Shown here: one piece after another, positions 1 through 64,000 of the stretch
How positions within the stretch are numbered: position 1 is the stretch's first letter
Layout: every line of letters starts with the position of its first letter
Assembly: GCA_958295745.1 (NCBI GenBank)
Contig: OY282370.1
Location: 310,001 to 374,000, forward strand
Direction of reading: 5' to 3'
DNA: 64,000 bases
From: an uncultured Acidimicrobiia bacterium
Lineage (GTDB): Bacteria > Actinomycetota > Acidimicrobiia > Spongiisociales > Spongiisociaceae
Translations under genes and position numbers: made by a program
Notes under the pieces: model-generated
Told to the model about the DNA's origin: nothing
What the model saw: only the letters and a program-made list of their open reading frames with translations
The model's database searches: none

Positions 1-135
1 GGCGCCCCACTGACTGAAACCCACGGCATGACCCCATCCGGCGCCCTCGAACTCGAAGGAGTCGTCTTGGGCCTGGACGGGTGCCGCCGCCGATACCGCC
101 ACTAAGATCGCAGCGGGCAGAACCTTCTTGAACAT
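1..135 (-). CDS. SpoIID/LytB-domain protein, N-terminal fragment
   Basis: Only the first 45 codons lie in the window; the gene runs off the left edge. The start is an ATG (complement of 133-135). The product begins with a positively charged stretch and a hydrophobic signal peptide (about residues 1-23, ending near APVQA). It is followed by GAGWGHAVGFSQWGA, close to the GxGWGHGVGMSQWGA signature of SpoIID/LytB-domain proteins. Members of this family are peptidoglycan lytic enzymes (SpoIID) or amidase enhancers (LytB-like). The signal peptide implies export. It is divergent from the glycosyltransferase gene at 278, with about 140 bp between them. The family call rests on one motif. Confidence 0.75.
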   Translation of the reverse strand, partial: MFKKVLPAAILVAVSAAAPVQAQDDSFEFEGAGWGHAVGFSQWGA

Positions 136-277
136 CGCCGGGAGTGTAGGGTGAGAACGGCACCAATCGATATCTATACGGCGCCAGACCAGACGAGCTG
201 CGTCCGAACCACCTGCTCCTACGCATGCCTACCGTCTGGAGCCGGGCCGCTCTATTCCATTCGACTTTGCAGATCGC

Positions 278-1789
278 ATGACCGTATCGGGGGTTAGAGC
301 TTCCACCGTTTCACGTCTCCACCCCCGGTTCAGCTGGGCGATGGTGTTCCTGATCGCCTTGGCGGTATTGGCGGCCTGGTTGTCCGACCTGCATCTCCCC
401 TTGGGCGACAGTGACGACGGCCGGATACTCGCCCGCTTTGGCATGTCGGCCCGTAACTTCTGGGATCTCGGTCCGATCGAATCCGGATTCGGTGCGCGGA
501 TCGATCCCTACATCCGCGCCGAGTACGGAATCGAGCCGGGCGGCTCACCGCCAGTGGAGGCCGTGACCTACGCACACCATCCGCCCCTGCAGACCTTCAT
601 CACGATCCTGTCGGTCGGGCTGTTGGGTGACACCCACGCGGCGTTGCGCATCGTGGGCTTCCTGCTCGGCGCGGCCACGATCCCCTTCATGGTGTCACTG
701 GCGCGCACCTCAGGAATGGCGTGGGGTCCGACCCTTCTCGGCACAGGCGCCATGACGGCCACCGGGTTCTTCTTCGTATATGGCCGGATCGGGGTGGGGT
801 TTTCACTGATCGCGGCGTCCGTCGCTATGGTCGCCTACCTGCGGAAGGTGGACGACCCGCCGGGGTGGGTAACCCTCACCGCCGCGGGTCTGTCCTGCCT
901 CACAGCCATGCAGTCCTGGATCGCAATAGCGGCGATGGGCCTGCTGGTGATCTGGCTGTTCAAAGCCAAGGGGCTGTCGGGTACAACCCGCCGTGTGGCC
1001 ATCGGCGCCCTCGTGGGCATGGTCATCACCGGAGGATGGCTACTCCTAGGTACTGACATCTCCGAGTTGGGTGCGCGAGCTGCCTTTCGTGTCGATACTG
1101 CCGACTACCCGCTCGGAGATTTCCTTGCCCGACAGTGGGCCTTCGCCGAAGAACTCACCCCGGTATGGTTCCGCGTGCTGGCGCCGTTCGCCTTGGCGGC
1201 GGGCCTGGTCGATCGCCGCACCCGCATCCCGGTAGCGATCACCTTGGCAGTAGCGGCTGCTTGGACCTTCGGACTGCGCCAAGGGGCCTGGATCCACCGG
1301 CTGTGGAACTTCCCCTGGGTAGCACCGATCACTATAGGGATGATCGCCCTGTACGACGTCGTGCGCCGTCGAATCAGCAGCCGCTGGATTGCTCATATCA
1401 GTGCAGTAGGGGCGGCAGTGATTGTCATCACGTTCTATGGACTGGTTACCGGACCAGTTCATGACACATACCTCCGTACACCTGCCAAAGCGGGAGCGCT
1501 CCTTCAACAGGTGTCGGCGCCGGAGGGACTCATGTGGGTCACCCCCGGCATTCCGACGCCTCGGTGGGTCTCCTACCACCTCAACGTCCCGGTCTGGACA
1601 CTCGAGGAACGCTACCTCGACGACCTGCGCCCCGGTGACCTGGTACTGACGCGGACCGATAGGAGACGTGATTACATCCCTTTGCCCGAGAAATCCATAC
1701 TCCAAGACGGTCACTACCGACTGTTGGAAGGCGAGGCGGTAATATACGCGCGAAACCATAGTCAGAACAATCACTCGCGAGGCAACTGA
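278..1789 (+). CDS. Multi-pass membrane glycosyltransferase, GT-C/ArnT-PMT-like
   Basis: A 503-residue polytopic membrane protein with about ten hydrophobic segments and a soluble C-terminal tail. After the first membrane segment comes PLGDSDDGRILARFG, whose acidic pair sits where GT-C enzymes carry their catalytic Asp in the first outer loop. A THHPP motif follows near residue 108. Enzymes of this type move sugars from polyprenyl-phosphate donors onto acceptors outside the membrane. The same two motifs occur in the protein at 8285-9739, so the two are paralogs bracketing the double-GT2 genes. Donor and acceptor cannot be read from the sequence. Confidence 0.7.
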   Translation: MTVSGVRASTVSRLHPRFSWAMVFLIALAVLAAWLSDLHLPLGDSDDGRILARFGMSARNFWDLGPIESGFGARIDPYIRAEYGIEPGGSPPVEAVTYAHHPPLQTFITILSVGLLGDTHAALRIVGFLLGAATIPFMVSLARTSGMAWGPTLLGTGAMTATGFFFVYGRIGVGFSLIAASVAMVAYLRKVDDPPGWVTLTAAGLSCLTAMQSWIAIAAMGLLVIWLFKAKGLSGTTRRVAIGALVGMVITGGWLLLGTDISELGARAAFRVDTADYPLGDFLARQWAFAEELTPVWFRVLAPFALAAGLVDRRTRIPVAITLAVAAAWTFGLRQGAWIHRLWNFPWVAPITIGMIALYDVVRRRISSRWIAHISAVGAAVIVITFYGLVTGPVHDTYLRTPAKAGALLQQVSAPEGLMWVTPGIPTPRWVSYHLNVPVWTLEERYLDDLRPGDLVLTRTDRRRDYIPLPEKSILQDGHYRLLEGEAVIYARNHSQNNHSRGN

Positions 1790-1886
1790 TGCACCCGATT
1801 CTATCCTCAATCGGTATCCGTAGTCGAAGATCCCGAAACCGTACCCATATGCCGTTGGTGGAAGGATGAAGGTGACTTGATCCGCT

Positions 1887-4800
1887 ATGGGTAATGACTT
1901 CGTATCCAGCCCCGGCCGTCCGATCCGACGGTCGTATGAGGTCCCTCCCGCACGAGTACACGGCAACGACTGGAGGGCACTGGAGGTCTCCGAACCCGAC
2001 TCATTCACACCTGCCTACTTCATTACCATCGTAATCCCCTACTTCGAGCAGCCAAGTGAACTGGAGCTGACTCTGGCAGGGATAGAGCGCCAGACTTACC
2101 CCCGTGAGCTGTTTGAGGTTGTGGTAGTGGACGATGGCTCCAACCCACCGCTCGCAACGCCGGAAACCTCCCTGGAACTGCGGGTGGAGTACCAGGAGGA
2201 CCTCGGTTTCGGGTTGGCCAGAGCGCGTAATACGGGTGCCAGAGCCGCTGCCGGTGATATCATAGTTTTCCTCGACTGCGACATGATCCCCGATGATGAC
2301 TGGCTCGTTGCGCACGCCCGATGGCACCACACCGCAAGCGACGCTCTAACCATGGGGTTTCGTTTCCATGTGGAAGTGGACGGTATCGACGCGACGGCTG
2401 TCCGCGAACGACCCGGCACGCTCGCAGAGCTGTTCGAGGGCCGTGAGGTGACGCACCCCGAGTGGATAGAGAACCACATGGCCAGGACCAACGAACTCAG
2501 TTCTGATGACGACGACCTGTTCAGGGTGGTCACGGGCGGCAACTTCGGTATTTCACGCAGCTTCTTCGAAGTCGTGGGGGGCTTTGACGAAACGTTCACA
2601 CAATGGGGCGCCGAGGACAGGGAGTTCGCCTATCGGGCCTACACCATGGGATCGTTGCTTGTGCCCGAGCGGAAGGCACAGTGTTGGCATCAGGGACCGG
2701 GCGCAACCCACTCCGAAGAGGAGCGTTCCAGTCTGGAGCTTCAACTTGCCAAGATGTCGCAACTTGTTGCCCACCGCGTCTACCGCCGCCAGTCTGCCGG
2801 CCGTAGCTTCATCGTGCCCGAGTACGTCGTAACGCTCAAACCCGCCAACTCGACCGCCGAGACCGTTCTCGCAAACACAGAGGAAATCCTCGCAAGCAGC
2901 GTCAGTGACCTGGCCGTGTGGATCGAGCAACGCCCGGTCGATCACTCCTTCGAATGGTTGCAACGACAGCTGAAGCCGGATCCGCGCGTGTTTTTCGGGC
3001 CGCCGGGCGGAGCGATCGATCACTTCCCGACAGCGCCGTTCCACATCACGCTGGACTGCGGATCGAGCTACGACTCCGGAATAATCGCCAGGTTGCGCGC
3101 GAACCTCGGCACCGCCGCCGCCGGAACAGCCGTGTTCACCGAGGGGGCGCCCGTCACCATTGTCCGGTCGTGGGCTTGGCACCGAGCCCGCCGCCTCGGT
3201 GTCGATATCTCCGAGGTCGGGGAAACAGTCGAGTTTACTCAGCGAAACAAGGTATCCGAGGAATTCGAGGAGCTGGCGCAGAGCTTGATAACAGGGTTCG
3301 ACAATCTAGAGCGCAGGATCGACAACCGGTTCACCGGACTAGAGAAAAGAATCGACAGACGCTCCAAGAAGACCGACAACCGGTTCACCGGACTAGAGAA
3401 GAAAATCGACAGACGCTCCAAGAAGACCGACAACCGGTTCACCGGACTAGAGAAGAAAATCGACAGACGCTCCAAGAAGACCGACAACCGGTTCACCGGA
3501 CTAGAGAAGAAAATCGACAACCGGTTCACCAAGCTGGAGCAAGAGATCGCGTCCACCTGGCTGTCCCGGCTGGGACATATCATCCGTCGTTTCTTCTCCG
3601 AGGCTGCATCTGTCCGCAGTCCCTCAGATGCCTGGCAGTTCGTACGCTGGTTATACAGATCCGCCCTCTCGCGTATCACGAAGAAGCCCCAGCGGCCTCT
3701 CGGAACGGTGCAGGCACAGCCCCCGGAAGCTGCGAAGGCGGGTCAAGAGCAGGCCTCGCACCCGCCGGGCGCGGATATCGCAGCTAAGGGCCCACCACAA
3801 GCCTCGTACTCACTGGGCGCGGATATCGTAGCTAAGGGCCCACGAGCGGAAGCCGTCTTCAAAACCTCACAGCGAGTACGCAATGATATCATCGGTGACC
3901 TCGGCCACCCGGACTTTCCGTTTCTTGGCGGTCGTCATGTAGACCTGCTGGTGATCGACTCCTCACAGTTGCTCAACGACCTCCCCGAGCTGCCGACATC
4001 GGCTCGGGTATTGAACCTCGGCAAGGCGTCGCCGATGCTGTCGGTGCCCGCATTCGATCCAGAGCAGATCAACCCGATCGGATGGATCCCGGATCACATC
4101 GATGATAATATTTCGCTGGGACCACCTGCCAACCTACCCGGGGGTGTGTCGGCCGGTCGTGCTGTAGACATCAACGATCCAGCGGCCTTGCGGCAATTTC
4201 ATCACTTGGAAGATATCGCCGAATACCACGACAACACTATTGTGCGCGCCGGTACGCTCGCGGCGCTCGCGGCCTCCGGAATCGTCGTCCATCTCGCCGA
4301 CACCGACCCTGGCTTGGAACAACATCTAGGAGGGGAGCTATACCGGCTGATGTCAGATGACCAGGTGATTGCGGCCGACAGCCACTCTCGGGAGGCCATC
4401 AGTATTGCGATGCGCAGGGCGGCGCTTCGTACGCATTCTCTGCGGTCCCGAGCACGCCATTCTCTCACCGAGGGCGGGGTTGGCGGGCATGACCTTCCGG
4501 AGGTATCTATCCTCATACCGACGAGGTGGCCCGACCGTCTCTCGACCGCGGTGGAAGCAGTCGCCCGGCAGCGTTATCCCCGCCTGGAGCTGGTACTGGG
4601 GCTTCACGGCGAGGGCTTCGACAGCCGATCTGTAGCCGCCGCTGTCGAGCGTCTCGGCCATCCGGTGGAGACGGTGCGGATCAGCGCGGAGGAACCGCTC
4701 GGCGCCGTACTGAATGCAGCTGTGACAGCATCAAGTGGAACCTTGCTAGCCAAGATGGACGACGACGATTCATATAGCGACGAGCACATATGGGATCTGG

Positions 4801-5243
4801 TACTGGCACATGAGTTCTCCCGCGCCCAACTCGTAGCCAAGGCCTCCGAGTATGTATACCTATCGAGACTCGATAAGACTGTTCGATTGACGGATCGTCA
4901 GGGTGAGCGCTACATCAAAACTCGATCGGTGTCGGGCGGTGTAGTGATGATCTCTCGTCATGACCTAGCCTACGCCGGCGGTTGGCGAAGGCTGCCCCGC
5001 CAAGTGGACCTCGCCCTCGCCGAGGACGTACTGCGCTCGAGCGGGAGGATCTATTGGACCCACGGTGCGGGCTACATGCGCATCCGCCACGGCGGCGAGC
5101 ACACCTGGAAGATAGACGACGACTTCTTTCTGCGCCGGGCCTTGGCCGTCCGAGACGGTCTCGACTCGGCTTTCGCCGGCTTGTACTCTTTCGTTCCGGA
5201 GGATGCCGACAATGCGGCAAGAAGAACCTCCCGTTCCATTTGA
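1887..5243 (+). CDS. Bifunctional GT2-GT2 glycosyltransferase with internal repeat array
   Basis: An 1118-residue soluble protein with a GT-A (GT2) domain at each end. The first starts near residue 45 (FITIVIPYFEQ) and has VDDGS near 81 and the metal-binding DCD at 130-132. The second starts near residue 870 (PEVSILIPT) and has an acidic cluster MDDDD near 955. Between them lie a 54-bp tandem repeat array coding for charged, probably coiled-coil units (residues about 479-553), a 48-bp duplication, and a linker domain shared with the next gene. It ends inside the start of its paralog (41-nt overlap), which implies co-translation. Two GT-A domains in one chain suggest it adds two sugars or polymerises a disaccharide; that is inference. 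Confidence 0.8.
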   Translation: MGNDFVSSPGRPIRRSYEVPPARVHGNDWRALEVSEPDSFTPAYFITIVIPYFEQPSELELTLAGIERQTYPRELFEVVVVDDGSNPPLATPETSLELRVEYQEDLGFGLARARNTGARAAAGDIIVFLDCDMIPDDDWLVAHARWHHTASDALTMGFRFHVEVDGIDATAVRERPGTLAELFEGREVTHPEWIENHMARTNELSSDDDDLFRVVTGGNFGISRSFFEVVGGFDETFTQWGAEDREFAYRAYTMGSLLVPERKAQCWHQGPGATHSEEERSSLELQLAKMSQLVAHRVYRRQSAGRSFIVPEYVVTLKPANSTAETVLANTEEILASSVSDLAVWIEQRPVDHSFEWLQRQLKPDPRVFFGPPGGAIDHFPTAPFHITLDCGSSYDSGIIARLRANLGTAAAGTAVFTEGAPVTIVRSWAWHRARRLGVDISEVGETVEFTQRNKVSEEFEELAQSLITGFDNLERRIDNRFTGLEKRIDRRSKKTDNRFTGLEKKIDRRSKKTDNRFTGLEKKIDRRSKKTDNRFTGLEKKIDNRFTKLEQEIASTWLSRLGHIIRRFFSEAASVRSPSDAWQFVRWLYRSALSRITKKPQRPLGTVQAQPPEAAKAGQEQASHPPGADIAAKGPPQASYSLGADIVAKGPRAEAVFKTSQRVRNDIIGDLGHPDFPFLGGRHVDLLVIDSSQLLNDLPELPTSARVLNLGKASPMLSVPAFDPEQINPIGWIPDHIDDNISLGPPANLPGGVSAGRAVDINDPAALRQFHHLEDIAEYHDNTIVRAGTLAALAASGIVVHLADTDPGLEQHLGGELYRLMSDDQVIAADSHSREAISIAMRRAALRTHSLRSRARHSLTEGGVGGHDLPEVSILIPTRWPDRLSTAVEAVARQRYPRLELVLGLHGEGFDSRSVAAAVERLGHPVETVRISAEEPLGAVLNAAVTASSGTLLAKMDDDDSYSDEHIWDLVLAHEFSRAQLVAKASEYVYLSRLDKTVRLTDRQGERYIKTRSVSGGVVMISRHDLAYAGGWRRLPRQVDLALAEDVLRSSGRIYWTHGAGYMRIRHGGEHTWKIDDDFFLRRALAVRDGLDSAFAGLYSFVPEDADNAARRTSRSI
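3321..3515 (+). repeat. 54-bp in-frame tandem repeats, 3 full units plus a partial
   Basis: Units begin at 3321, 3375, 3429 and 3483 (period exactly 54 bp, nearly identical DNA); the last is cut after 33 bp by a variant copy at 3516. Each unit encodes 18 residues of the form DNRFTGLEKKIDRRSKKT. The near identity at DNA level points to recent slippage or unequal exchange. The neighbouring paralog lacks the array. Confidence 0.95.
3753..3848 (+). repeat. 48-bp direct duplication inside the first double-GT2 gene
   Basis: Two units starting at 3753 and 3801 encode ASHPPGADIAAKGPP and ASYSLGADIVAKGPR, each followed or preceded by Gln. The second unit matches the single YPLGIDIAVIG segment of the downstream paralog, so the first is the extra copy. 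Confidence 0.85.
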
Positions 5244-8193
5244 AGTCCCCCGCCCCATCATGGATCAGGTGACACCCGTCGTTCCACCCGCAGATTTGCG
5301 GACCAACAATTGGCGCTCATTGAATCCGCCGCCGATGAACGACTTCACAGCCACTATTCCCGTCACGGTGATCATTCCATATTACGAGGCGCCAGAGGCG
5401 CTCGATCTGACCCTCATGGCCTTGGAGCGACAGTCCTATCCCCGGGACCTCTTCGAAGTGGTGATCGTCGACGATGGGTCTAAGCCCCCCTTGGAAACCC
5501 CCGCGTCCAGCCCGTTGGAAATCCGCGTACTCCACCAAGAGGACCTGGGCTTCGGAGCAGCGCGTGCGCGCAACCACGGGGCACGGGCTGCAAACCACCC
5601 TATCCTTGTTTTCTTGGACTGTGATATGCTCCCCGAGGCGGGGTGGCTGACCGCCCACGCCCGATGGCACCACACCGCTTGCGATCTTCTCACGCTGGGG
5701 TTCCGGTCGCATGTCGAGGTGAATGGGATCAGCGCCGACGATATCCGCAACCATAGAGGTTCCTTCGCCGACCTATTCAGGGGCAGAAGTGTTGACCGCC
5801 CTGAGTGGATAGAGTTCCACATGGCCCGCACCAATGAATTGACATCCACCTCCGACGACATCTTTCGGGTAGTAACCAGCGGCAACCTCGGTATCAGCAG
5901 GTGGTTCTTCGAACAGGTAGGCGGCTTCGATGAATCCTTCCACCACTGGGGGATGGAGGACACCGAGCTCGGATACCGCGTCTACACCCACGGAGGACCA
6001 CTCATTCCGGTCAGAGAAGCCTTCTGCTGGCACCAGGGTGAGGGGGCAGAACCGAGTACATCGGAACGGAAGAGCCTGGAGTACCATCGCGCCAAGGTCT
6101 CGCATCTTATCCCCCATCCCGATTTCCGTCCCGATAATCCAGGGCGGAGCTTCTCAGTTCCCAGATTCGTCATAGCAATCGACCCCCTCGACCATCCTCC
6201 CGAAGCAGTCCTTGCCACTGCTGAAGAGATCCTCGCCAACACCCTCCACGACCTCGTAGTTTGGATTGGTGTGAGGCCTGACGATCCTGGATATGAGTGG
6301 CTGAGTTACGGTCTCGGACCCGACCCGAGGGTTTTCTTAGGCGCCTTGGAAGGAGGGATCAAGCACTTTCCCAACTCGCCGTTTCATGTCACGTTGCCCG
6401 CCGGGATCGTATACGACCCCCAGATAGTCGAGCGGCTTCGGGAAATACTGGGCTCCTCGGCGGCGGCGTTCGGATGGTTGGCTGACGGATTCCGGATCTC
6501 CATCGTCCGCGCTTGGGCACTACATAGATCACGGCGGACTGGGAAAGGCATAGAGGAAGTCGGGGAAGTAGTACCAATCGACGCCTCCGATCTCATAGTC
6601 CGCCCCGGCGATGAGGCAACATCTACCTTCTCGACCCGATCGTTGATGCCTTCCAAGGCAGCCCGGGTGCTCCGTGAACTCCGCAGTGTTCGCAACCCGC
6701 GCCAGGCTTGGATATTCTTACGCTGGATCTTCACGGCCGTTCGATTGCGACTTATCGGCGCGTTTCGTCGAGGGCGGCTGCGTAGATCAGCGAAGGGTCT
6801 ATGGTGGTCATCGGGTTCGCCGCCTACCACCCGGCAGGCGCAATACCCTCTTGGCATAGATATAGCGGTAATAGGTACGCAGGCCCGGACCGTATTCGCA
6901 GCCTCTGGCCGCGTTCATTACTCCACCGGCGAAGGTGTTCAAGACTTGGTGCTGGCGGATACGCCCGACATAGTGTCGGATATAGGGCCCGGCGGCACCC
7001 TCCCTTTGGTCGCCCTCTCGGAGGCGGCACCCCGACTGGCCGTCGCAGCCTTTGATCCCAAGCAGGTGAACCCGGTGAATTGGAACAGAGAGACGAACGG
7101 TAAAACCGGAGCATTGGGCCGGGGCGAGCTGATTCCGTCTGGCGTCGAGATACACGCCGTATTCGATGCCGCCGACCGCCAATCACTATCCGGGTTGCAC
7201 CACTTGGAGGATACACGCGCCTTCCATGAGAACACTATTCAACGGGCCGGAACACTGGCCTCACTGGCGGCCACCGGGGTGATCATCCATATCAATGACG
7301 ACGATACAGAGTTGGAGTCCCGCCTCGGTGCCGAGTTGTACAGATCCATGCGAGACGATCGCATCTCCCATGCTGATACCGGCCTCCGCGAACGGATCAG
7401 CATCGGAATGCGCCGCGCGGCGTTGCGCAGCCATTCTCTGCGGGCGAGGGCACGACAGGTAGCGGCCGAGGCCGACATTCCGAATTACCAGGGTATCCCC
7501 GAGGTGACGATCATCCTACCTACCAAACGTCCCTCTCTACTACATCGCTCACTGGAGACCGTCGCCGCCCAGACCTACCCCCGACTCGAACTGGTGCTGG
7601 CACTCCACGGCGATGGGTTCCCCGGTGAGATCGATACCTCCGACCTCCCATTCCATGTCGAGGTAGTGCGCGCTCCGTCCGAGAAGATGTTCGGAAGCGT
7701 GCTCAACCAGGCCACCGAGGCTGCCGGGGGGAGGCTGTTGACCAAGATGGACGACGATGACTACTACAGCGACGAACACGTCTGGGACTTGGTTTTGGCC
7801 CATGAGTTCTCTGGAGGCGATCTCGTTGCCAAGGGCGCCGAATTCGTTTATCTAGCCGCCTCCGATAGGACGATCCACCGCTATGTCGGAGGTGGAGAGA
7901 TCTATCCGAGGTCCTCCACCATCGCGGGGGGCGCCATGCTCATCGCCCTCCACGACATGGTAGAGGTGGGCGGCTGGCGACGGGTGCACACCGCGGTCGA
8001 CCAAGCGCTGGTAACCGATCTGACGCGTATCGGAGGCCGCGTGTACCGGACTCACGGCCACGGGTACATACTCGTCCGTCATGGAGGCAGCCACACCTGG
8101 AACACGCCGGACTCCTATTTTCTACATCATGCTGAAGAAGAACGCCCCGGCTGCGATCTGGCTTTCGCCGGTGTGGAATGGGAGCACGGATAA
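5203..8193 (+). CDS. Bifunctional GT2-GT2 glycosyltransferase (paralog of preceding gene)
   Basis: 996 residues with the same architecture as the preceding gene. The N-terminal GT2 domain starts near residue 48 (VTVIIPYYEAP), with VDDGS and DCDM motifs. A linker follows, then a C-terminal GT2 domain near residue 765 (PEVTIILPT) with KMDDDDYYSDEH. It lacks the 18-residue repeat array, which accounts for most of the length difference. The ATG at 5203 lies inside the preceding reading frame; a second ATG in frame at 5212 is possible. The gene is convergent with the membrane glycosyltransferase ending at 8285. The pair probably arose by tandem duplication and diverged in acceptor or sugar specificity (inference). 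Confidence 0.8.
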   Translation: MPTMRQEEPPVPFEVPRPIMDQVTPVVPPADLRTNNWRSLNPPPMNDFTATIPVTVIIPYYEAPEALDLTLMALERQSYPRDLFEVVIVDDGSKPPLETPASSPLEIRVLHQEDLGFGAARARNHGARAANHPILVFLDCDMLPEAGWLTAHARWHHTACDLLTLGFRSHVEVNGISADDIRNHRGSFADLFRGRSVDRPEWIEFHMARTNELTSTSDDIFRVVTSGNLGISRWFFEQVGGFDESFHHWGMEDTELGYRVYTHGGPLIPVREAFCWHQGEGAEPSTSERKSLEYHRAKVSHLIPHPDFRPDNPGRSFSVPRFVIAIDPLDHPPEAVLATAEEILANTLHDLVVWIGVRPDDPGYEWLSYGLGPDPRVFLGALEGGIKHFPNSPFHVTLPAGIVYDPQIVERLREILGSSAAAFGWLADGFRISIVRAWALHRSRRTGKGIEEVGEVVPIDASDLIVRPGDEATSTFSTRSLMPSKAARVLRELRSVRNPRQAWIFLRWIFTAVRLRLIGAFRRGRLRRSAKGLWWSSGSPPTTRQAQYPLGIDIAVIGTQARTVFAASGRVHYSTGEGVQDLVLADTPDIVSDIGPGGTLPLVALSEAAPRLAVAAFDPKQVNPVNWNRETNGKTGALGRGELIPSGVEIHAVFDAADRQSLSGLHHLEDTRAFHENTIQRAGTLASLAATGVIIHINDDDTELESRLGAELYRSMRDDRISHADTGLRERISIGMRRAALRSHSLRARARQVAAEADIPNYQGIPEVTIILPTKRPSLLHRSLETVAAQTYPRLELVLALHGDGFPGEIDTSDLPFHVEVVRAPSEKMFGSVLNQATEAAGGRLLTKMDDDDYYSDEHVWDLVLAHEFSGGDLVAKGAEFVYLAASDRTIHRYVGGGEIYPRSSTIAGGAMLIALHDMVEVGGWRRVHTAVDQALVTDLTRIGGRVYRTHGHGYILVRHGGSHTWNTPDSYFLHHAEEERPGCDLAFAGVEWEHG

Positions 8194-8284
8194 TTCAGAA
8201 GGGAAGTGTACCGCCCGGTGTATCGAGACCCCCGTACCCAGATCACATGGAAACGTTAGGATCAGATGATCCGGCGGCCGCTTA

Positions 8285-9739
8285 TCAGCGAATACCGTCA
8301 GTAGCCTCAGTGTGGGTACCTCGCAGGGCGGCGCCCGTCACCAAGGCGTAGCGCCCACTCTGTGCGGCAGGATCCGGAATCGGTCCCATCCAGGAAGGCG
8401 TCCGGTCCAGCCGGATCAGCACCAGATCGCTCTCTCCTACCGCCTCGACAGACGAGGCGGTGACCATGGTCACCGGAAGGTCCCAGTAGTAGCTCACCCA
8501 CCTGGGCACCGAATCGACCCCCTCGGCTACCCAGGCGGTTCGCTGCCCGGTCGCCGGACCTACCTCCCGCACCAGCGCCCCGGCCTCTGAAGGGTCCCGG
8601 AAGTAGGCGTCCCGGTAATCCGGAAGGCGGGCGAAACCGACCACTGTCACCAACACCAATACCGCAGCCGATACCCAAACCGCCGGCCTAGCGCCGCCGA
8701 GCCGGTCCGCCGCCCGATCCAGCATCACCGCCCATCCCAGGAACACCGGAACCAGCAGCGGATAGGTCCAGTAGTCGTGAACATGGGCGGCGTCCGGGGC
8801 CGCCAGCGTCCATATTCCGAGGGCGGCCAGGACGGCGGCGGCGGGCTTCCGGGTCCGTCGGTCGGCAACGGCCGCCGCCAGCGCCGGAAGGATCATCCAC
8901 CGAAACCACCACGGGAACAGGGTGCCGTAGAACCATCGGTAGTTCTCGACCAAGGCGGCCCACCCCGGCCACCGGAGCCTGGTTGCGGCGTGTCCTGCCA
9001 GCTCGTCCGCCTCCCCGGCGAACAACATCCATACCAGGGCCGCCCCCGCAGCCGTCAGGCCGATGGTTCCTGCCTTCACCGCGGTCGATCGGCGCCGGAC
9101 ATCCCGCATTCCCAACCCGGATACCGCCATCACCAGGGCCGCCCCCATCCAGGACGAGAAGGCCGCCGCCCCCGCCGCGGCCAACAGGGCGCCGCGCCGT
9201 CCTCCGGTCCGCTCGCACCGGCGCCAAAGCGCCAGGAACACCACCATGATGGACACCCCCAGCCCCAGGCGGGCGTATATCCAGAACATCGGCGTAGCGG
9301 CCGTCAACGCCAGCGCCAACACCGACGACACCGCCCCCAGAGAATGCTCCCGCGCCAGCCACAGCATCCCGGCCGCGGTGGCCAGCCCGGCCAGGTAACC
9401 CACCGCGTGCAGCTGCCACTCCCCCTGCCCGAAGAGGTAACCCGCCAGCGCATGCAGCACGTTGAGGAAGGGCGGGTGATGGGTGTAGGGGACGGACGAG
9501 AAGGGTTCCATGGATGCCAGATAGTCGGAACCCGCCAAACCGTTCTCGATGAAGTTGCGCACGTGGATACCGAAACGTCCGTTGATGCGCCCGTCGTGGC
9601 TGGCGCCCAACGGCAGGAACAGCAGCTCCCACCAACCGGCCGCCAGCACCGCAACGATCACCGCCCCCCCGGCGGCCCTGATCGGCGTGTCCCGACCGGA
9701 CAGGACGAGGACTTGACCGTCCTTCACCCGCCGGAGCAT
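8285..9739 (-). CDS. Multi-pass membrane glycosyltransferase, GT-C/ArnT-PMT-like
   Basis: 484 residues from the ATG at 9739, chosen because a GGGGAAGG ribosome-binding sequence lies about 7 nt upstream and because the N-terminal length then matches the paralog at 278. The open frame continues upstream without a credible start except an ATG at 9829. After the first membrane segment it carries PLGASHDGRINGRFG, then YTHHPP. About ten more hydrophobic segments and a short soluble tail follow. It probably uses a polyprenyl-phosphate sugar at the outer face of the membrane. A candidate promoter lies at 9782-9809. Confidence 0.72.
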   Translation of the reverse strand: MLRRVKDGQVLVLSGRDTPIRAAGGAVIVAVLAAGWWELLFLPLGASHDGRINGRFGIHVRNFIENGLAGSDYLASMEPFSSVPYTHHPPFLNVLHALAGYLFGQGEWQLHAVGYLAGLATAAGMLWLAREHSLGAVSSVLALALTAATPMFWIYARLGLGVSIMVVFLALWRRCERTGGRRGALLAAAGAAAFSSWMGAALVMAVSGLGMRDVRRRSTAVKAGTIGLTAAGAALVWMLFAGEADELAGHAATRLRWPGWAALVENYRWFYGTLFPWWFRWMILPALAAAVADRRTRKPAAAVLAALGIWTLAAPDAAHVHDYWTYPLLVPVFLGWAVMLDRAADRLGGARPAVWVSAAVLVLVTVVGFARLPDYRDAYFRDPSEAGALVREVGPATGQRTAWVAEGVDSVPRWVSYYWDLPVTMVTASSVEAVGESDLVLIRLDRTPSWMGPIPDPAAQSGRYALVTGAALRGTHTEATDGIR

Positions 9740-9781
9740 AGATGCCCTTCCCCACAGAGGGGTGGATGAACGGTATCGGGG

Positions 9782-9809
9782 TTTATACACCACTACAAAC
9801 CATTCAAAA
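9782..9809 (-). promoter_or_regulatory. Candidate sigma-A-type promoter for the 8285-9739 gene
   Basis: On the minus strand TTTTGA (complement of 9804-9809) and TATAAA (complement of 9782-9787) are 16 bp apart. The -10 box is 42 bp before the ATG at 9739. The stretch is clearly more AT-rich than its surroundings. Confidence 0.4.
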
Positions 9810-9917
9810 TATCTCTCACCAACCGCCATCACCCGACCTCTTTGAATAATCAGGGGGCTAAATTGCCGCCCGGTACCGCAACTCGACCCCCTCGCTGCCG
9901 TCCTAATCCCCGCCGCG

Positions 9918-10235
9918 GGAGAGCGCGAAAGAAAGGGGTTGACCTTTCCCCGGAAATGGGAGATGCTGTTGGGGTAGGAAAGAATCCGCCGCGTTGGTCC
10001 GGACGGCGGCGGAGAATGTCGGAAGCCTCGTCCGATGTCCGGCCTTCCGCGGAGGGTAACGGAACTAGGGCGAGCAGTGGCCGAAGCCGATGAGAAACTT
10101 CGGATCGGGGCCGGGTCAACGCGCCCGCACCCCCGGTTTGGCGCAGTGCGGCGGTGGCGGGGTGGGTAGCCCAACGGGCGGCGGTGGGTTGGGCAGGGTT
10201 TTCGCGATCTACCGGCGCCGGTTCGCACGGCCGGC
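9918..10235 (-). repeat. Dispersed repeat, uninterrupted copy A
   Basis: The reverse complement of this segment matches 58149-58224 followed directly by 59716-59970. Long shared blocks include GCCACCGCCGCACTGCGCC, GGCCGGACATCGGACGA, CCGTCCGGACCAACGCGGCG and CAGCATCTCCCATTT. Identity is roughly 80 percent by eye, and indels are not multiples of three, so the conservation is not coding. It fills most of the 626-bp gap between the divergent genes at 9739 and 10366, in which no convincing gene is seen. Its function is unknown. Confidence 0.9.
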
Positions 10236-10365
10236 CGCAGCAAAACACCCGCCGAACGAACCCGCCGGGCCGCCTCGACGAAGGGCGGAACGGTCTGCAC
10301 TTGCCGCCGGGCGCTCCGGCTATCAAACTCGCAGATGTGACAACGACCTGTCGACAGAGGCATCC

Positions 10366-11316
10366 ATGGACGCACACCTAGATCCATCCGTGGACGTGAG
10401 CATCGTGCTGCCGGTCTTCAACGAGGCCGGGCACCTCGCCGAAGAGGTGCGGCGCATCCGCGAAGCGATGGATGCCTCACGCTACGGCTACGAGATCCTG
10501 GTGATCGACGACGGCTCGACCGACGGCGGGGCGGCCGGGCTGGAGGGAGCGGCGGGCATGGAGAACATCCGGCTGGTCCGCTTCGACCAGAACCGGGGTT
10601 CCGGGGCCGCCCGCCGGGTCGGCACCACCCTGGCGAGGGGCGGGGTGGTGGTCTGGACCGACGCCGACATGACCTACCCGAACGACCTGATCCCCGAGCT
10701 GGTCGATCACCTGGCCGGATGCGACATGGTGGTGGGCGCCCGGCGCAGCGAAGGCGGCAGCCGCAAGCTGCTCCGCATCCCCGCCAAATGGGCCATCCGC
10801 ATGCTGGCCTCCTTCCTCGCCATGACCAGCATCCCGGACCTCAACTCGGGCTTCCGCGCCTTCCGCAAGGTGGTGGCCGACCAGTACCTGCATCTGCTGC
10901 CCACCGGGTTCAGCTGCGTCACCACCCTCACCATGAGCTTCCTCTCCAACGGATACTCGGTGCGCTACACCCCGATCGACTACGCCCCCCGGGCCGGTGA
11001 GTCCAAGTTCCATTGGTGGAAGGACACCGCCCACTACATCAAGCAGGTGATACGGATGGTGCTGCTGTGGAACCCGTTGCGCTTCTTCGCACCTATCGGA
11101 GGGGTGCTGGGGGCGGCCGGGCTGATCAAGTTGGTGTACGACCTGGCAACCAAGGACCTGCGGGTGGCGACCAACACCGTGGTGTTGCTCATGTCCGCGG
11201 CGGCGGTGCTCCTGGTGGCCCTGCTGGCCGACCTGCTGGTGCAGATCAACCGGCCCAGGGACATGGTGATCCCCGCCACCTCCGCCTCGTCTTCCGAAGA
11301 CCCCCCGAGCGGTTGA
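10366..11316 (+). CDS. GT2 polyprenyl-phosphate glycosyltransferase (DPM1/GtrB-like)
   Basis: 316 residues from the ATG at 10366, preceded by AGAGG; the open frame extends further upstream into a repeat but without homology. The GT-A domain begins near residue 9 (VSIVLPVFNEAG), with IDDGSTDGG near 46 and the metal-binding DAD in TDADMTYP near 95. Two C-terminal hydrophobic segments near residues 240-300 resemble the membrane anchors of GtrB-type enzymes. Such enzymes load a sugar onto polyprenyl phosphate at the inner face, making the donor used by GT-C enzymes like those at 278 and 8285. It starts a plus-strand operon with the next two genes. Confidence 0.82.
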   Translation: MDAHLDPSVDVSIVLPVFNEAGHLAEEVRRIREAMDASRYGYEILVIDDGSTDGGAAGLEGAAGMENIRLVRFDQNRGSGAARRVGTTLARGGVVVWTDADMTYPNDLIPELVDHLAGCDMVVGARRSEGGSRKLLRIPAKWAIRMLASFLAMTSIPDLNSGFRAFRKVVADQYLHLLPTGFSCVTTLTMSFLSNGYSVRYTPIDYAPRAGESKFHWWKDTAHYIKQVIRMVLLWNPLRFFAPIGGVLGAAGLIKLVYDLATKDLRVATNTVVLLMSAAAVLLVALLADLLVQINRPRDMVIPATSASSSEDPPSG

Positions 11317-11337
11317 CCGCACCGCAGTGCCAGACCG

Positions 11338-12402
11338 ATGACCCGCCGCATCGCCGTCGCAGGCTGGATAGGTTCGGACAACCTGGGCGACGAGCTGATC
11401 CTGCGGTCCTTGATCCGAGGCCTGCGGGCCCGGGGGGCGGAGCCGGTGGCCGTCTCTATCGACCCGGCCCGCACCCGTCGCACCCATGGGATCGAAGCCG
11501 TGCGCCATCGTTCCCCCTTCGACACCGTCCGCCTGGGGCGGGCCCTGCGCGAGATGGATGGACTGGTCGCGGCCGGAGGGCTGATCCAAACCGAGACCTC
11601 CGTGTGGAACGTGCCGTTCCACGCCTCCCGGATAAGGGCCGCTAGGCGGTTGCCCGGCGCGGCGGTCGGCTTGGGTGTGGGGCGGGTGGGCGGTTCCCTT
11701 CCGGCCCTGACCGCCCGCCGCGCCCTGCGGGGCTTGAACCCTCTCGTGGTGCGCGATCGGGAATCCGCCGACCGGCTGCGCGGCTGGGGCCTCCGAGATG
11801 TCAGGGTGGGAAGCGATCCCGTCATAGGAGAGGAGATCGACCCGACAGACCCCGAAGACACCGTGTGCGTGATCCTGCGGCCGCCCAACCGCAAGGGGAT
11901 CCGGACCGCGGCGGCCAAGGCCGGCCCCCCGCCGGACGATCAGGCTGCGGCGCTGGGCGCGGCCCTCGACGCGGCCGCCCGATCCAGCGGGCTGTCGATC
12001 CGAATGACGGCCTTCCAGGAAAGCCGCGACACGGCGGTGCTGCGTTCGGTGGCCGGCCGCCTCCGATCCGATGCATCCCTCTCCTCCCCCGGCCTCAACG
12101 ATGTGCTGGAGGAGGTCGGAAGGAGCCGTCTGGTGATCACCATGCGTTACCACGGCGCCGTCGCCGCCCTGCTCCACGGGAGGCCGGCCGTGTTGCTCGA
12201 CTACTCCCCCAAGATGTCGTCCCTGGCGGCGGAAGGCGGCGGGTGGGCGCCGCTCGTGTCTCAACTCGCCGCCCGACCGGACCACTTGGTGAAGGCGGCC
12301 GAGCGCGCCCTGGCCGGCGGAGAGCGGCCCGCCGAGGTGAGGGACATACTGCGGCGCCGCTTGGTCGAGAACGACCGGGCCCTGGACCGGGTGGCGGGAT
12401 GA
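11338..12402 (+). CDS. Polysaccharide pyruvyl transferase family protein (CsaB/WcaK-like)
   Basis: 354 residues. The N-terminus AVAGWIGSDNLGDELILRSL has the GxxGxxNxGDE pattern of the polysaccharide pyruvyl transferase family, and a C-terminal MRYHGAVAALLHGRPAVLLDYSPK matches its donor-binding end. Members add pyruvate ketals from phosphoenolpyruvate to cell-wall or exopolysaccharide sugars; CsaB does this on glycans that hold S-layer proteins. It lies 21 nt after the GT2 gene and overlaps the next start by ATGA, so it is co-translated with both. The exact acceptor is unknown. Confidence 0.78.
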   Translation: MTRRIAVAGWIGSDNLGDELILRSLIRGLRARGAEPVAVSIDPARTRRTHGIEAVRHRSPFDTVRLGRALREMDGLVAAGGLIQTETSVWNVPFHASRIRAARRLPGAAVGLGVGRVGGSLPALTARRALRGLNPLVVRDRESADRLRGWGLRDVRVGSDPVIGEEIDPTDPEDTVCVILRPPNRKGIRTAAAKAGPPPDDQAAALGAALDAAARSSGLSIRMTAFQESRDTAVLRSVAGRLRSDASLSSPGLNDVLEEVGRSRLVITMRYHGAVAALLHGRPAVLLDYSPKMSSLAAEGGGWAPLVSQLAARPDHLVKAAERALAGGERPAEVRDILRRRLVENDRALDRVAG

Positions 12403-13379
12403 AGCACCGGCAGGGCCTCGAGAGGCTGAAAGGGCTACTGAAAGCCGTGCGGTTCATCTACCTGGCGGGGCTTGGCGGCCTCATCGCATGGGTGGTGTGG
12501 TCCAGATGGCCGGAAGTGGCGGAGCTGCTGCGCGGCGCCCGCCCCCTGCTCTTGGCGGCCTCGCTGGCGGCGAGCTTCGTTCTGATCTTGATAGGCGCCC
12601 TGTTCTGGACGGTGAGCCTGCGCGTCCAGGGCCACCGGGCGCCGTCCTCCGAGGTGTTCCGCTTGGCGGCGCTGGCCACCTCCCGCTCCCTCCTGGCCCG
12701 CTACATACCCGGTTCCGTGTGGTTCGCAGTGGGGCGCGTCGGCCTGCTCCGCCACGCCGGACTGCCCCTCGGCCCGCTGAGCGCCACCGCCGTGCTGGAG
12801 ATGGCCACCAGCCTGACCGTGGTGATCATCTGCGGCCTGGCGGTGCTGGGCATCTCCGGGGCCGTCCCCGGAGGCGCCGGATGGATGATCGCCCTGGCCA
12901 TCGCCCTGCTCGCCACCGCCTCCCCCGCCCTGGGCGGACGGGTCCTGGCCTGGTGGGCGGCCCGGCGGGGGATGGGGGTCTCCCTCACCTGGCGCGGGTA
13001 TGTGATGCTGATCGCCGTCAACGTGCTCTTCTGGGGATGGTCGGCCCTCACCTTCCTCCTGTACCTGCGCGCCTTCCCCTCCACCGACCTCTACCGGACG
13101 ATTCTGGTCGTGGGCGGCTTTCTCCTCACCTGGGGCGTCGGGTTCCTGGCGCCCTTCGCCCCTCAGGGGATCGGCGTGTTCGAGGTGTCGATGACCGCCG
13201 TATTGCAGGCGGACGCGGCGGCCGGCACGGCCGTGGTTCTGGGCGGCTACCGGCTGGTGCTCCTGGCCAGGGACCTGATCGCTACTTCAACCGCCGAGCT
13301 CGCAACCACCCGGCGGGCGCTCCGGGAAACCCGCCCGAGGGACCGGTGCCCGCCCCCGGCGCAGAAGACGCACGACTAG
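12399..13379 (+). CDS. Lysylphosphatidylglycerol synthase TM-like / UPF0104 flippase-like membrane protein
   Basis: 326 residues from the ATG at 12399, which overlaps the preceding stop (ATGA). Seven or eight hydrophobic segments occur, with RSLLARYIPGSVWFAVGR near residue 95. The GxGFLAPFAPQGIGVFE segment near residue 248 is typical of the UPF0104/LPG-synthase transmembrane family. Related proteins occur in surface-glycan clusters and are thought to act in lipid or lipid-linked sugar handling. Its 3' end overlaps the convergent epimerase-like gene by 4 nt. Confidence 0.75.
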   Translation: MKHRQGLERLKGLLKAVRFIYLAGLGGLIAWVVWSRWPEVAELLRGARPLLLAASLAASFVLILIGALFWTVSLRVQGHRAPSSEVFRLAALATSRSLLARYIPGSVWFAVGRVGLLRHAGLPLGPLSATAVLEMATSLTVVIICGLAVLGISGAVPGGAGWMIALAIALLATASPALGGRVLAWWAARRGMGVSLTWRGYVMLIAVNVLFWGWSALTFLLYLRAFPSTDLYRTILVVGGFLLTWGVGFLAPFAPQGIGVFEVSMTAVLQADAAAGTAVVLGGYRLVLLARDLIATSTAELATTRRALRETRPRDRCPPPAQKTHD

Positions 13380-14449
13380 CCGGCGGCCTCCCATTCCGAG
13401 AGCGTTTCGAGGATCAGAACGGAAGGTTCCGCATCGGGAATCCGGGGCGGTCGGCGATGCCGTTCGGGGTCGCCGACGAAGCCCTGTACCACCGCCGGGT
13501 CGTACTTGCCCAGGACGACGTTGGCGCCCAGTCCATCCGGCCGGTCGGTGCGGCCCCTCCACAACAGGGTGGGAACTCCCAGCAGCGCGCATTCCTCCTG
13601 GACGGAGCCGCCGTCGGTGATCACGAAGGGGGCGGCCGCCAGCATGTTCAGGAAATCGGCGTGCCCGGCCAGTCCGGTCATCACCACGCCGGCCTTCTCC
13701 ATCCGATCCACCGCCCTGCGGCCCAGCGCCCCGGTGGTGGGCTCATGGAACAGCCACCGCACCTCGTGATCGGCGGCCAGCCTTCCGGCCAGGGCGGCCA
13801 GCGCCTCCCGCCTGCGCCGGCGGTGGAGGTTCTCGACCCGATGCATGGTTATGACCACCGGCCCCCCTTCCCCGACCGACGGGGCGGCCTCCCGTAGGGC
13901 TTCGAGGACCGTGTTGCCGGGCAGCGCTACGATCCGGCCCTTCGTGCGCATGGCTTCCAGGTTGCCCACCGCCCGGTCGTCGGGGGCGAACAGCAGGTCG
14001 GCCCGCCGGGCCACCAGGTACCGGATCACCTCCTCGGGGAACGGATGCAGCCACCGTCCGGTGCGCAGCCCCGCCTCCAGATGGGCCACCGACAACCCGG
14101 CCCGGCGGGCCATGAGCGCGCTCAGCAGGGTCGAGGGTGTATCTCCATGCACCACGCACACGCCCCCCATCCCGCCGAACACCTCTTCGCGGAGCCGCCG
14201 CCTCGACAGGAGGCGGCCCGCCAGTCGGAGCGCCCAACCCGCCGCGGCGGGGATCGAGCTCACATCGGCCTCGCCGCCCAGGTACACGTCAGGCGCCCGC
14301 ACCCCCAGCTCTGCGCGGAAAGCCACCGCCAGGCGGGCATGCTGGCCGGAGTCGACCAGCCGGTAGGCGACCCCTCGATCGTCCATCAGCCTCAGCAGCG
14401 GCGCCGTCTTGACGTACTGCGCCTTGGTGCCGATGAATACGTGGATCAT
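13376..14449 (-). CDS. UDP-N-acetylglucosamine 2-epimerase-like enzyme (WecB family)
   Basis: 357 residues, a normal length for the family. Recognisable features are IGTKAQYVKTAPLL at the N-terminus, HGDTPSTLLSA near 100, HLEAGLRTG near 122, MHRVEN near 200 and the late TDGGSVQEECALLGVP. WecB-type enzymes interconvert UDP-GlcNAc and UDP-ManNAc for surface glycans. The usual KxRPE near the N-terminus reads as KAQYVKTAP here, so substrate or activity may differ. It is the last gene of a minus-strand operon with the ABC exporter, 13 nt after the ATPase stop. Confidence 0.8.
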   Translation of the reverse strand: MIHVFIGTKAQYVKTAPLLRLMDDRGVAYRLVDSGQHARLAVAFRAELGVRAPDVYLGGEADVSSIPAAAGWALRLAGRLLSRRRLREEVFGGMGGVCVVHGDTPSTLLSALMARRAGLSVAHLEAGLRTGRWLHPFPEEVIRYLVARRADLLFAPDDRAVGNLEAMRTKGRIVALPGNTVLEALREAAPSVGEGGPVVITMHRVENLHRRRRREALAALAGRLAADHEVRWLFHEPTTGALGRRAVDRMEKAGVVMTGLAGHADFLNMLAAAPFVITDGGSVQEECALLGVPTLLWRGRTDRPDGLGANVVLGKYDPAVVQGFVGDPERHRRPPRIPDAEPSVLILETLSEWEAAG

Positions 14450-14462
14450 GGCCCGCGGGCGA

Positions 14463-15206
14463 TCACCCCGCCGCGGGCGGAAGGGACCGGGTATACGCCT
14501 CGATCACCGTCTCGGCCTGCCCCAGACCCCTGACCCGTCCTCGGTCCAGCCACAACACCCGATCGCACATCTGTACCATCATCCGCAGCGCGTGGCTGGC
14601 TACCATCACCGTGCCTCCCCTGGCCAGCAGCTCCCGCATGGCGCTCCGGCTCTTCTCTCGGAAACCGGCGTCGCCCACGGCCAGCACCTCGTCGAGGAGA
14701 AGGATATCCGGCATCAGATGCATCGATATCGAGAAGGCCAGCCGAGAGACCATCCCAGACGAATAGGACTTGAGCGGACGATCGATAGCCTCGGCCACCC
14801 CTGCAAAATCGACGATGTCACCGAACAGCCGGTTGATCTCCGCCTTCCTCAACCCGTGCGCCAAACCGCTCAGATATACGTTGCGACTCCCCGATAGCTC
14901 CAGGTTGAATCCGGCGCCGAGCTGCAGCAGAGTGGAGGTCTCACCCCGCACTGCGACACTGCCCGAATCCGGCCGCATGGTGCGGGCGATCACCCGCAAC
15001 AGGGTGCTCTTGCCCGCCCCGTTGTCACCGATCAGACCTAGTGTCTCTCCCCGCTGCACCTCGAACGAGACATCTTCGAGGGCCACCACGACGGCCGTCT
15101 CACGAAGCCTCCCTCTGGCGGCCGCCCTCCGCAGGGTAGAATTGCGCTCCACGTAGGCGCGGTACCGAACCCCGACACCGTTGACCGACACCACCGCGGA
15201 ACTCAT
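14463..15206 (-). CDS. ABC exporter ATPase, polysaccharide/teichoic acid type (Wzt/TagH-like)
   Basis: 247 residues from the ATG at 15206. Walker A is GDNGAGKST, the signature is YSSGMVSRL and Walker B is ILLLDEVLAVGD, the pattern of polysaccharide and teichoic-acid exporters. The protein stops soon after the nucleotide-binding domain, so it lacks the C-terminal carbohydrate-binding domain found in some Wzt proteins. Its start overlaps the permease stop by 4 nt, as expected for a two-subunit transporter that moves the finished glycan across the membrane. Confidence 0.88.
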   Translation of the reverse strand: MSSAVVSVNGVGVRYRAYVERNSTLRRAAARGRLRETAVVVALEDVSFEVQRGETLGLIGDNGAGKSTLLRVIARTMRPDSGSVAVRGETSTLLQLGAGFNLELSGSRNVYLSGLAHGLRKAEINRLFGDIVDFAGVAEAIDRPLKSYSSGMVSRLAFSISMHLMPDILLLDEVLAVGDAGFREKSRSAMRELLARGGTVMVASHALRMMVQMCDRVLWLDRGRVRGLGQAETVIEAYTRSLPPAAG

Positions 15207-16075
15207 AGATGCCTGGCCATGTTGCCCTCGTGTCGTACGAAGCTGAGTATCCCGCCCAGACCGATCAGCAGTGCCCAGGCCAGGGTCAGCAGGAAGGCTC
15301 CGGTGTCCAGCGGCCGGCCCATCAACGCCGTCCGGTAAAAGGACAGCATCCCGAACATCGGGTTGAGGGAGGCGATCTGCTCCATCCATCCCCCCCGGCT
15401 CTCTATCAGGCTGAGCGGCCAGATGATCGGGGACAGGTAGAACCACAGCCTGGTGATGTGCGGGATGAGGTTGTTGATGTCTCGGAACGGGATGGCCAGC
15501 CGGGCGGTCCAGGCGGCCAGACCCAGGTTGAACAGGGTGTGGAGGGCGAAGGCGGCGGGCAGCCAGACCAGCCCGGGCCCCGGCGCCACCCCGTTGGCGG
15601 GCCAGGCGATCACGTAGTAGACCGCTATCGACAGGACGAACCCGATGCCGGTCTCGACAACCGCCGAGAGCGGGAGCACCAGCCTCGGGAACCGTATGTT
15701 CACCAGAAGTCTCCCGTTGGCCAGGATGCTGTTGGCGCCCGAGGTCATGGCGGTGGCCGTGTAGTTGAACACGAACACCCCCGACAGGAGCCAGGCGATG
15801 AAGTGCTCTTCGCCGCTCCTCCCGTCGAAGATCACCCCGAACACCAGGAAGTAGATACCCGCCATGATCAGGGGGTTGATCACCCACCAGAACAGACCGA
15901 GCGAGGTGGAGGCGTTGCGCGCCATGAGGTTCCCCATCGCCAGGAACCATCCGAACTCGCGCCACCGCCACAGGTTGCGCAAGTAGGTGCGCCAGCCGGA
16001 CAGACGGGCGGCTTCGCCGGCGGTTACGGTAGACACTGCCCTGATTCTACGGCCGCCGGATGCTCTTGTCGTCAA
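15203..16075 (-). CDS. ABC-2 permease, polysaccharide/teichoic acid export (Wzm/TagG-like)
   Basis: 290 residues with six hydrophobic segments and the sequence LGLFWWVINPLIMAGIYFLVFG typical of TagG/Wzm permeases. It pairs with the ATPase that overlaps its 3' end. The listed start is TTG at 16075; a GTG about 13 codons later is equally credible because neither has a strong ribosome-binding site. Transketolase ends 144 bp upstream on the same strand, so readthrough from that operon is possible. Confidence 0.86.
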   Translation of the reverse strand: MTTRASGGRRIRAVSTVTAGEAARLSGWRTYLRNLWRWREFGWFLAMGNLMARNASTSLGLFWWVINPLIMAGIYFLVFGVIFDGRSGEEHFIAWLLSGVFVFNYTATAMTSGANSILANGRLLVNIRFPRLVLPLSAVVETGIGFVLSIAVYYVIAWPANGVAPGPGLVWLPAAFALHTLFNLGLAAWTARLAIPFRDINNLIPHITRLWFYLSPIIWPLSLIESRGGWMEQIASLNPMFGMLSFYRTALMGRPLDTGAFLLTLAWALLIGLGGILSFVRHEGNMARHL

Positions 16076-16219
16076 TCGCCGTAGATCGACCCCTCCGATA
16101 TGACTCCGGCGACCGATTGTCCTTCCTGCCTATCGAGTGATATGCGGGCGGACAGCCCCTTGCGGCGCACCACCACCATCGAACTCCCGACCGCCGAGGT
16201 GTTCCGATAAGAACAGCCG

Positions 16220-18193
16220 TCAGGAAGCGTCCAGCCAGGCGGCCAGACGTTCCGCCACCGCCGGAGGGGTGAAACCCAGCTCCTCGGCTATACGCCCGGC
16301 CGGCGCCGACGCCCCGAACCGGTCTATGCCGATGGTGAGGCCGTCCGCCCCGGCGAATCCGGCCCATCCGTAGGTGGAGGCGGCCTCCAGGGTGGCCGTC
16401 GGCAGGCCCTCCCCCAGCACCTCCCGCCGGTATTCCTCCGGCTGCTCCATGAACAGCTCCACACAGGGCATGCTCACCACCCGTATCGAGTAGGAGTCCG
16501 AGAGCAGGCCGGCCGCGTCCAAAGCGGTCGAGACCTCCGAACCGGTGGCGACCAACACCGCCTCGCTCCCTTCACGGAGCACGTACCCGCCGCGGGCCGC
16601 CCCCCCCTCCCGGCCGGTCCGCTCCAGGACCGGGACCCCCTGGCGGGTGCCCAGGATGATGGCCGGATGGCTCTGGTTGAGCACCGTCTCCCACACCTCG
16701 ATCATCTCCCCGGCATCGGCCGGGCGGAACACCGCCATGTTGGGCATGGCCCGCATGGCCGCCAGATGCTCGATGGGCTGGTGGGTGGGGCCGTCCTCTC
16801 CCAGGAACACCGATTCGTGGGTGAAGACCCAGATGGCGGGGATGTCCATGAGGGCCGAGAGGCGCACCGCCGGGCGCATGTAGTCGCTGAAGACGAAGAA
16901 GGTGGATCCATAGGGGCGCAGACCGCCGTGGAGAGCGATGCCGTTCACCACCGCGCCCATGGCGTGCTCCCGCACCCCGAAGCACAGGTTGCGGCCCGAT
17001 CGGTCGCCGCGGGAGAACATCCCCCCGGCGGACAGGTGGGTCTTGGTGGACTCGACCAGATCGGCCCCGCCGCCGATCAACCCGGGAACCTTCCGGCCGA
17101 TCTCGTCGAAGACGGCCCCCATGGCGTTGCGGGTGGCTACCCCGGCGCCCGTCTCGAAACCGGGCCCCTCCAACCGGACCGGCGCCGGATCGTGGTAGGC
17201 GGACCAGAGATCGGCTACCTCCGGGGCGGACTCCGCAGCCGCCTCGAAGCGCTCCGTCCAGGCCGCCCGGGCCCGGCGGCCCCGATCCATCCCTTCCCCG
17301 AAGTATTCCCGGACGCCGTCAGGAACATAGAAGTCCTCATCCGGCCATCCCGCCGACCGCCGCCACCCGGCGATCTCTTCAGCCCCGAGGGGCGCTCCAT
17401 GGGCGGCCGGGGTGTCCTGCTTGCTGGGGGCGCCCCTGCCGATGTTGGTCCGGGCGATGATCAGGGAGGGCCGCCCGGTCTCTGCGCGGGCCTCCTCCAT
17501 GGCGGCGTCGATGGCGAAGGGGTCGTGCCCGTCGATCTCGACGGTGTGCCATCCCACCGCCTCGAACCGGGCCGCTGCGTTCTCGCTGAAGGTGATATCC
17601 GTGGGCCCGTCTATCGAGATGCGGTTGTCGTCGTAGACGTAGTTGAGCTTCCCGAGACCCAGATGGCCGGCCAGAGAAGCGGCCTCGGAGGACACCCCTT
17701 CCATCAGATCGCCGTCGGAGACGAAAGCCCAAGTGCGGTGGTCCACCAACCCCTCCCCGAACACCGAACCGAGATGGGCTTCGGCGACGGCCATCCCGAC
17801 CGCGGTTCCGAAACCCTGCCCGAGCGGTCCGGTGGTCGTCTCGATCCCCAGATCCGGTTCGTACTCGGGGTGTCCGGCGGTATGGGAACCCCACTGGCGG
17901 AAGTTCTTCAGATCCTCCATGGTGAGGGGAAAACCGCACAGATGGAGCACCGCGTACAGCAGCATCGAGCCGTGCCCGTTGGAGAGCACGAAGCGGTCCC
18001 GGTCGGGCCATCGCGGATCGTCGGGGTCCACTACCAAGTGGCGGCGCCAGAGCACCGCCGCCAGGTCCGCCATGCCCATCGGCATACCCGGATGGCCGGA
18101 GTTGGCCCGCTGGACCGCATCCATGGCCAAGGCCCGGATGGTGTGGGCGGCCGACCTGTGCATATCCAGGTCGATGGCCGGAGAAGCCGCCAC
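16220..18193 (-). CDS. tkt: Transketolase
   Basis: 657 residues, normal for bacterial transketolase. It transfers two-carbon units between sugar phosphates in the pentose phosphate pathway using thiamine diphosphate. Seen directly: [14 protein letters not shown] near residue 32, the ThDP/metal motif [14 protein letters not shown] near 160 with a later DDN, and the pyrimidine-domain segment [20 protein letters not shown]. The start lies 3 nt after the stop of the TlpA-like gene, so it belongs to the dsbB operon. That coupling of central metabolism with disulfide chemistry is unexplained. Confidence 0.95.
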
Positions 18194-18196
18194 GGT

Positions 18197-18922
18197 CTAT
18201 CCTCCCGCGGCCAGCGACTGGAGCAGGGCGCCCACCAATTCGGCGGACTGGCTGCCGGCCATTCGCTGCACCACGTTCCCCGAGCCGTCCACCAGCACAT
18301 AGTAGGGGAAGGACGTGAGGCCGTAGGCATTGGCGATGCGGCTGGCGGCGTCGTCCACCACCACCCGCTGGGTCCAGCCCTCCCGCCGCAGCCAGGCATC
18401 GGGCGGGTAGTTGGTCCTGATATCGCTGATCGAGGTGGCGACCGACACCAGGTCCACCCCGGCGGGAACGCCGTTCTGGTTGATCCAGGACTGGAGCGCC
18501 GGTACTTCCCGCTGGCAGTGGACGCACCAGTGGGCTAGGAACAGGATCATCTTCGGGACCCCGTCGTGTTCTATCAAGGCGGGAAGCCCCTCGAAATCGA
18601 GCGACGACGCCTCGGGGGCCGTAACGCCGCGGGCGGGGTCGTCCGACGGGTTCTCGAAGGGCGGCAGGGCGCCGCCGGTTATCGACACGTCGGGAAACGC
18701 GAAGCCGCTTCCTCCCGGGTTGTTGGCCTCCTCGCCGGCCAGCGTGATCCCGAGCACCACCACCGCCGCCAGCCCCACCAGGGCCGCGGCCGCGATGATC
18801 ACTTTCTTTCCGATGCCGGAAGGCTGCTCCTCCCCGGACACGGGAAGTACCGCTGCGGGCGGCGCCGGTTCGTCCGACGGCCTGGTCTTCGGTTGGGTGC
18901 GCTTACCCCCGGTCCTCGCCAT
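18197..18922 (-). CDS. Membrane-anchored thioredoxin-fold protein (TlpA/DsbA-like)
   Basis: 241 residues from an ATG preceded by AGGAGC. A charged N-terminal tail is followed by one transmembrane segment (about 40-62), and the rest is predicted to be extracytoplasmic. The thioredoxin fold carries the active site HWCVHCQ with cysteines at 133 and 136, and the cis-Pro loop may be TSFPYYV. It sits 9 nt downstream of dsbB, so it is probably the thiol partner that DsbB reoxidises, acting in disulfide formation in exported proteins. A reducing role of TlpA type cannot be excluded. Confidence 0.85.
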   Translation of the reverse strand: MARTGGKRTQPKTRPSDEPAPPAAVLPVSGEEQPSGIGKKVIIAAAALVGLAAVVVLGITLAGEEANNPGGSGFAFPDVSITGGALPPFENPSDDPARGVTAPEASSLDFEGLPALIEHDGVPKMILFLAHWCVHCQREVPALQSWINQNGVPAGVDLVSVATSISDIRTNYPPDAWLRREGWTQRVVVDDAASRIANAYGLTSFPYYVLVDGSGNVVQRMAGSQSAELVGALLQSLAAGG

Positions 18923-18931
18923 GTGATGCTC

Positions 18932-19465
18932 CTATGTTCGACTGGTGCGCGACGGTCTTCCGAGCATATTCAACCCCGACAGGAGGGCGATCGCCAGAAA
19001 CCCGGTGAACGCCATGAACGGTATCGACATGAAGCCGAATTGCTCGACCCATATGAAGGTGCAGGGCGCAACCGCGTCGCAGAACTGTTCGGATCCGCCC
19101 CACCATACGCGTTGCTCCCCGTAATGATAGACGGCGGTGAGGGCGCCCAGGGACGCCAGGGCCAGGGAAACCGGCGCCACCCACCTGGCGGGGCGGAGAA
19201 ACGGGGCCGCCGTCAACAGCAAGGCGAGCGGATACATGAAACCCCGCTGGACCCAGCACAGCAGGCAGGGAACGAAACCCTCCACCTCGGACAGGTACAG
19301 CGACCCCAGGGTGGCCGCGGCGGCCAAGGCGGCGCCCATCGGCAGGGCGTACGGGGCCATCTCGCGCACGGCGGCGGACCGGGTGCCGGGCATGGCCAAC
19401 ATGAGGGCCAAAGCCAGCGCGCCGGCCAACGCCAAGAGGCTGAGCAACGAGAGGAACAGGATCAT
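18932..19465 (-). CDS. dsbB: Disulfide bond formation protein B
   Basis: 177 residues with four or five hydrophobic segments. The first periplasmic cysteine pair is CLLC (67 and 70) in VPCLLCWVQR, the DsbB hallmark, and the second pair is C129 and C135 in FCDAVAPC. DsbB passes electrons from its thiol partner to quinone. It is followed at 9 nt by the thioredoxin-fold gene and then tkt. Confidence 0.9.
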   Translation of the reverse strand: MILFLSLLSLLALAGALALALMLAMPGTRSAAVREMAPYALPMGAALAAAATLGSLYLSEVEGFVPCLLCWVQRGFMYPLALLLTAAPFLRPARWVAPVSLALASLGALTAVYHYGEQRVWWGGSEQFCDAVAPCTFIWVEQFGFMSIPFMAFTGFLAIALLSGLNMLGRPSRTSRT

Positions 19466-19548
19466 GTTGACGTCATAGGGGTTCGATCACCGATCGCGAT
19501 GACGGTGAATCGTAACTCTAGCCCGAGTCCGGGGTCTGTTTCCAGGGA

Positions 19549-19917
19549 TCAGGCGGGGGGCGGCGCCCTGTGCTCTTCGAGCTCGGCGAGGCTCGCCCAT
19601 TCGAGGGTGCGGGCGTGGGTGGCTTCCAGCACGACGTCGGGGGCCATGCCGGCCTGCTTGGCCTCCACCCACCGGGAGGCGCACAGGCACCAGCGGTCTC
19701 CGGGTTTCAGACCCGGGAAACGCATGGCGGGATTCGGGGCGGAAAGATCGTTGCCCACCGAACGGGAGAACTCGAGGAACTGCTCGGTCATCACTACGCA
19801 CACCGTGTGCACGCCGTAGTCACCGCCGTCGGTGTTGCAGCACCCGTCGCGGAACCACCCGGTCAGTGGATTCCGGGAGCACTCTTCCAGTTCGCTGCCG
19901 AGAACGTTGCGGGCCAT
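19549..19917 (-). CDS. DUF2237 family protein
   Basis: 122 residues that match DUF2237 over their whole length: NVLGSELEECSRNPLTGWF, RDGCCNTDGGDYGVHTVC, MTEQFLEFS, FPGLKPGDRWCLCASRW and VVLEATHARTLE. The family is small, cytosolic and of unknown biochemical function; its conserved cysteines suggest metal binding (inference). The ATG start is preceded by AGGTG. It lies between a small membrane protein and dsbB on the same strand. Confidence 0.88.
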   Translation of the reverse strand: MARNVLGSELEECSRNPLTGWFRDGCCNTDGGDYGVHTVCVVMTEQFLEFSRSVGNDLSAPNPAMRFPGLKPGDRWCLCASRWVEAKQAGMAPDVVLEATHARTLEWASLAELEEHRAPPPA

Positions 19918-19965
19918 GCACCTGATTGAACCACACCCGGACGACCCGACACGAATCCGCTTATT

Positions 19966-20331
19966 TCAGAAACTCTGGCCGAAGTTCGATATCCCGCGGA
20001 TGCCCAGCCCCATCATGAACAGGAGGGCCAACCCCCAGTAGAGGGCGGGGCGCCGCCGGAACTGCTCCCGGTAGATGTAGATGAAAGTCACGGTAAGGAG
20101 GATCACGATGCCGTAGAACATGTGGATGCTGCCCGGCTCGAAGTCTTGGCCGAAGAGCACCAGCCCCAGCCCTACCTGAACCACCATCGACACCACCGAC
20201 AAGCCGACCGAACCCTTGAACAACAGGTCCGGCGGACGCCTTAGAAAGTGGTAGGCGAGCGCCGCCACCCCCGAGACCCCGCAGACCCAGATGGCCGCCC
20301 ATCCCAACCAGCCGTGCACCGAAGACAACAT
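19966..20331 (-). CDS. Small four-helix membrane protein, function unknown
   Basis: 121 residues with four hydrophobic helices. Notable polar positions are an N-terminal H6, a mid-protein H in GSIHMFYG, and arginines between helices 3 and 4 (REQFRRRP). The GSIHMFYGIVILL segment hints at heme or quinone-related small membrane proteins, but no family is recognised. It is preceded by a 103-bp gap after the acyl-CoA ligase and followed by the DUF2237 gene. Confidence 0.65.
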   Translation of the reverse strand: MLSSVHGWLGWAAIWVCGVSGVAALAYHFLRRPPDLLFKGSVGLSVVSMVVQVGLGLVLFGQDFEPGSIHMFYGIVILLTVTFIYIYREQFRRRPALYWGLALLFMMGLGIRGISNFGQSF

Positions 20332-20434
20332 ATCGATCCACCCCCCTCAGCTCGGCAGGGCGCCTACCGAGAACGGCGGCGCCGGTACGGCGGCGGTCTT
20401 CAGCAATGCGTCCGGCCCCATCTCCGACGACGAT

Positions 20435-22093
20435 TCAGTCCCGGCCGAGGAACCGGTCGGAGTACCGGTCCCGCATCACCTTCTTGTCGAACTTGCCGGT
20501 GCCGGTCTTGGGAACCTCGTCCGCGAACACGTAGTCGTCGGGCAGCCACCATCGGGCCACCTTCCCGTCGAGGTGGCCGGCCAGATCCTCTCCGGTCACC
20601 TGCTCCCCCGGGTGCGGGACCACCACCGCCAAGGGCCTCTCCTGCCACCTGGGGTGGGATATCCCCACCACCGCCGCCTCCGCCACCTTCGGGTGCGCCA
20701 TGATCAGGTTCTCCAGGTCGATCGAAGATATCCACTCCCCACCGGACTTGATCACGTCCTTGGCGCGGTCGGTGATGCGGATGTAGCCCTCCGGGGTGAT
20801 CTTGCAGACATCCCCGGTTCGTAGCCAACCGTCCACCATCGTCTCGGCGCTGCGGGGATCATTCAGGTACTCGGCGGCGATCCAGGGCCCCTGGATGAGG
20901 AGCTCCCCGAAGGCCTCCCCGTCCTGGGGCAGATCCCGGCCCTCGTCGTCCACTATCTTGACCCTCAGGCCGGGAATGGGCAGACCGGCGGTCTCGAGGT
21001 AGTCGAGTTGCCGCCCCCAATCCCAGGACTCCATCTCGGGCCGCAGGTCGGCGATGGCCGCCAAGGGATTGGTCTCCGTCATACCCCATCCCTGGGTCAC
21101 CCTGATCCCCCTCTCGCGCCAGAACCAGTCGATCATGGCCCGCGGCACCGCGGAGCCTCCGCACAGGAAGGAGCGGATCGACGATATGTCGCGCTCCGGG
21201 TGGGCGGTCAGATAGTTCTGTATCCCCAGCCATATGGTCGGAACGCCGGCCGAAAAGGTGACCTGCTCCCCTTCGATCAGATCGACAAGGGCCCCGGGCG
21301 ACAGGTCGTGGCCGGGGTAGGTCAGTTTGGCGCCGGCGGCCGTGGCCGAGAACGGATAGCCCCAACCGGCGGCGTGGAACATCGGCACCACCGGCATGAA
21401 GTTGTCCGACGCCGCCAGCGGCTTGACGAACAGGCTGGACAGGGTGTGCATGTAGGTGGAGCGCTGGGTGTAGGCGACGCCCTTGGGGTTTCCGGTGGTG
21501 CCGGAGGTGTAGCAGTACATGTGGGGCGAGCGCTCGTCCAGCTCCGGCCAAGGGCCGGAGGGTCCGGGGCCCTCGATCAGGTCCTCGTAGGCGACGGCGC
21601 CGGGCAGGGACACCTCCGACGGATCGCCGTCGAGCAGTATCCAGCTGCGCACGGATGGGAGCCGGGGGGCGAGCAACTCGGCCGCCTCCACCATGTCCCC
21701 CGATACGAACACCGCCCGATCCCCGGCGTGGTCGATGATGTAGCGTATCTGGTCGGGGAGCAGCCGGATGTTGACCGTATGGCAGATCCGACCGGTGTTG
21801 GCGGTGGCCCAGTAGATCTCATGATGGCGATGGGTGTTCCAGGCCAGCGTCCCCACCGCGTCGCCCGGCTCGATGCCCAGCCGCCCCAGGGCGCCGGCCA
21901 GCCTCCGCACCCGGTCGTCGGTGGCCCCGTAGGTGGTGCGGTGGAGGGCGCCGTCGGGGTTGACGGACACGATCTCCCGATCCGGATATATCCGGACCGC
22001 CCTCTCGTACAGGGTGGACAGCAGGAGCGGATAGTCCATCATGTGCGCGGGCATCGGCCTGCTCCCGATCCCCCCGGCGCCCCGTCTATCCAT
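20435..22093 (-). CDS. Acyl-CoA synthetase, AMP-forming
   Basis: 552 residues. It carries the P-loop YTSGTTGNPKGVAY, GWGMTETNPLA, the adenylate-binding WLRTGDVCKITPEGYIRITDR, and the late catalytic lysine context KTGTGKFDKKVMRD. It activates a carboxylic acid, most likely a medium- or long-chain fatty acid, to the acyl-CoA through an acyl-AMP. The ATG at 22093 overlaps the 3' end of the PH/SHOCT gene by 8 nt; ATG codons at residues 14, 18 and 19 (starting MPAHMMDYPLLL) are alternative starts closer to family length. Confidence 0.88.
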   Translation of the reverse strand: MDRRGAGGIGSRPMPAHMMDYPLLLSTLYERAVRIYPDREIVSVNPDGALHRTTYGATDDRVRRLAGALGRLGIEPGDAVGTLAWNTHRHHEIYWATANTGRICHTVNIRLLPDQIRYIIDHAGDRAVFVSGDMVEAAELLAPRLPSVRSWILLDGDPSEVSLPGAVAYEDLIEGPGPSGPWPELDERSPHMYCYTSGTTGNPKGVAYTQRSTYMHTLSSLFVKPLAASDNFMPVVPMFHAAGWGYPFSATAAGAKLTYPGHDLSPGALVDLIEGEQVTFSAGVPTIWLGIQNYLTAHPERDISSIRSFLCGGSAVPRAMIDWFWRERGIRVTQGWGMTETNPLAAIADLRPEMESWDWGRQLDYLETAGLPIPGLRVKIVDDEGRDLPQDGEAFGELLIQGPWIAAEYLNDPRSAETMVDGWLRTGDVCKITPEGYIRITDRAKDVIKSGGEWISSIDLENLIMAHPKVAEAAVVGISHPRWQERPLAVVVPHPGEQVTGEDLAGHLDGKVARWWLPDDYVFADEVPKTGTGKFDKKVMRDRYSDRFLGRD

Positions 22094-22688
22094 CGAGCAA
22101 CTTCCGCTTCTCGACCTCGAACTCCGGCTGCGTCAGCACGCCCTCGTCTCGCAGCCTGGCCAGTTTGACGAGCTCATCGGCCGGCGACGGACTGGGGCCG
22201 GTTCCGCCCAGGTCGAGGATGCGCTCCTCGCGGAGGCGGTAGATCAGCGCCTGGGTCGCCTCCGGCCGCGGGATGTCGGAGTACCGGCTCTGGCCGGCCT
22301 CCCCCGCCGATTCGATCACCAGATCGCCGGAGCGGAGAATGCGCTCGCCGACCGTCTGGGAGAAGGAGACGTTGTCGATCCGCTCCAACGGTATCTCCTT
22401 GCCTTGCCGGGCGATCAACCCGGCCCGTACGATGAGCCGCTCGTTGGTGATGATGAACTTGGTGAACAACCAGCGGTACCAGACCCTCACCGGCGCCAGC
22501 AAACCGGCCAGGATCACTATCAGGGCCGGGATCAGGCCCAATAGACCATCGACGTAGACCACCAGCAGGACGGCGGCCGCGGTCGCCGCCGCCAGCAGGG
22601 CGACCGGCCCGATCAGCAGCTTCCAATGGGGGCGGAACTCGGTCTCCACATGCTCGCCGGGGCTGAGCAGGCGCTTCGGATAGGGCAT
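22086..22688 (-). CDS. PH-domain (bPH2) membrane protein with SHOCT tail
   Basis: 200 residues from the ATG at 22688. Two transmembrane helices (about 26-72) are followed by a bacterial PH-like segment (FIITNERLIVRAGLIARQGKEIPLERI). The C-terminal 30 residues, DELVKLARLRDEGVLTQPEF, are a SHOCT oligomerisation motif. Proteins of this design are common in actinobacteria and lack a settled function. The gene is divergent from the second acyl-CoA synthetase (118 bp between starts) and co-transcribed with the first. Confidence 0.85.
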   Translation of the reverse strand: MPYPKRLLSPGEHVETEFRPHWKLLIGPVALLAAATAAAVLLVVYVDGLLGLIPALIVILAGLLAPVRVWYRWLFTKFIITNERLIVRAGLIARQGKEIPLERIDNVSFSQTVGERILRSGDLVIESAGEAGQSRYSDIPRPEATQALIYRLREERILDLGGTGPSPSPADELVKLARLRDEGVLTQPEFEVEKRKLLDG

Positions 22689-22805
22689 ACCCGCCAGGGT
22701 AGCGGAGCCGCCGCCTCCATCCACAGCGGGATTCCGCCCGCCCATAACGGCGATGGGAGGGGCACAGACGCGCCGCCCCGGACGGGCGGGTATTCTCCGG
22801 GCGGT

Positions 22806-24401
22806 ATGCCCGTCTACCGGACCGAGCTGACGCCCCTGTCCTTCCTGGAGCGGTCTTCGATCGTCTACGCCGACAAGACGGCCATCGTGGACGGTGACCG
22901 CCGCATCACCTACCGGGAGATGGCCCGGGAAACCACCCGGATGGCCGACGCCTTGGAGAAATCGGGTATCGGACCGGGCGACCGGGCGGCTTTCCTGTGC
23001 TCCAACACCCCGGAGATGTTGATGGCCCACTTCGCCGCGCCGCTGATCGGAGCGGTGCTGGTGGCGGTCAACACCCGGCTCTCGCCCGACGAGATCCGCT
23101 ACATCCTCGACCACTCGGGGGCGAAGATACTGATCGGGGAGGCCGACCTGCTGGCCGGCCTGGCCGGGGTGATCGGCGAACTGGAAACCGTGGTCGAGAC
23201 GGTCTCCATGGACCGCGGCGGAGGCGGCGCCGGGTACCCGGCCACCCCCTACGACCGGTTCCTGGCCAGGGGGTGCGGCGACCCCCGTCCGTGGGCGGTG
23301 GACGACGAGGAGCGGATCATCTCCATCAACTACACCTCGGGCACCACCGGCCGTCCCAAGGGGGTCATGTACACCCACCGGGGCGCCTACCTGAACGCTC
23401 TGGGGGAGGTGATCCACTCCCGCCACACCCCCCGTTCCGTCTACCTCTGGACCCTCCCGATGTTCCACTGCAACGGCTGGTGCACCACCTGGGGCGTCAC
23501 CGGGATCGGAGGAACCCACGTGTGTCTGCCCCGCGTCGACCCGGCCGAGATATGGTCGTTGATCGACTCGGAGGGGGTTACCCACTTCAACGCCGCACCC
23601 ACCGTCCTGATCAGCCTGGCCAACGCCCCGCAGGCCCATCCCTTCCCCCATCCGGTCACCGTCACGACCGCCGGCGCCCCTCCCAGCCCCACCATCATCG
23701 AAACCATGGAGGGGCTGGGGGCGCAGATAGTGCATATGTACGGCCTCACGGAGACCTACGGACCGCACACCGTCTGTGAACCCCAGGCGGGAATGGACGA
23801 GATGTCCACGGAGGAACGGGCCCGGTTCCTGGCCCGGCAGGGCGCGGCTTTCATCATCGCCGATCCGGTGCGGGTGGTGGACGAGGACATGCAGGACATC
23901 CCGCAGGACGCCGCCGCCATGGGAGAGGTGGTGATGAGGGGCAACAACGTGATGAAGGGGTACTTCGACAATCCGGAAGCCACCGCCGAGGCCTTCCGGG
24001 GCGGCTTCTTCCATTCCGGCGACATAGCGGTCTGGCACCCCGACCAATACATAGACCTGCGGGACCGGTCCAAGGACATCATCATCTCCGGCGGCGAGAA
24101 CATATCGACCATCGAGGTAGAGAAGGCCATCGCCGGTCATCCGGCGGTGATGGAGTGCGCGGTGGTGGCCGTCCCCCATGAACACTGGGGGGAGCGGCCC
24201 AAGGCCTTCGTGGTGCTCAAGGCCGGGCGCACCGCCCAGCCCCGGGAGATCATCGACCACGTAAAGGGCCGTCTGGCCCATTTCAAGGCGCCGGACGAGG
24301 TGGAGCTGGTCGAGACCCTGCCCAAGACCTCCACCGGAAAGATCCAGAAGTTCGTCCTCCGGGACGCGGAGTGGTCGGGGCGGGAGCGCCGGATCAACTG
24401 A
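22806..24401 (+). CDS. Acyl-CoA synthetase, AMP-forming (long-chain type)
   Basis: 531 residues from the ATG at 22806; the open frame upstream has no homology. Motifs are YTSGTTGRPKGVMYTH, YGLTETYGPHTVCEP, FHSGDIAVWHPDQYIDLRDRSKD and the C-terminal KTSTGKIQKFVLRD with the catalytic Lys. Its best matches in style are the long-chain-fatty-acid and acyl-CoA ligases of beta-oxidation. No ribosome-binding site is visible; TATTCT at 22791-22796 ends 9 nt before the ATG, so the mRNA may be nearly leaderless. It is divergently paired with another ligase operon. Confidence 0.9.
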   Translation: MPVYRTELTPLSFLERSSIVYADKTAIVDGDRRITYREMARETTRMADALEKSGIGPGDRAAFLCSNTPEMLMAHFAAPLIGAVLVAVNTRLSPDEIRYILDHSGAKILIGEADLLAGLAGVIGELETVVETVSMDRGGGGAGYPATPYDRFLARGCGDPRPWAVDDEERIISINYTSGTTGRPKGVMYTHRGAYLNALGEVIHSRHTPRSVYLWTLPMFHCNGWCTTWGVTGIGGTHVCLPRVDPAEIWSLIDSEGVTHFNAAPTVLISLANAPQAHPFPHPVTVTTAGAPPSPTIIETMEGLGAQIVHMYGLTETYGPHTVCEPQAGMDEMSTEERARFLARQGAAFIIADPVRVVDEDMQDIPQDAAAMGEVVMRGNNVMKGYFDNPEATAEAFRGGFFHSGDIAVWHPDQYIDLRDRSKDIIISGGENISTIEVEKAIAGHPAVMECAVVAVPHEHWGERPKAFVVLKAGRTAQPREIIDHVKGRLAHFKAPDEVELVETLPKTSTGKIQKFVLRDAEWSGRERRIN

Positions 24402-24510
24402 ATCGGCCTCGGCGGGACCGCCCGGGGAGACCCTCGACCCCCCGGCGCCAGGACCGTTGCCGAAGTCCCGGTCCCGGCGCTCAGAGGGCGGCTGTCAGGG
24501 AGGAGGAGAC

Positions 24511-24573
24511 ATGCACCCGATCAGCCTTTCGGTCCCTTTGTTCCGGGCCGGACGGCTGCTCGGGATTGCATGA
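24511..24573 (+). CDS. Possible 20-residue leader peptide
   Basis: MHPISLSVPLFRAGRLLGIA, preceded by the very strong ribosome-binding stretch AGGGAGGAGGAGAC directly before the ATG. It ends ATGA, overlapping a second small frame. The strong signal in front of such a short frame, followed by two hairpins, suggests a regulatory leader rather than a functional protein. No homolog is recognised. Confidence 0.4.
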   Translation: MHPISLSVPLFRAGRLLGIA

Positions 24574-24641
24574 ATATCCATTGCCCGGCAACTTACCGCC
24601 GCCGGGCGCCGGGGGTCCGGAAGAACCCGGACGATTTTTAG
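24570..24641 (+). CDS. Possible 23-residue frame coupled to the preceding leader
   Basis: This frame opens in the ATGA overlap with the leader peptide and reads MNIHCPATYRRRAPGVRKNP followed by DDF. Its last codons and stop lie in the terminator-like hairpin and T-run at 24615-24638, so translation here would disrupt the hairpins. Support is positional only. Confidence 0.25.
   Translation: MNIHCPATYRRRAPGVRKNPDDF
24583..24638 (+). terminator. Two hairpins, the second followed by a T-run
   Basis: Hairpin 1 is GCCCGGC (24583-24589) with GCCGGGC (24601-24607) and an 11-nt loop. Hairpin 2 is GTCCGG (24615-24620) with CCGGAC (24627-24632), loop AAGAAC, followed by GATTTTT. The second has the form of an intrinsic terminator. 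It may end the ligase transcript or act as an attenuator under control of the small frames at 24511-24641. The rest of the 312-bp gap between the ligase and the nuclease gene shows nothing else besides a promoter. Confidence 0.55.
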
Positions 24642-24700
24642 CCGACCGGTGATTTTCTTTCGCGGCCTTCCCAATCCCGGTTTCCGCCGCACCCGGCCTG

Positions 24701-24706
24701 TATAGT
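24701..24706 (+). promoter_or_regulatory. -10 box TATAGT placed for a leaderless transcript
   Basis: TATAGT ends 7 nt before the ATG at 24714, so transcription would begin at or next to the A of the start codon. No Shine-Dalgarno sequence is present between them. This geometry is common for leaderless actinobacterial mRNAs. Confidence 0.55.
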
Positions 24707-24713
24707 TACAGCA

Positions 24714-25556
24714 ATGTCATTATCCGCAGGTACTTCCCCTGCGACCCTGAAGACCCTTTCCCCCAGCCGGGCTGCCAACTTCAAGCAGTGCCCCCGGCTG
24801 TACCGGTTCCGTTCCATCGACCGCCTACCCGAGACCATCACGGAGCACCAGGCCCGGGGCACCGCCGCCCATCTGGCGCTGGAGCGCCTGTTCGATCTCC
24901 CCGCCGGACATCGGACCGCCGACCGGCTCTACGACCTGTTCCGTGAGGTCTGGACCGAGCTGCGGGCCGTTCCCGAATACGCGGGCCTGTTCGGAACCAT
25001 CGACGAGGAACGTGACTGGGGGTTGAAGAGCCTGGGCGTCATCGCCAACTATTTCACCCTGGAGGACCCGACAGACGTGACCCCGCTCCGCAGGGAGCTC
25101 GAGATGACGGAGGACCTGGGCGAGATCGGCATCCACGGCATCTTGGACCGCCTCGACGAGCGGCCCGACGGGAAACTGGTGATCACCGACTACAAGACCG
25201 GGGCCGCCCCTGCGGAACGCTACGCCCTGCCGGCCTTCTTCGCCCTGAAGATATACGCCATGCTGGTGCGACGGAGGTTCGAGCAGACCCCCGCAGAGCT
25301 GCGCCTCATGTACCTGGGCAGCTCCACCGTTTATTCGATCCGGGTCGACGACGGGATGCTGGACGGGATCGAACGTCAGCTCCTGGCCCTGACCAAAGCC
25401 ATCAGGCGGGCCATCGAACAGGACAACTTTCCGCCTAGGCCCTCGATACTGTGCGGCTGGTGCTCGTTCCGGGATATCTGTCCGGCCTTCGCCGACCCTC
25501 CCGCCGAGACCACTCCCGCCGAGGCCCTGCCCGTCCTGTCGGCGGCGGCCGGATAG
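24714..25556 (+). CDS. RecB-like PD-(D/E)XK nuclease with probable Fe-S cluster
   Basis: 280 residues. It opens with LSPSRAANFKQCPRLYRFR, has AAHLALERLFD near 52, GIHGILDRLDERPDG and VITDYKTG near 160 (nuclease motifs II and III), and ends with CGWCSFRDICPAF. One early cysteine and three late ones give the four-Cys Fe-S arrangement of Cas4/AddB-type nucleases (PDDEXK_1). Stand-alone actinobacterial members are probably DNA-processing exonucleases. No CRISPR array or other cas gene is nearby. Expression is probably from the leaderless promoter just upstream. Confidence 0.85.
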   Translation: MSLSAGTSPATLKTLSPSRAANFKQCPRLYRFRSIDRLPETITEHQARGTAAHLALERLFDLPAGHRTADRLYDLFREVWTELRAVPEYAGLFGTIDEERDWGLKSLGVIANYFTLEDPTDVTPLRRELEMTEDLGEIGIHGILDRLDERPDGKLVITDYKTGAAPAERYALPAFFALKIYAMLVRRRFEQTPAELRLMYLGSSTVYSIRVDDGMLDGIERQLLALTKAIRRAIEQDNFPPRPSILCGWCSFRDICPAFADPPAETTPAEALPVLSAAAG

Positions 25557-25613
25557 CCTCACCCGCCGAATCGGTCCTCATCGGGGAGTTCCGGGCGGCC
25601 CGCGGCAGAGCTT

Positions 25614-26909
25614 TTACGGGTAGACCCCCCGGACCAGCTTGGCCTTCGTCACCTTGTCGATCCCCTTGATGAGAGCCGCGGTGCGCATGTCCACCTTCCG
25701 GCGGATGCTGATCTCGAGCACCTCCTCGAAGGCCCGGATCATGATCTCCCGCAGCCGGCTCACGATCTCGTTCTCCGACCAGAAGTAGTTCTGGAGGTCC
25801 TGCACCCACTCGAAGTAGGACACCGTAACCCCTCCGGCGTTGCAGAGGACGTCGGGGACGATGAACACTCCTTTGTCCCGCAACACCCGGTCGGCCTCCA
25901 TCGTTACCGGGTTGTTGGCGCCTTCGAGTATCAGCCTGGTGTTCACCCTGTCGACGTTCTCGCCTGTTATCACGCTTCCTACCGCGGCGGGGATCAACAC
26001 CTCGCACTCGATGTCGAACAGATCCCCGGGGTCGATCTCGTCCGCGTCGGGGAAACCCGCCACCCCGCCGGTCCGGTCGACGTACCGGGTCAGCTTCCCC
26101 AGCTCGACGCCCTTTCCGTTGTAGACGGCGCCGGTCAGGTCGGCCACCGCGATGACGCGGCAGCCCAACTCGGAGGCGGCGAGGGCGGCGTAGCGGCCCA
26201 CGTTGCCGAAACCCTGGATGACCACCCGGGCGTCCTCGACCTTGACGCCGCACCGCAGGGCCGCCGACGGCAGCAGGCTGACCGCCCCCCGTCCGGGCGC
26301 CTCGCGGCGGGCCACCGACCCGCCCAGCTCGGGCGGCTTGCCGGTGACCACCGCCGGAACCGCATGGCCCTGGTTCTGGCTGTATGTGTCCATCATCCAG
26401 GCCATCACCTGCTCGTTGGTACCCAGATCGGGGGCCGGAATGTCCTTCTGCGGACCGATCATGTTGATTATCTCGGCGGTGTAGCGCCGCGTCACCCGCT
26501 GGAGCTCTGATCTGGTGAGGCGGTGGGGATCGATGCGCACCCCGCCCTTGGCGCCGCCGAACGGGAGGCCCACGATGGCGCACTTCCAGGTCATGAGCAT
26601 GGCCAGCGCCGCCACCTCCCCCATGTTGACGTCCATGGCGAACCTGATCCCCCCCTTGGTCGGCCCCATGGTGAGCACGTGCTGGACCCGGTAACCCACG
26701 GCGTTCCTCACCTCGGAGTACCCGTCCATGCGGTAGGGGAAGGTGACCATCAACGAACGCTGCGGCATGGAGAGCCGCTCGCGAACGTTGTCGTCGACGT
26801 TCATGATCTCGGCCACCCGCTCGAACTGCCCCACCGCATCCCGGTACATGGGCGAGTCCCACTCGGAGGCGGCCATCTCCACGGGGCCGGGCCGGTCGGC
26901 GGAGCTCAC
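25614..26909 (-). CDS. Glu/Leu/Phe/Val dehydrogenase (probable glutamate dehydrogenase)
   Basis: 431 residues from GTG at 26909. This start is preferred because GGGGGAGGAG lies 6 nt upstream and it overlaps the DUF1015 stop as GTGA; an ATG 11 codons later has no properly spaced ribosome-binding site. Motifs are GPTKGGIRF and GGAKGGVRIDP (substrate-binding and catalytic Lys), PAPDLGTNEQVMAWM, VVIQGFGNVG (dinucleotide fold) and ILEGANNPVT. It catalyses reversible oxidative deamination, most likely glutamate to 2-oxoglutarate with NAD(P). A leucine-type substrate is not excluded. Confidence 0.9.
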   Translation of the reverse strand: MSSADRPGPVEMAASEWDSPMYRDAVGQFERVAEIMNVDDNVRERLSMPQRSLMVTFPYRMDGYSEVRNAVGYRVQHVLTMGPTKGGIRFAMDVNMGEVAALAMLMTWKCAIVGLPFGGAKGGVRIDPHRLTRSELQRVTRRYTAEIINMIGPQKDIPAPDLGTNEQVMAWMMDTYSQNQGHAVPAVVTGKPPELGGSVARREAPGRGAVSLLPSAALRCGVKVEDARVVIQGFGNVGRYAALAASELGCRVIAVADLTGAVYNGKGVELGKLTRYVDRTGGVAGFPDADEIDPGDLFDIECEVLIPAAVGSVITGENVDRVNTRLILEGANNPVTMEADRVLRDKGVFIVPDVLCNAGGVTVSYFEWVQDLQNYFWSENEIVSRLREIMIRAFEEVLEISIRRKVDMRTAALIKGIDKVTKAKLVRGVYP

Positions 26910-28141
26910 GGCGCTCCTCCCCCGCCCGGTTCGGCGAGCGGGTCCCAGCGCACCACTAACAGGCCCGACCTGGGTTTGGGGGTGAACCAGGTCGACTTGG
27001 GAGGCATCGTCCGGCCCGCATCGGCCACCGCCGTCATCTGTTCGACCGGCGGCGGATACAACGCGAAGCCCACCTCCCCGGGGCATGATCTTCCGATTCT
27101 CTCGATGCGCATCACGGCCTCCTCTCCGGCTACGAACGACAAGCGGGGATCCTCGTAGGACGAAACTCCGAACACCGGACCGAGGATCAGCTCATGCAAC
27201 AGGCTCACATCGAGCCGTTCGACGGGATCGGAGGGAAGGGCGCCGCGGAATCCCAGGCGATGCCAGACACCCTCCAACAGCATCGATATCTCTCCCACCG
27301 CCCGGGGTCGGGCGTCCACGCCGCCGGACGGTCCGATCTCCGTCATCTTCCAATCTCCGCCCAGCGCCCGGGCCACTCTAACGGGTGAAGGGGCTTTTTC
27401 GAGCCTGATGGACCGGTTGTATTCGAGCGCCCTGAGATGAGCCGTGGGGTACAGAATGGCCAGGAACCACCCGGGGACCGCCCCGGCCCGGCAAGAGGCG
27501 GCCACCCGGTGATGGCCGTCGGTGATGTACAAGACGCCGATCCGGGCGGCGGCTTCTTCCACCTCGGCGATATCGGCGGGGTCCGCAACCGCCCAGAGCC
27601 GCTGGCGCACCCCGTCGGGGCCGGTGAAGTCCCGGAGAGGCGGGCGGGCGGCCAGGCGCTCCATGAGACGAAGGTGATCCTCGTCTGCGCGGAACCCCAG
27701 GGCCACGGGGCTGGAAGTCAACCGGGCGGTCCGGTAGAACGAGGCCAGATCGTCCACCCGCTCCTCGAGCGTCCCTTCATGTCCGAGGATCAGGCCTTCG
27801 GAAACGGACGCAACCGGCAAACCGGCCACCATCCCCAGCAGGCGGCGGCGGCCGGTGTCCAGCTCGTAGAGAAAGAAGGCCTCGGACGGGAAGGCCTCGT
27901 ACAGGCCCCTGTGCAGCATCCCCTCGAAGTGACCGGCGGCCCGGCGGGCGACTGCGGAACGGCCGGGCGTAGGTTCCGGGAAATCAGCCGCCGAAAGGGT
28001 GACGTTCACGAAGCAGTCGGGCTTCTCGACCGCATAGGCGTACCGGTCTCCCCCCGGGATCGAGTCGTATTGGGGCGCCACCATTTCGGCGGCCCGATCG
28101 GCCCGGGCCACCAGCGCCTCGACCGGGATGACGGCGGTCAT
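26906..28141 (-). CDS. DUF1015 family protein
   Basis: 411 residues. Diagnostic segments are VAPQYDSIPGGDRYAYAVEKPDCFVN (positions about 22-47, key residues PQYD and NxxxP-like start), FLYELDTGRRRLLGMVAGL, and LYITDGHHRVAASCRAG, the ADGHHR-like core of DUF1015. The biochemical role of the family is unknown. Here it is translationally coupled to the glutamate dehydrogenase-like gene, which suggests a role in amino-acid metabolism (inference). It is divergent from the 28361 gene across a 219-bp gap. Confidence 0.85.
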   Translation of the reverse strand: MTAVIPVEALVARADRAAEMVAPQYDSIPGGDRYAYAVEKPDCFVNVTLSAADFPEPTPGRSAVARRAAGHFEGMLHRGLYEAFPSEAFFLYELDTGRRRLLGMVAGLPVASVSEGLILGHEGTLEERVDDLASFYRTARLTSSPVALGFRADEDHLRLMERLAARPPLRDFTGPDGVRQRLWAVADPADIAEVEEAAARIGVLYITDGHHRVAASCRAGAVPGWFLAILYPTAHLRALEYNRSIRLEKAPSPVRVARALGGDWKMTEIGPSGGVDARPRAVGEISMLLEGVWHRLGFRGALPSDPVERLDVSLLHELILGPVFGVSSYEDPRLSFVAGEEAVMRIERIGRSCPGEVGFALYPPPVEQMTAVADAGRTMPPKSTWFTPKPRSGLLVVRWDPLAEPGGGGAP

Positions 28142-28360
28142 TGGACGGATGCTCCGACGGCAGGCATCACCGGCCCGAAGGTCTGCCGATAGAGGCCGTC
28201 AGACGATAGATATCAGTACACACCGAAGATTCCGCACGATATCCCGCCCCGGCCGGATCCGGAGCCCCGACCTGGAACAGCAGGCCGGGCTCGGCCGGTG
28301 TCAGAAGAATATCGAAGGCGCCGAACCCGTTTTGTCACACCCCCATGATACGTTGGCCGC

Positions 28361-28507
28361 ATGAACAAATACACCACTACCGAACAAGCCATCGAGGCGG
28401 GGACCTTCGCCGCCGCCGAGCAGGCCCTCCGGGAGGCCGGGATCGAGTTCACGGTGGTCGAGGAGGAGCCTCTCTTCCCCGCCGCCGAGACCCCCCTTGC
28501 CGCTTGA
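28361..28507 (+). CDS. 48-residue hypothetical protein
   Basis: ATG at 28361 to TGA at 28505-28507: MNKYTTTEQAIEAGTFAAAE, then a helical, acidic stretch ending TPLAA. It looks like a small two-helix or helix-strand protein (EQALREAGIEFTVVEEEP resembles a substrate-binding alpha-beta unit such as in DUF2007-like signal transducers). It ends 34 nt before the preferred start of the helicase gene and may be co-transcribed with it. CATGATA before the start could be a -10 region. Confidence 0.5.
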   Translation: MNKYTTTEQAIEAGTFAAAEQALREAGIEFTVVEEEPLFPAAETPLAA

Positions 28508-28541
28508 CCCCGGCAGGGAACGGGACGGGAAGCCGTACCCG

Positions 28542-31541
28542 ATGACGACTCCGACCTGCCCGGAACCGGTAGAGCGGCGGCTCGATCCGGACGGTTGGCC
28601 GGACGCGGTCGCATCGACCGACGGGCCTCAGCTGGTGGCGGCCGGCCCGGGGGCGGGCAAGACCGAGTTCCTGGTCCGCCGGATCGCCCACCTGGTCGAC
28701 GAAGCCCGCATCCCGGGATCGGCCATCCTCGTCTTCACCTTCTCCCGGCGGTCCGCAGCCGATCTACGCACCCGGATCGACCGGTCGGTCTCGAGTCCGG
28801 CCGGGGGCCCGGGTGTCTCCACCTTCCATTCCTTCGCCTACCGGCTGCTGGAGCTGTACGCGTCGGACGTCTTGGGATGGACGGCGATGCCCTCCATCCT
28901 CACCGGCCCCGAACAGGCGGACCTGGTCGCCGGGCTGCTGGCCTCCGATCCGCCCCGCTGCTGGCCGGCGCCCTTCGACCGGCTGCTGAACACCCGGACA
29001 CTGGCCGCCGAGGTCACCGAATTCATCCTGCGCTCCCGGGAACGGATGCTGGGGCCGGAGGATCTGGCGGCCTTGGGGGCCGAGCGGGAAGAATGGGGGG
29101 CCCTGCCGCGTTTCACGGCCCGCTACGACCGGGCCCTCACACGGCTCAACCGGATCGACTACGGCACCCTGCTCAGCAAGGCGGTGGAGGTTCTGGGCAA
29201 CCGGCGGGTGTCGGAAGAAGCCGCCGAGCAATACCGCTATCTGCTGGTAGACGAGTACCAAGACACCACCCTGGCGCAGGCCGCCTTGCTGCAGGGCCTT
29301 TTCCGCCGCCGGGGCAACCTCACGGCCGCCGCCGACCCCTACCAGTCGATCTACGCGTTCCGGGGAGCGGACATCTCCAACGTGACCGGCTTCGCCGCCG
29401 ACTTCCCCCATGCGGGCGGGGCGCCGACGCGCCGCTGGGTGCTGGGCTCCTCCTTCCGGGTCCCCGCCGAAATCCTACGGGCGGCCGAGCGGCTCACGGC
29501 GGGGGTCGATATGCCGGGCGCCGCCGGACCGGTCCACCCCGCCCCCCATCCCGGGCGGGTGGATATCCACGTGTTCGACCAGGAGTCGGAGGAGGCGGAG
29601 TGGATCGCCTCCGAAGCCGCCCTGCTCCATCTGGAGAAGGGAGTGCCGTATCACAGGATGGCGGTGCTCGTGCGCACCAAACGCCGCCTCCTGCGGGAGC
29701 TTTCCCGAGCCCTCGAGCGGCGCTCGATACCGCACGACCGCCCGGACATACGCTTGGTGGACCACCCGGCCGCCCGGATGATCTTCGACCTCGTGGAGGC
29801 CGCCGCCGCACCAGACCGCGACCGGGCCGCCGCCCCCCTCCGCCGGCTGCTGCTCGGACCGCTGTTCGACCTCGGCCTCGGCCGGCAGCGCCGGATCGAG
29901 CGGGCCCTCCTGTCGAGCGGACGGACGCCGGCCGAGGCCGTCCGCCGGGAAGTGGAGGAAGGCGGGGGGCTGGCCTCCCTGCTGGAGGACCCCTCATGGA
30001 CGGACCTCCCCGCCGTCCACGCCTTCTGGCATGCCTGGACCGGCCTGCCCCAGTTCCGGTCCCTGGCGTCAGACCCCGACCGGGGCGGGTTCCGGGCCGC
30101 CTGGACCAGCCTCGCCCAGAACCTCACCAGGATGGAGGAGCGGAGTCCGGCCACCACCCTCGTCGAGTACATGCGGCTGGCCGAGTCGGAGGACTTCGAG
30201 GCCAGCCCGCTGCTCAGCTACCGAAACCCGGCCGAGGATCGGATGGTGCTCACCACCCTGCATCAGGCGAAGGGCCTCGAGTTCGACATCGTGTTCGCGG
30301 CGGACGCTGTGGAGGGGGTGCTTCCGGACCTCCGGCGGCACCGAACTCTGCTCGGGATCGACCAGATCGGCGCCTCCGGATCCACCGGTACCGGCCGGGG
30401 GCAGGAGGCGGGTCGGCGCCTCCAGGAGGAAACCCGGCTCATGTACACGGCGATGACCCGGGCCCGCCTCAGGGTGGTGGTGACCGCCACCAGCGCCGGA
30501 TTCGGCGGGGAACACCGCCGCCCCAGCCGGTTCCTCGACGTGATAGCCGGCGGCGGGCAGGCCGCCTCCCCCGCCGACCCCAGGACAGGGCGGCCCATCA
30601 CCATCCGGGAGGCGGAGGCCTGGCTGCGCACCGTCCTCGCCGACCCGTCCGAACCCGGGGGCCGGCGGCTGGGAGCGGCCCGGGTTCTGGCCGCGGGGGA
30701 CCGCCTCGGCCTGCGGCCCCCCGCCGAGTACGCGGCGGTTCACCGGCCGGGATCGGACGCCGGCCTGTTGTCGTCCGGGCGGCGCCTGTCCCCCACCGAC
30801 GCCCAGAGCTACCACGACTGCCCGAGGGAGTTCGTCCTGCAGCGGGTGCTGAAGGTGAGTCCGGCCGCCGGCCCCTACCTGACCTTCGGCAACCTGATCC
30901 ACACCGTGCTGGAGCGAACCGAGCAGCAGGCGCTGGACGAAGGCCGCCGATCCACCCTCGAGGAAGCCCTCGCCCGCCTCGACGAGGAGCTGCCTCATCA
31001 CGACCTGGGCGCCTCCTCGATCGGCGAGGCTTGGCGCCGGCGGGCGGTGCTCCTGCTGAGCCGGCTCTACGAGGGCCGGCCCCACCCCGACGCCGCCCCC
31101 GTGCTGCTGGAACACGGCGTGGAGATAGAGCTGGGAGGGGCGGTCTGGCGGGGGCGGATCGACCGGATAGAGCAGGACCCGGACGGAAGCCTGCGCATCG
31201 TCGACTACAAGACCGCCAAGTCGCCGCCGCCCCGCAAAGAGGCGGCCCGGTCGCTGCAGCTCGGCTTCTACACGCTGGCCGCCGCCGCGGACGAGGCCGC
31301 GGGCGCCTTCGGGGAGGTGGGCCAAGCCGAGTTCTGGCATCCCCTGGCAACCGATCCCAAGAAACGAACCAGCTCCTTCGACCCGGCCCGGCTGGAGGAA
31401 GCCCGGACGCGGCTGGAGGAGATCGCCGGGAGGATCACCGGGGAGGATTGGGATCCCAAGCCGGGGAAAACCTGCCGACGGTGCGAGGTGAGGCTGGTGT
31501 GTCCGGCCTGGCCGGAAGGTCAGGAGGCCTACCGGCGATGA
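28542..31541 (+). CDS. UvrD-family helicase-nuclease, AdnA-like
   Basis: 999 residues from the ATG at 28542 (a TTG 15 codons upstream at 28497 has no ribosome-binding site). Walker A is AGPGAGKTEFL near residue 33, followed by ILVFTFSRRSAADLRTRI, LLVDEYQDTT, FRGAD (helicase motifs I-III), TTLHQAKGLEFDIVF (motif V) and MYTAMTRARLRVVV (motif VI). The C-terminal RecB-type nuclease has IVDYKTAKSPP and cysteines in YHDCPREF and CRRCEVRLVCP for an Fe-S cluster. It overlaps the next gene by ATGA. In mycobacteria such a pair forms the AdnAB end-resection machine. Confidence 0.85.
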   Translation: MTTPTCPEPVERRLDPDGWPDAVASTDGPQLVAAGPGAGKTEFLVRRIAHLVDEARIPGSAILVFTFSRRSAADLRTRIDRSVSSPAGGPGVSTFHSFAYRLLELYASDVLGWTAMPSILTGPEQADLVAGLLASDPPRCWPAPFDRLLNTRTLAAEVTEFILRSRERMLGPEDLAALGAEREEWGALPRFTARYDRALTRLNRIDYGTLLSKAVEVLGNRRVSEEAAEQYRYLLVDEYQDTTLAQAALLQGLFRRRGNLTAAADPYQSIYAFRGADISNVTGFAADFPHAGGAPTRRWVLGSSFRVPAEILRAAERLTAGVDMPGAAGPVHPAPHPGRVDIHVFDQESEEAEWIASEAALLHLEKGVPYHRMAVLVRTKRRLLRELSRALERRSIPHDRPDIRLVDHPAARMIFDLVEAAAAPDRDRAAAPLRRLLLGPLFDLGLGRQRRIERALLSSGRTPAEAVRREVEEGGGLASLLEDPSWTDLPAVHAFWHAWTGLPQFRSLASDPDRGGFRAAWTSLAQNLTRMEERSPATTLVEYMRLAESEDFEASPLLSYRNPAEDRMVLTTLHQAKGLEFDIVFAADAVEGVLPDLRRHRTLLGIDQIGASGSTGTGRGQEAGRRLQEETRLMYTAMTRARLRVVVTATSAGFGGEHRRPSRFLDVIAGGGQAASPADPRTGRPITIREAEAWLRTVLADPSEPGGRRLGAARVLAAGDRLGLRPPAEYAAVHRPGSDAGLLSSGRRLSPTDAQSYHDCPREFVLQRVLKVSPAAGPYLTFGNLIHTVLERTEQQALDEGRRSTLEEALARLDEELPHHDLGASSIGEAWRRRAVLLLSRLYEGRPHPDAAPVLLEHGVEIELGGAVWRGRIDRIEQDPDGSLRIVDYKTAKSPPPRKEAARSLQLGFYTLAAAADEAAGAFGEVGQAEFWHPLATDPKKRTSSFDPARLEEARTRLEEIAGRITGEDWDPKPGKTCRRCEVRLVCPAWPEGQEAYRR

Positions 31542-34500
31542 CCTTCCGACCCTCATCCGAGCAGCTGGCCGTGATCGAGTACGGCCTGGCGCCGCTGCGG
31601 GTGACCGCGGGCGCCGGCACCGGCAAGACCACCGCGCTGGCCTACCGGATGGCCCGGCTCATGGACCGCTTCCGAATCCTCCCCGAGCAGGTGCTGGGGG
31701 TGACTTTCACCAACAAGGCGGCCGGCGAGCTGGCGCACCGCACCCGGCAGGCCGCCCGCGGAAGCGGCAAGGCGCCGGGCGGGGGCATACACGAGATAGA
31801 CGTGTTCACCTACCACGGGTTCGCCGCCCACATCCTGGGGGCCTACGGGGTGCTGGTCGGGATGGAGCACGACACCCGGTTGATCACCCCCGCCCACGCC
31901 CGCCGTCTCCTGAGGGACTGCCTGGCCGCCGTCCCCCTCGAAATGCTGGACGCCTCCAACACCAACGGCGCGGTCGACAGCCTGATGCACCTTTCGGGCG
32001 AGCTGGCGGACAACCTGATCCGCCCGGAGGAGCTGGCGGAGGCGAACCCGGCGGACGAGGTGGAAGCCAAGCGGGCGGAGCTGGCCTCCGTGCTGGTGGA
32101 GTTCGAGCAGGAAAAACGCCGTCTGGGGGTCAGGGACTACGGGGACCTGATCCGGCTGGCGGTCGAACTGGTCAGGGGGCATCCCATGATCGCCGACCGG
32201 ATCCGGGCCCGGTACCGGTGCGTGCTGCTCGACGAATACCAGGACACCAACCCGGCCCAGCGCGAGCTGTTCGCCGCCCTGTTCGGGCGCGGTCGGGCGG
32301 TGACTGCGGTGGGGGACCTGGACCAGACCATCTACGAGTGGCGGGGCGCCAGCCCGGCCAACTTCGACTGCTTCCCCGAACAGTTCCGCCGGGCGGACGG
32401 CTCGGATGCCGAAACGCTCCGCATGTCGGTCAACCGCCGGTCGGGTCGGCGGATACTCGAGCTGGCCAACCTGATCCGCACCCGAGTCTCGTCCGCCCGC
32501 CCGGACGGGGGCCTGGCGGCTCTCGATGGCGCCGCACCCGGGGAGGTGCACGCCGCCTGGCACCCCGACGCCCGCCATGAAGCCGAGGAGATCGCCCGTG
32601 AGTCCCGCCGGCTGCACGAAGCGGGGGCCGCATGGTCGGATATAGCGGTGCTGTTCCGCCGCAACCGCGATATCGAGCTGGTGCGCCAGGCCCTCGAGGA
32701 GCACGAAATCCCGCTCCAGGTGGCCGACCTCGGCGGGCTGCTCCAAGTACCGGAGATCGTGGAGCTGCACGCCTGGCTGCGGTTGCTGAGCGACCCGGAG
32801 GACGGCCCGGCCCTGGTCCGCATCCTGCTCGGCGCCCGGCACCGGCTGGGGTTGGCGGACCTGGCGCCCCTGTCCCGATGGGTGTCCGGGCGGTCGCGCC
32901 GCACCCGCCCGGAGGGGGAAGTCCTCGACCTCACGCTGATCGAGGCTCTCGAGCACTTGGACGACATAGAGATGTCCGACGGCATCCGGGACACCCTCGA
33001 CCGGTTCCGCCGCCTGCACCGCACCCTGTTGAGCGAAGCCCAGGGCGCCGGCCTTTCCGAGCTGGTGCGCCTCGTCCTGTCGAGAACCGGCGCCTGGCAG
33101 GAGATCGACGCCATGCCGCCCCCCTTCGATCTCTCGGCCCGGCTCAACGTCCATCGTTTCCTGGACTTCACCGAACACTGGCGGCCGCTCGAGGGCAGGG
33201 CCTCACTGGAGGCTTTCCTGTCCCAGCTGGACCAGATGCGCCAGGATCCGGGCGAGGATCTCGACACCGCCCGGATAGGCAGCGAGGACGCGGTAACCCT
33301 CATGACCGTCCACCGGGCCAAGGGGCTGGAGTGGCCGGCGGTGTTCCTGCCGGCCTTGTACCGGGGCAACTTCCCGGCCTCGCCCCGCCGCCTGCTCGAC
33401 CCTTCCGGCTGCGAGTTCACCCTCCCGGCCCGCCTGCGCATCGATGCGGAGTTCCGAGAGCGCCTGGACCCCTCCTTGGGTGCGAAGGAGCGCCGGGGAT
33501 GGCTGCGCGCCCGGCACTACGACCAGGAATGGCGGCTGGCCTACGTAGCCTGCACCCGGGCCAAGGAGTACCTGTACCTGAGCGGGGCCCACTGGTACGG
33601 AACGCCGCGGCCTCTCGGGAGGCCTTCCAAGCCGAGCCCTCTGCTGGAGGCGGCCCGTTCCTTGGAGGGAGCGGTGATCGGCCCATGGACCGAGGCGCCG
33701 CCGCCGCGCCCCGAGACGCTGCTGTTCCCGATACCCGGGCCGGGGCCGGATCCCGTCCTGGGGGTGACCTGGGAGGAAGCCCTCCGCCTGACCGAGGCCG
33801 AACCGAGCTGGGCGGCCGCCCGAGCCGCCGATCTCGGCATCCGGGACATCTACGATGAGGCCGTGGAGGAGTTCGAGCAAGCCCTGTTGTCTCTCCCCGA
33901 CCCGGCGGCCCCCGAACCCGAACCGGAGATCACCGCGGTGAGCGTCACCGGACTGGTCACCTACGCCGACTGCCCGAAACGTTACTTCTGGTCGGAGGTC
34001 GACCGGCTCCCCCGCCGACCCGGCGTCCGCGCCCGGCGGGGGGTCCAGCTTCACCGCCGGATCGAGCTGCACAACCGGGGCATGGTCCCCTTCGAGGATC
34101 TCGACGAGGATCTGTACGACCGGGCACCCGGCGAGGGCGCCGCCGCTCCGTTCGAGAGCGGCGAAGGGGGTTGGCGGGCTTTCCTCGATTCTCCCTATGC
34201 GGAAAGTACCCCCGTCTACGTGGAGGCGCCGTTCGAGCTGCGCCTGTTCCCCGATGTCCGGATCCGGGGCCGGGTGGATGCGGTCTATCCGTACCGGCCG
34301 CACCGGGAGCAGGGCTGGGAGATAGTCGACTTCAAATCGGGGCGCCGCTCCGGGCGCGCCTCCGCCGACGTCCAGCTGCAGGCCTATGCCATAGCCGCCC
34401 GGGAGTCGGGCCTGGGCGCCCCCGCCCCCGAGCGGCTGCGGGTCTCCTTCGTATACCTCGGCGGAGGGCTGGAGGTGGCGGCCCAGGAGGTGGACGAGGA

Positions 34501-34696
34501 GTGGCTGGAACAGGCCAGGAACCGCATCGAAGACCTGATCGAGGGCATCCGCTCCGAGCGGTTCGGCCCCTCTCCCTCCCGGGCCTGCCGCAGCTGCGAC
34601 TTCCTCCAATTCTGCGAGGAAGGCCAGCGGTTCCTCGCCTCAGATCAAGAGCACGCCCTGGATCGAGGAGCAGGCAACCGACCAGGAGGGCGCTGA
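31538..34696 (+). CDS. UvrD-family helicase-nuclease, AdnB-like
   Basis: 1052 residues from the ATG in the ATGA overlap. Walker A is VTAGAGTGKTTAL near 21, then VTFTNKAAGELAHRTR, LLDEYQDTNPAQ, GDLDQTIYEWRGA, LMTVHRAKGLEWPAVF and AYVACTRAKEYLYL (helicase motifs). The C-terminal nuclease has TYADCPKRYFWSEV, IVDFKSGRRSG and CRSCDFLQFC. Both subunits thus keep motor and nuclease motifs, as in mycobacterial AdnAB, unlike RecBCD. Function is double-strand break end processing for recombination. The open frame continues upstream through the partner gene in another phase, but that part is a shadow. Confidence 0.87.
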   Translation: MTFRPSSEQLAVIEYGLAPLRVTAGAGTGKTTALAYRMARLMDRFRILPEQVLGVTFTNKAAGELAHRTRQAARGSGKAPGGGIHEIDVFTYHGFAAHILGAYGVLVGMEHDTRLITPAHARRLLRDCLAAVPLEMLDASNTNGAVDSLMHLSGELADNLIRPEELAEANPADEVEAKRAELASVLVEFEQEKRRLGVRDYGDLIRLAVELVRGHPMIADRIRARYRCVLLDEYQDTNPAQRELFAALFGRGRAVTAVGDLDQTIYEWRGASPANFDCFPEQFRRADGSDAETLRMSVNRRSGRRILELANLIRTRVSSARPDGGLAALDGAAPGEVHAAWHPDARHEAEEIARESRRLHEAGAAWSDIAVLFRRNRDIELVRQALEEHEIPLQVADLGGLLQVPEIVELHAWLRLLSDPEDGPALVRILLGARHRLGLADLAPLSRWVSGRSRRTRPEGEVLDLTLIEALEHLDDIEMSDGIRDTLDRFRRLHRTLLSEAQGAGLSELVRLVLSRTGAWQEIDAMPPPFDLSARLNVHRFLDFTEHWRPLEGRASLEAFLSQLDQMRQDPGEDLDTARIGSEDAVTLMTVHRAKGLEWPAVFLPALYRGNFPASPRRLLDPSGCEFTLPARLRIDAEFRERLDPSLGAKERRGWLRARHYDQEWRLAYVACTRAKEYLYLSGAHWYGTPRPLGRPSKPSPLLEAARSLEGAVIGPWTEAPPPRPETLLFPIPGPGPDPVLGVTWEEALRLTEAEPSWAAARAADLGIRDIYDEAVEEFEQALLSLPDPAAPEPEPEITAVSVTGLVTYADCPKRYFWSEVDRLPRRPGVRARRGVQLHRRIELHNRGMVPFEDLDEDLYDRAPGEGAAAPFESGEGGWRAFLDSPYAESTPVYVEAPFELRLFPDVRIRGRVDAVYPYRPHREQGWEIVDFKSGRRSGRASADVQLQAYAIAARESGLGAPAPERLRVSFVYLGGGLEVAAQEVDEEWLEQARNRIEDLIEGIRSERFGPSPSRACRSCDFLQFCEEGQRFLASDQEHALDRGAGNRPGGR

Positions 34697-34986
34697 ACAA
34701 GGACGATTGCGGTTGCCCCGTCGCGGACGGGTATTGGAGGAGATCGACCCCAGCAGCCCGGCCGACCCGCGTCGCGGTGTGGTATTCGGGGAGATACTCG
34801 AGATGCCCCCGGCGGAGTGCGGCGAAACCTCGGTCGAACCTTGTCTGCCGGCGGCAACACCCCTGCCCGACCCGGCACCAAACAGAACCACTGCCCGCCA
34901 TGTCCGGCAAATCCCCCCCCCCACACACCCGCGTGAACACCCGCCGCACTCTCCAGTAGGCAGAACCGTCCGAGACCCCCCAAGAA

Positions 34987-35088
34987 CGCGAAAATCCCCG
35001 CAACAGGCCCCCTCCCTCTGGGCCCATCCCCCACCGCCGCCACTCAGGATCGGACCCTGTTCCCGGCGCGTGGGCCTGACTCCGGGCC
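34987..35088 (+). repeat. Diverged partial third copy of the dispersed repeat
   Basis: CGCGAAAAYCCCCGC, then TGGGCYCA-like, CACCGCCG and GGCGCGTGGRCCYGACYCCG occur in the same order as in copies A and B. The first and last blocks are 79 bp apart here and 81 bp apart in copy A. Similarity fades after 35088. Confidence 0.5.
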
Positions 35089-35132
35089 TTGGGCCGGGCG
35101 GAGCAGTGGATCCGACATGATCACCGCCCTCT

Positions 35133-35408
35133 CTAGAACTCGGCTGTGATATTTGTGCTTTGGTAACCATCACTATACAGCATAACTATAACAAAGCCAA
35201 GGCCCTTGTTCGGACGATCTTCGTAAACGGCAACGGGTGAAAGAACCCCCGGCGTGTTACCCACCTCAAAAAACTCCCAAAGATGCACACCGGACACACT
35301 CATCAGGAACCCGCCGCCCCATCCGCCCTCACCAAGCTCACACCCATCCAAGCGCAGACCTCGGCAGGCAACATCGGAGGGAACGGTCACCGTCTCGATC
35401 CGGCCCAA
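35133..35408 (-). CDS. Hypothetical 91-residue protein (doubtful)
   Basis: A frame from TTG at 35408 to 35133, 43 nt downstream of dtd on the same strand. The product has protein-like composition (LSPVAVYEDRPNKGLGFVIV, two Cys) and is less GC-biased than noise frames in this genome. It lacks a ribosome-binding site and overlaps no other feature. No family is recognised. It could also be random. Confidence 0.3.
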   Translation of the reverse strand: MGRIETVTVPSDVACRGLRLDGCELGEGGWGGGFLMSVSGVHLWEFFEVGNTPGVLSPVAVYEDRPNKGLGFVIVMLYSDGYQSTNITAEF

Positions 35409-35451
35409 GCCGGAGAGGTTTCCGATGATCTCGGAAGTCCTCGATCAGGGG

Positions 35452-35907
35452 TCAGACGACCCTTCCGTTCACCGTCTCGACCATCAGGGTGAAGGGGCCG
35501 TTGTTCCTGAGATCCACCTGCATCATGGCGCCGAAACGGCCTTCGGACACCTCGATGCCCTCCGCCTTCACCGCTAAGGCGAATTCGTCCACCAAGCGCT
35601 CGGCGTGTTCGGGACGGGCCGCCCTGGTGAAGCCAGGGCGGCGGCCCCTCCGAACATCTGCGTACAGAGTGAACTGGCTGACCACCAGCATGGCCCCGCC
35701 CACCTCCCGCAGCGACAGGTTGAACCGCCCATCCTCGTCGGGGAATATCCTCAGTCCGACCACCTTGGCGGCCAGAGCTCGGGCGTCGGCTTCGGTATCG
35801 CCGCGGCTCACGCCCACGAGGCCCAGCATCCCCTCCCCCACCCGGCCGACCACCTCCCCGCCGACCGACACCGAAGCATGGTCTACCCGCTGAATGAGAA
35901 CCCGCAT
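35452..35907 (-). CDS. dtd: D-aminoacyl-tRNA deacylase
   Basis: 151 residues from the ATG at 35907, the standard size of Dtd. The enzyme hydrolyses D-amino acids wrongly attached to tRNA. Seen directly: N-terminal [17 protein letters not shown], the [17 protein letters not shown] motif near residue 78 and the NNGPFTL motif near 137 (the Gly-Pro cross-subunit motif in this region is part of the active site). TAGGTT ends 8 nt before the ATG, which allows a near-leaderless transcript. Confidence 0.95.
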
Positions 35908-36079
35908 GGGCACCCAACCTAGTTGACACCGAGGAAGAACCCCGCCGGAACCGGAACACAGTCGTAAGATTCGGCCCGGTGTCAACGTCGAGATCGCGGT
36001 ACCGCCGGCAGCCGGACTACGGGAATGGCCGGCTCGCGCCCGGCCCCGCGCCCGGCGCTCACAACCCGGAGGACCCCCT

Positions 36080-38050
36080 TTGAGATCTCATCCGGCCTCG
36101 CAACAGGCCGGCCGCCGACCCGGAAGCGCTCTACGCAAGACGCCCAAGCTCGTCATCGAGGACATGCGGAAGCGCCCGGACTTCCAGGAGGGCCTGGCTC
36201 GGCTGGCCGACCTCCAGCGCGACCGCCATCCCGGCGGCAACGCCGGAAATCACGTAAGCCGCCGAGCAGACGGATACCTGAAGGAGATGGCCGCCGCCCA
36301 TTCGCCGGCGGCGGTGAACCTGGCCGCCTATGTGACGCGCCTGCTGTACCGGCGGGGATACGGCGAGATCCGCTACGACCCCGAGCACTTGGAGGAACTG
36401 AAGCGATTGGCGGCCGACCACCCCGTCGTCTTCCTGCCCTCGCACAAGTCGAACCTCGACCATCTGGTTCTCCGGCGGGTTCTGTGGGAGAACGGCCACC
36501 GGAACCACCACACGGCCGGAGGCATCAACATGAGCTTCTTCCCGGTCGGCCCGATAGCCCGCCGCGCCGGGCTGTTCTTCATCCGGCGTACCTTCGGCGA
36601 CGACCCCGTCTACAAGTTCGTCCTCCGCTCCTACTTCGAATATCTGATCGAGCGGGGTTCGTCTCTCGAGTGGTACATGGAAGGAACCAGGAGCCGCACC
36701 GGCAAGCTCCTCCCTCCCCGCTACGGGCTACTGGGTTACGCAGCCGATGCGATGCGGACGTCCGGCCGCCGTGACATCTACCTCATCCCCACCTCCATCA
36801 GTTACGACCACGTCCACGAAGTGGACGACTACACCGCCGAGCAGGCAGGCCGCATCAAGCAGCCCGAGACCTTCACCTGGCTGATGGGGACCGTCAGGGC
36901 CCTTCGCAGATCGAACGGCAACATCCACCTCCGCTTCGGGGAACCGCTGCCGCTCCGCGACGCCCTTGCCTCCGGCGCATCGGACTCACCGGACGCAGCC
37001 GAAGCGGAACGGCGCCCGGCCCTCCAGGAGGCGGCTTTCGAGGTCTGCGCCCGGATCAACCTGATAACCCCGATAACCCCGTCCGCCCTGGCCACGGTGC
37101 CGCTGTCGGCGGCGGGAGGCCGCGCCCTGACCCGCCCGGAACTGGCCGCAGCCCTGGCTGAGCTGATCGCCTACATCAGGGTCCGCCGCCTGCCCACCAC
37201 CGAACCCCTCGCCGTCTTGGAGAACCCCGAAGGCCTGGACAGGGTCATCAAGGGCCTCGTGGAACACGAGATCGTGACGGTGGATACCGCCGCCCGCGGT
37301 TCCGGAGTCGGTGGTTCCGGGGCCGGCGGTTCCGGAGTCGGCCGGGAAGGAGGCGGCGCCCCTCCGTCCTATCGGATCCCCCCCGACCGGCGCCTAGCCG
37401 CCGGCTACTACCGCAACACGATCATCCACTTCTTCATCACACCCGCCGTCGCCGAGATGGGCCTGGCCGCGGCCGCCGCTACCCCGCACTCCCCTTCGGA
37501 TGCTTTCCGGTCGCAGGCCTCGGGCTTGAGGGACCTGCTGGGGATCGAGTTCTTCTTCCCCCGCCGCCGCGCCTTCCTCGACGAGATCCGCCGGGAGATG
37601 GACCGGCGGGATCCGGCCTGGGAGGACCTGCTCGAGAAGGGAGCGGCGGCCCGGTTGCTGGAACGGCGTCACCCCCACCGCGCCCCCTGGGTGCTCCGGC
37701 CTTTCCTGGAGGCCTACCTGGTGGCCGCCGAAGAGCTCGAAGAGTCCGCCCGGCCTCCTGCCGGCGAAACACGGCCTCAACAGGAGCAAGTCTTCCTGGA
37801 GGCCTGCCTCGAACGGGGCGCCCGTTACCTGGCCGAAGGCCGGATAGCCGCCGCCGAAGCGGTGTCACAGAACCTATTCGCCAACGCCCTCCGGCAGTCC
37901 GAAACGACCGGCGAAGGAGGAGCCGCCCCGGACCGCTCCGCCTTCGCAGAGGCGGTTCGACGAGCGCTGGCCCTCCTCGACGCGATACCCGGCCCACTGT
38001 TCCCCGATCCTTCCGATCCCGGAGGGGCCGCCGCTTCGGCCGCACCCTGA
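36080..38050 (+). CDS. plsB: Glycerol-3-phosphate 1-O-acyltransferase (PlsB-like)
   Basis: 656 residues from TTG at 36080, chosen because CCGGAGGA lies about 7 nt upstream and no later ATG retains the N-terminal domain. The acyltransferase signature is [15 protein letters not shown] near residue 115 (HX4D), followed by [14 protein letters not shown] near 170 and [13 protein letters not shown] near 198, the usual substrate-binding blocks. It acylates glycerol-3-phosphate at position 1 to start phospholipid synthesis, at the membrane. A Gly/Ser-rich stretch (about 410-425) separates the catalytic part from a C-terminal helical domain. It is shorter than E. coli PlsB. Confidence 0.88.
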
Positions 38051-38077
38051 CGCGGCCTGCCCGGCAACCCCGGCACC

Positions 38078-38083
38078 TACAAT
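38078..38083 (+). promoter_or_regulatory. -10 box TACAAT placed for a leaderless transcript
   Basis: TACAAT ends 7 nt before the ATG at 38091, the same spacing as the box before 24714. No ribosome-binding sequence lies between (CGGGGGC only), so initiation at the start codon itself is likely. Confidence 0.5.
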
Positions 38084-38090
38084 CGGGGGC

Positions 38091-39055
38091 ATGGCTCCTC
38101 TGCCGAACGTATTGCGCCGAGAGCTGCATCATTGGATGCGGTTGACCCGGACCCTGGACGACCAGATGATCGCTTTGTGGAAACAGGGCCGAGGGGTGGG
38201 CGGCACCTTCAACCAGCGGGGCCACGAGGCGATAAGCGTAGGAACCGGCGCCGCCCTCGCCCCCGACGACGTAGCAACGCCCCTCCACCGCGACCTCGGT
38301 TGCTATCTGATACGGGGGATGACGCCGCGGCGCATCGTCGCCAACCAGCTGGGGCGGGCCGCCGGGGTGACCGGCGGCCGGGACGCCAACCTGCACGGAT
38401 GCGGGGATCTCACCCTGGGGATCGTCGGGTTCATCAGCCACATCCCCCAGTCGGTCTCGACCGCTCTGGGGGTGGCCATGTCCTTCGCCTACAGAAACGA
38501 GCCGAGGGTGGCCATGACCTACATCGGTGACGGAGGAACCACCGCCGGGCTGTTCCACGAGGTGTTGAACATGGCCGCGGTCCACCGGGCCCCTCTGGTG
38601 GTCGTGGTGGAGAACAACCAGTACGCCTATTCCACCCCCCTGCACCAGCAGATGGCCGGCCAGAACATCGCCCCCAGGAGCGAGGCCTTGGGGGTGCCCG
38701 CCGAGGTGGTGGACGGAAACGATGTCGATGCCGTGCATACGGCCGCCGCCGCGGCCGTGGAACGGGTCCGCTCGGGCGGCGGCCCCCGCCTCCTGGAGGC
38801 CAGGACGATGAGGATGCTGGGGCACGCCATCCACGACGGGGCCGAGTACGTGCCGAGCGGGTTGCTGGAGAAGTGGAAGAAACGGGACCCGGTCGTCCTC
38901 TACGAACGAAAACTCCTCGATGAAGGAATCGTCGACCAGGCCTACCTGGATGAATCGGCCCGGCGCTGCCGTGAGATCACCGAAGACGCGGTGGCGTTCG
39001 CCGAGTCGAGCGAATGGCCCGACCCGGCCGCGGTCGAGGAGGGAGTGTTCGCCCC

Positions 39056-39059
<4 letters not shown>
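38091..39059 (+). CDS. 2-oxo acid dehydrogenase E1 alpha subunit (pyruvate/acetoin/branched-chain type)
   Basis: 322 residues. The ThDP-binding motif begins GDGGTTAGLFHEVLNMA near residue 145 and ends ENNQYAYSTP. HGCGDLTLGIVGF and the late HAIHDGAEYVP segment fit E1 alpha. With the beta subunit it decarboxylates a 2-oxo acid and transfers the acyl group to an E2 lipoyl domain. No E2 or E3 gene is in the window, so the substrate (pyruvate, branched-chain oxo acid or acetoin) is open. It overlaps the next gene by ATGA. Confidence 0.87.
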
Positions 39060-40117
<1,058 letters not shown>

Positions 40118-40145
40118 CGATGGCGACCATGATCACCTCGAACCC

Positions 40146-41039
40146 GTGAACACCATGGAACATTTCACGATCGACATGGACGGGCCGATCCACGGCACCG
40201 AATACGGCGGGGAGGGGCGGCTGGTGCTGCTCGTGCATGGGTTGGGTGGATCGGGCATCAACTGGATGGACGTGGGCGCCGGCATGACCCGCTACGGGAG
40301 GGTGGTCGCCCCCGACCTGCCCGGCTTCGGGCGCTCCCCCCTAGCCGGGCGCACCGCATCGGTCCAAGGGCAGGCCTCCTTCCTGGCCGAGTTCATCCAA
40401 GCCCATACCGACCGCCCGGCGGTGATAGCGGGCAACTCCATGGGGGCCGTGGCCGCCATGCTGCTGGCCGGGGACCGGCCCGATCTGGTGGAGCGGCTGG
40501 TTCTCCTCGACCCGCCCGCCCCCTGCTGGGACCTGCGGTCCCTCCACCCCGTCTGGGTGATGACGCTCCTGCTCTACATGACCCCCGGCCTCAACCGGGT
40601 GTTGATCGCCTGGGTGTACCGGGACGGGGTGCCCGAACGGCGGATCAACGAAGCGCTGAGCCTGCTGACCGGCAACGGGCGGATTTCCCCGGCCGCCAAA
40701 CGGCTGCACGTCGCCTCGGCCAACGAGCGGTGCCAGATGCCCTGGCTGCCCCAAACCCAGTTCACCGCCTTCCGTTCCATCTTCCGTCTGATGACGCCGC
40801 CCAGCAAATACGACCGGATGGTGATGAAGGTCTCGGCGCCGACCCTGCTGCTCCATGGAACGGCCGACGCCGTGGTTCCTTTCAAGGCCACCCAGCTACT
40901 GTCCCGCATCCGGCCCGACTGGACCTTCGTCCCTATCACCGGCGCCGGCCATGTGGCCATGCTGGAAACCCCCCGCCTCTTCTTGGACCTGACCGCCGAA
41001 TTCCTCGATCCCGCGGCCGAGGCGCCCTCTTCCGACTGA
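40146..41039 (+). CDS. Alpha/beta hydrolase
   Basis: 297 residues from GTG at 40146, or 294 from ATG at 40155; neither has a clear ribosome-binding site. The oxyanion region is LLVHGLGGSGINW, the nucleophile elbow is VIAGNSMGAVAAML (Ser near 99), the acid is in LHGTADAVVPF and the histidine in ITGAGHVAMLETP. It resembles esterases and C-C hydrolases of aromatic breakdown. It is 28 nt downstream of E1 beta and may be part of the same operon. The substrate is unknown. Confidence 0.82.
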   Translation: MNTMEHFTIDMDGPIHGTEYGGEGRLVLLVHGLGGSGINWMDVGAGMTRYGRVVAPDLPGFGRSPLAGRTASVQGQASFLAEFIQAHTDRPAVIAGNSMGAVAAMLLAGDRPDLVERLVLLDPPAPCWDLRSLHPVWVMTLLLYMTPGLNRVLIAWVYRDGVPERRINEALSLLTGNGRISPAAKRLHVASANERCQMPWLPQTQFTAFRSIFRLMTPPSKYDRMVMKVSAPTLLLHGTADAVVPFKATQLLSRIRPDWTFVPITGAGHVAMLETPRLFLDLTAEFLDPAAEAPSSD

Positions 41040-41123
41040 TCCCGGCCTCCGCACCCGCCGACCGAATAGCACACCCAGCTATTAGCCTGGGAGGGCAACC
41101 AGGGCGTTAGGCGGAATAAGAAA

Positions 41124-41822
41124 ATGGCCGACCGGGTCCCCGATGGACGAACCTTCGAGCAGATAGCCTTTCGAGCTCACCAGCGCTGCAACACGGTGGA
41201 AGAAGCGGTCACGGCGGCGTTGCGGGAGGCGATTCTCGTCGGGGTTTTCCATCCGGGGGAAAGGTTGCGCCAGGAGCATCTGGCCGACCTGCTGGCGGTC
41301 TCTCGGTCCCCGGTGACGGCTGCTCTCCACACACTCCAGGCGGAGGGTCTGGTGGTGTACACCCCTAATCGGGGGGCGACGGTGCGGGTGATCGAACCCG
41401 AGGAGCTGGAGGAGACCTACCAGCTGCGCATCGTGTTGGAGACCTTCGCACTGCGGTTGGCGATCGAGCGGATCATCCCTGCCGATGTGGATGAGATGGC
41501 CGACCTGGCGGATCGGATCGACGGGGAGGAGGACGCGGCGCACCGTTGGGAACTCACCGACCGGTTTTATCAGCATGTATACACCGCGGCCCATTGCCCG
41601 CTGACCGCCGCCATCGTCGGGAGGCTCCGCGCCGACGTGGGCCGTTACTGGCTGGGGTTCGGTGTAGTTCCCCATCAGCACTCGATGTACAACGTTCTGA
41701 TGGATGCCATCCGGGCCAGGGACTCCGCCCGGGCCGAGCAGTGGATCGCCGAGCATCTCACGATGATCTGCGCCGAGCTCCAACAGCGTATGCTGGCGAA
41801 CCGCCAAAAACCGCCCTTGTAG
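41124..41822 (+). CDS. GntR-family transcriptional regulator, FadR/FCD subfamily
   Basis: 232 residues. The N-terminal winged helix-turn-helix reads LREAILVGVFHPGERLRQEHLADLLAVS (about 33-60; key RLRQ, LA..L.VSR) and SRSPVTAALHTLQAEGLV. The FCD effector domain follows (LEETYQLRIVLETFALRLA to the C-terminus) with the usual Asp and His ligand positions (FYQHVYTAAHCP). FadR-type regulators bind tNGTaNtACNa palindromes; two TTGTATACAA palindromes lie at 43192-43235, about 1.4 kb away. The gene ends 70 bp from the convergent lipoprotein gene. Confidence 0.88.
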   Translation: MADRVPDGRTFEQIAFRAHQRCNTVEEAVTAALREAILVGVFHPGERLRQEHLADLLAVSRSPVTAALHTLQAEGLVVYTPNRGATVRVIEPEELEETYQLRIVLETFALRLAIERIIPADVDEMADLADRIDGEEDAAHRWELTDRFYQHVYTAAHCPLTAAIVGRLRADVGRYWLGFGVVPHQHSMYNVLMDAIRARDSARAEQWIAEHLTMICAELQQRMLANRQKPPL

Positions 41823-41892
41823 CACCGTCATGATCGGTTGCGCACGCCCGCGCCGCGCCCAAACGGTCAACAACGTCTATGGGGAAATACAG

Positions 41893-43059
41893 CTAGCTGA
41901 GTAGTTCGTCGATCAGCTCGCTGTTTTCGCGGATGAACCGCCCCTCGTATTCCCGCTCGAGTTCCTCTGTCACCTCGATCAGCTTCTGTCCGCACTCTAA
42001 AGTCGCCACCGCCAGATCCCGCTCCTCCTGCTGGAGTGCGGCCAGCGCCTCCTGATCGATTTTGGCCATCGCCTCAGCTTCGGCTTGCTCGATCAGGTCG
42101 TTCCTCTCGTCCTCCGACAACGCCGCCACCTCGTCTGCGGTCAGTTCCTCGAACGGATTGACAAACCCACCTGGACTGGTGATCTCGTCCAGTCGGCCCT
42201 CGAAGTCCTCGAAGATGCCCTCGGACATCTGCATGACACCGGCGTAGGTATAGCCCCGGTCAGCCATACACTCGGACCAAACCCGATCGGCCTCCAGGAA
42301 CCGAGAGTCTGCGAGCACCCGCTGGAACACTTCATCCCTCGCCGGGCCGAGCCTCCGCGACACCTCGTCCCGGAAGCCGTAGACCTCGTCGTAGGACTGG
42401 CCGCGACAGCCGCCGTCCGATTCATCGAATATCTGTTCCCCCGTGTCCGGATCTGTTCTCTGCTCGCCCAAACCGTAGAGCGCATCGTCGTACGCATACC
42501 GCTCCGATTCGGACATGGCAGCGACAACCGCCTCGTTGGGGTTCACCCATTCGTCCTCATCCGGCTCGGACATGGTTTCCTGTCCGTACCAGGTGGTGAT
42601 CCCGAACCCGCGTTCCCGGGCGAATTCCTCCTCGTCCAGAACGGGGCGGGATCCTCCTACGGGACGGATGGCGGGTACGTACTCGAAGCCCTGGTCGGCC
42701 ATGCACCGGGCGACCATCTCCTCGAACCGGCGATGATCCGCCGCGGCGCGGACCTGGGCCGCGTCCGGGTCGTCGGTGTCGTAGCCAAGCAGCTCGGCGA
42801 ACGTTTCCGGTTCGTCCACGGCCTCCACCCCGGTGGTATCCGCAGCCAACCCCGTCGTCGCCTCGGTGACGGTCTCGCCTGCCTCGGCGCCCCCGCCCTC
42901 CAGGACCTCCTCCGGCGGCCCGGTCTCTCCGGTCGAACCCGCACCGCACGCCGCCGCTGCCAACGCCAACACGACAACCGACACCCGCAGCCCGGCAACC
43001 GACCTGCTCCCCTGCGCCCGCCTCCCCCCTCCCGCGTCCCGCCCGGCCCCGATCCCCAT
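41893..43059 (-). CDS. Lipoprotein with Cys-Met repeat motifs, function unknown
   Basis: 388 residues from the ATG at 43059, which has an ideal AGGAGGTG about 5 nt upstream; a start 9 codons earlier lacks one. After a basic Gly-rich N-terminus comes a hydrophobic helix ending LAAAAC, a lipobox with Cys near residue 38. The mature part is acidic and helical. It contains ARCMADQGFEYVP and SECMADRGYTYAG, two copies of a CM-x3-G-[FY]-x-Y motif, plus GGCRGQ and LECGQK, so cysteines recur in pairs. No known domain is recognised. Similar Cys-rich motifs appear in the two lipoproteins at 43403 and 44091, suggesting a related envelope function. Confidence 0.72.
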   Translation of the reverse strand: MGIGAGRDAGGGRRAQGSRSVAGLRVSVVVLALAAAACGAGSTGETGPPEEVLEGGGAEAGETVTEATTGLAADTTGVEAVDEPETFAELLGYDTDDPDAAQVRAAADHRRFEEMVARCMADQGFEYVPAIRPVGGSRPVLDEEEFARERGFGITTWYGQETMSEPDEDEWVNPNEAVVAAMSESERYAYDDALYGLGEQRTDPDTGEQIFDESDGGCRGQSYDEVYGFRDEVSRRLGPARDEVFQRVLADSRFLEADRVWSECMADRGYTYAGVMQMSEGIFEDFEGRLDEITSPGGFVNPFEELTADEVAALSEDERNDLIEQAEAEAMAKIDQEALAALQQEERDLAVATLECGQKLIEVTEELEREYEGRFIRENSELIDELLS

Positions 43060-43189
43060 ATCACACCTCCTGATCTCAATCGTCACGGTGTCCCGACAGG
43101 ATCATGCCTGCTGATATCCAGAGCGGCGATTCATTTTCCAGATTATAAGACCGTATTCTCCGGGAAACAGTGTGAGAGCTCCTATCAAA

Positions 43190-43237
43190 AATTGTATACA
43201 ATGTGCAATCCACCTCCATTGCATTTTGTATACAATT
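43190..43237. promoter_or_regulatory. 20-bp inverted repeat with two FadR-type operator palindromes
   Basis: The arms 43190-43209 and 43218-43237 match at 18 of 20 positions with an 8-bp spacer. Each arm holds the perfect palindrome TTGTATACAA (43192-43201 and 43226-43235; centres 34 bp apart), fitting the FadR-subfamily consensus tNGTaNtACNa. TACAAT -10-like hexamers overlap both palindromes. The element lies between the divergent lipoprotein genes at 43059 and 43403 in a conspicuously AT-rich patch. Confidence 0.6.
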
Positions 43238-43293
43238 ATAAATCTACGGTGGATGCCAGACTTTCTCGTTGGATCTCCTAGAGTAGGATCATC

Positions 43294-43401
43294 ATGAGAT
43301 TCAAGTTGCTCTGGGCCACTGACAAAGTGAAGACTCCGCGCAACCGGGGAAGGATTCGAGTGAACAATCAAATTCGACGAACTCAATTACTACGACGATA
43401 A
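43294..43401 (+). CDS. Possible 35-codon upstream frame (duplicated leader, copy 1)
   Basis: It begins MRFKLLWATDK and stops one base before the lipoprotein ATG at 43403. The first 21 bases are shared with 43984 and 44696, where the same start opens a signal-peptide-like sequence. The downstream part differs in frame between copies, so it is more likely a duplicated gene start than a conserved peptide. Confidence 0.25.
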   Translation: MRFKLLWATDKVKTPRNRGRIRVNNQIRRTQLLRR

Positions 43402-43402
43402 C

Positions 43403-43957
43403 ATGCTGAGGGAACACCTGACCCGGTTCTTGTTACTCGCTGTATCGCTGGTCTTGGTCGGATGTTTCGGCAAAGGCCTTTCATCCGTTGACCATTACTC
43501 GGCAGACGGGACGATCACCGACGGAGAGCTCGAGCATGCTTGGCGTCTAGCAGAGGAATGTATGATCGAACGAGGCAACGATGCCTTCCTCAGGAAGGAT
43601 CCTTGGGGTTATTGGGGTCTTTCCCTGGGAGAACCCTTCAGCGATGCCGACTACGAGGAGTGCACCACCGTCAGCGGTGAGGTTGCCAGACTTTACTGGG
43701 TGGAGCGGATCCCTGAGGGCGCTGAACGGCTGGAACTTGCCGAGTCGCTGGCCGAGTGTTTCCGCTCCGTTGAGATCGAGCTCGTATACGACCCCGATAA
43801 CCCGGATGAAGCTGCCGTGTTCCGGTCCGTATGGGAACAACTCGGCTACGCACTCGACGATAGACGTATCTTCGATGATCCGAGATTCCTGGTAGCTAAT
43901 GAGTGTGTGGCTAAGCATGAGCTGTTGTTCCCGGCTGGGTTCCACCGATCTGGCTAG
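43403..43957 (+). CDS. Small lipoprotein, duplicated (copy 1)
   Basis: 184 residues. The signal peptide is LTRFLLLAVSLVLVGC with lipidated Cys at about 21. The mature part has four spaced cysteines, in LAEECMIERG, EECTTVSG, LAECFRSVE and ANECVAKHE, and the recurring phrase WGYWGLSLGEPFSDADY. It is close to full-length identical with the protein at 44091, as part of a 690-bp tandem duplication. No domain is recognised; the cysteines may form two disulfides outside the cell. It is probably made with the ABC transporter downstream. Confidence 0.7.
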   Translation: MLREHLTRFLLLAVSLVLVGCFGKGLSSVDHYSADGTITDGELEHAWRLAEECMIERGNDAFLRKDPWGYWGLSLGEPFSDADYEECTTVSGEVARLYWVERIPEGAERLELAESLAECFRSVEIELVYDPDNPDEAAVFRSVWEQLGYALDDRRIFDDPRFLVANECVAKHELLFPAGFHRSG

Positions 43958-43983
43958 TCCAGAGAATGGAGTAGTATCTCGTC

Positions 43984-44097
43984 ATGAGATTCAAGTTGCT
44001 CTGGGCCACTGACAAGTGGACACTCCGCGCAACCGAGGAAGATTCGAGTGAGCAATCAAGGTCGAATAATCCAACGACCGCAACGATAACATGCTAA
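43984..44097 (+). CDS. Possible 37-codon upstream frame (duplicated leader, copy 2)
   Basis: It begins MRFKLLWATDK like copy 1 and its stop TAA (44095-44097) overlaps the lipoprotein start at 44091. The second half is in a different frame from copy 1 because of small indels. Coding status is doubtful. Confidence 0.25.
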   Translation: MRFKLLWATDKWTLRATEEDSSEQSRSNNPTTATITC

Positions 44098-44684
44098 GTG
44101 AGTACCTGACCCGGTTCTTGTTACTCGCTGTATCGCTGGTCTTGGTCGGATGTTCCGGCCAAGACCAGCCTCTTCATGATGACAGAGGCCTTTCATCCGT
44201 TGACCATTACACGGCAGACGGGACCATCTCCGACGGAGAGCTCGAACATGCTTGGCGTCTAGCAGAGGAATGTATGATCGAACGAGGCAACGATGCCATC
44301 CTCGAGAAGGACCGTTGGGGTTATTGGGGTCTTTCCCTGGGAGAGCCGTTCAGCGATGCCGACTACGAGGAGTGCACCACTATCAGCATAGAGGTCGACA
44401 GACTTTACTGGGTGGAGCGGATTCCTGAGGGCGCTGAACGGCTGGAACTTGCCGAATCGCTGGCCGAGTGTTTCCGCTCCGTTGAGATCGAGCTCGTATA
44501 CAACCCCGATAACCCGGATCAAGCTGCCGTATTCCGGTCCGTATGGGTACAACTCGGCTACGCACTCGACGATAGACGTAGGTTCGATGATCCGAAGTTC
44601 TGGGTGATCAATGACTGTATGCTTACGCATACTCTGTTGTTCCCGGCTGTGTTTGGCGACATACCCGACAGCTCTGAGAATTGA
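44091..44684 (+). CDS. Small lipoprotein, duplicated (copy 2)
   Basis: 197 residues, paralog of the protein at 43403 with the same signal peptide ending LVLVGC and the same four cysteines. It differs by a 12-residue insertion after the lipobox (SGQDQPLHDDRG), and its C-terminus is VFGDIPDSSEN. The DNA match extends upstream through the MRFKLLW leader, so the whole unit was duplicated recently. The function is unknown. Confidence 0.7.
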   Translation: MLSEYLTRFLLLAVSLVLVGCSGQDQPLHDDRGLSSVDHYTADGTISDGELEHAWRLAEECMIERGNDAILEKDRWGYWGLSLGEPFSDADYEECTTISIEVDRLYWVERIPEGAERLELAESLAECFRSVEIELVYNPDNPDQAAVFRSVWVQLGYALDDRRRFDDPKFWVINDCMLTHTLLFPAVFGDIPDSSEN

Positions 44685-44695
44685 GTAGGACCTTC

Positions 44696-45003
44696 ATGAG
44701 ATTCAAGTTGCTCTGGATCGGCGCTTTCTTGTTGCTTGTGATCCGGGTACCTCAGGGGTTCCCGATATCTCCGGCGTGCTGCGGGGATCCCGAACCCGGG
44801 AGAGTCTGAGTGTCCCGACAGTAGCGGTCGTCGAAACCCGCGACGGGTTCTGTGTCCATGTACAGGAGGCGTCCGGGTTCCGGGCTGTAGAGGTGACACC
44901 GACGGGTTCTTCAGTGTCGGGAGCAACGTTCGTGGAGGGAAACATCCGGGAAGGTTCCCAGGTCGTGATCAACCCCTACGAGGTCGGGCTGGCCTCGTGT
45001 TAG
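44696..45003 (+). pseudogene. Remnant of HlyD/MacA-type periplasmic adaptor
   Basis: The frame from ATG 44696 gives a signal-anchor-like start (MRFKLLWIGAFLLLVIRVP) and stops at 44809. A second frame, from GTG 44776 to 45003, encodes VPTVAVVETRDGFCVHV and FVEGNIREGSQVVINP, the C-terminal pattern of membrane-fusion adaptors that partner MacB-type ABC transporters. The two pieces are out of phase, and the roughly 250-residue middle part is missing. A truncated, frameshifted adaptor is the simplest reading. A small functional protein from the second frame cannot be excluded. Confidence 0.55.
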
Positions 45004-45632
45004 AAGCGTTCCGGATCACCCACCGCTACGGCAACCTCCCGGCTGTGCTGTCCGAAGTGTCTTTCACCTATCCCCGCGACAACGGAATCCTGGCGCTGGT
45101 CGGCCCTTCGGGATCGGGCAAGACGACCATGTTGGGAATCATCGGCGGGCTGATCGAGCCGTCCGACGGCGGTCGCATAAGCGCCGGAGAAGCCGGCGAA
45201 CAGATGACACCGACCTGGGTGTTCCAGACACCGAACATCCTTCCCCACCGCACCGCCGTCGAGAACGCCGCTCTGGGCGCCCTCGCCGCCGGCAAACGGT
45301 GGACCGCCGCCGTTCGGGCCGCCGACGCGGCCCTCGAAGCCTACGGGTTGACGCATGCGGCCAACAGCAAGGCGCGCTCTTTGTCCGGAGGCGAGATCCA
45401 AAGACTGGTCCTCGCCCGCGCCGAGCTGTTCGGTACGCGTTGGCTGCTCGCCGATGAACCGACCGGGCAACTCGATCGGGCCAACACCGTCATGGTTGCC
45501 GCGGCGCTGCGGAAGGTAGCCGACGCGGGAACGACCGTGATCGTCGCTACCCATGATCCGGATGTCGAGGCCGCGGCAGACGCCGTCGTCCATCTCAAAG
45601 ACGCCCGCGCCGACTATGTGGACCGGGCGTAA
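44997..45632 (+). CDS. ABC transporter ATPase (MacB/LolD-like)
   Basis: 211 residues from GTG at 44997, overlapping the end of the adaptor remnant. Walker A is GPSGSGKTT near 40, the Q-loop is VFQTPNILPHRTAVEN, the signature is LSGGEIQRL and Walker B is WLLADEPTGQLD. This is the MacB/LolD class, which powers substrate transfer at the outer membrane face through FtsX-like permeases. It overlaps the permease start by 17 nt. Confidence 0.87.
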   Translation: MLEAFRITHRYGNLPAVLSEVSFTYPRDNGILALVGPSGSGKTTMLGIIGGLIEPSDGGRISAGEAGEQMTPTWVFQTPNILPHRTAVENAALGALAAGKRWTAAVRAADAALEAYGLTHAANSKARSLSGGEIQRLVLARAELFGTRWLLADEPTGQLDRANTVMVAAALRKVADAGTTVIVATHDPDVEAAADAVVHLKDARADYVDRA

Positions 45633-46653
45633 CATCCTCGGGGAGGCTCTAAGGAACCTCCGCCCCGTCCACTTGCTCCTCACGGCGGTGCTCGTGGTCG
45701 TGTCGGCATGGGCCGGCCGCTTCGAGGCCTCCTCCGTGGACCGCAGCATTGCGGAGTTCCACAGCTGGGTGGTGCGCGGCGGGATGGTCTTCACCGCCGA
45801 ACGCGAGAATGGTATTTCCGCCGAGGAATGCCAGGCGGGAGAGAAAGGTGTTTCCGTCCTGTCTTCGGGCGCCGCCGGGCCTGTCGGCGGCAGACACGAG
45901 ACGATCATCTTCGACCGCTCTCCGGGGGTGCCGTTCTCTGTGACCGACATGTCCCGAGGGGCCGTCGCGGTCACCGCCGGCCGCGCCCCATCGGGTCCCG
46001 GATGGATCATCGGACAGACGGCCCTCGACGAGCTGGGCATAGGCCCCGGTTATCTACTGGGATCACGATCCCAAGCGGCCGCCGTGTCTCTTGCGGTGGG
46101 GACCGGAGATCGTCGATTCGGCTACGACCGTGACGTGATACGCATGGTCCCCTCAGACGACCGCCGCTTCCATATCTGCTGGGTGGAGCTGCACCCGGAC
46201 GCATTCGGGCACGGCCCCGACATAATCGCCGGGTTCCTGCCCTATGACGACGTCCTGATACGCCCGTTTCGCCGCATCGAACCTTCCGACCACCCGCTGA
46301 CCCGCTACCTGCAGCGCCCATCCCGCCGAGCCTGGCTCCCGGCGGGGATCATCATCGGGATCCTGTGGATCATGTGGTGGTGGATCAACAGACGGCAGTT
46401 CACCCTATACCGGTCGCTGAACATGCCGCCCTCGGGACTCGTACTGGTCGCTCTCATCGAAGCATCCATGGTCACGGCAACCGCCGGTGCCATAGCCGCC
46501 CTCGCGATCACCCTGTCCAGCAGCACTGCTTCGGCGTCCCGATCAGGAGTGTGGACGGTATCCGCCGCCGTATGCATCGGGCTGATGACCTCGATAGCCG
46601 GGGCCGGCATCATCGCGAGGCGTAACCTTGCCCGAGCGGCCAAGGACCTTTGA
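45616..46653 (+). CDS. ABC permease with FtsX/MacB-like topology
   Basis: 345 residues from ATG at 45616. One N-terminal helix (about 16-37) is followed by a 200-residue extracytoplasmic domain with a single Cys in SAEECQAGEKG and another in FHICWVELH. Three helices come near the C-terminus (about 240-340). That matches the 1+3 helix arrangement of MacB/FtsX permeases. It probably works with the ATPase encoded just upstream and with one of the Cys-rich lipoproteins as cargo or partner (inference). Confidence 0.75.
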   Translation: MWTGRNILGEALRNLRPVHLLLTAVLVVVSAWAGRFEASSVDRSIAEFHSWVVRGGMVFTAERENGISAEECQAGEKGVSVLSSGAAGPVGGRHETIIFDRSPGVPFSVTDMSRGAVAVTAGRAPSGPGWIIGQTALDELGIGPGYLLGSRSQAAAVSLAVGTGDRRFGYDRDVIRMVPSDDRRFHICWVELHPDAFGHGPDIIAGFLPYDDVLIRPFRRIEPSDHPLTRYLQRPSRRAWLPAGIIIGILWIMWWWINRRQFTLYRSLNMPPSGLVLVALIEASMVTATAGAIAALAITLSSSTASASRSGVWTVSAAVCIGLMTSIAGAGIIARRNLARAAKDL

Positions 46654-46676
46654 CCAACCGTACAAACTCGATAGAT

Positions 46677-46800
46677 CCCCGTAACGAGCCGCGATGGTCG
46701 AAGGAGTGGGAGGGTGTCCAGGCCGCCGACTACAGAGGGCCCCCTTCACGTTTGCGCGAAGTCTCAAAGAAGGACTCATCCGATACAAGGCGTTACGGGG
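46677..46800. repeat. 10-bp perfect inverted repeat bounding 104 bp
   Basis: CCCCGTAACG at 46677-46686 and CGTTACGGGG at 46791-46800, in the 160-bp gap between two convergent genes. A second pair, GGTGTCC (46713-46719) and GGACACC (46808-46814), overlaps it. It may be a bidirectional terminator-like structure or the ends of a tiny inserted element. Confidence 0.5.
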
Positions 46801-46813
46801 TATAGAAGGACAC

Positions 46814-48556
46814 CTAACCTCGGCGGACGTCTTCTACCCAGGCCAGGAAGCGGTCCGGCGGCCAGGTGTTGGCTACTTTGTCCTTGTCCACCCATCCCCG
46901 CCGGGCTTGGCGGATCCCCCACTTGGACTGGGCCAGCTCGCCGGTGCGGTGGGCGTCGGTGGAGATGACGAACCGCACGTCATCCCGGCGCCTGGCCTGC
47001 CACAACACCTCGACCGGGGCGTCGAGGCGGTCGAGGTGGGAGTTGATCTCGATGGCGGTGCCGGTCAGCCCGGCGGCGGTCAACACCGCCTCCACATCCA
47101 CCTCGATGCCCGGGCGGCGCCCGATCCGCCTCCCTATCAGATGGCCGACGGCGTTGACCGCCGGATGCCGGACGGCCTCGACGAGGCGCACGGTCTGCTC
47201 GGCAACCGTCAGGTCGAAGTGGCTGTGGACCGAGGCCACGCACCAGTCGTAGCCCATCAGGAAATCCCGGTCGTAGTCGAGGGAACCGTCCGGACCGATG
47301 TTCAGCTCCACGCCGTGCAGCACCCGCATCCCCGGGTAGTTCTCCTGGAGGGCGGCGATGCGGCGGCGCTGGGCCAGCATCTCACCCCGGCTCGCCCCGT
47401 TGATGACCAGGTTCTCGGCGTGGTCGGTGATGGCTATGTACTCCAGGCCCATCCCGGCCGCCGCATCCAGCATCGCCTCGAGGGAATGGTCTCCGTCCCC
47501 GGACAGGTCGGTGTGGACGTGCAGGTCGCCCCGCAGGTCCCCGTCCGAGACCAGATCGGGCAGCCCTCCCCCCTGCGCCGCCTCGATCTCGCCCCGATCC
47601 TCCCTGATGGTGGGAGGTATCCAGGGAAGCCCCAGCGCCGCATATATCTCCTCCTCGGCCTCCGCCGCGACCACCTCCCCGGTATTGGCGTCGGCTAGGG
47701 CGTACTCGTTGAGCACCCACCCCCGCCGGATGGCCAGGCGGCGCAGCCGTATGTTGTGGGCCTGCGAACCGGTGAAGTACAGAATGGCCGCCCCCCACTG
47801 GGGCATGGACACCATCCGCACGTCCACCTGGAGGCCCGACTGGCTCACAACGGAGGTCTTGGTCTCTCCCGACACGATGACCCGGCGGATCCAGCCCAGG
47901 CTCACCAGCCGCTCGGTCACCGCCGCGGAATCGTCGGTCCCCACCAGGATGTCGAGGTCGGCCACCGTGTCCCTGAACCGCCGCAGGCTCCCGCAGTAGG
48001 CGGCCGCCTCCACCCCCGGTATCGCCCGCACCTCGGCCAACAGCCACTCCGCCTCCCGCATGGCGACCAGGATCGGGGTGCGGCGTTCCTTGCCGGAAAG
48101 GCCGAGCCGCCGCACCGCCCGCCGCAGGTTGGCCTCGGTGCGCTCCCCGAATCCGGGCAGCTCCCGCACCGCCTCGGCTTCGAGGGCCACCGCCAGATCC
48201 GCCGTCGAACCCACCCCCAGCGCATCCCGCAGCAGGACCGCCCGCTTCGGCCCCAGGCCCGGGACGTCCACCAGCGCCCGGAACTCCGGCGGATAGTCCT
48301 CCCGCAGCTGCTCCAGCTTCGCGATCCGCCCGGAATCCGCATACTCCCGCACCTTGGCGGCAGTGGCCTTGCCGATGCCGGGCAGCTTCCTCAGCTCCGT
48401 TTCCGAGAGGGCGGCCGCGCCGGTCGGCAACCCTTCGAGGGTCTTGGCGGCGGCTTCGTAGGCCCGGGCGCGGAAGGACTGGGCGCTGCCGTCGGCGATC
48501 CTGGTCAGCGCCGCCAGCTCCCCGAACAGAGCGGCGAGTTCCAGATTGGTCACCAT
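46814..48556 (-). CDS. polX: Family X DNA polymerase with PHP domain
   Basis: 580 residues from the ATG at 48556, the usual length of bacterial PolX, with GGGAG 8 nt upstream; upstream in-frame codons are not needed. Helix-hairpin-helix segments LPGIGKATAAKVREY and VPGLGPKRAVLLRD come first. The polymerase catalytic aspartates are in DLDILVG near 202 and in VDVRMV. The C-terminal PHP domain has DLHVHTDLSGDG, ITDHAEN, HGVELNIGPDG, ASVHSHFD and STDAHRTGELA. PolX fills short gaps in repair, and the PHP domain can give 3'-5' exonuclease or AP-site activity. Confidence 0.93.
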   Translation of the reverse strand: MVTNLELAALFGELAALTRIADGSAQSFRARAYEAAAKTLEGLPTGAAALSETELRKLPGIGKATAAKVREYADSGRIAKLEQLREDYPPEFRALVDVPGLGPKRAVLLRDALGVGSTADLAVALEAEAVRELPGFGERTEANLRRAVRRLGLSGKERRTPILVAMREAEWLLAEVRAIPGVEAAAYCGSLRRFRDTVADLDILVGTDDSAAVTERLVSLGWIRRVIVSGETKTSVVSQSGLQVDVRMVSMPQWGAAILYFTGSQAHNIRLRRLAIRRGWVLNEYALADANTGEVVAAEAEEEIYAALGLPWIPPTIREDRGEIEAAQGGGLPDLVSDGDLRGDLHVHTDLSGDGDHSLEAMLDAAAGMGLEYIAITDHAENLVINGASRGEMLAQRRRIAALQENYPGMRVLHGVELNIGPDGSLDYDRDFLMGYDWCVASVHSHFDLTVAEQTVRLVEAVRHPAVNAVGHLIGRRIGRRPGIEVDVEAVLTAAGLTGTAIEINSHLDRLDAPVEVLWQARRRDDVRFVISTDAHRTGELAQSKWGIRQARRGWVDKDKVANTWPPDRFLAWVEDVRRG

Positions 48557-48751
48557 GAGATTCTCCCGCCGCACCTCGTCCGAGATCGATACGAAAGCGT
48601 ATCGCGCCGCCGGCGTCGTTCCCGGCAAAGTCGTTCCCGCATCGTGAGAGTACCGGGGGCGGGATGTGTACCGATGCCGGCCTCGCGGTAACCTGCCGGT
48701 CAGTCCAACACGAGGAGGGCCGCCATACCTCTGGCCAGCGCCGGTTACTCG

Positions 48752-50110
48752 GTGACCTTGCGCATATACGTACAGGCCGACGACCCGGGGGCGATCGGCC
48801 GCATCACCACCGCCGTCGGCGGAGTGGGGGGGGCGGTGACGGCCTTCGACTTCGTGGAGCCCGAGTCCTCACGCCTGGTCATCGACATCACGGCCAACGC
48901 CCGGGACGTCGATCACGTCGCCGAGATCACCCGGGCGGTGGACGCGGAGGAGGGGGTCTCCGTCCATCGGGTGTCCGACCGCACCTTCCTCCTGCATCTG
49001 GGCGGCAAGCTGGAGGTGCGGAGCAAGGTGCAGCTCCGCAACCGCGACCAGCTGTCGATGGCCTACACGCCGGGGGTGGCCAGGGTGAGCATGGCCCTCA
49101 CCGAACGCCCGGGAGACGCCCGCAACCTGACGGTCAAGGGCAACTCGGTGGCGATCGTCACCGACGGGAGCGCGGTGCTCGGGCTGGGGAACATCGGTCC
49201 GGTGGCGGCCCTGCCTGTGATGGAGGGGAAGGCGGTCCTGTTCAAGCGGTTCGCCAACGTCAACGCCTGGCCGATCTGCCTCGATTCGAACGATCCGGAT
49301 GAGATCGTGCGGGCGGTGGAGATGATGGCCCCCGGTTTCGGCGGGATCAACCTCGAAGACATAGCCGCCCCCCGCTGCTTCGAGATCGAAGCCCGGCTGC
49401 GCGCTTCCCTGGACATCCCGGTATTCCACGACGACCAGCACGGCACCGCCATCGTGGTGCTGGCCGCCCTCACCAACGCCTTGAAGGTGGTGGGCAAGCA
49501 GATGGAGGACGTCAAGGTGGCCATGAGCGGCGCCGGGGCGGGCGGAGTGGCGGTCGCCAAACTCCTCAAGACGGCCGGGGTGGCCGACATCGCCGCTCTG
49601 GACCGGGGAGGGATCATCGGCCCCGGACGGTCGTTCACCGTTGGGTCCAAGCTCTGGATGCTGGAGAACACCAACCGGGAAGGGCGGACGGGGGGCATCC
49701 TGGACGCTCTGGAAGGGGCCGACGTGTTCATCGGCCTGAGCACCTCCGATCTGTTCGAGGCGCGGGAGATCCAGCGTATGGCGCCTGACCCGATCGTGTT
49801 CGGCCTCGCCAATCCCGACCCCGAGGTCGACCCGCAGGCCGCTCGGGAATACGCGCCGGTCGTGGCCACCGGCCGGTCGGACTTCCCCAACCAGATCAAC
49901 AACGTGCTGGCCTTCCCGGGGGTGTTCCGAGGGGCGCTCGACGCCCGGGCCTCCTCGATCACCGAGGAGATGAAAGGGGCCGCCGCCCGGGCCATCGCCT
50001 CGGTGGTGAAGCCCGAACAACTGAACGCCGGCTACATAATCCCATCGGTATTCAACCCCGAAGTGGTGGACGAGGTGGCCTCGGCGGTGCGGACAGCCGC
50101 CGGCGGCTGA
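48752..50110 (+). CDS. NAD-dependent malic enzyme with N-terminal ACT domain
   Basis: At least 452 residues. The first 80 form an ACT-like ligand-binding domain ([18 protein letters not shown]). The malic domain has [14 protein letters not shown] and [25 protein letters not shown] with the catalytic Lys in [28 protein letters not shown], and the NAD-binding [14 protein letters not shown]. It decarboxylates malate to pyruvate. GTG 48752 is the first conventional start. A nine-codon extension to ATA 48725 ([12 protein letters not shown]) fits the family N-terminus better and has AGGAGG 6 nt before it. The gene is divergent from polX. Confidence 0.9.
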
Positions 50111-50194
50111 GAACACCCCTATAAAACCTGGGGGAAAAGGCCTCTACCAACTCGAATCCGTATATTGTGTATGAGGAATAGGAAGGGAAGGCCG

Positions 50195-50485
50195 ATGGGA
50201 CTCACGATAAGCTGGGAACGCCCATCCAAGACCAAAGAAGAAAAGACTGCAGGTTCTCTCGCAACGACCGGTCGAGCTCTTATCCTACTCTCGTTCTTGG
50301 TGTTCAGCGACGGCGAGAACCTCGTCTTCTTCGCCTGGTTGGCAGTGGCAATGCTATTGATCCACCCGCTCTACGTTGTGATCTACTGGCATGGCATCAG
50401 GGTCAGAAGACCGGAAATGGTCATCCTCGCCGTGATCGCTCTGGCGTTGGCCGCACTGTATGTAAGGGCCATCTTCTTGTTTTGA
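50195..50485 (+). CDS. Small membrane protein, unknown
   Basis: 96 residues from the ATG at 50195, preceded by GGAAGGGAAGG. A charged start (TISWERPSKTKEEKTAG) is followed by three hydrophobic helices and a short loop containing HGIRVRRPE. The base composition is less GC-rich than its neighbours. No family is recognised. It is convergent with the histidine kinase gene. Confidence 0.6.
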   Translation: MGLTISWERPSKTKEEKTAGSLATTGRALILLSFLVFSDGENLVFFAWLAVAMLLIHPLYVVIYWHGIRVRRPEMVILAVIALALAALYVRAIFLF

Positions 50486-50528
50486 CCGGCCCGAACCAGT
50501 CCTCGGAAAGCCTATCCGAAGGGCGCCT

Positions 50529-51785
50529 CTAACACCTCTGATCGGGGGGAAGAGTCGGCACGCATATCCGAAAGGTGGAACCCTCCCCCAGTCGGCTTTC
50601 CACCTCTACCCGGCCCCGGTGCAGGTCGGCCACGTGCTTGACGATCGCCAAGCCCAACCCGGTGCCGCCGGTGGTCCGGGAACGGGCCTCGTCCACCCGG
50701 TAGAAACGTTCGAATATGCGGGGTAGATCGGCGGCGGGGATGCCGGAACCGTTGTCGGCGACCACCACCCTGGCCTCGCCGTTCTCCGCGCCCACCGAGA
50801 CCTTCACCCATCCGTCCTCGGGGGTGTGGCGGACGGCGTTCTCCAGCAGGTTCCGAAAGGCGAGGGCCATATCGGACGGGTTGCCGACCACAGGGGTGGG
50901 GGCGGCCCCGAACTCCACGACCGGGCGCGAGAAGCCGAAGCGCCGCACCTCTTCCCCGAGTACGTCGGCCAGGTCGAACGGCGCCGCCGCCAAGCCGCCG
51001 GATTCGAGGCGCGACAGATCCAGCAGGTCGTTCACGATCCTCGACATGCGGACCGCGTTGTCGAGAATGCGCCCCGAGAAGTCCAGCACCACCTCGGGAT
51101 CGTCTTCCAAGGCCACCAGCACCGTCTCGGCCGCGGCCTGGATCGCCGCTACCGGGGTCTTGAGCTCGTGAGAGGCCGCGGCCACGAACTCCTCCCGCAT
51201 CCGGTCGGTCCGCCGACGCTCGGTTATGTCGACCAGGTGGATCATGATCAGGCCGTCGCCTCCCGGCGGGCGGGCCGAGACCCCGATGGTGCGGCGCGGA
51301 AAACCCTGGACGAACTGCCCGGAGGAAGACCGGCCTCGGCGCGCCTCGGCTATGACCGAGCGGACCGCGGTCGGCATCGGTGTTCCGGGCTCGGTCACCC
51401 GCTCACCCAGAAAATCGGCCGCCGCCGGATTGGCGTACACCGGCCGCCCGCCCTCCATCGCCATCACCCCCACCGGCAGCGAGGACAGAAGGGCGGTGTG
51501 CAGCTCCTCACGGTCGGCCGACCGGGCGGCCTCGGCCCTCAGCTCCTGGAAGCGGCGGCTGCGTTCCGCTTCTATCCGGCGGCGGAGGCGCCCCGCCCAC
51601 AACAAAGCCCCCAGACCCGCCGAGGCCGCCGCGCCGCCCACCAGCGACCAAGGCAACGGGGCCCAGAGCGCCGCCCCGCCGGCCGCGGCCACAGCAGGCA
51701 GATACACCCACCGCAGAACCGCCAAAAGCAAGGGGGGCGCGGGCCGTCCATCGGCCGGTTCGCCGGATCTCGGCCGGCTCACCAT
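50529..51785 (-). CDS. Sensor histidine kinase, PhoR/SenX3-like
   Basis: 418 residues from the ATG at 51785. Two N-terminal helices (about 22-68) are followed by a PAS-like domain (LLSSLPVGVMAMEGGRPVYAN). The HisKA box is FVAAASHELKTPVAAIQ (phospho-His near 190). The HATPase domain has NLLENAVRHTP, DNGSGIP and GGTGLGLAIVKHVADLH. It lies downstream of the response regulator and pst genes, so it is probably the phosphate-limitation sensor working with PhoU and Pst. A 166-bp tandem duplication covers its start, so the chosen ATG is the second of two near-identical starts. Confidence 0.88.
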   Translation of the reverse strand: MVSRPRSGEPADGRPAPPLLLAVLRWVYLPAVAAAGGAALWAPLPWSLVGGAAASAGLGALLWAGRLRRRIEAERSRRFQELRAEAARSADREELHTALLSSLPVGVMAMEGGRPVYANPAAADFLGERVTEPGTPMPTAVRSVIAEARRGRSSSGQFVQGFPRRTIGVSARPPGGDGLIMIHLVDITERRRTDRMREEFVAAASHELKTPVAAIQAAAETVLVALEDDPEVVLDFSGRILDNAVRMSRIVNDLLDLSRLESGGLAAAPFDLADVLGEEVRRFGFSRPVVEFGAAPTPVVGNPSDMALAFRNLLENAVRHTPEDGWVKVSVGAENGEARVVVADNGSGIPAADLPRIFERFYRVDEARSRTTGGTGLGLAIVKHVADLHRGRVEVESRLGEGSTFRICVPTLPPDQRC

Positions 51786-51988
51786 TTCAGGGCGCCGCCG
51801 TGAAGTGAACAGCCCGGCGGCGCGGGGCCCAGAGCGCCGCCCTGCCGGCCGCGGCCACAGCAGGCAGGTACACCCACCGCAGAACCGCCGAAAGCGAAGG
51901 GGGCGCGGGCCGTCCATCGGCCGGTTCGCCGGATCTCGGCCGGCTCACCATTTCAGGGCGCCGCCGTGAAGTGAACAGCCCGGCGGCG
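51657..51988 (-). repeat. 166-bp tandem direct duplication over the kinase start
   Basis: Copies 51657-51822 and 51823-51988 differ at only a few positions. The period is 166 bp, which is not a multiple of three. The downstream copy (in gene order) supplies the true kinase start at 51785. The upstream copy begins an identical N-terminus that runs out of frame and stops at 51787. The remaining bases to the response regulator stop (51989-52070) show only short repeats of the type TATCnGGnGcATcC. Confidence 0.93.
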
Positions 51989-52070
51989 GTTCCGTACACC
52001 GCCTGTTATCTGGTGCATCCCCTATATCCGAGGCATCCTTTATCCGGTGCATCCTTATCTGGGGGGCGCC

Positions 52071-52769
52071 CTATCTCGGGTCGTCGGCGAACTTGTAGCC
52101 GAGACCCCGGACGGTGATTATCCACTTCGGAGACCTAGGGTCCTTCTCGATCTTCTCCCGCAGGCGCCGGATGTGGACATCGAGCGTCTTCGGATCCCCG
52201 AAGAACGGCATCCCCCACACTTCCTCCAGCAGGGTCCGGCGGGCGGCCAACCTGCCCCGGCGCATCAGCAGCGACTCCAGCAGCTCGAACTCCTTGGGCC
52301 GGAAATCGACCAGCCGGCCGCCCACCCGGACTTCGTGGCGGTCGGCGTCGAGCGCCACCGGCCCGCCCTCCAACACCAGAGAATCCGGCCGGCGGGGCGC
52401 CCGGGCGGCCCGCCGCAGGGCGGCTCTGACCCGCGACACCAGCTCACGCATCGAGAAGGGCTTGGTCACGTAATCGTCGGCGCCCAGCTCCAAGCCGGCC
52501 ACCACATCGGCCTCCGTGTCCTTGGCGGTGACCACCACCACCGGCACCTCCGAGGAAGCCCTGATGTGTTTCAGGACATCCAGACCCCCCAGACCCGGCA
52601 GCATCAGGTCGAGCACCACCAGATCAGCCCCTTCCCGGCGGTGCTCGTCCACCGCCTTCCGGCCGTCCCCCACCACGGTCACCTCGTAGCCCTCCCTGGC
52701 CAGGTTGTAGCGGAGCGACTCGGCGAGGGTCTCCTCGTCCTCCACCACCAGGATCGAGGCCAAGGTCAT
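52071..52769 (-). CDS. OmpR-family response regulator, PhoP/PhoB/RegX3-like
   Basis: 232 residues from ATG at 52769, in the ATGA overlap with phoU. The receiver domain has VVEDEE at 8-13 and the phospho-acceptor Asp in DLVVLDLMLPG near 52, and KPFSMRELVSRVRA near 102. The winged-helix DNA-binding domain has the usual FRPKEFELLESLL and TLDVHIRRLREKIEKDP. It probably activates the pst operon through a Pho box such as that at 57923-57940, with the kinase encoded downstream as partner. Confidence 0.92.
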   Translation of the reverse strand: MTLASILVVEDEETLAESLRYNLAREGYEVTVVGDGRKAVDEHRREGADLVVLDLMLPGLGGLDVLKHIRASSEVPVVVVTAKDTEADVVAGLELGADDYVTKPFSMRELVSRVRAALRRAARAPRRPDSLVLEGGPVALDADRHEVRVGGRLVDFRPKEFELLESLLMRRGRLAARRTLLEEVWGMPFFGDPKTLDVHIRRLREKIEKDPRSPKWIITVRGLGYKFADDPR

Positions 52770-53455
52770 CTCTGCCTCGGCGCCATCGTCCAACCCTCCG
52801 GGAACTCGTGGAACTCCCCGGTCAGCAGGAAGGCCACTTGCTCGCCGATATCGACCGCCCGGTCGCCCACCCTTTCCAGCGCCCGGGCCACCAAGATCAT
52901 CTGCACCGCCCATTCGAGCAGATCGGGGTCGGGGCCGCAGGCCGCCACCTCCTTCCACATGTTGCGATTGAGCCAATCGGCCGGGTCGTCCATGTCGGGC
53001 AGCCGCAGGGCCAGGTTGAGATCCCGCTTGACCAGCGACTCCATGGCGGTCTGGAGCATCGGCACCACGATGTCCCGCATCTCCCGGATATGCAGGAGGA
53101 TGGTCGAGTTCTGCGGGAGGCCGACGGTGGTCTCCACGGTGTAGGCGATGTTGGAGGCCTGGTCGCCCATGCGCTCCAGACTGTGCCCGGCCTGGAGGAT
53201 GAGCGACATGAGGCGAAGGTCGGACGCCACCGGGGTCTGGCGGGCCATGATCTCGTGCCAGCGCTGCTCCACCTCGATGTATATCTGGTCGATCTTCCGG
53301 TCGTCGATCCGCACCTGGCCGGCCGCCTCGGCGTCTCCTCGAAGCAGGGCGTCCACCGCGTCCAGTATCTGGCGTTCGGCCATCTCGGCCATGTCGAGCA
53401 ACAACACCTCCATCTGGTTGAGCTCGGCGTGGAACTGGCTGCGGAACTCGGTCAT
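52766..53455 (-). CDS. phoU: Phosphate transport regulator PhoU
   Basis: 229 residues, two repeats of a three-helix PhoU unit. The metal-binding-like motifs are [13 protein letters not shown] near 95 and [14 protein letters not shown] near 198. PhoU conveys the state of the Pst transporter to the sensor kinase and restrains Pho signalling. It overlaps pstB upstream and the regulator downstream, each by ATGA. Confidence 0.94.
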
Positions 53456-54294
53456 CCGAACCGCCCGGTTATGTAGTCCTCGGTCTCGATCTTGGCGGGC
53501 CTGGTGAACAACATGGAGGTGGCGCCCGCCTCCACCAAGTATCCGGCCCGGTCCTGATCCATGTTGAGGAACACCGTGTAGTCGGAAGCCCGGGCGGCCT
53601 GCTGCATGTTGTGGGTGACGATGATGATCGTGTAGTTGACCTTCAGATCCTGGATCAGCTCCTCGATCCGCAGCGTGGCCACCGGATCGAGCGCCGAGGT
53701 CGGCTCGTCCATGAGGATGATCTCCGGCTTGACGGCGATGGCCCGAGCGATGCAAAGCCGCTGCTGCTGGCCGCCCGACAGGGAGTAACCGCTCTCGTCC
53801 AGCTTGTCCTTGACCTCGTCCCAGAGGGCGGCCTGGCGCAGGGACCGTTCGACCAGCCCCTCTAGGTCGTCTTTCATCCCGTTGATCCGGGCGCCCCAAG
53901 CCACGTTCTGGTAGATGCTCTTGGGAAACGGGTTGGGCTTCTGGAACACCATCCCCACCCGGCGCCGCAGCTCCACCGGATCGACCGAATCGGCGTAGAT
54001 GTTCTGCCCGTGGAACCTGACCTCCCCCTCCACCCGGGCCGTGGGCACCAGGTCGTTCATACGGTTGAGGGTTCTCAGCAGGGTGCTCTTGCCGCATCCC
54101 GAAGGGCCTATCAGGGCGGTGATCCGCCGGTCCCGGAAGGACAGCGTCACGTCTTTGACCGCCCGGAAATTGCCGTAGTAGGCGTCCATGCGCTCGGTCT
54201 CCATGGCGAAGGTCTCGCCGTAGCTCTCCTCCGCGTCTTGGGAAACAGTCTGCTCGATCATCACCCCGCCGGCCGTTCGGGCGTCGCTTATCAT
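53452..54294 (-). CDS. pstB: Phosphate ABC transporter ATPase
   Basis: 280 residues from the ATG at 54294, chosen over the adjacent GTG at 54297 because AGGAGG is then 6 nt away. Walker A is GPSGCGKST, the PstB block [19 protein letters not shown] is intact, the signature is LSGGQQQRL and Walker B is [13 protein letters not shown]. About 30 residues precede the family start, longer than usual. It powers phosphate uptake with PstA and PstC. Confidence 0.95.
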
Positions 54295-55661
54295 CACACG
54301 GCCCTCCTAGAATATCGATTTCTGAGTATCACCGCCGCCGCGTTGAGGGTCAACAGCAGAACCAGGAGGACGACGATCGCCGCCGCCGCGATATTGCGGA
54401 ACTCGTCCTGAGGGCGGCTGGTCCACTGAAAGATCTGGATGGGGAGCACCGTGAACTTCGAGAAGGGGCCGGTCGGGTCGGTCGTGATGAAGGTGGAAGC
54501 CCCCACCACCACCAGCGGCGCCGTCTCACCCAGGGCCCGGGCCACCGCCAGGATGGTGCCGGTGAGGATCCCGGGCAGGGCGTTGGGCAGCACGTGGGCC
54601 CGCACCGTCTGCCACTTGGTGGAACCCAGCGCCATGCCGGCCTGCCTCAAGGAACCCGGAACCGCCCGTATCGCCTCTTGGGCGTTGATGATGATGAGGG
54701 GCAGGATCAGGAGGCCGAGGGTGAAGCCGGCCGAGATGATGGTACGCCCGTTGGCGGTGGCCCCTCCCCCTCCCCCCAGAAAAGAACCGCTGGTGATCAC
54801 CTCCAGCGTCCGGACGAAGATGGCCAGACCCAGCATGCCGTAGATGATCGAAGGGACGCCGGCCAGGTTGTTGATGTTGGTCTGGATAATCGAGTTGAGG
54901 CGGTTCTCCCTGGCGTATTCCTCCAGATAGATGGCCGCCCCCACCCCGACCGGGAAGGAGAACACCAGGGTTATGAGAACCACCCACATGGATCCGAACA
55001 GGGCGGTGCGTATGCCTGCCACGGCAGGCTCCGGAGATTGCGGGTTGCGGATGAAATCCCACGATATCCAGGATCGGAATATCAATTCGGCGCCCGGATG
55101 TTCGAGGGCCGCGTCCGCTTCTATCTCGCCCCGGTTGAACACCGAATCGAAGAACGACCAAGTGCCGACGATGGTGGGGTCTACAACCCGCTCCACCACC
55201 AGCCCGTAGACGTCTTCCCGGCTCCGGGCCGACAAACTGCAGGCGGGCGGCGGTTCGCCCGACATGCACAGATCGTTGAGCACGTAGGGGTCTTCGAAAA
55301 CCAGCCGGTCGTCGAAGAAGCGCCGCTCCCGCTCGAAGCGGCGCCCCAGGTTGGTGGATATCTCCGCCTCCAGGAGGGTCACGAGGTCCTCCTTGCCCAG
55401 CGATTCCAGCTCGGTTCCTTCAGGGTGGCCCAAACTCGCCGCCAGCTCGGACGGCGGCTTGGCGTTCTCCACCGCTGCCAAGCCGAAAGACCCGTTGATG
55501 ACGGTGATTATCAAGGTGACCAGGGCCGCCACCGCCGTCATGAGGGCCAGCAGCAGGGCGAACTTGACGACGGCGCCGCGTCTGCGCCGGCGCCTCATGT
55601 AAGGGGACGTGGTGAACAGGTCGGGGGCCTCCCCCGAGACGTCCGGCGGGAGGGGCGTCAT
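54294..55661 (-). CDS. pstA: Phosphate ABC transporter permease with large periplasmic insertion
   Basis: 455 residues from ATG at 55661, against about 280-300 for typical PstA. After the first helix (about 32-56) there is an inserted domain of about 160 residues before the conserved permease core begins at [20 protein letters not shown]. The core has the [24 protein letters not shown] loop and [11 protein letters not shown]. The insertion carries ETEISTN-like acidic helices and a Cys pair ([14 protein letters not shown]). It overlaps pstC and pstB by ATGA/TGA. Confidence 0.9.
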
Positions 55662-56554
55662 TCGTACACCTCCCGGAACCGGGCCACGAACCGGCGGCTG
55701 ACGACATTCAGACCCAGGGTGATCACGAACAGGGCCAGACCTATGGCGAAGATCGAGTTGTAGTCGATCGAGTCGTAGCTCAGGTCGCCGCCGCTGATCC
55801 GGACGATATGTCCGGTCATGGTCTCCCCGGCCACGAAGGGGTTGAGGATGTAACCGAAGAGGCTGTCCTCCCCGAACGTGAAGTTCTTCGGCCCGGCCCC
55901 GGCCGCGATGGCCACCACCATGGTCTCCCCTATCGCCCGGGAGATCGACACCACGAAGGCGGCCGTGATGCCCGAAAGGGCGGCGGGCAGCACCACCCGC
56001 AGGGAGGTGTCCAACTTGGTGGCGCCCACCCCGTAGGAAGCTTCCCGCAGCGACATCGGAACGGCGTGCAGGGCGTCCTCGGACATCGAGCTGACCAGCG
56101 GGATGATCAGGATGCCCACCACGATCCCCGCCGAAGCGGTGTTGAATATCTCCACCGCGCCCACCCCGAGGATCGACCGGAGCAACGGGGTCATGAAGGT
56201 GAGGGCGAAGTAGCCGTACACCACGGTGGGGATTCCGGCCAGCACCTCCAGGATCGGCTTGATCACCCCCCGCACACGGGGGGAGGCGTACTCGCTCAGG
56301 TAGACGGCGGTGGCCAACCCGACGGGCAGAGCCACGATCATGGCGATGATCGAGGTAGTCAGGGTCGCCAGCACCAAGGGCCATATACCGAAGTCGAGGA
56401 TGGCGGGCTGCCAAATGGTCGAGGTCAGGAACTCGCCGATGGTGGCCTCCGCCGACCGGAAGAAGAGCAGGGCTTCCTTGCCGAGCTCGAAGACGATGCC
56501 CACCGTCGTGAGGATGGACAGGGCGGCGGCCGCGAACAGCAACAACCGGATCAC
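55658..56554 (-). CDS. pstC: Phosphate ABC transporter permease
   Basis: 298 residues from GTG at 56554. Six helices are present, with the EDALHAVPMSLREASYGVGATKLDT coupling loop (about 160-184; key EAS.G..GAT) and SRAIGETMVVAIAAG. The start is uncertain: the frame stays open 28 codons further up, reading DEQIATRVTGEAAPAAVSL and an Arg cluster as in many PstC N-termini, but contains no usable start codon. An ATG at 56637 after GGGAG is one base out of phase. It pairs with PstA. Confidence 0.9.
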   Translation of the reverse strand: MIRLLLFAAAALSILTTVGIVFELGKEALLFFRSAEATIGEFLTSTIWQPAILDFGIWPLVLATLTTSIIAMIVALPVGLATAVYLSEYASPRVRGVIKPILEVLAGIPTVVYGYFALTFMTPLLRSILGVGAVEIFNTASAGIVVGILIIPLVSSMSEDALHAVPMSLREASYGVGATKLDTSLRVVLPAALSGITAAFVVSISRAIGETMVVAIAAGAGPKNFTFGEDSLFGYILNPFVAGETMTGHIVRISGGDLSYDSIDYNSIFAIGLALFVITLGLNVVSRRFVARFREVYE

Positions 56555-56676
56555 GGCCTCGCCGGGCCGCCGCCTCCTGCGGAGCGATACGGCCGCCGGC
56601 GCCGCTTCGCCTGTTACGCGTGTCGCGATCTGCTCATCTCCCTAAAATCGAAGCCTAGGAGGGCATGGGTTCCGAG

Positions 56677-56694
56677 GCAGGCCGGCCCGCCTGC
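56677..56694 (-). terminator. Hairpin between pstS and pstC
   Basis: GCAGGC and GCCTGC arms (56677-56682 and 56689-56694) around a 6-nt loop, without a T-run. In many pst operons such a structure after pstS raises the amount of binding protein over the permeases by partial termination or mRNA protection. Confidence 0.4.
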
Positions 56695-56739
56695 GCCGAC
56701 CCGCCCCGCCCAAAAGCCGCACCGAAACCAGGGGCCCGG

Positions 56740-57846
56740 TCACACGCCGAGGGCGGTTTTCAGCTCGGAGGCGGCGGCGGCCAGCACCGCGTCAGGCGCC
56801 GGGAAGTACCCGGCGTCCACGATCTCCTCGTTGACGAACTGAAGAACGAAGCTCAAGAACTGACCCACCTGGGGCCTCTCCCGGATGATCGAAGCCGTCG
56901 AATACACGAACAACGGGCGGGCCAACGGATACGTATCGGCATTCACCGACTCGGCGGTCGGCTCGATCCCCTCGATGTTCAACACCGACAAACGGCCGCT
57001 GTTCTCCGAGTAATACGCATACCCGAAGAACCCCACCGCACATGTCGTCGAAGCATCAGACGGATCACACCCGTCACCGGAGATACCCTGAACCAACACA
57101 TTGTCGTCCTCGGACAACTGAGTGTTGCCGGCCGCCAGGATCGGGCCCTCGTCCTCGTCGAACACCTCCTCCACGAAATAATCGAACGTCCCCGAATCCG
57201 TACCCGGAATGAACCGCTGGATCGGATTGGCCGGGAACTCGGCCCGAACATCCCGCCAGGTCGCCGCCGTCGAGAACAACACCACCAGCTCATCGATCGT
57301 CAAATCAGCCGCGAACGTGTTGCCGGGCGACACCGTCACCGCCAGAGCGTCGGTGCCCACCCGGAACTCGATCGGAGACCTCCCGATCGACTCGCACCAT
57401 TCGACCTCCTGGTCATTGATCGGCCGCGACGCATTCGAGATATCCGACTCCCCGGACACGCAGAACCGCTCGAACCCGGCCCCCGAACCTATCGAATCGA
57501 TCGTGATCAAACCCGAATAACCCTCATCCTCGAACCGGGCGGCCATCGCCTCCGCCAACGGAAACACCGTTGAAGAACCGGCAACCGCAATATCCCCGGA
57601 CACCGACAACGGATCAACCGCATCCAAACCGAAGGACCCGGCCTCTGATGCCATGGGATCGGAGGCCTCCCCGCCGCCGCTCGCCGCCCCCGCGGTCACG
57701 GGGGTCGTATCCGTCTGCGCCGCGGGCTGCGTCGTGGTGGCGATGGTGGTCACCTCACCCCCTCCCTCCCCCCCGCATGCGGCGGCCGTAAGCGCCGCCG
57801 CCGCCAGCAAGGTGAACACACGCCGCGTTCTTCCATGTCTCATCAC
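56740..57846 (-). CDS. pstS: Phosphate-binding lipoprotein
   Basis: 368 residues from GTG at 57846 (or the next codon, ATG), with AGGAGGAG about 5 nt upstream. The signal peptide ends LTAAAC (lipobox Cys near 24), then a Thr/Gly-rich linker follows. The binding domain shows VAGSSTVFPLAEAMAARF, GSGAGFERFC, DISNASRPI and PGTDSGTFDYF, the phosphate-contacting blocks of PstS. It delivers phosphate to PstC/PstA from the cell surface and is the first gene of the operon. Confidence 0.95.
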   Translation of the reverse strand: MMRHGRTRRVFTLLAAAALTAAACGGEGGGEVTTIATTTQPAAQTDTTPVTAGAASGGGEASDPMASEAGSFGLDAVDPLSVSGDIAVAGSSTVFPLAEAMAARFEDEGYSGLITIDSIGSGAGFERFCVSGESDISNASRPINDQEVEWCESIGRSPIEFRVGTDALAVTVSPGNTFAADLTIDELVVLFSTAATWRDVRAEFPANPIQRFIPGTDSGTFDYFVEEVFDEDEGPILAAGNTQLSEDDNVLVQGISGDGCDPSDASTTCAVGFFGYAYYSENSGRLSVLNIEGIEPTAESVNADTYPLARPLFVYSTASIIRERPQVGQFLSFVLQFVNEEIVDAGYFPAPDAVLAAAASELKTALGV

Positions 57847-57922
57847 CGTCTCCTCCTTGCTCGTCGATTCGAAGGTCGCGGAGCACGTTATGGGGCCGGT
57901 GTTAATCGACAGTCACCCGCAC

Positions 57923-57940
57923 GGTGAACGGAAGGTAAAA
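57923..57940 (-). promoter_or_regulatory. Candidate Pho box upstream of pstS
   Basis: On the minus strand TTTTACC and GTTCACC are direct repeats at an 11-bp spacing, about 80 bp before pstS. This is the pattern bound by PhoP/RegX3-type regulators in actinobacteria. GGGTGAC follows as a possible third, poorer unit. Confidence 0.45.
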
Positions 57941-58148
57941 CTTGAAGAATCGTCGGATCCGGCCCCGCCCCGCGTGGATGAGCACCGCCCGGTCGAACAA
58001 CCACATCTGAGGCCTCCCGACGCCTCCGGTGCGCCGTCCACGGTTGTCGACGGGGATCGGGCGGGCATCATCGGCGGCGTTACCGTCGTCCACCGAGATC
58101 GTGCTGCCGGGTCGAAGCCGTGAAGGGTGCGGATGCTGCGGCGCATAG

Positions 58149-58224
58149 GCCGGCCAGACCAGCCGCAGGTGAACAGCCAGCGGCAGACCGCGAAAACCCC
58201 GCCCGACCTCCGCCGCCCGTTGGG
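58149..58224 (+). repeat. Dispersed repeat copy B, left part (interrupted)
   Basis: CGCGAAAACCCCGCCCGACC and CCGCCGCCCGTTGGG match the reverse complement of copy A up to base 58224, where similarity breaks at the left end of the IS110 element. The remainder resumes at 59716. The sequence between pstS and this point (57847-58148) holds the Pho box and nothing else recognisable. Confidence 0.85.
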
Positions 58225-58234
58225 ATCCCCTTAC

Positions 58235-58472
58235 CGTGTTCTGGTATGTCCCCGTGGGATGATTCGGGGATGGTTGCCCGTTCACGGCGGGTAGGGCTTC
58301 GGGTTCCTGTCAGATGGATGACTTGGGGTGTGGTGCCGCCCGCCGTGTTGGGTGTGGTTGACCTCTAACAGGAACATGCTCCCAGGTTCTGGGGCTTTGT
58401 AAGGTGGTTGACGGCAGCTGCGCCCTGTGGGCGGGTGACCTGTGGAAAAGCTGATTTCGTCGGAAGGAGACG
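58235..58472 (+). ncRNA. Candidate bridge RNA region of the IS110 element
   Basis: Non-coding sequence between the left end and the transposase. ACAGGAACA at 58368-58376 is identical to the right end (59698-59706). GTAAGG at 58399-58404 is complementary to CCTTAC at the left end (58229-58234). Between them a hairpin (CCCAG 58381-58385 with CTGGG 58389-58393) could cap an internal loop. That is the order reported for a donor-binding loop. A further hairpin CGCCC/GGGCG is at 58421-58433. Exact RNA ends are unknown. Confidence 0.45.
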
Positions 58473-59690
58473 ATGATGGATCCCACAGGGATCGGGGTGT
58501 TCGTGGGTGTGGACGTAGCCAAAGAAGAACATTTCTGCCAGGCGATAGGCGCTGAGGGAGCTGGGCTGTTCGCCCGGGCGGTGGGCAACAACGAAGCCGA
58601 CCTGGAAGGAATGATCGACCAGGCCGAGGGGTCGGGGCGGGTGGTGCTGGTGGTCGACACCACCAGCTCGGGTGCTCATCTGCTGCTGGCGGCGGCAGCC
58701 CGCCGGCGGATACCCGTGGCGTATGTGACCGGTCTCCAGATGCGCCGAGCGGCGGAACTGTACGCAGGAGTAGCCAAGACCGACCCCCGAGACGCGTTCG
58801 TGTTGGCGGACTTCGCCCGCCGCAACGCCGATCGTCTGGCTTGGGTAACGATCACCGACGAGGTACTGACCCGGATGCGGGTCCTGTCGGGCCACGACGA
58901 AGACCTAGCAGCCGACTCTACCCGGACGATCAACCGCCTCCGGGACGCGATGGTGTCTGTATCCCCTGGTCTGGAGCGTGTTCTGGGTTCCAAACTAGCC
59001 CAGAGGGGCGTCCGTGAGCTGCTGGTACGCTGGCCTACCCCAACTGCCATGCGAGCAGCGGGCAAGACACGAATACGAAACTTGTTGAAAAAGTATTATT
59101 CCAACAAGCCGCACAAAGCCGTCGAGCTGACAGACCGGATCTGGGTAGCGCTCGGAGCTCAGACCATCACCCTGGCGGGCGAAGCCACCTGGGGAGAGGT
59201 CATCACCAAAAAGGTAGACGCCCTCGAGCGTATCACAGCCGAACGGAAAGAACTCACCGCGGCCATCGAGGAAGTGTTCCCATCCCACCCTTTAGCCGAG
59301 ATACTGATCTCCGTACCAGGGATCGGCGTCCGGACCGGCGCCCGCATCCTGACCGAGGTCGGTGACCCCCACCGGTTCGCCAACGGATCCCGCCTAGCGT
59401 CCTACGCCGGCCTCGCCCCGACCATCCGCCGATCCGGCCGAACCCAAAACACCACCCGCCGCCACCCCGGCGGGAACCACCGACTCAAAAACGCCATGTA
59501 CTGGACCGCGTTCTCAGCCTCCCGATACGACCCAGCCGCCCGCGTCTACTACCAACGCAAACGAACCGAAGGCAAATCCCACACCACCGCCCTCCTCTGC
59601 GTCGCCCGCCGCCGATGCGACCTCATACTCGCCGTACTCAAAAACCAAACCCTCTACAACCCACCCGAACCAGCCCCCGAACCCGTTTGA
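58473..59690 (+). CDS. IS110-family transposase (DEDD plus Transposase_20)
   Basis: 405 residues, apparently intact, with GGAAGGAG before the ATG. The RuvC-like part has GVFVGVDVAKEEHF (first Asp near 13), VVDTTSSGAHLLLAAAARR and KTDPRDAFVLADFAR near 103-117. The C-terminal Transposase_20 domain has ILISVPGIGVRTGARILTEV and LASYAGLAPTIRRSGRTQNT, where the SG motif is the likely serine nucleophile region. IS110 recombinases use a bridge RNA to pair donor and target DNA. It is inserted in a repeat, not in a gene. Confidence 0.93.
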   Translation: MMDPTGIGVFVGVDVAKEEHFCQAIGAEGAGLFARAVGNNEADLEGMIDQAEGSGRVVLVVDTTSSGAHLLLAAAARRRIPVAYVTGLQMRRAAELYAGVAKTDPRDAFVLADFARRNADRLAWVTITDEVLTRMRVLSGHDEDLAADSTRTINRLRDAMVSVSPGLERVLGSKLAQRGVRELLVRWPTPTAMRAAGKTRIRNLLKKYYSNKPHKAVELTDRIWVALGAQTITLAGEATWGEVITKKVDALERITAERKELTAAIEEVFPSHPLAEILISVPGIGVRTGARILTEVGDPHRFANGSRLASYAGLAPTIRRSGRTQNTTRRHPGGNHRLKNAMYWTAFSASRYDPAARVYYQRKRTEGKSHTTALLCVARRRCDLILAVLKNQTLYNPPEPAPEPV

Positions 59691-59715
59691 CAAACCGACA
59701 GGAACACACCCCCGC

Positions 59716-59970
59716 CACACCCCCGCCACCGCCGCACTGCGCCAGGACCGGGGGTTTTGGGCGCGTGGACCCGACCCCGATCCGAAATAGTCTTTCGGCT
59801 TCGGCTACTGCCCGCCCGCCGTTCCGTTACCCCCCGCAGAGGGCCGGACATCGGACGAGACTTCCGATATTCCTCCACCGCCGTCCGGACCAACGCGGCG
59901 GATCTCTTCTTCCCCTACAGCATCTCCCATTTTCGAGGAAACGTCAACCCCTATGTTTCGCGTTCTCCTT
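59716..59970 (+). repeat. Dispersed repeat copy B, right part
   Basis: From CACACCCCCGCCACCGCC onwards the sequence again follows the reverse complement of copy A through CATCTCCCATTT and CGTCAACCCC to about 59970. At its start, CACACCCCCGC occurs twice in tandem (59705-59715 and 59716-59726), once on each side of the inferred right end of the IS. The remaining 90 bp before the next gene show nothing clear. Confidence 0.88.
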
Positions 59971-60060
59971 CTGGTAAGAAGGCCCGATGAACGGAGGAAG
60001 GCCCGGCGGTGCTAGCGTTGAGTCCCGCATAACCAACCGACCGAACCGGGACGCCGCTTC

Positions 60061-61395
60061 TTGACCGACTCGTTGCGCAACGACCGCCGCACCATCTTCG
60101 GCTGGGCCATGTACGACTGGGCCAACTCGGCTTTCATCACGACGCAGGGCGCCATCATCGCCCCCTTCTTCACAGGGACCATCGTCCCCGAGGGGGGATG
60201 GAACGGATGGTCGGGCGAGACCATCTGGGCGGGGGTGGTGTCGATCGGGTCGGTGGTTCTCTTCGTGATGATGCCGGTGCTCGGAGCGGTGGCCGACTAC
60301 GCGGCGGCCAAGCGCCGGTTCCTCCGCAACTTCATGATGTTGGGCGCCCTCTTCGCGCTGGTGATGCCCTTCATACCCGACGGGGCGGTCCCGTTGTTCC
60401 TGGTCATAGCGCTTACCGCCAACTTCGGGTTCGTGGCCGCCAACGTCTTCTACGACGCCTTCCTGCCCCAGCTCACCGACGACGATACGGTCGACCGGGT
60501 TTCGTCCAGGGGCTACGCCTTCGGCTACGTGGGCGGGGGTTTCTACCTGGCCTTGTCGCTGGTGCTGCTCCTGTTGAGCGGCGAGGACAGCCTTACCGGA
60601 CTATCCACCTCCACCGCCGCCCGGGCGGCCATATTCGGCTCCGGAATCTGGTGGTTGGGTTTCTCCCGGCTCGCACTGCGCCGCCTGCCCGAAACCGGGG
60701 AGGCCGCCCCCCTCCCGGCCCGGTTCCGCCGCCTTCGACCGTTCCAAGCGTACGCCGCCGCCGGCTTCAGCAGGAACTTCGCCACTTTGCGGAAGCTTCG
60801 CAGGTTCCCCCATCTCCTGATGTTCCTGCTCGCCTACTTCTTCTACAACGACGGCACCCAGACGGTGATCAGCCTGTCCGGCTCCTACGCCGAGGATACT
60901 CTGGAACTCGACCTCACCTCCATCGCCCTCGCCTTCCTCGTGGTCCAGTTCGTGGCCTTCGGAGGGGCTTTGTTCTTCGGGATGGTGGCGCAGCGGCTCG
61001 GGACCAAGCGTTCCATCCTCTGGACGCTCCTGGTCTGGTCGATGATCGCCGTGGCCGCCTACTTCCTTCCGGTCGGACAGTCACTCCCCTTCCTGGGGCT
61101 GGCGATGGTGGTCGGTTGGGTGCTCGGCGGGGTGCAGGCCCTGAGCCGTAGCCTCTACGCCACCATGATCCCCGAGGAGTCGCCCGCCGAGTTCTTCGGG
61201 TTCTACACCATATTCTCCCGGTTCTCCACGATCCTCGGGCCGTTGGTGTTCGCGGTGGTGAGCGCCACTACGGGATCGGGCCGCCCGGCCGTCCTCTCTA
61301 TCGTGGTCTTCTTCGTGGTGGGCGGCCTGCTGCTCACGCGGGTCAACGTGGACGAGGGGCGCGCCTCCCGGTCTGCCTGGTCAACGGATCCTTAG
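60061..61395 (+). CDS. MFS transporter, UMF1/Atg22-like family
   Basis: 444 residues from TTG at 60061; the ribosome-binding site is weak. Twelve hydrophobic segments are present. The start GWAMYDWANSAFITTQGAIIAPFF (positions about 14-37; key GW..YDWANSA) and GVQALSRSLYATMIPEE near 360 are diagnostic for the UMF1 group. Its bacterial substrates are unknown; the yeast relative exports amino acids from the vacuole. It lies directly downstream of the repeat/IS region and leads a short plus-strand operon. Confidence 0.87.
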   Translation: MTDSLRNDRRTIFGWAMYDWANSAFITTQGAIIAPFFTGTIVPEGGWNGWSGETIWAGVVSIGSVVLFVMMPVLGAVADYAAAKRRFLRNFMMLGALFALVMPFIPDGAVPLFLVIALTANFGFVAANVFYDAFLPQLTDDDTVDRVSSRGYAFGYVGGGFYLALSLVLLLLSGEDSLTGLSTSTAARAAIFGSGIWWLGFSRLALRRLPETGEAAPLPARFRRLRPFQAYAAAGFSRNFATLRKLRRFPHLLMFLLAYFFYNDGTQTVISLSGSYAEDTLELDLTSIALAFLVVQFVAFGGALFFGMVAQRLGTKRSILWTLLVWSMIAVAAYFLPVGQSLPFLGLAMVVGWVLGGVQALSRSLYATMIPEESPAEFFGFYTIFSRFSTILGPLVFAVVSATTGSGRPAVLSIVVFFVVGGLLLTRVNVDEGRASRSAWSTDP

Positions 61396-61397
61396 CC

Positions 61398-61745
61398 TTG
61401 ACCTACGAAACCCCCCGCAGCGAGAACCGCACCGAGGGGCGAGGACAGCACCTCACCGACGAGCAGGACCGGGACCGCCGCGGCGCGGCGGTCAAGTGGG
61501 GGGCGGCGGCTCTCGCCATTACCTCCGCGGCCGCCGGAGTTCTCGTCTACCAGAACACCGCCTCCGCGCCGCTGTGGATATTCTGGTGGAGATTCGACAT
61601 CCCCATGGTGGTGATAATCGGCATCACCGCGGCGATTACCCTGCTCATCGAGAAACTGGTGAGGATGATCCTCGAACGGCGGAAACGCAGGCCGCGGGCG
61701 CAGCAAGCACCGCCGCCCGGTCAGACGGCCCCGCCGAACAGTTGA
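61398..61745 (+). CDS. LapA-domain-like small membrane protein
   Basis: 115 residues from TTG at 61398, 2 nt after the transporter stop. A charged N-terminus is followed by two helices with VYQNTASAPLWIFWWRFDIP between them, the usual LapA/DUF1049 pattern (NT.....F..W....P), and a basic Pro-rich tail. The role is unknown; it is probably a membrane-organising protein. It is followed after 13 nt by the CoxG-like gene. Confidence 0.7.
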   Translation: MTYETPRSENRTEGRGQHLTDEQDRDRRGAAVKWGAAALAITSAAAGVLVYQNTASAPLWIFWWRFDIPMVVIIGITAAITLLIEKLVRMILERRKRRPRAQQAPPPGQTAPPNS

Positions 61746-61758
61746 ACAGGAGGCCGAG

Positions 61759-62310
61759 ATGAAAATCACGCAGGAATTCCAGGTCGGCCAGAACCCGGCC
61801 GCCGTTTTCAGGTTCTTCCAGGACGTGCCCTCGGTGGCCCAGTGCCTCCCGGGCGCCGAGCTTACCGAAGACCGGGGCGACGGAACCTACGCAGGGGTGG
61901 TTTCGGTGAAGCTGGGCCCGATGACCGCCGGCTTCGAGGGCGAAGCCACCGTATCCTCCGACGCCGAGGCCAACACCGGCCACATCAGCGGGAAGGGAAT
62001 CGACAAGCGGGGCGGGTCCCGGGGGCAGGTGAGCGTGGACTACGCCATCTCCCCGACCGAGAGAGGCTCCCGGGTGGTCGTCGATGCGAATATCACCATT
62101 TCGGGGGCCGCCGCCCAGTTCGGGCGCACCGGGCTCATCAACCAGATGTCCCAGCGGCTCATCCAGGATTTCGTGGCCTGCCTGGAAGCCAAACTGGAAG
62201 CCGAGGACTCGTCCGAGGCAGACCGGATCGAAGCCGGCGAGGTCCGGGGGATATCGCTGTTCTTCTCTACCCTCGCCGCCGGGATCAAGAGGCTGTTCAG
62301 CCGCGGCTGA
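61759..62310 (+). CDS. SRPBCC/CoxG-like protein
   Basis: 183 residues with ACAGGAGG before the ATG. FRFFQDVPSVAQCLPGAELTE is the typical CoxG/SRPBCC start, then TYAGVVSVKLGPMTAGFEG and ISGKGIDKRGGSRGQVSVDY. CoxG proteins anchor CO dehydrogenase in some bacteria, but most relatives, without cox genes nearby as here, have no assigned function. The C-terminal hydrophobic stretch (ISLFFSTLAAGIKRLF) could attach it to the membrane. Confidence 0.83.
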   Translation: MKITQEFQVGQNPAAVFRFFQDVPSVAQCLPGAELTEDRGDGTYAGVVSVKLGPMTAGFEGEATVSSDAEANTGHISGKGIDKRGGSRGQVSVDYAISPTERGSRVVVDANITISGAAAQFGRTGLINQMSQRLIQDFVACLEAKLEAEDSSEADRIEAGEVRGISLFFSTLAAGIKRLFSRG

Positions 62311-62353
62311 CCTGCGGGCGGCGCCGTCCCGGGCGGCGGGCCCACACCCAAAA

Positions 62354-63478
62354 TCAGACCGAAAGCGCCTCTATCACATAGTCGATGCAGGCGAGCAGGG
62401 CTTCGATGTCCGAGCGGGGGATAGACGGCCACAGCCCGATGCGTAGCTGGTTGCGGCGCAGCGCCGGATAGGACTCCGTGTCGACCACGCCGTTGTCCCG
62501 CAGGACGGAGGCGATCAGGTTGGCCGAAACCTCGGGTTCGAAGTCGATGGTGCCGCTCACCTGGGATCGCATGGCCGGATCGGTCACGAAAGGCGACGCC
62601 AGAGGGTGCGCCTCCGCCCACCCGTACAGTATCCGGGCGTTCTGCGCGCAGTGCTGCGACGACCAGGCCAAGCCGCCCTGTTCGAGCATCCACTCCACGT
62701 TGCCGGCCAGCAGGTGGATGGTGGCTAGGGCGGGGGTGTTGTAGGTCTGGTCCTTGCGGGAGTCGGAGAGCGCCTTGGCCAGGGAGAGGAAAGGGGGTAT
62801 CCACCGCCCGGAGGCGGCTATCCGCTCCACCCTCTCGACCGCCTTCGGTGAGCACAGCGCCACGTACAGGCCGCCGTCCCCGCCGAAGGCTTTCTGCGGC
62901 GAGAAGTAGTAGATGTCGTACTGGTCAGGCCGGATAGTCATCCCGCCGGCGGCCGAGGTGGCGTCCACCACGGTAAGGCCCGCACCTTCCACCCGGCTCA
63001 CCGGCATGGTCACTCCGGTGGAGGTCTCGTTGTGGGTGAGCGCGTACAGGTCGATCCGGTCCGACGGCCTGGGGAGAGGGTGGGCGCCGGCCTCTGCTTC
63101 GATCACCTCGGGCGAATCGAGATGGGGGGCGCCGACAACCGCCTGAGCGAACTTGGAGGAGAACACCCCGAAGCTGAGATGCTGGCTGACCCGCTCGATC
63201 AGGCCGAAAGCGGCGCTGTCCCAGAAAGCGGTGGCGCCTCCGTTGCCCAGCAGCACCTCGTATCCGTCGGGAAGCCCGAACAGGGCCGTCATCCCCTCCC
63301 GAACCCGGCCCACCACCCGGCGCACGGTGGGGCGGCGGTGGGAAGTCCCCATATAGGAAAGCCCCTCCTCCGCCAGCCGCTCGAGCGCTCTCTGGGGCAC
63401 CCGGGAAGGTCCGGAACCGAACCTGCCGTCCGCCGGGAGCATCTGGCTCGGTATCTGTATCGACACGCCGCCGGTCAT
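62354..63478 (-). CDS. serC: Phosphoserine aminotransferase
   Basis: 374 residues from ATG at 63478, which has AGAGGGGAT before it. The sequence follows the actinobacterial SerC type: [70 protein letters not shown] and the PLP lysine in [12 protein letters not shown]. It converts 3-phosphohydroxypyruvate and glutamate to phosphoserine for serine synthesis. It is divergent from the aminotransferase at 63541. Confidence 0.93.
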
Positions 63479-63540
63479 GTCTATCCCCTCTATCCTTCCG
63501 TTCCGAGAACCAAAATAGTCGAACGCCTCATGGAGAGAAC

Positions 63541-64000
63541 ATGGTAGGAGTATCACAGCGAATACAAAAGGTTGCGGAATCGGCCACCATGGCCATCACC
63601 GCCAAGGCGCGAGACCTGCGGGCCGCCGGCCATCAGGTCATCGGATACGGGGCGGGGGAACCCGACTTCCCCACGCCCGCCCCCATTGTGGAGGCGGCCA
63701 TCGCGGCGGCGGCGGACCCGGCCATGCACAAGTACACCCCGGCGGGCGGCCTGCCGGCGTTGCGGGAGGCGGTGGCCGCCAAGACCGGGCGCGACTCGGG
63801 CTTCGAGGTGGAAGCCTCGCAGGTGATCGTCACCAACGGCGGCAAACAGGCCGTGTACACCGGCGTCCAGTGCCTGGTGGACCCGGGAGACGAGGTGCTG
63901 ATACCCGCCCCCTATTGGGTCACCTACCCGGAGGTCGTGAGCCTGGCGGACGGGGTCCCGGTCCCCATCGAGACCGGATCGGACAGCGGCTTCAAGGTCA
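63541..64000 (+). CDS. Class I aminotransferase, aspartate aminotransferase-like (5' part)
   Basis: The first 153 codons; the gene continues beyond the window. The ATG is preceded by GGAGAG. Diagnostic segments are [64 protein letters not shown] and [12 protein letters not shown], the order found in PLP-dependent aspartate aminotransferases of subgroup I-gamma. The lysine that binds PLP lies past the right edge. Probable role: glutamate-dependent transamination of oxaloacetate. Confidence 0.9.

What the first reader, a model, noticed from the sequence alone, without database searches (positions are those of the whole stretch)
58225..59715. IS110 element caught inside a repeat, with the empty site present in the same window
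Similarity between copies A and B is broken exactly around the transposase gene: left match ends at GTTGGG (58224), right match restarts near 59716. The uninterrupted copy shows the short sequence CTACC at this point. This gives natural boundaries for an element class whose ends are hard to see. Some IS110 elements are known to target repeated extragenic sequences.
Basis: partly seen in the sequence, partly recalled or inferred. Interest (0 to 1): 0.65.

Follow-up and report, generated by a model that had tools for sequence, protein, structure and literature searches.

The report
Jumping gene aimed at genomic repeats
This is a jumping gene that appears to carry its own RNA address label; its sister copies carry slightly different labels that mostly suit the families of short repeats where they landed, and the kind of element is already known, but this genome shows the targeting unusually clearly.

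Summary
An IS110-family element occupies window 58230-59707 (1478 bp), a few bases inside the reported limits, within an intergenic repeat whose uninterrupted relative lies near 9907-10236 (minus strand). The genome holds the element at six loci, all with the same ends. Five sit at the equivalent point of small-hairpin repeats of three families; one interrupts a VanW-like gene. The 243-nt left end is predicted to make a bridge RNA. Its guide segments differ between copies and mostly track the repeat entered: uninterrupted family-A sites fit L001/L006-type guides best, family-B/C sites L003/L005-type (Fisher p = 1.5e-4; repeats are related). Joining the ends creates TTGACA-17-TACC[G/T]T in 9 of 9 loci examined. 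Against: in ten insertions from other genomes the left guide matches no better than shuffled, L006's right base mismatches, and L004 does not fit its own guide. A second, distant IS110 lineage occupies the same repeat superfamily in 6 of 6 copies, about 13 bp further along. Verdict: new member of a known kind, with a good natural experiment in guide divergence.

The parts
58230..59707 (+). whole IS110-family element, CTTACC...GACAGGAACAC, 1478 bp
   Evidence: Ends shared by all intact copies and placed by empty sites of sister copies; joining exactly these ends gives a 17-bp promoter spacer.
58220..58229 (+). left target TTGGGATCCC
   Evidence: Flank left of the crossover.
59708..59716 (+). 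right target ACCCCCGCC
   Evidence: Flank right of the crossover.
58230..58472 (+). left end, 243 nt non-coding, predicted to encode the bridge RNA
   Evidence: Non-coding stretch before the ORF; conserved alignment and consensus fold in ten elements.
58266..58415 (+). predicted bridge RNA, two-loop part used for covariance model R1
   Evidence: R1 matches 25 of 395 genomes of the class.
58299..58308 (+). putative left target guide TCGGGTTCCT
   Evidence: Most variable segment of a conserved stem-loop; among the leading same-sense diagonals in an unbiased scan; scores.
58325..58329 (+). putative right target guide GGGGT (reverse complement ACCCC = first five bases of the right target)
   Evidence: Last base T/C/A complements target A/G/T in L001/L003/L005; top antisense diagonal z=4.5.
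58367..58377 (+). putative left donor guide AACAGGAACAT
   Evidence: Repeats the element's right end ACAGGAACA; both change to AGGGACA in L102 and L103.
58399..58407 (+). putative right donor guide GTAAGGTGG
   Evidence: Complement of CTTAC at the element start; GTAAA where the start is TTTAC in L102.
58473..59690 (+). transposase (recombinase) gene, 405 aa
   Evidence: PF01548 9e-37, PF02371 1.1e-22; NF033542 3.7e-61, above cut-off; aligns with IS621 and ISCro4 recombinases of solved structure.
59687..59692 (+). TTGACA, -35-like half of the junction promoter
   Evidence: 17 bp from TACCGT when the ends are joined.
58232..58237 (+). TACCGT, -10-like half of the junction promoter
59697..59707 (+). 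right end / left donor GACAGGAACAC
58181..59968 (+). interrupted family-A repeat (left part 58181-58229, right part 59721-59968 by alignment)
9907..10236 (-). uninterrupted family-A repeat (approximate limits); equivalent point between 10164 and 10163

Best explanation
It is an IS110-group insertion sequence. Shown from sequence: the same ends in all copies, insertion without gain or loss of target bases where an exact empty site is available, a long non-coding left end predicted to fold into two loops, guide-like segments that mostly match the repeat entered, and a -35 at one end and a -10 at the other that make a promoter only when the ends are joined. Inferred from published IS110 work: the element excises as a circle, the junction promoter makes a bridge RNA and the recombinase, the RNA's first loop pairs with the target (left guide with the bottom strand, right guide with the top strand), the second loop pairs with the joined ends, and the recombinase exchanges strands to insert. 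Because the target lies at the foot of a short hairpin present in dozens of repeats, the element has many probably harmless landing sites. Copies whose guides differ by a few bases and a one-base length change fit different repeat families.
For: Protein family and structure matches. Six loci with common ends. Five of six in repeats covering roughly 0.4% of the genome (estimate, 48 sites x 300 bp; binomial 9e-12). Empty sites. Own guide scores over 10 left + 5 right positions with a 0/1 slip: L001 12, L003 14, L005 12, L006 11 of 15, reached by 9e-5, 0, 2e-4 and 1e-3 of 124540 window positions; the true pairing of guides to targets ranks first of 24 permutations in three of four scorings and ties for first in the strictest. 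An unbiased scan of RNA against target positions puts the best right-hand antisense diagonal (z 4.5) and leading left-hand same-sense diagonals where expected. Guide class follows repeat family (8 of 10 family A fit L001/L006 best; 28 of 33 family B+C fit L003/L005 best, 4 fit L006, 1 four-way tie dropped; Fisher 1.5e-4). Junction promoter in 9 of 9 loci examined.
Against: In ten insertions from other genomes the left guide matches its target no better than shuffled guides (42 vs mean 41.0, fraction 0.42); with wobble the pooled result of all 14 weakens (0.08 fixed register, 0.006 with slip). Other diagonals in the scan reach z 3-3.9, so the left-hand signal alone is not unique. L006's right target base is T where its guide predicts G. 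L005 needs a one-base shift of register. L004 does not fit its own guide (7-8 of 15). Family-C sites are fitted equally by L003 and L005 guides in 4 of 6, so guides separate A from B/C but not B from C. Repeats are related, so counts are not independent. No Rfam family matched the stretch. RNA expression and activity are untested.
Confidence: 0.85

Rival explanations
1. The protein alone recognises a degenerate motif (hairpin GGG...CC[C/T]^NCCCC) and guide differences are drift; apparent guide-target matches come from shared G+C-rich composition.
For: Insertions in other genomes share CCC^CCCC-like sites but show no left-guide match above shuffled.
Against: The right-guide base follows the target base in L001, L003 and L005; 15-position scores are rare in the same window; guide class follows repeat family; published IS110 work shows RNA-guided choice (PMC11208160, PMC11187229, passages).
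Confidence: 0.1
2. Repeats simply are safe ground: the element inserts broadly and only insertions in non-essential repeats survive.
For: The repeats look intergenic, though ORF context was not counted.
Against: Insertion is at one point of the repeat in five of five repeat loci, always in the same orientation relative to the hairpin; survival alone does not fix the base.
Confidence: 0.03
3. The element and the repeat form one unit copied together, not an insertion into a pre-existing repeat.
For: L002 and L003 share the same type of flank.
Against: Flanks of L001/L006, L003 and L005 are from different repeat families while the elements are 87-91% alike; 43 uninterrupted repeats read through the site; L004 has no repeat flank.
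Confidence: 0.02

Closest known systems
IS621 (IS110 group, E. coli; bridge RNA)
   Same: DEDD plus Transposase_20 recombinase, long non-coding left end with target and donor loops, junction promoter, insertion into short palindromic extragenic repeats (PMC11208160 and PMC11208158, passages; Choi 2003 seen only as a reference entry).
   Different: Protein of 405 aa against a 328-residue chain, similarity mainly in the C-terminal domain; a CT core on both sides is not apparent here; the repeats are longer and of three families.
ISPpu9, ISPpu10, ISPa11, ISRm19 (IS110-family elements in REP sequences)
   Same: All copies in repeats (PMC1525189, passages and table: 7/7, 7/7, 6/6, 4/4).
   Different: Here copies of one element are spread over three repeat families with differing guides, and one is in a gene.
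ISEc11 / ISXne4 natural reprogramming (IS1111 family, seekRNA)
   Same: Related elements whose RNA guide segments differ in step with a different target (PMC11187229, passages).
   Different: There two different elements; here sister copies within one genome. IS1111 subterminal inverted repeats were not seen here.

Membership tests
IS110 family (IS110 group) | DEDD_Tnp_IS110 and Transposase_20 domains | tested here: met
   NF033542 above its cut-off.
IS110 family (IS110 group) | Longer non-coding region upstream of the transposase (IS110 group) rather than downstream (IS1111) | tested here: met
   243 nt left, 17 nt right.
IS110 family (IS110 group) | No multi-base target-site duplication and no long terminal inverted repeats | tested here: met
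   L003 and L005 junctions against empty sites show no gain or loss; no terminal inverted repeat seen by eye.
IS110 family (IS110 group) | Two-loop bridge RNA with target and donor guides | tested here: inconclusive
   Fold and guides predicted; only 2 of 38 pairs show compensatory change; expression not testable here.
IS110 family (IS110 group) | Circle junction creates a promoter | tested here: met
   Sequence only: TTGACA-17-TACC[G/T]T in 9 of 9 loci examined.
IS621-like subgroup | CT core dinucleotide at both ends | tested here: inconclusive
   Donor junction CAC|CT; target bases are NC after and CC or CT before the crossover, so the core cannot be assigned from sequence.
IS1111 group | Subterminal inverted repeats and downstream non-coding region | tested here: not met
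   Right non-coding end is 17 nt; subterminal repeats not seen by eye.

The most novel reading that the evidence does not exclude
Guide RNAs are shared between copies. L004 is identical over 1476 bp to L002 and L003 yet lies at a site that fits not its own guide (7 of 15) but that of L006 (12 of 15), a copy whose transposase is truncated. A transposase-dead copy may thus still steer its active sisters, so that a family of copies works as a pool of addresses.
Probability: 0.15. Interest if true: 0.6.

Novelty: new member of a known kind. Interest (0 to 1): 0.42.

Why it matters
One genome holds sister copies with different guides, dozens of uninterrupted target repeats, a transposase-dead derivative, one off-repeat insertion and a second IS110 lineage in the same repeats. 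That makes two open matters testable by comparison and simple assays: how bridge RNA guides change while the recombinase stays nearly the same, and whether guides act between copies. It also extends IS110 use of hairpin repeats to what is probably an acidimicrobial actinobacterium (inferred from named relatives).

Tried and rejected
Rfam on the window stretch and on eight repeat-bearing loci gave nothing useful (one weak miRNA hit far below its cut-off). Viral contigs: no relative. Genome contigs gave nine loci. Short bridge-RNA-like hits without a transposase (L141, L159, and the unfetched G010 C6/C30 hits) first looked like stand-alone bridge RNAs; L141 and L159 are cut by contig ends, so that idea was dropped for them. 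L143, L146, L148 and L149 are left-end fragments that stop soon after the target loop and were left as probable relics.

Left-guide matching in relatives was tested and failed. That test used ten insertions (L100, L104, L131-L134, L137, L139, L156, L158). Other R1 loci were not used because a left end or guide was not found by my pattern, or the copy was broken or cut (L135, L136, L138, L140-L155, L157, L159); L101, L102, L103 and L128 are the same places as L131, L133, L137 and L132. In one search the left flanks were cut one base short of the crossover; corrected, whose numbers are used. The L004 statistic depends on the yardstick: 12 of 15 for L006 is reached by 1 of 340 window sites of the form CC[C/T]^NCNCC, but best-of-four guides reaches 12 at 10 of 340, so it is suggestive only. 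The core dinucleotide could not be settled.

Full report
What was checked. The window's transposase gene (58473-59690, 405 aa) is IS110-type by Pfam and NCBIfam and aligns with the solved IS621 and ISCro4 recombinases in the C-terminal domain, with the KTD..DA motif weakly matched in the N-terminal one. The surrounding repeat and its uninterrupted relative at about 9907-10236 are confirmed.

Copies and ends. DNA search of the own genome finds six loci: L001 (this one), L002, L003, L004, L005 and L006. L002, L003 and L004 are identical over 1476 bp; L001 is 91% identical to them and 90% to L005, and L005 is 87% identical to them. L002 carries an extra first 153 or so bases of the left end in front of the full copy. 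L006 has the left end and the first part of the transposase gene, then joins the right flank. All start CTTACCGTG and the intact ones end GACAGGAACAC. The joined flanks of L003 match six uninterrupted repeats at 93-95% through the junction, and the L005 site reads through in L111 and L112, so nothing was gained or lost there. In L004 the flanks also appear to read in one frame across the same crossover (by eye).

Targets. Five of six loci lie in repeats: L001 and L006 in family A, L002 and L003 in family B, L005 in family C. Each family has a short hairpin ending in GGG, and the crossover is 3-6 bases after that GGG. Family A has short inverted ends, AGAnCGCGAAAA and TTTCGCGTTCT. L004 interrupts a gene for a protein with SLH and VanW-like domains. 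Estimated at 48 sites of 300 bp, repeats cover about 0.4% of the genome, so five of six by chance is about 9e-12; the 300 bp and the 48 are estimates.

Bridge RNA. The left end is conserved and predicted to fold into two loops in ten elements (38 pairs, 2 with compensatory change). The first loop holds the most variable segment. Read as guides: L001 TCGGGTTCC and GGGGT, L003 GTCGGGCCC and GGGGC, L005 GCCGGGCCC and GGGGA, L006 ACGGGTTGCC and GGGGC. The right guide's last base complements the first right-target base in L001, L003 and L005 but not in L006. Scores and permutations are; an unbiased scan puts the signals at the expected places, though other diagonals come close on the left. The donor loop repeats the right end (ACAGGAACA) and the complement of the left start (GTAAG), with parallel changes in L102. 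Joining the ends gives TTGACA-17-TACC[G/T]T in 9 of 9 loci examined (L001, L003, L005, L100, L132, L133, L137, L134, L158); TTGACA occurs five times in the window on both strands and none of the five has TAnnnT at 16-18.

Guides against repeats. Each of 43 uninterrupted sites was scored with the four guides. Family A: 8 of 10 fit L001 and/or L006 best, 2 fit L003/L005. Family B: 22 of 27 fit L003 and/or L005 best, 4 fit L006, 1 ties four ways. Family C: 6 of 6 fit L003 and/or L005; these six were chosen by me from the 20 loci as holding the left block. Fisher p is 1.5e-4 without the tie. Guides separate A from B/C but do not separate B from C.

Results against. In ten insertions from other genomes left guides fit no better than shuffled. 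L004 does not fit its own guide. L005 needs a one-base slip. Wobble pairing weakens the pooled test in fixed register (0.08).

L004 and sharing of guides. L004's site scores 12 of 15 with the L006 guide and 7 with its own in fixed register. Among 340 window sites with the same frame word, 1 reaches 12 with L006 and none reaches the L006-minus-L003 difference of 5; but best-of-four reaches 12 at 10 of 340, and with wobble the difference is reached by 6 of 340. The reading that L006, or a lost relative, guided L004 in trans is possible, not shown. Bridge RNA supplied in trans works for IS621 in the laboratory (PMC11208160, passages).

Second lineage. Six distant IS110 genes in the genome were fetched. 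They are 89-97% alike over the long aligned stretches, belong to IS110 by Pfam and NCBIfam (tested on L164), and all six left junctions lie in the same repeat superfamily after CCCCCACC[G/T]CC, about 13 bp beyond the first lineage's crossover; L166 holds two uninterrupted repeats that show the site. Thus two distant IS110 lineages use adjacent points of the same repeats. The guides of the second lineage were not analysed.

Placing it. Defining IS110-group features tested were met, apart from the bridge RNA itself, which rests on prediction. IS110 elements in REP sequences are long known (PMC1525189, passages and table), and natural change of guide with target has been described for IS1111 elements (PMC11187229, passages). 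I found no paper describing guide divergence among sister copies in one genome, or guide sharing, in the searches, which cover open-licence papers only; covariation of guides and targets over thousands of IS110 elements is in print (PMC11208160, passages).

Relatives. R1 matches 25 of 395 genomes of the class. Named relatives are Acidimicrobiia or Acidimicrobiales, or MAGs named only 'bacterium'; two same-family genomes (G010, G002) have contigs of the same lengths as named ones (95056 and 13747 bp), hence the inferred affiliation.

Noticed in passing
L160-L165 (own genome contig C1 near 106, 138, 1492, 1597, 2505 and 2639 kb): A second IS110 lineage, 6 of 6 copies inside the same repeat superfamily, about 13 bp beyond the first lineage's insertion point.
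   Followed up: partly
L002:1352-1504: A partial left end (about 153 bp, up to the left donor guide) sits directly before a full copy; may be self-insertion followed by homologous recombination.
   Followed up: no
L006:1557-2055: Deletion derivative: left end and start of the transposase gene joined exactly to the right target; the last two bases, AC, are shared with the lost right end.
   Followed up: partly
window 34987-35209: Another uninterrupted repeat of the superfamily in the window.
   Followed up: no
L143, L146, L148, L149: Left-end fragments ending soon after the target loop, without a transposase match in the locus; two of their genomes (G006, G014) had no protein match.
   Followed up: partly
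L147: Bridge-RNA-like left end followed within about 65 bases by only the last ~40 residues of a transposase, like a miniature derivative.
   Followed up: no
window 3263-3532 and 51657-51988: Tandem repeats: 54-nt-period units and two 166-nt units 97% alike.
   Followed up: no

What the first reader, a model, noticed from the sequence alone, without database searches (positions are those of the whole stretch)
58235..58472. Readable donor loop of a candidate bridge RNA
In the non-coding end, ACAGGAACA (58368-58376) equals the right end of the element, and GTAAGG (58399-58404) is complementary to the left end CCTTAC. A GC-rich hairpin (58378-58395) sits between them. This is the layout described for the IS621 donor-binding loop (left guide, apical stem, right guide). 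The match was found without assuming it, and the ends come independently from the empty-site comparison.
Basis: partly seen in the sequence, partly recalled or inferred. Interest (0 to 1): 0.7.

Follow-up and report, generated by a model that had tools for sequence, protein, structure and literature searches.

The report
Bridge RNA of an IS110 element
The stretch in front of this jumping gene encodes a guide RNA of the known "bridge RNA" kind: its four short guide segments match both the element's own ends and the place where it is inserted, and relatives show these pairings changing together, so this is a clear but not unprecedented example of RNA-guided DNA insertion.

Summary
An IS110-family recombinase gene (58473-59690) is preceded by a ~200-nt structured RNA locus.
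- Donor loop: left guide ACAGGAACA (58368-58376) equals the right end (59698-59706); right guide GUAAGGUG (58399-58406) is complementary over 8 nt to the circular RE-LE junction CAC|CTTAC.
RTG pairs 5/5 with the target; LTG matches 6/9 plus one wobble.
- Same-genome copies fix the ends at 58230 and 59707. In five copies with both ends, RTG base U/A/C matches target base A/T/G.
- Across relatives, own guides fit own ends and targets better than swapped ones (z about 6-11); guide and DNA change together on ten tree branches.
- The RNA fold covaries. A TTGACA-17-TACCGT promoter forms only in the circle.
It belongs to the known IS110 bridge RNA kind, in a clade with two twists: the second core base is C where IS621 has T, and the second catalytic acid is D where IS621 has E. 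RNA expression and activity are untested.

The parts
58230..59707 (+). the whole IS110-group insertion sequence (1478 bp); core base C at 58229 (target side) and 59707 (donor side)
   Evidence: all copies in the genome are alike from CTTACCG on the left and up to ACAGGAACAC on the right and differ outside; uninterrupted copies of the target repeat
58473..59690 (+). IS110-family recombinase, 405 aa; putative active site D14, D62, D104, D107, S321
   Evidence: PF01548 126.7 bits and PF02371 80.6 bits; IS621 8wt6 E=1.6e-16, ISCro4 9t56; residues by alignment to IS621 and spacing
59687..59692 (+). TTGACA, -35 half of the circle-junction promoter in the right end (overlaps the stop codon)
   Evidence: 17 bp from TACCGT when the ends are joined; conserved in most relatives at 17-18 bp
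58232..58237 (+). TACCGT, -10 half of the circle-junction promoter in the left end
58248..58440 (+). candidate bridge RNA body (5' end inferred from the -10 position, 3' end inferred from the closing stem)
   Evidence: MFE -97.6 for 58244-58440, z -4.2 against 200 dinucleotide shuffles; consensus structure with covariation
58248..58271 (+). 5' stem-loop
   Evidence: fold; helix 1, 90% of cells paired
58283..58347 (+). target-binding loop with its stem (58283-58291 with 58339-58347; 58295-58297 with 58335-58337)
   Evidence: helix 2: 7 of 10 pairs with changes on both sides, 95% of cells paired
58300..58308 (+). left target guide CGGGUUCCU; target here is TGGGATCC|C (58221-58229)
   Evidence: LTG-target swap test z 6.2 over 45 insertions
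58309..58322 (+). apical hairpin of the target-binding loop (GUCA...UGAC)
   Evidence: helix 4, 97% of cells paired
58325..58330 (+). right target guide GGGGU-G; pairs with C|ACCCC (59707-59712)
   Evidence: variable base U/A/C matches target base A/T/G in five copies; z 7.7 over 45 insertions
58350..58425 (+). donor-binding loop with its stem (58350-58365 with about 58408-58425)
   Evidence: consensus fold of 14 relatives
58368..58376 (+). left donor guide ACAGGAACA, identical to the right end 59698-59706
58378..58395 (+). apical hairpin of the donor-binding loop
   Evidence: 13 nt longer in copy L002
58399..58406 (+). right donor guide GUAAGGUG, pairs with CAC|CTTAC of the circular junction
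59698..59707 (+). left donor (element right end) ACAGGAACA plus core C
58221..58229 (+). left half of the target site, in a dispersed repeat
59708..59712 (+). right half of the target site, ACCCC
10029..10206 (-). uninterrupted copy of the target repeat in the same window

Best explanation
58230-59707 is an IS110-group insertion sequence whose left end encodes a bridge RNA. Step 1 (inferred): the recombinase excises the element as a circle; the RE-LE junction brings TTGACA (right end) 17 bp from TACCGT (left end), giving a promoter that exists only in the circle and drives the RNA through about 58248-58440 and then the recombinase gene. Step 2 (guide-DNA pairing shown by comparison, binding inferred): the donor loop recognises the circle junction, LDG 58368-58376 reading the right end on the bottom strand and RDG 58399-58406 reading the left end on the top strand; the target loop recognises the genomic site, LTG 58300-58308 on its left and RTG 58325-58330 on its right. 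Step 3 (junction products shown, chemistry inferred): top strands are exchanged 3' of the core base; in copy L003 the left junction keeps the target's T and the right junction the donor's C, as the IS621 mechanism predicts. The target is a variable position in a dispersed genomic repeat, and sister copies carry guides altered to match their own variants of it.
For: Exact sequences. IS110 domains and IS621 homology. Same-genome copies fix the ends. Empty repeat copies: L105 reads GGGCCCT|GCCCCCGCC, the site into which L003 and the outer copy at L004 are inserted, with an 8-nt LTG match and a 5-nt RTG match. In one genome RTG base T/A/C goes with target A/T/G; permutation p=0.0005 over 8 distinct pairs. 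All four guides beat swapped controls: LDG z 10.7, RDG z 9.2, LTG z 6.2, RTG z 7.7. On the protein tree, guide and DNA change on the same branch ten times at RD1, RD2, RD5 and core position 8, each time to a complementary base. Stem covariation: 95.2% of cells paired, 37 cells with both sides changed vs 12.7 in shuffles, 0/500. Junction promoter spacing of 17-18 bp conserved.
Against: No transcript or activity data. The LTG of this copy has two mismatches to its site (A/U and T/C). The inner copy at L004 and copy L005 sit at sites that match their LTG poorly. LTG covariation inside the close group is weak (p=0.01; z 2.9), since most targets there are C-rich. Swap tests do not remove all effects of common descent. 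No Rfam family matches.
Confidence: 0.95

Rival explanations
1. The matches are DNA-level repeats of the ends (for example recombinase binding sites), not RNA guides.
For: Direct repeats of an element's end inside the element can be protein-binding sites; nothing here measures RNA.
Against: The right guide is an inverted complement and the left guide a direct copy, exactly the asymmetry required for an RNA reading opposite strands; the stems around them covary as RNA; target guides match foreign DNA that is not part of the element.
Confidence: 0.03
2. It is a real bridge RNA locus but this particular copy is a relic: guides no longer fit well and the element no longer moves.
For: LTG has two mismatches to its own site; other copies in the genome are truncated (L006) and decayed guides occur in relatives (L058, L063, L064).
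Against: The open frame is intact and the acidic residues and serine are present; both donor guides and RTG fit perfectly; three sister copies (L003-L005) give the same match score and share their ends and RNA, which suggests recent movement of the family.
Confidence: 0.25
3. The non-coding end is an ordinary long 5' leader regulating recombinase translation, with chance resemblance to a donor loop.
For: The RNA directly precedes the recombinase gene and is stably folded.
Against: Guide-end and guide-target covariation across the phylum cannot be explained by leader regulation.
Confidence: 0.01

Closest known systems
IS621 and its bridge RNA (IS110 group; Durrant et al. 2024, PMC11208160; Hiraizumi et al. 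2024, PMC11208158)
   Same: RNA in the left end upstream of the recombinase; 5' stem-loop, target loop, donor loop; four guides with the same strand logic; core shared by both pairings; promoter reconstituted at the circle junction; target in a dispersed repeat; exchange 3' of the core.
   Different: Second core base is C in the right ends parsed here (AC, TC, GC) instead of the nearly invariant T of IS621; the acid at the place of E60 is D in all 40 clade sequences compared; a G-UGG motif follows each right guide in the close group; protein similarity is detected mainly in the C-terminal domain (E=1.6e-16).
ISCro4 recombinase (PDB 9t56)
   Same: second-best solved relative by sequence (E=3.8e-15), an IS110-family recombinase
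   Different: distant; its RNA was not compared here
seekRNA of IS1111/IS110 elements (Siddiquee et al. 2024, PMC11187229)
   Same: non-coding-region RNA that selects the target; circle junction forms a promoter
   Different: IS1111 elements carry the RNA downstream of the gene and have subterminal inverted repeats; here it is upstream and no such repeats were found

Membership tests
IS110 family, IS110 group | recombinase with PF01548 and PF02371 domains, about 300-460 aa | tested here: met
   405 aa, 126.7 and 80.6 bits
IS110 family, IS110 group | acidic tetrad (DEDD) plus C-terminal serine | tested here: met
   D14, D62, D104, D107 and S321: four acids and the serine are present, but the second acid is D, not E; three distant IS110s read here keep E
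IS110 family, IS110 group | long left end, short right end, RNA in the left end | tested here: met
   243 nt before the gene, 17 nt after it
bridge RNA | donor loop whose two guides pair with the two ends of the element | tested here: met
bridge RNA | target loop whose two guides pair with the insertion site | tested here: met
   LTG match partial in this copy
bridge RNA | conserved folded RNA with compensatory changes | tested here: met
bridge RNA | promoter formed at the RE-LE junction | tested here: met
   by sequence only, TTGACA-17-TACCGT; activity not measured
bridge RNA | RNA is transcribed and bound by the recombinase | not testable with these tools
   needs RNA-seq and a binding assay
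IS621-type core | CT core with nearly invariant T at its second position | tested here: not met
   right-end core base is C throughout; the target base is C, or T in L003, the outer copy at L004 and L058
IS1111 group | subterminal inverted repeats of 7-17 bp and RNA downstream of the gene | tested here: not met
   no such repeat between the ends; RNA upstream
Rfam families | match to any of 4227 models | tested here: not met
   no hit at gathering score over the window, nor at E<=1 for 58200-58500

The most novel reading that the evidence does not exclude
An actinomycete-wide clade of IS110 elements forms a distinct functional variant of bridge recombinase: a core with C in place of T at its second position, an Asp in place of the essential Glu of IS621, and target guides that are re-edited naturally within one genome to follow variants of a dispersed repeat.
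Probability: 0.5. Interest if true: 0.5.

Novelty: new member of a known kind. Interest (0 to 1): 0.38.

Why it matters
Bridge RNAs are the basis of a new class of programmable recombinases, and few have been read out completely from sequence. This locus and about 40 relatives give element ends, all four guides, target sites and, in this genome, empty sites, so the pairing rules can be tested by comparison. The clade has another core base and another catalytic acid, which helps to ask which parts of the IS621 mechanism are general, and it offers candidate recombinases of different specificity. Three target-guide variants among five copies in one genome point to natural retargeting.

Tried and rejected
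- IMG/VR scan with the recombinase alignment found no relatives.
- Rfam gave nothing.
- A first permutation test on six distinct RDG/RD pairs, which included decayed copies, was not significant (p=0.13); it was replaced by tests on the wider set.
- I first took the core as the CT of CTTACC, by analogy with IS621. Rejected: it would put the target guide out of register, and the empty site L105 together with the L003 junctions places the exchanged base just before CTTACC.
- That the C-run after the right end belongs to the element: rejected, because copies followed by ACCCC, TCCCC, GCCCC and TCTCT (L042) exist with right target guides that follow the change.
- The inner L004 copy as an RNA-guided insertion at a donor-like site: not supported, because the junction lies 6 nt past the copy of the guide and the target guides fit poorly.

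Full report
Check of the observation. The recombinase is a 405-residue IS110-family protein (PF01548 126.7 bits, PF02371 80.6 bits) whose best solved relatives are IS621 (E=1.6e-16) and ISCro4.

Ends of the element. The genome holds five full copies and a truncated one, plus an outer partial left end beside L004. Aligned, they agree from CTTACCG on the left to ACAGGAACAC on the right and differ outside. The flanks belong to a dispersed repeat with about a dozen copies, one of them uninterrupted in this window at 10029-10206. Empty copies read GGGCTACCC|ACCCC, GGGTCGCCC|TCCCC and GGGCCCT|GCCCC. The last is exactly the joined site of copy L003 and of the outer copy at L004. At L003 the left junction keeps the target base T and the right junction the donor base C. 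That is what exchange 3' of the core predicts (IS621 cleaves the top strands downstream of the core, PMC11208158).

Donor guides. LDG equals the right end over 9 nt. RDG pairs with the left end, and its complementarity continues across the junction of the circle: GUAAGGUG pairs with CAC|CTTAC. About 25 relatives from Acidimicrobiia and about 25 more loci across the phylum keep the layout. Where the left end changes, RDG changes with it: 34 of 41 distinct RNAs are perfectly complementary over five bases, in nine pair types (the table was written by hand). On the protein tree, guide and DNA change on the same branch four times at RD1, once at RD2, three times at RD5 and twice at core position 8, each time to a complementary base. 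Own-versus-swapped tests give z=9.2 for RDG and 10.7 for LDG. For the phylum-wide set the right ends were located by motifs written after reading the ends, without reference to the guides; and swap tests do not remove common descent, which is why the tree count was added.

Target guides. The other loop has LTG 58300-58308 and RTG 58325-58330. In the five copies of this genome that have both ends, the variable RTG base is U, A, C, C, C and the first target base is A, T, G, G, G. Over 8 distinct pairs the RTG-target fit is 36/40 against 28.1 when swapped, p=0.0005. Over 45 insertions LTG gives z=6.2 and RTG z=7.7. In one actinomycete group where nearly every element has a different site, LTG gives z=5.0 and RTG z=4.2, with matches such as UGCAAACCUC (10 nt, L162) and the RTG of L148 with ACTGG. 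In the close group LTG is weaker (z=2.9), because most targets there are C-rich. In the window copy LTG fits 6/9 plus a wobble, and RTG 5/5.

Structure. The RNA folds better than its shuffles (z=-4.2). Four helices taken from the consensus fold have 95.2% of cells paired, against 84.8% in shuffles and at most 60.5% in slid versions, with 37 double changes against 12.7. The structure was derived from the same alignment, which favours it on the first measure. The donor-loop stem also shows compensatory changes.

Expression. TTGACA (59687-59692) and TACCGT (58232-58237) are 17 bp apart only in the circle. Most relatives keep a TTGAC-like and a TA...T element at 17-18 bp; L055, L041 and L161 do not show the -35. 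This agrees with the junction promoter described for IS621 and for ISEc21 (PMC11208160, PMC11187229). No transcript data are available.

Mechanism. Steps read from sequence: pairing of four guides, core position, junction products, structure. Steps inferred: transcription from the circle, assembly with the recombinase, cleavage chemistry.

What is different. The right ends carry C at the second core position, with A, T or G before it, and the partner base in RDG follows. IS621 and its orthologues have a nearly invariant T there (PMC11208158). The residue at the place of IS621 E60, whose mutation abolishes IS621 activity (PMC11208158), is Asp in all 40 clade sequences compared (the spacing to the KTD motif, 42 residues, equals that in IS621), whereas three distant IS110s keep Glu. 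Whether this changes activity is unknown, and I could not check whether other curated IS110 elements share either feature.

Verdict. Supported: a new member of the IS110 bridge RNA kind, in a clade with its own core and active-site variant. Durrant et al. already predicted bridge RNAs for 85.7% of ISfinder IS110s, so the existence of this RNA would not surprise a specialist; the complete reading of guides, ends, targets and empty sites in one genome is the useful part.

Noticed in passing
L004:1108-1262 (G000:C1 about 1110030-1110190): A partial copy of the same IS (left end through LDG plus TGCTCC) directly precedes a complete copy, and the right flank is the first copy's target half. It looks like an insertion into the element's own donor loop followed by loss of one copy, but the guides do not fit that site.
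   Followed up: partly
window:10029-10206 and loci L105-L122: Dispersed non-coding repeat of at least 150 bp with about a dozen copies in the genome, used as the landing site by several of the IS copies.
   Followed up: partly
L002:1240-1480: The donor-loop hairpin of this copy is 13 nt longer than in its sisters while both donor guides are unchanged, so the hairpin seems to tolerate insertions.
   Followed up: no
L006: Copy with an intact RNA and its own altered target guide (GGGUUGCCU for site GGGCTGCCC) but with only about 110 residues of the recombinase recognisable and no right end found.
   Followed up: no
L058, L063, L064: Relatives with a decayed right donor guide (CAGAT/CTGAT) that no longer fits their left end TTTAC; their recombinase genes are broken or incomplete in the loci.
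   Followed up: partly
window:58656-58658 (codon of D62) and relatives: The second acid of the DEDD tetrad is Asp in this whole clade, Glu in the distant IS110s read.
   Followed up: partly
L144-L156, L162: An actinomycete group of IS110 elements whose target guides nearly all differ and fit their own sites, a good natural data set for pairing rules.
   Followed up: partly
window:54294-57846 (-) and 60061-61395 (+): The IS lies between what look like phosphate-transport genes (substrate-binding protein and permeases, by reading the translations) and a membrane transporter gene.
   Followed up: no
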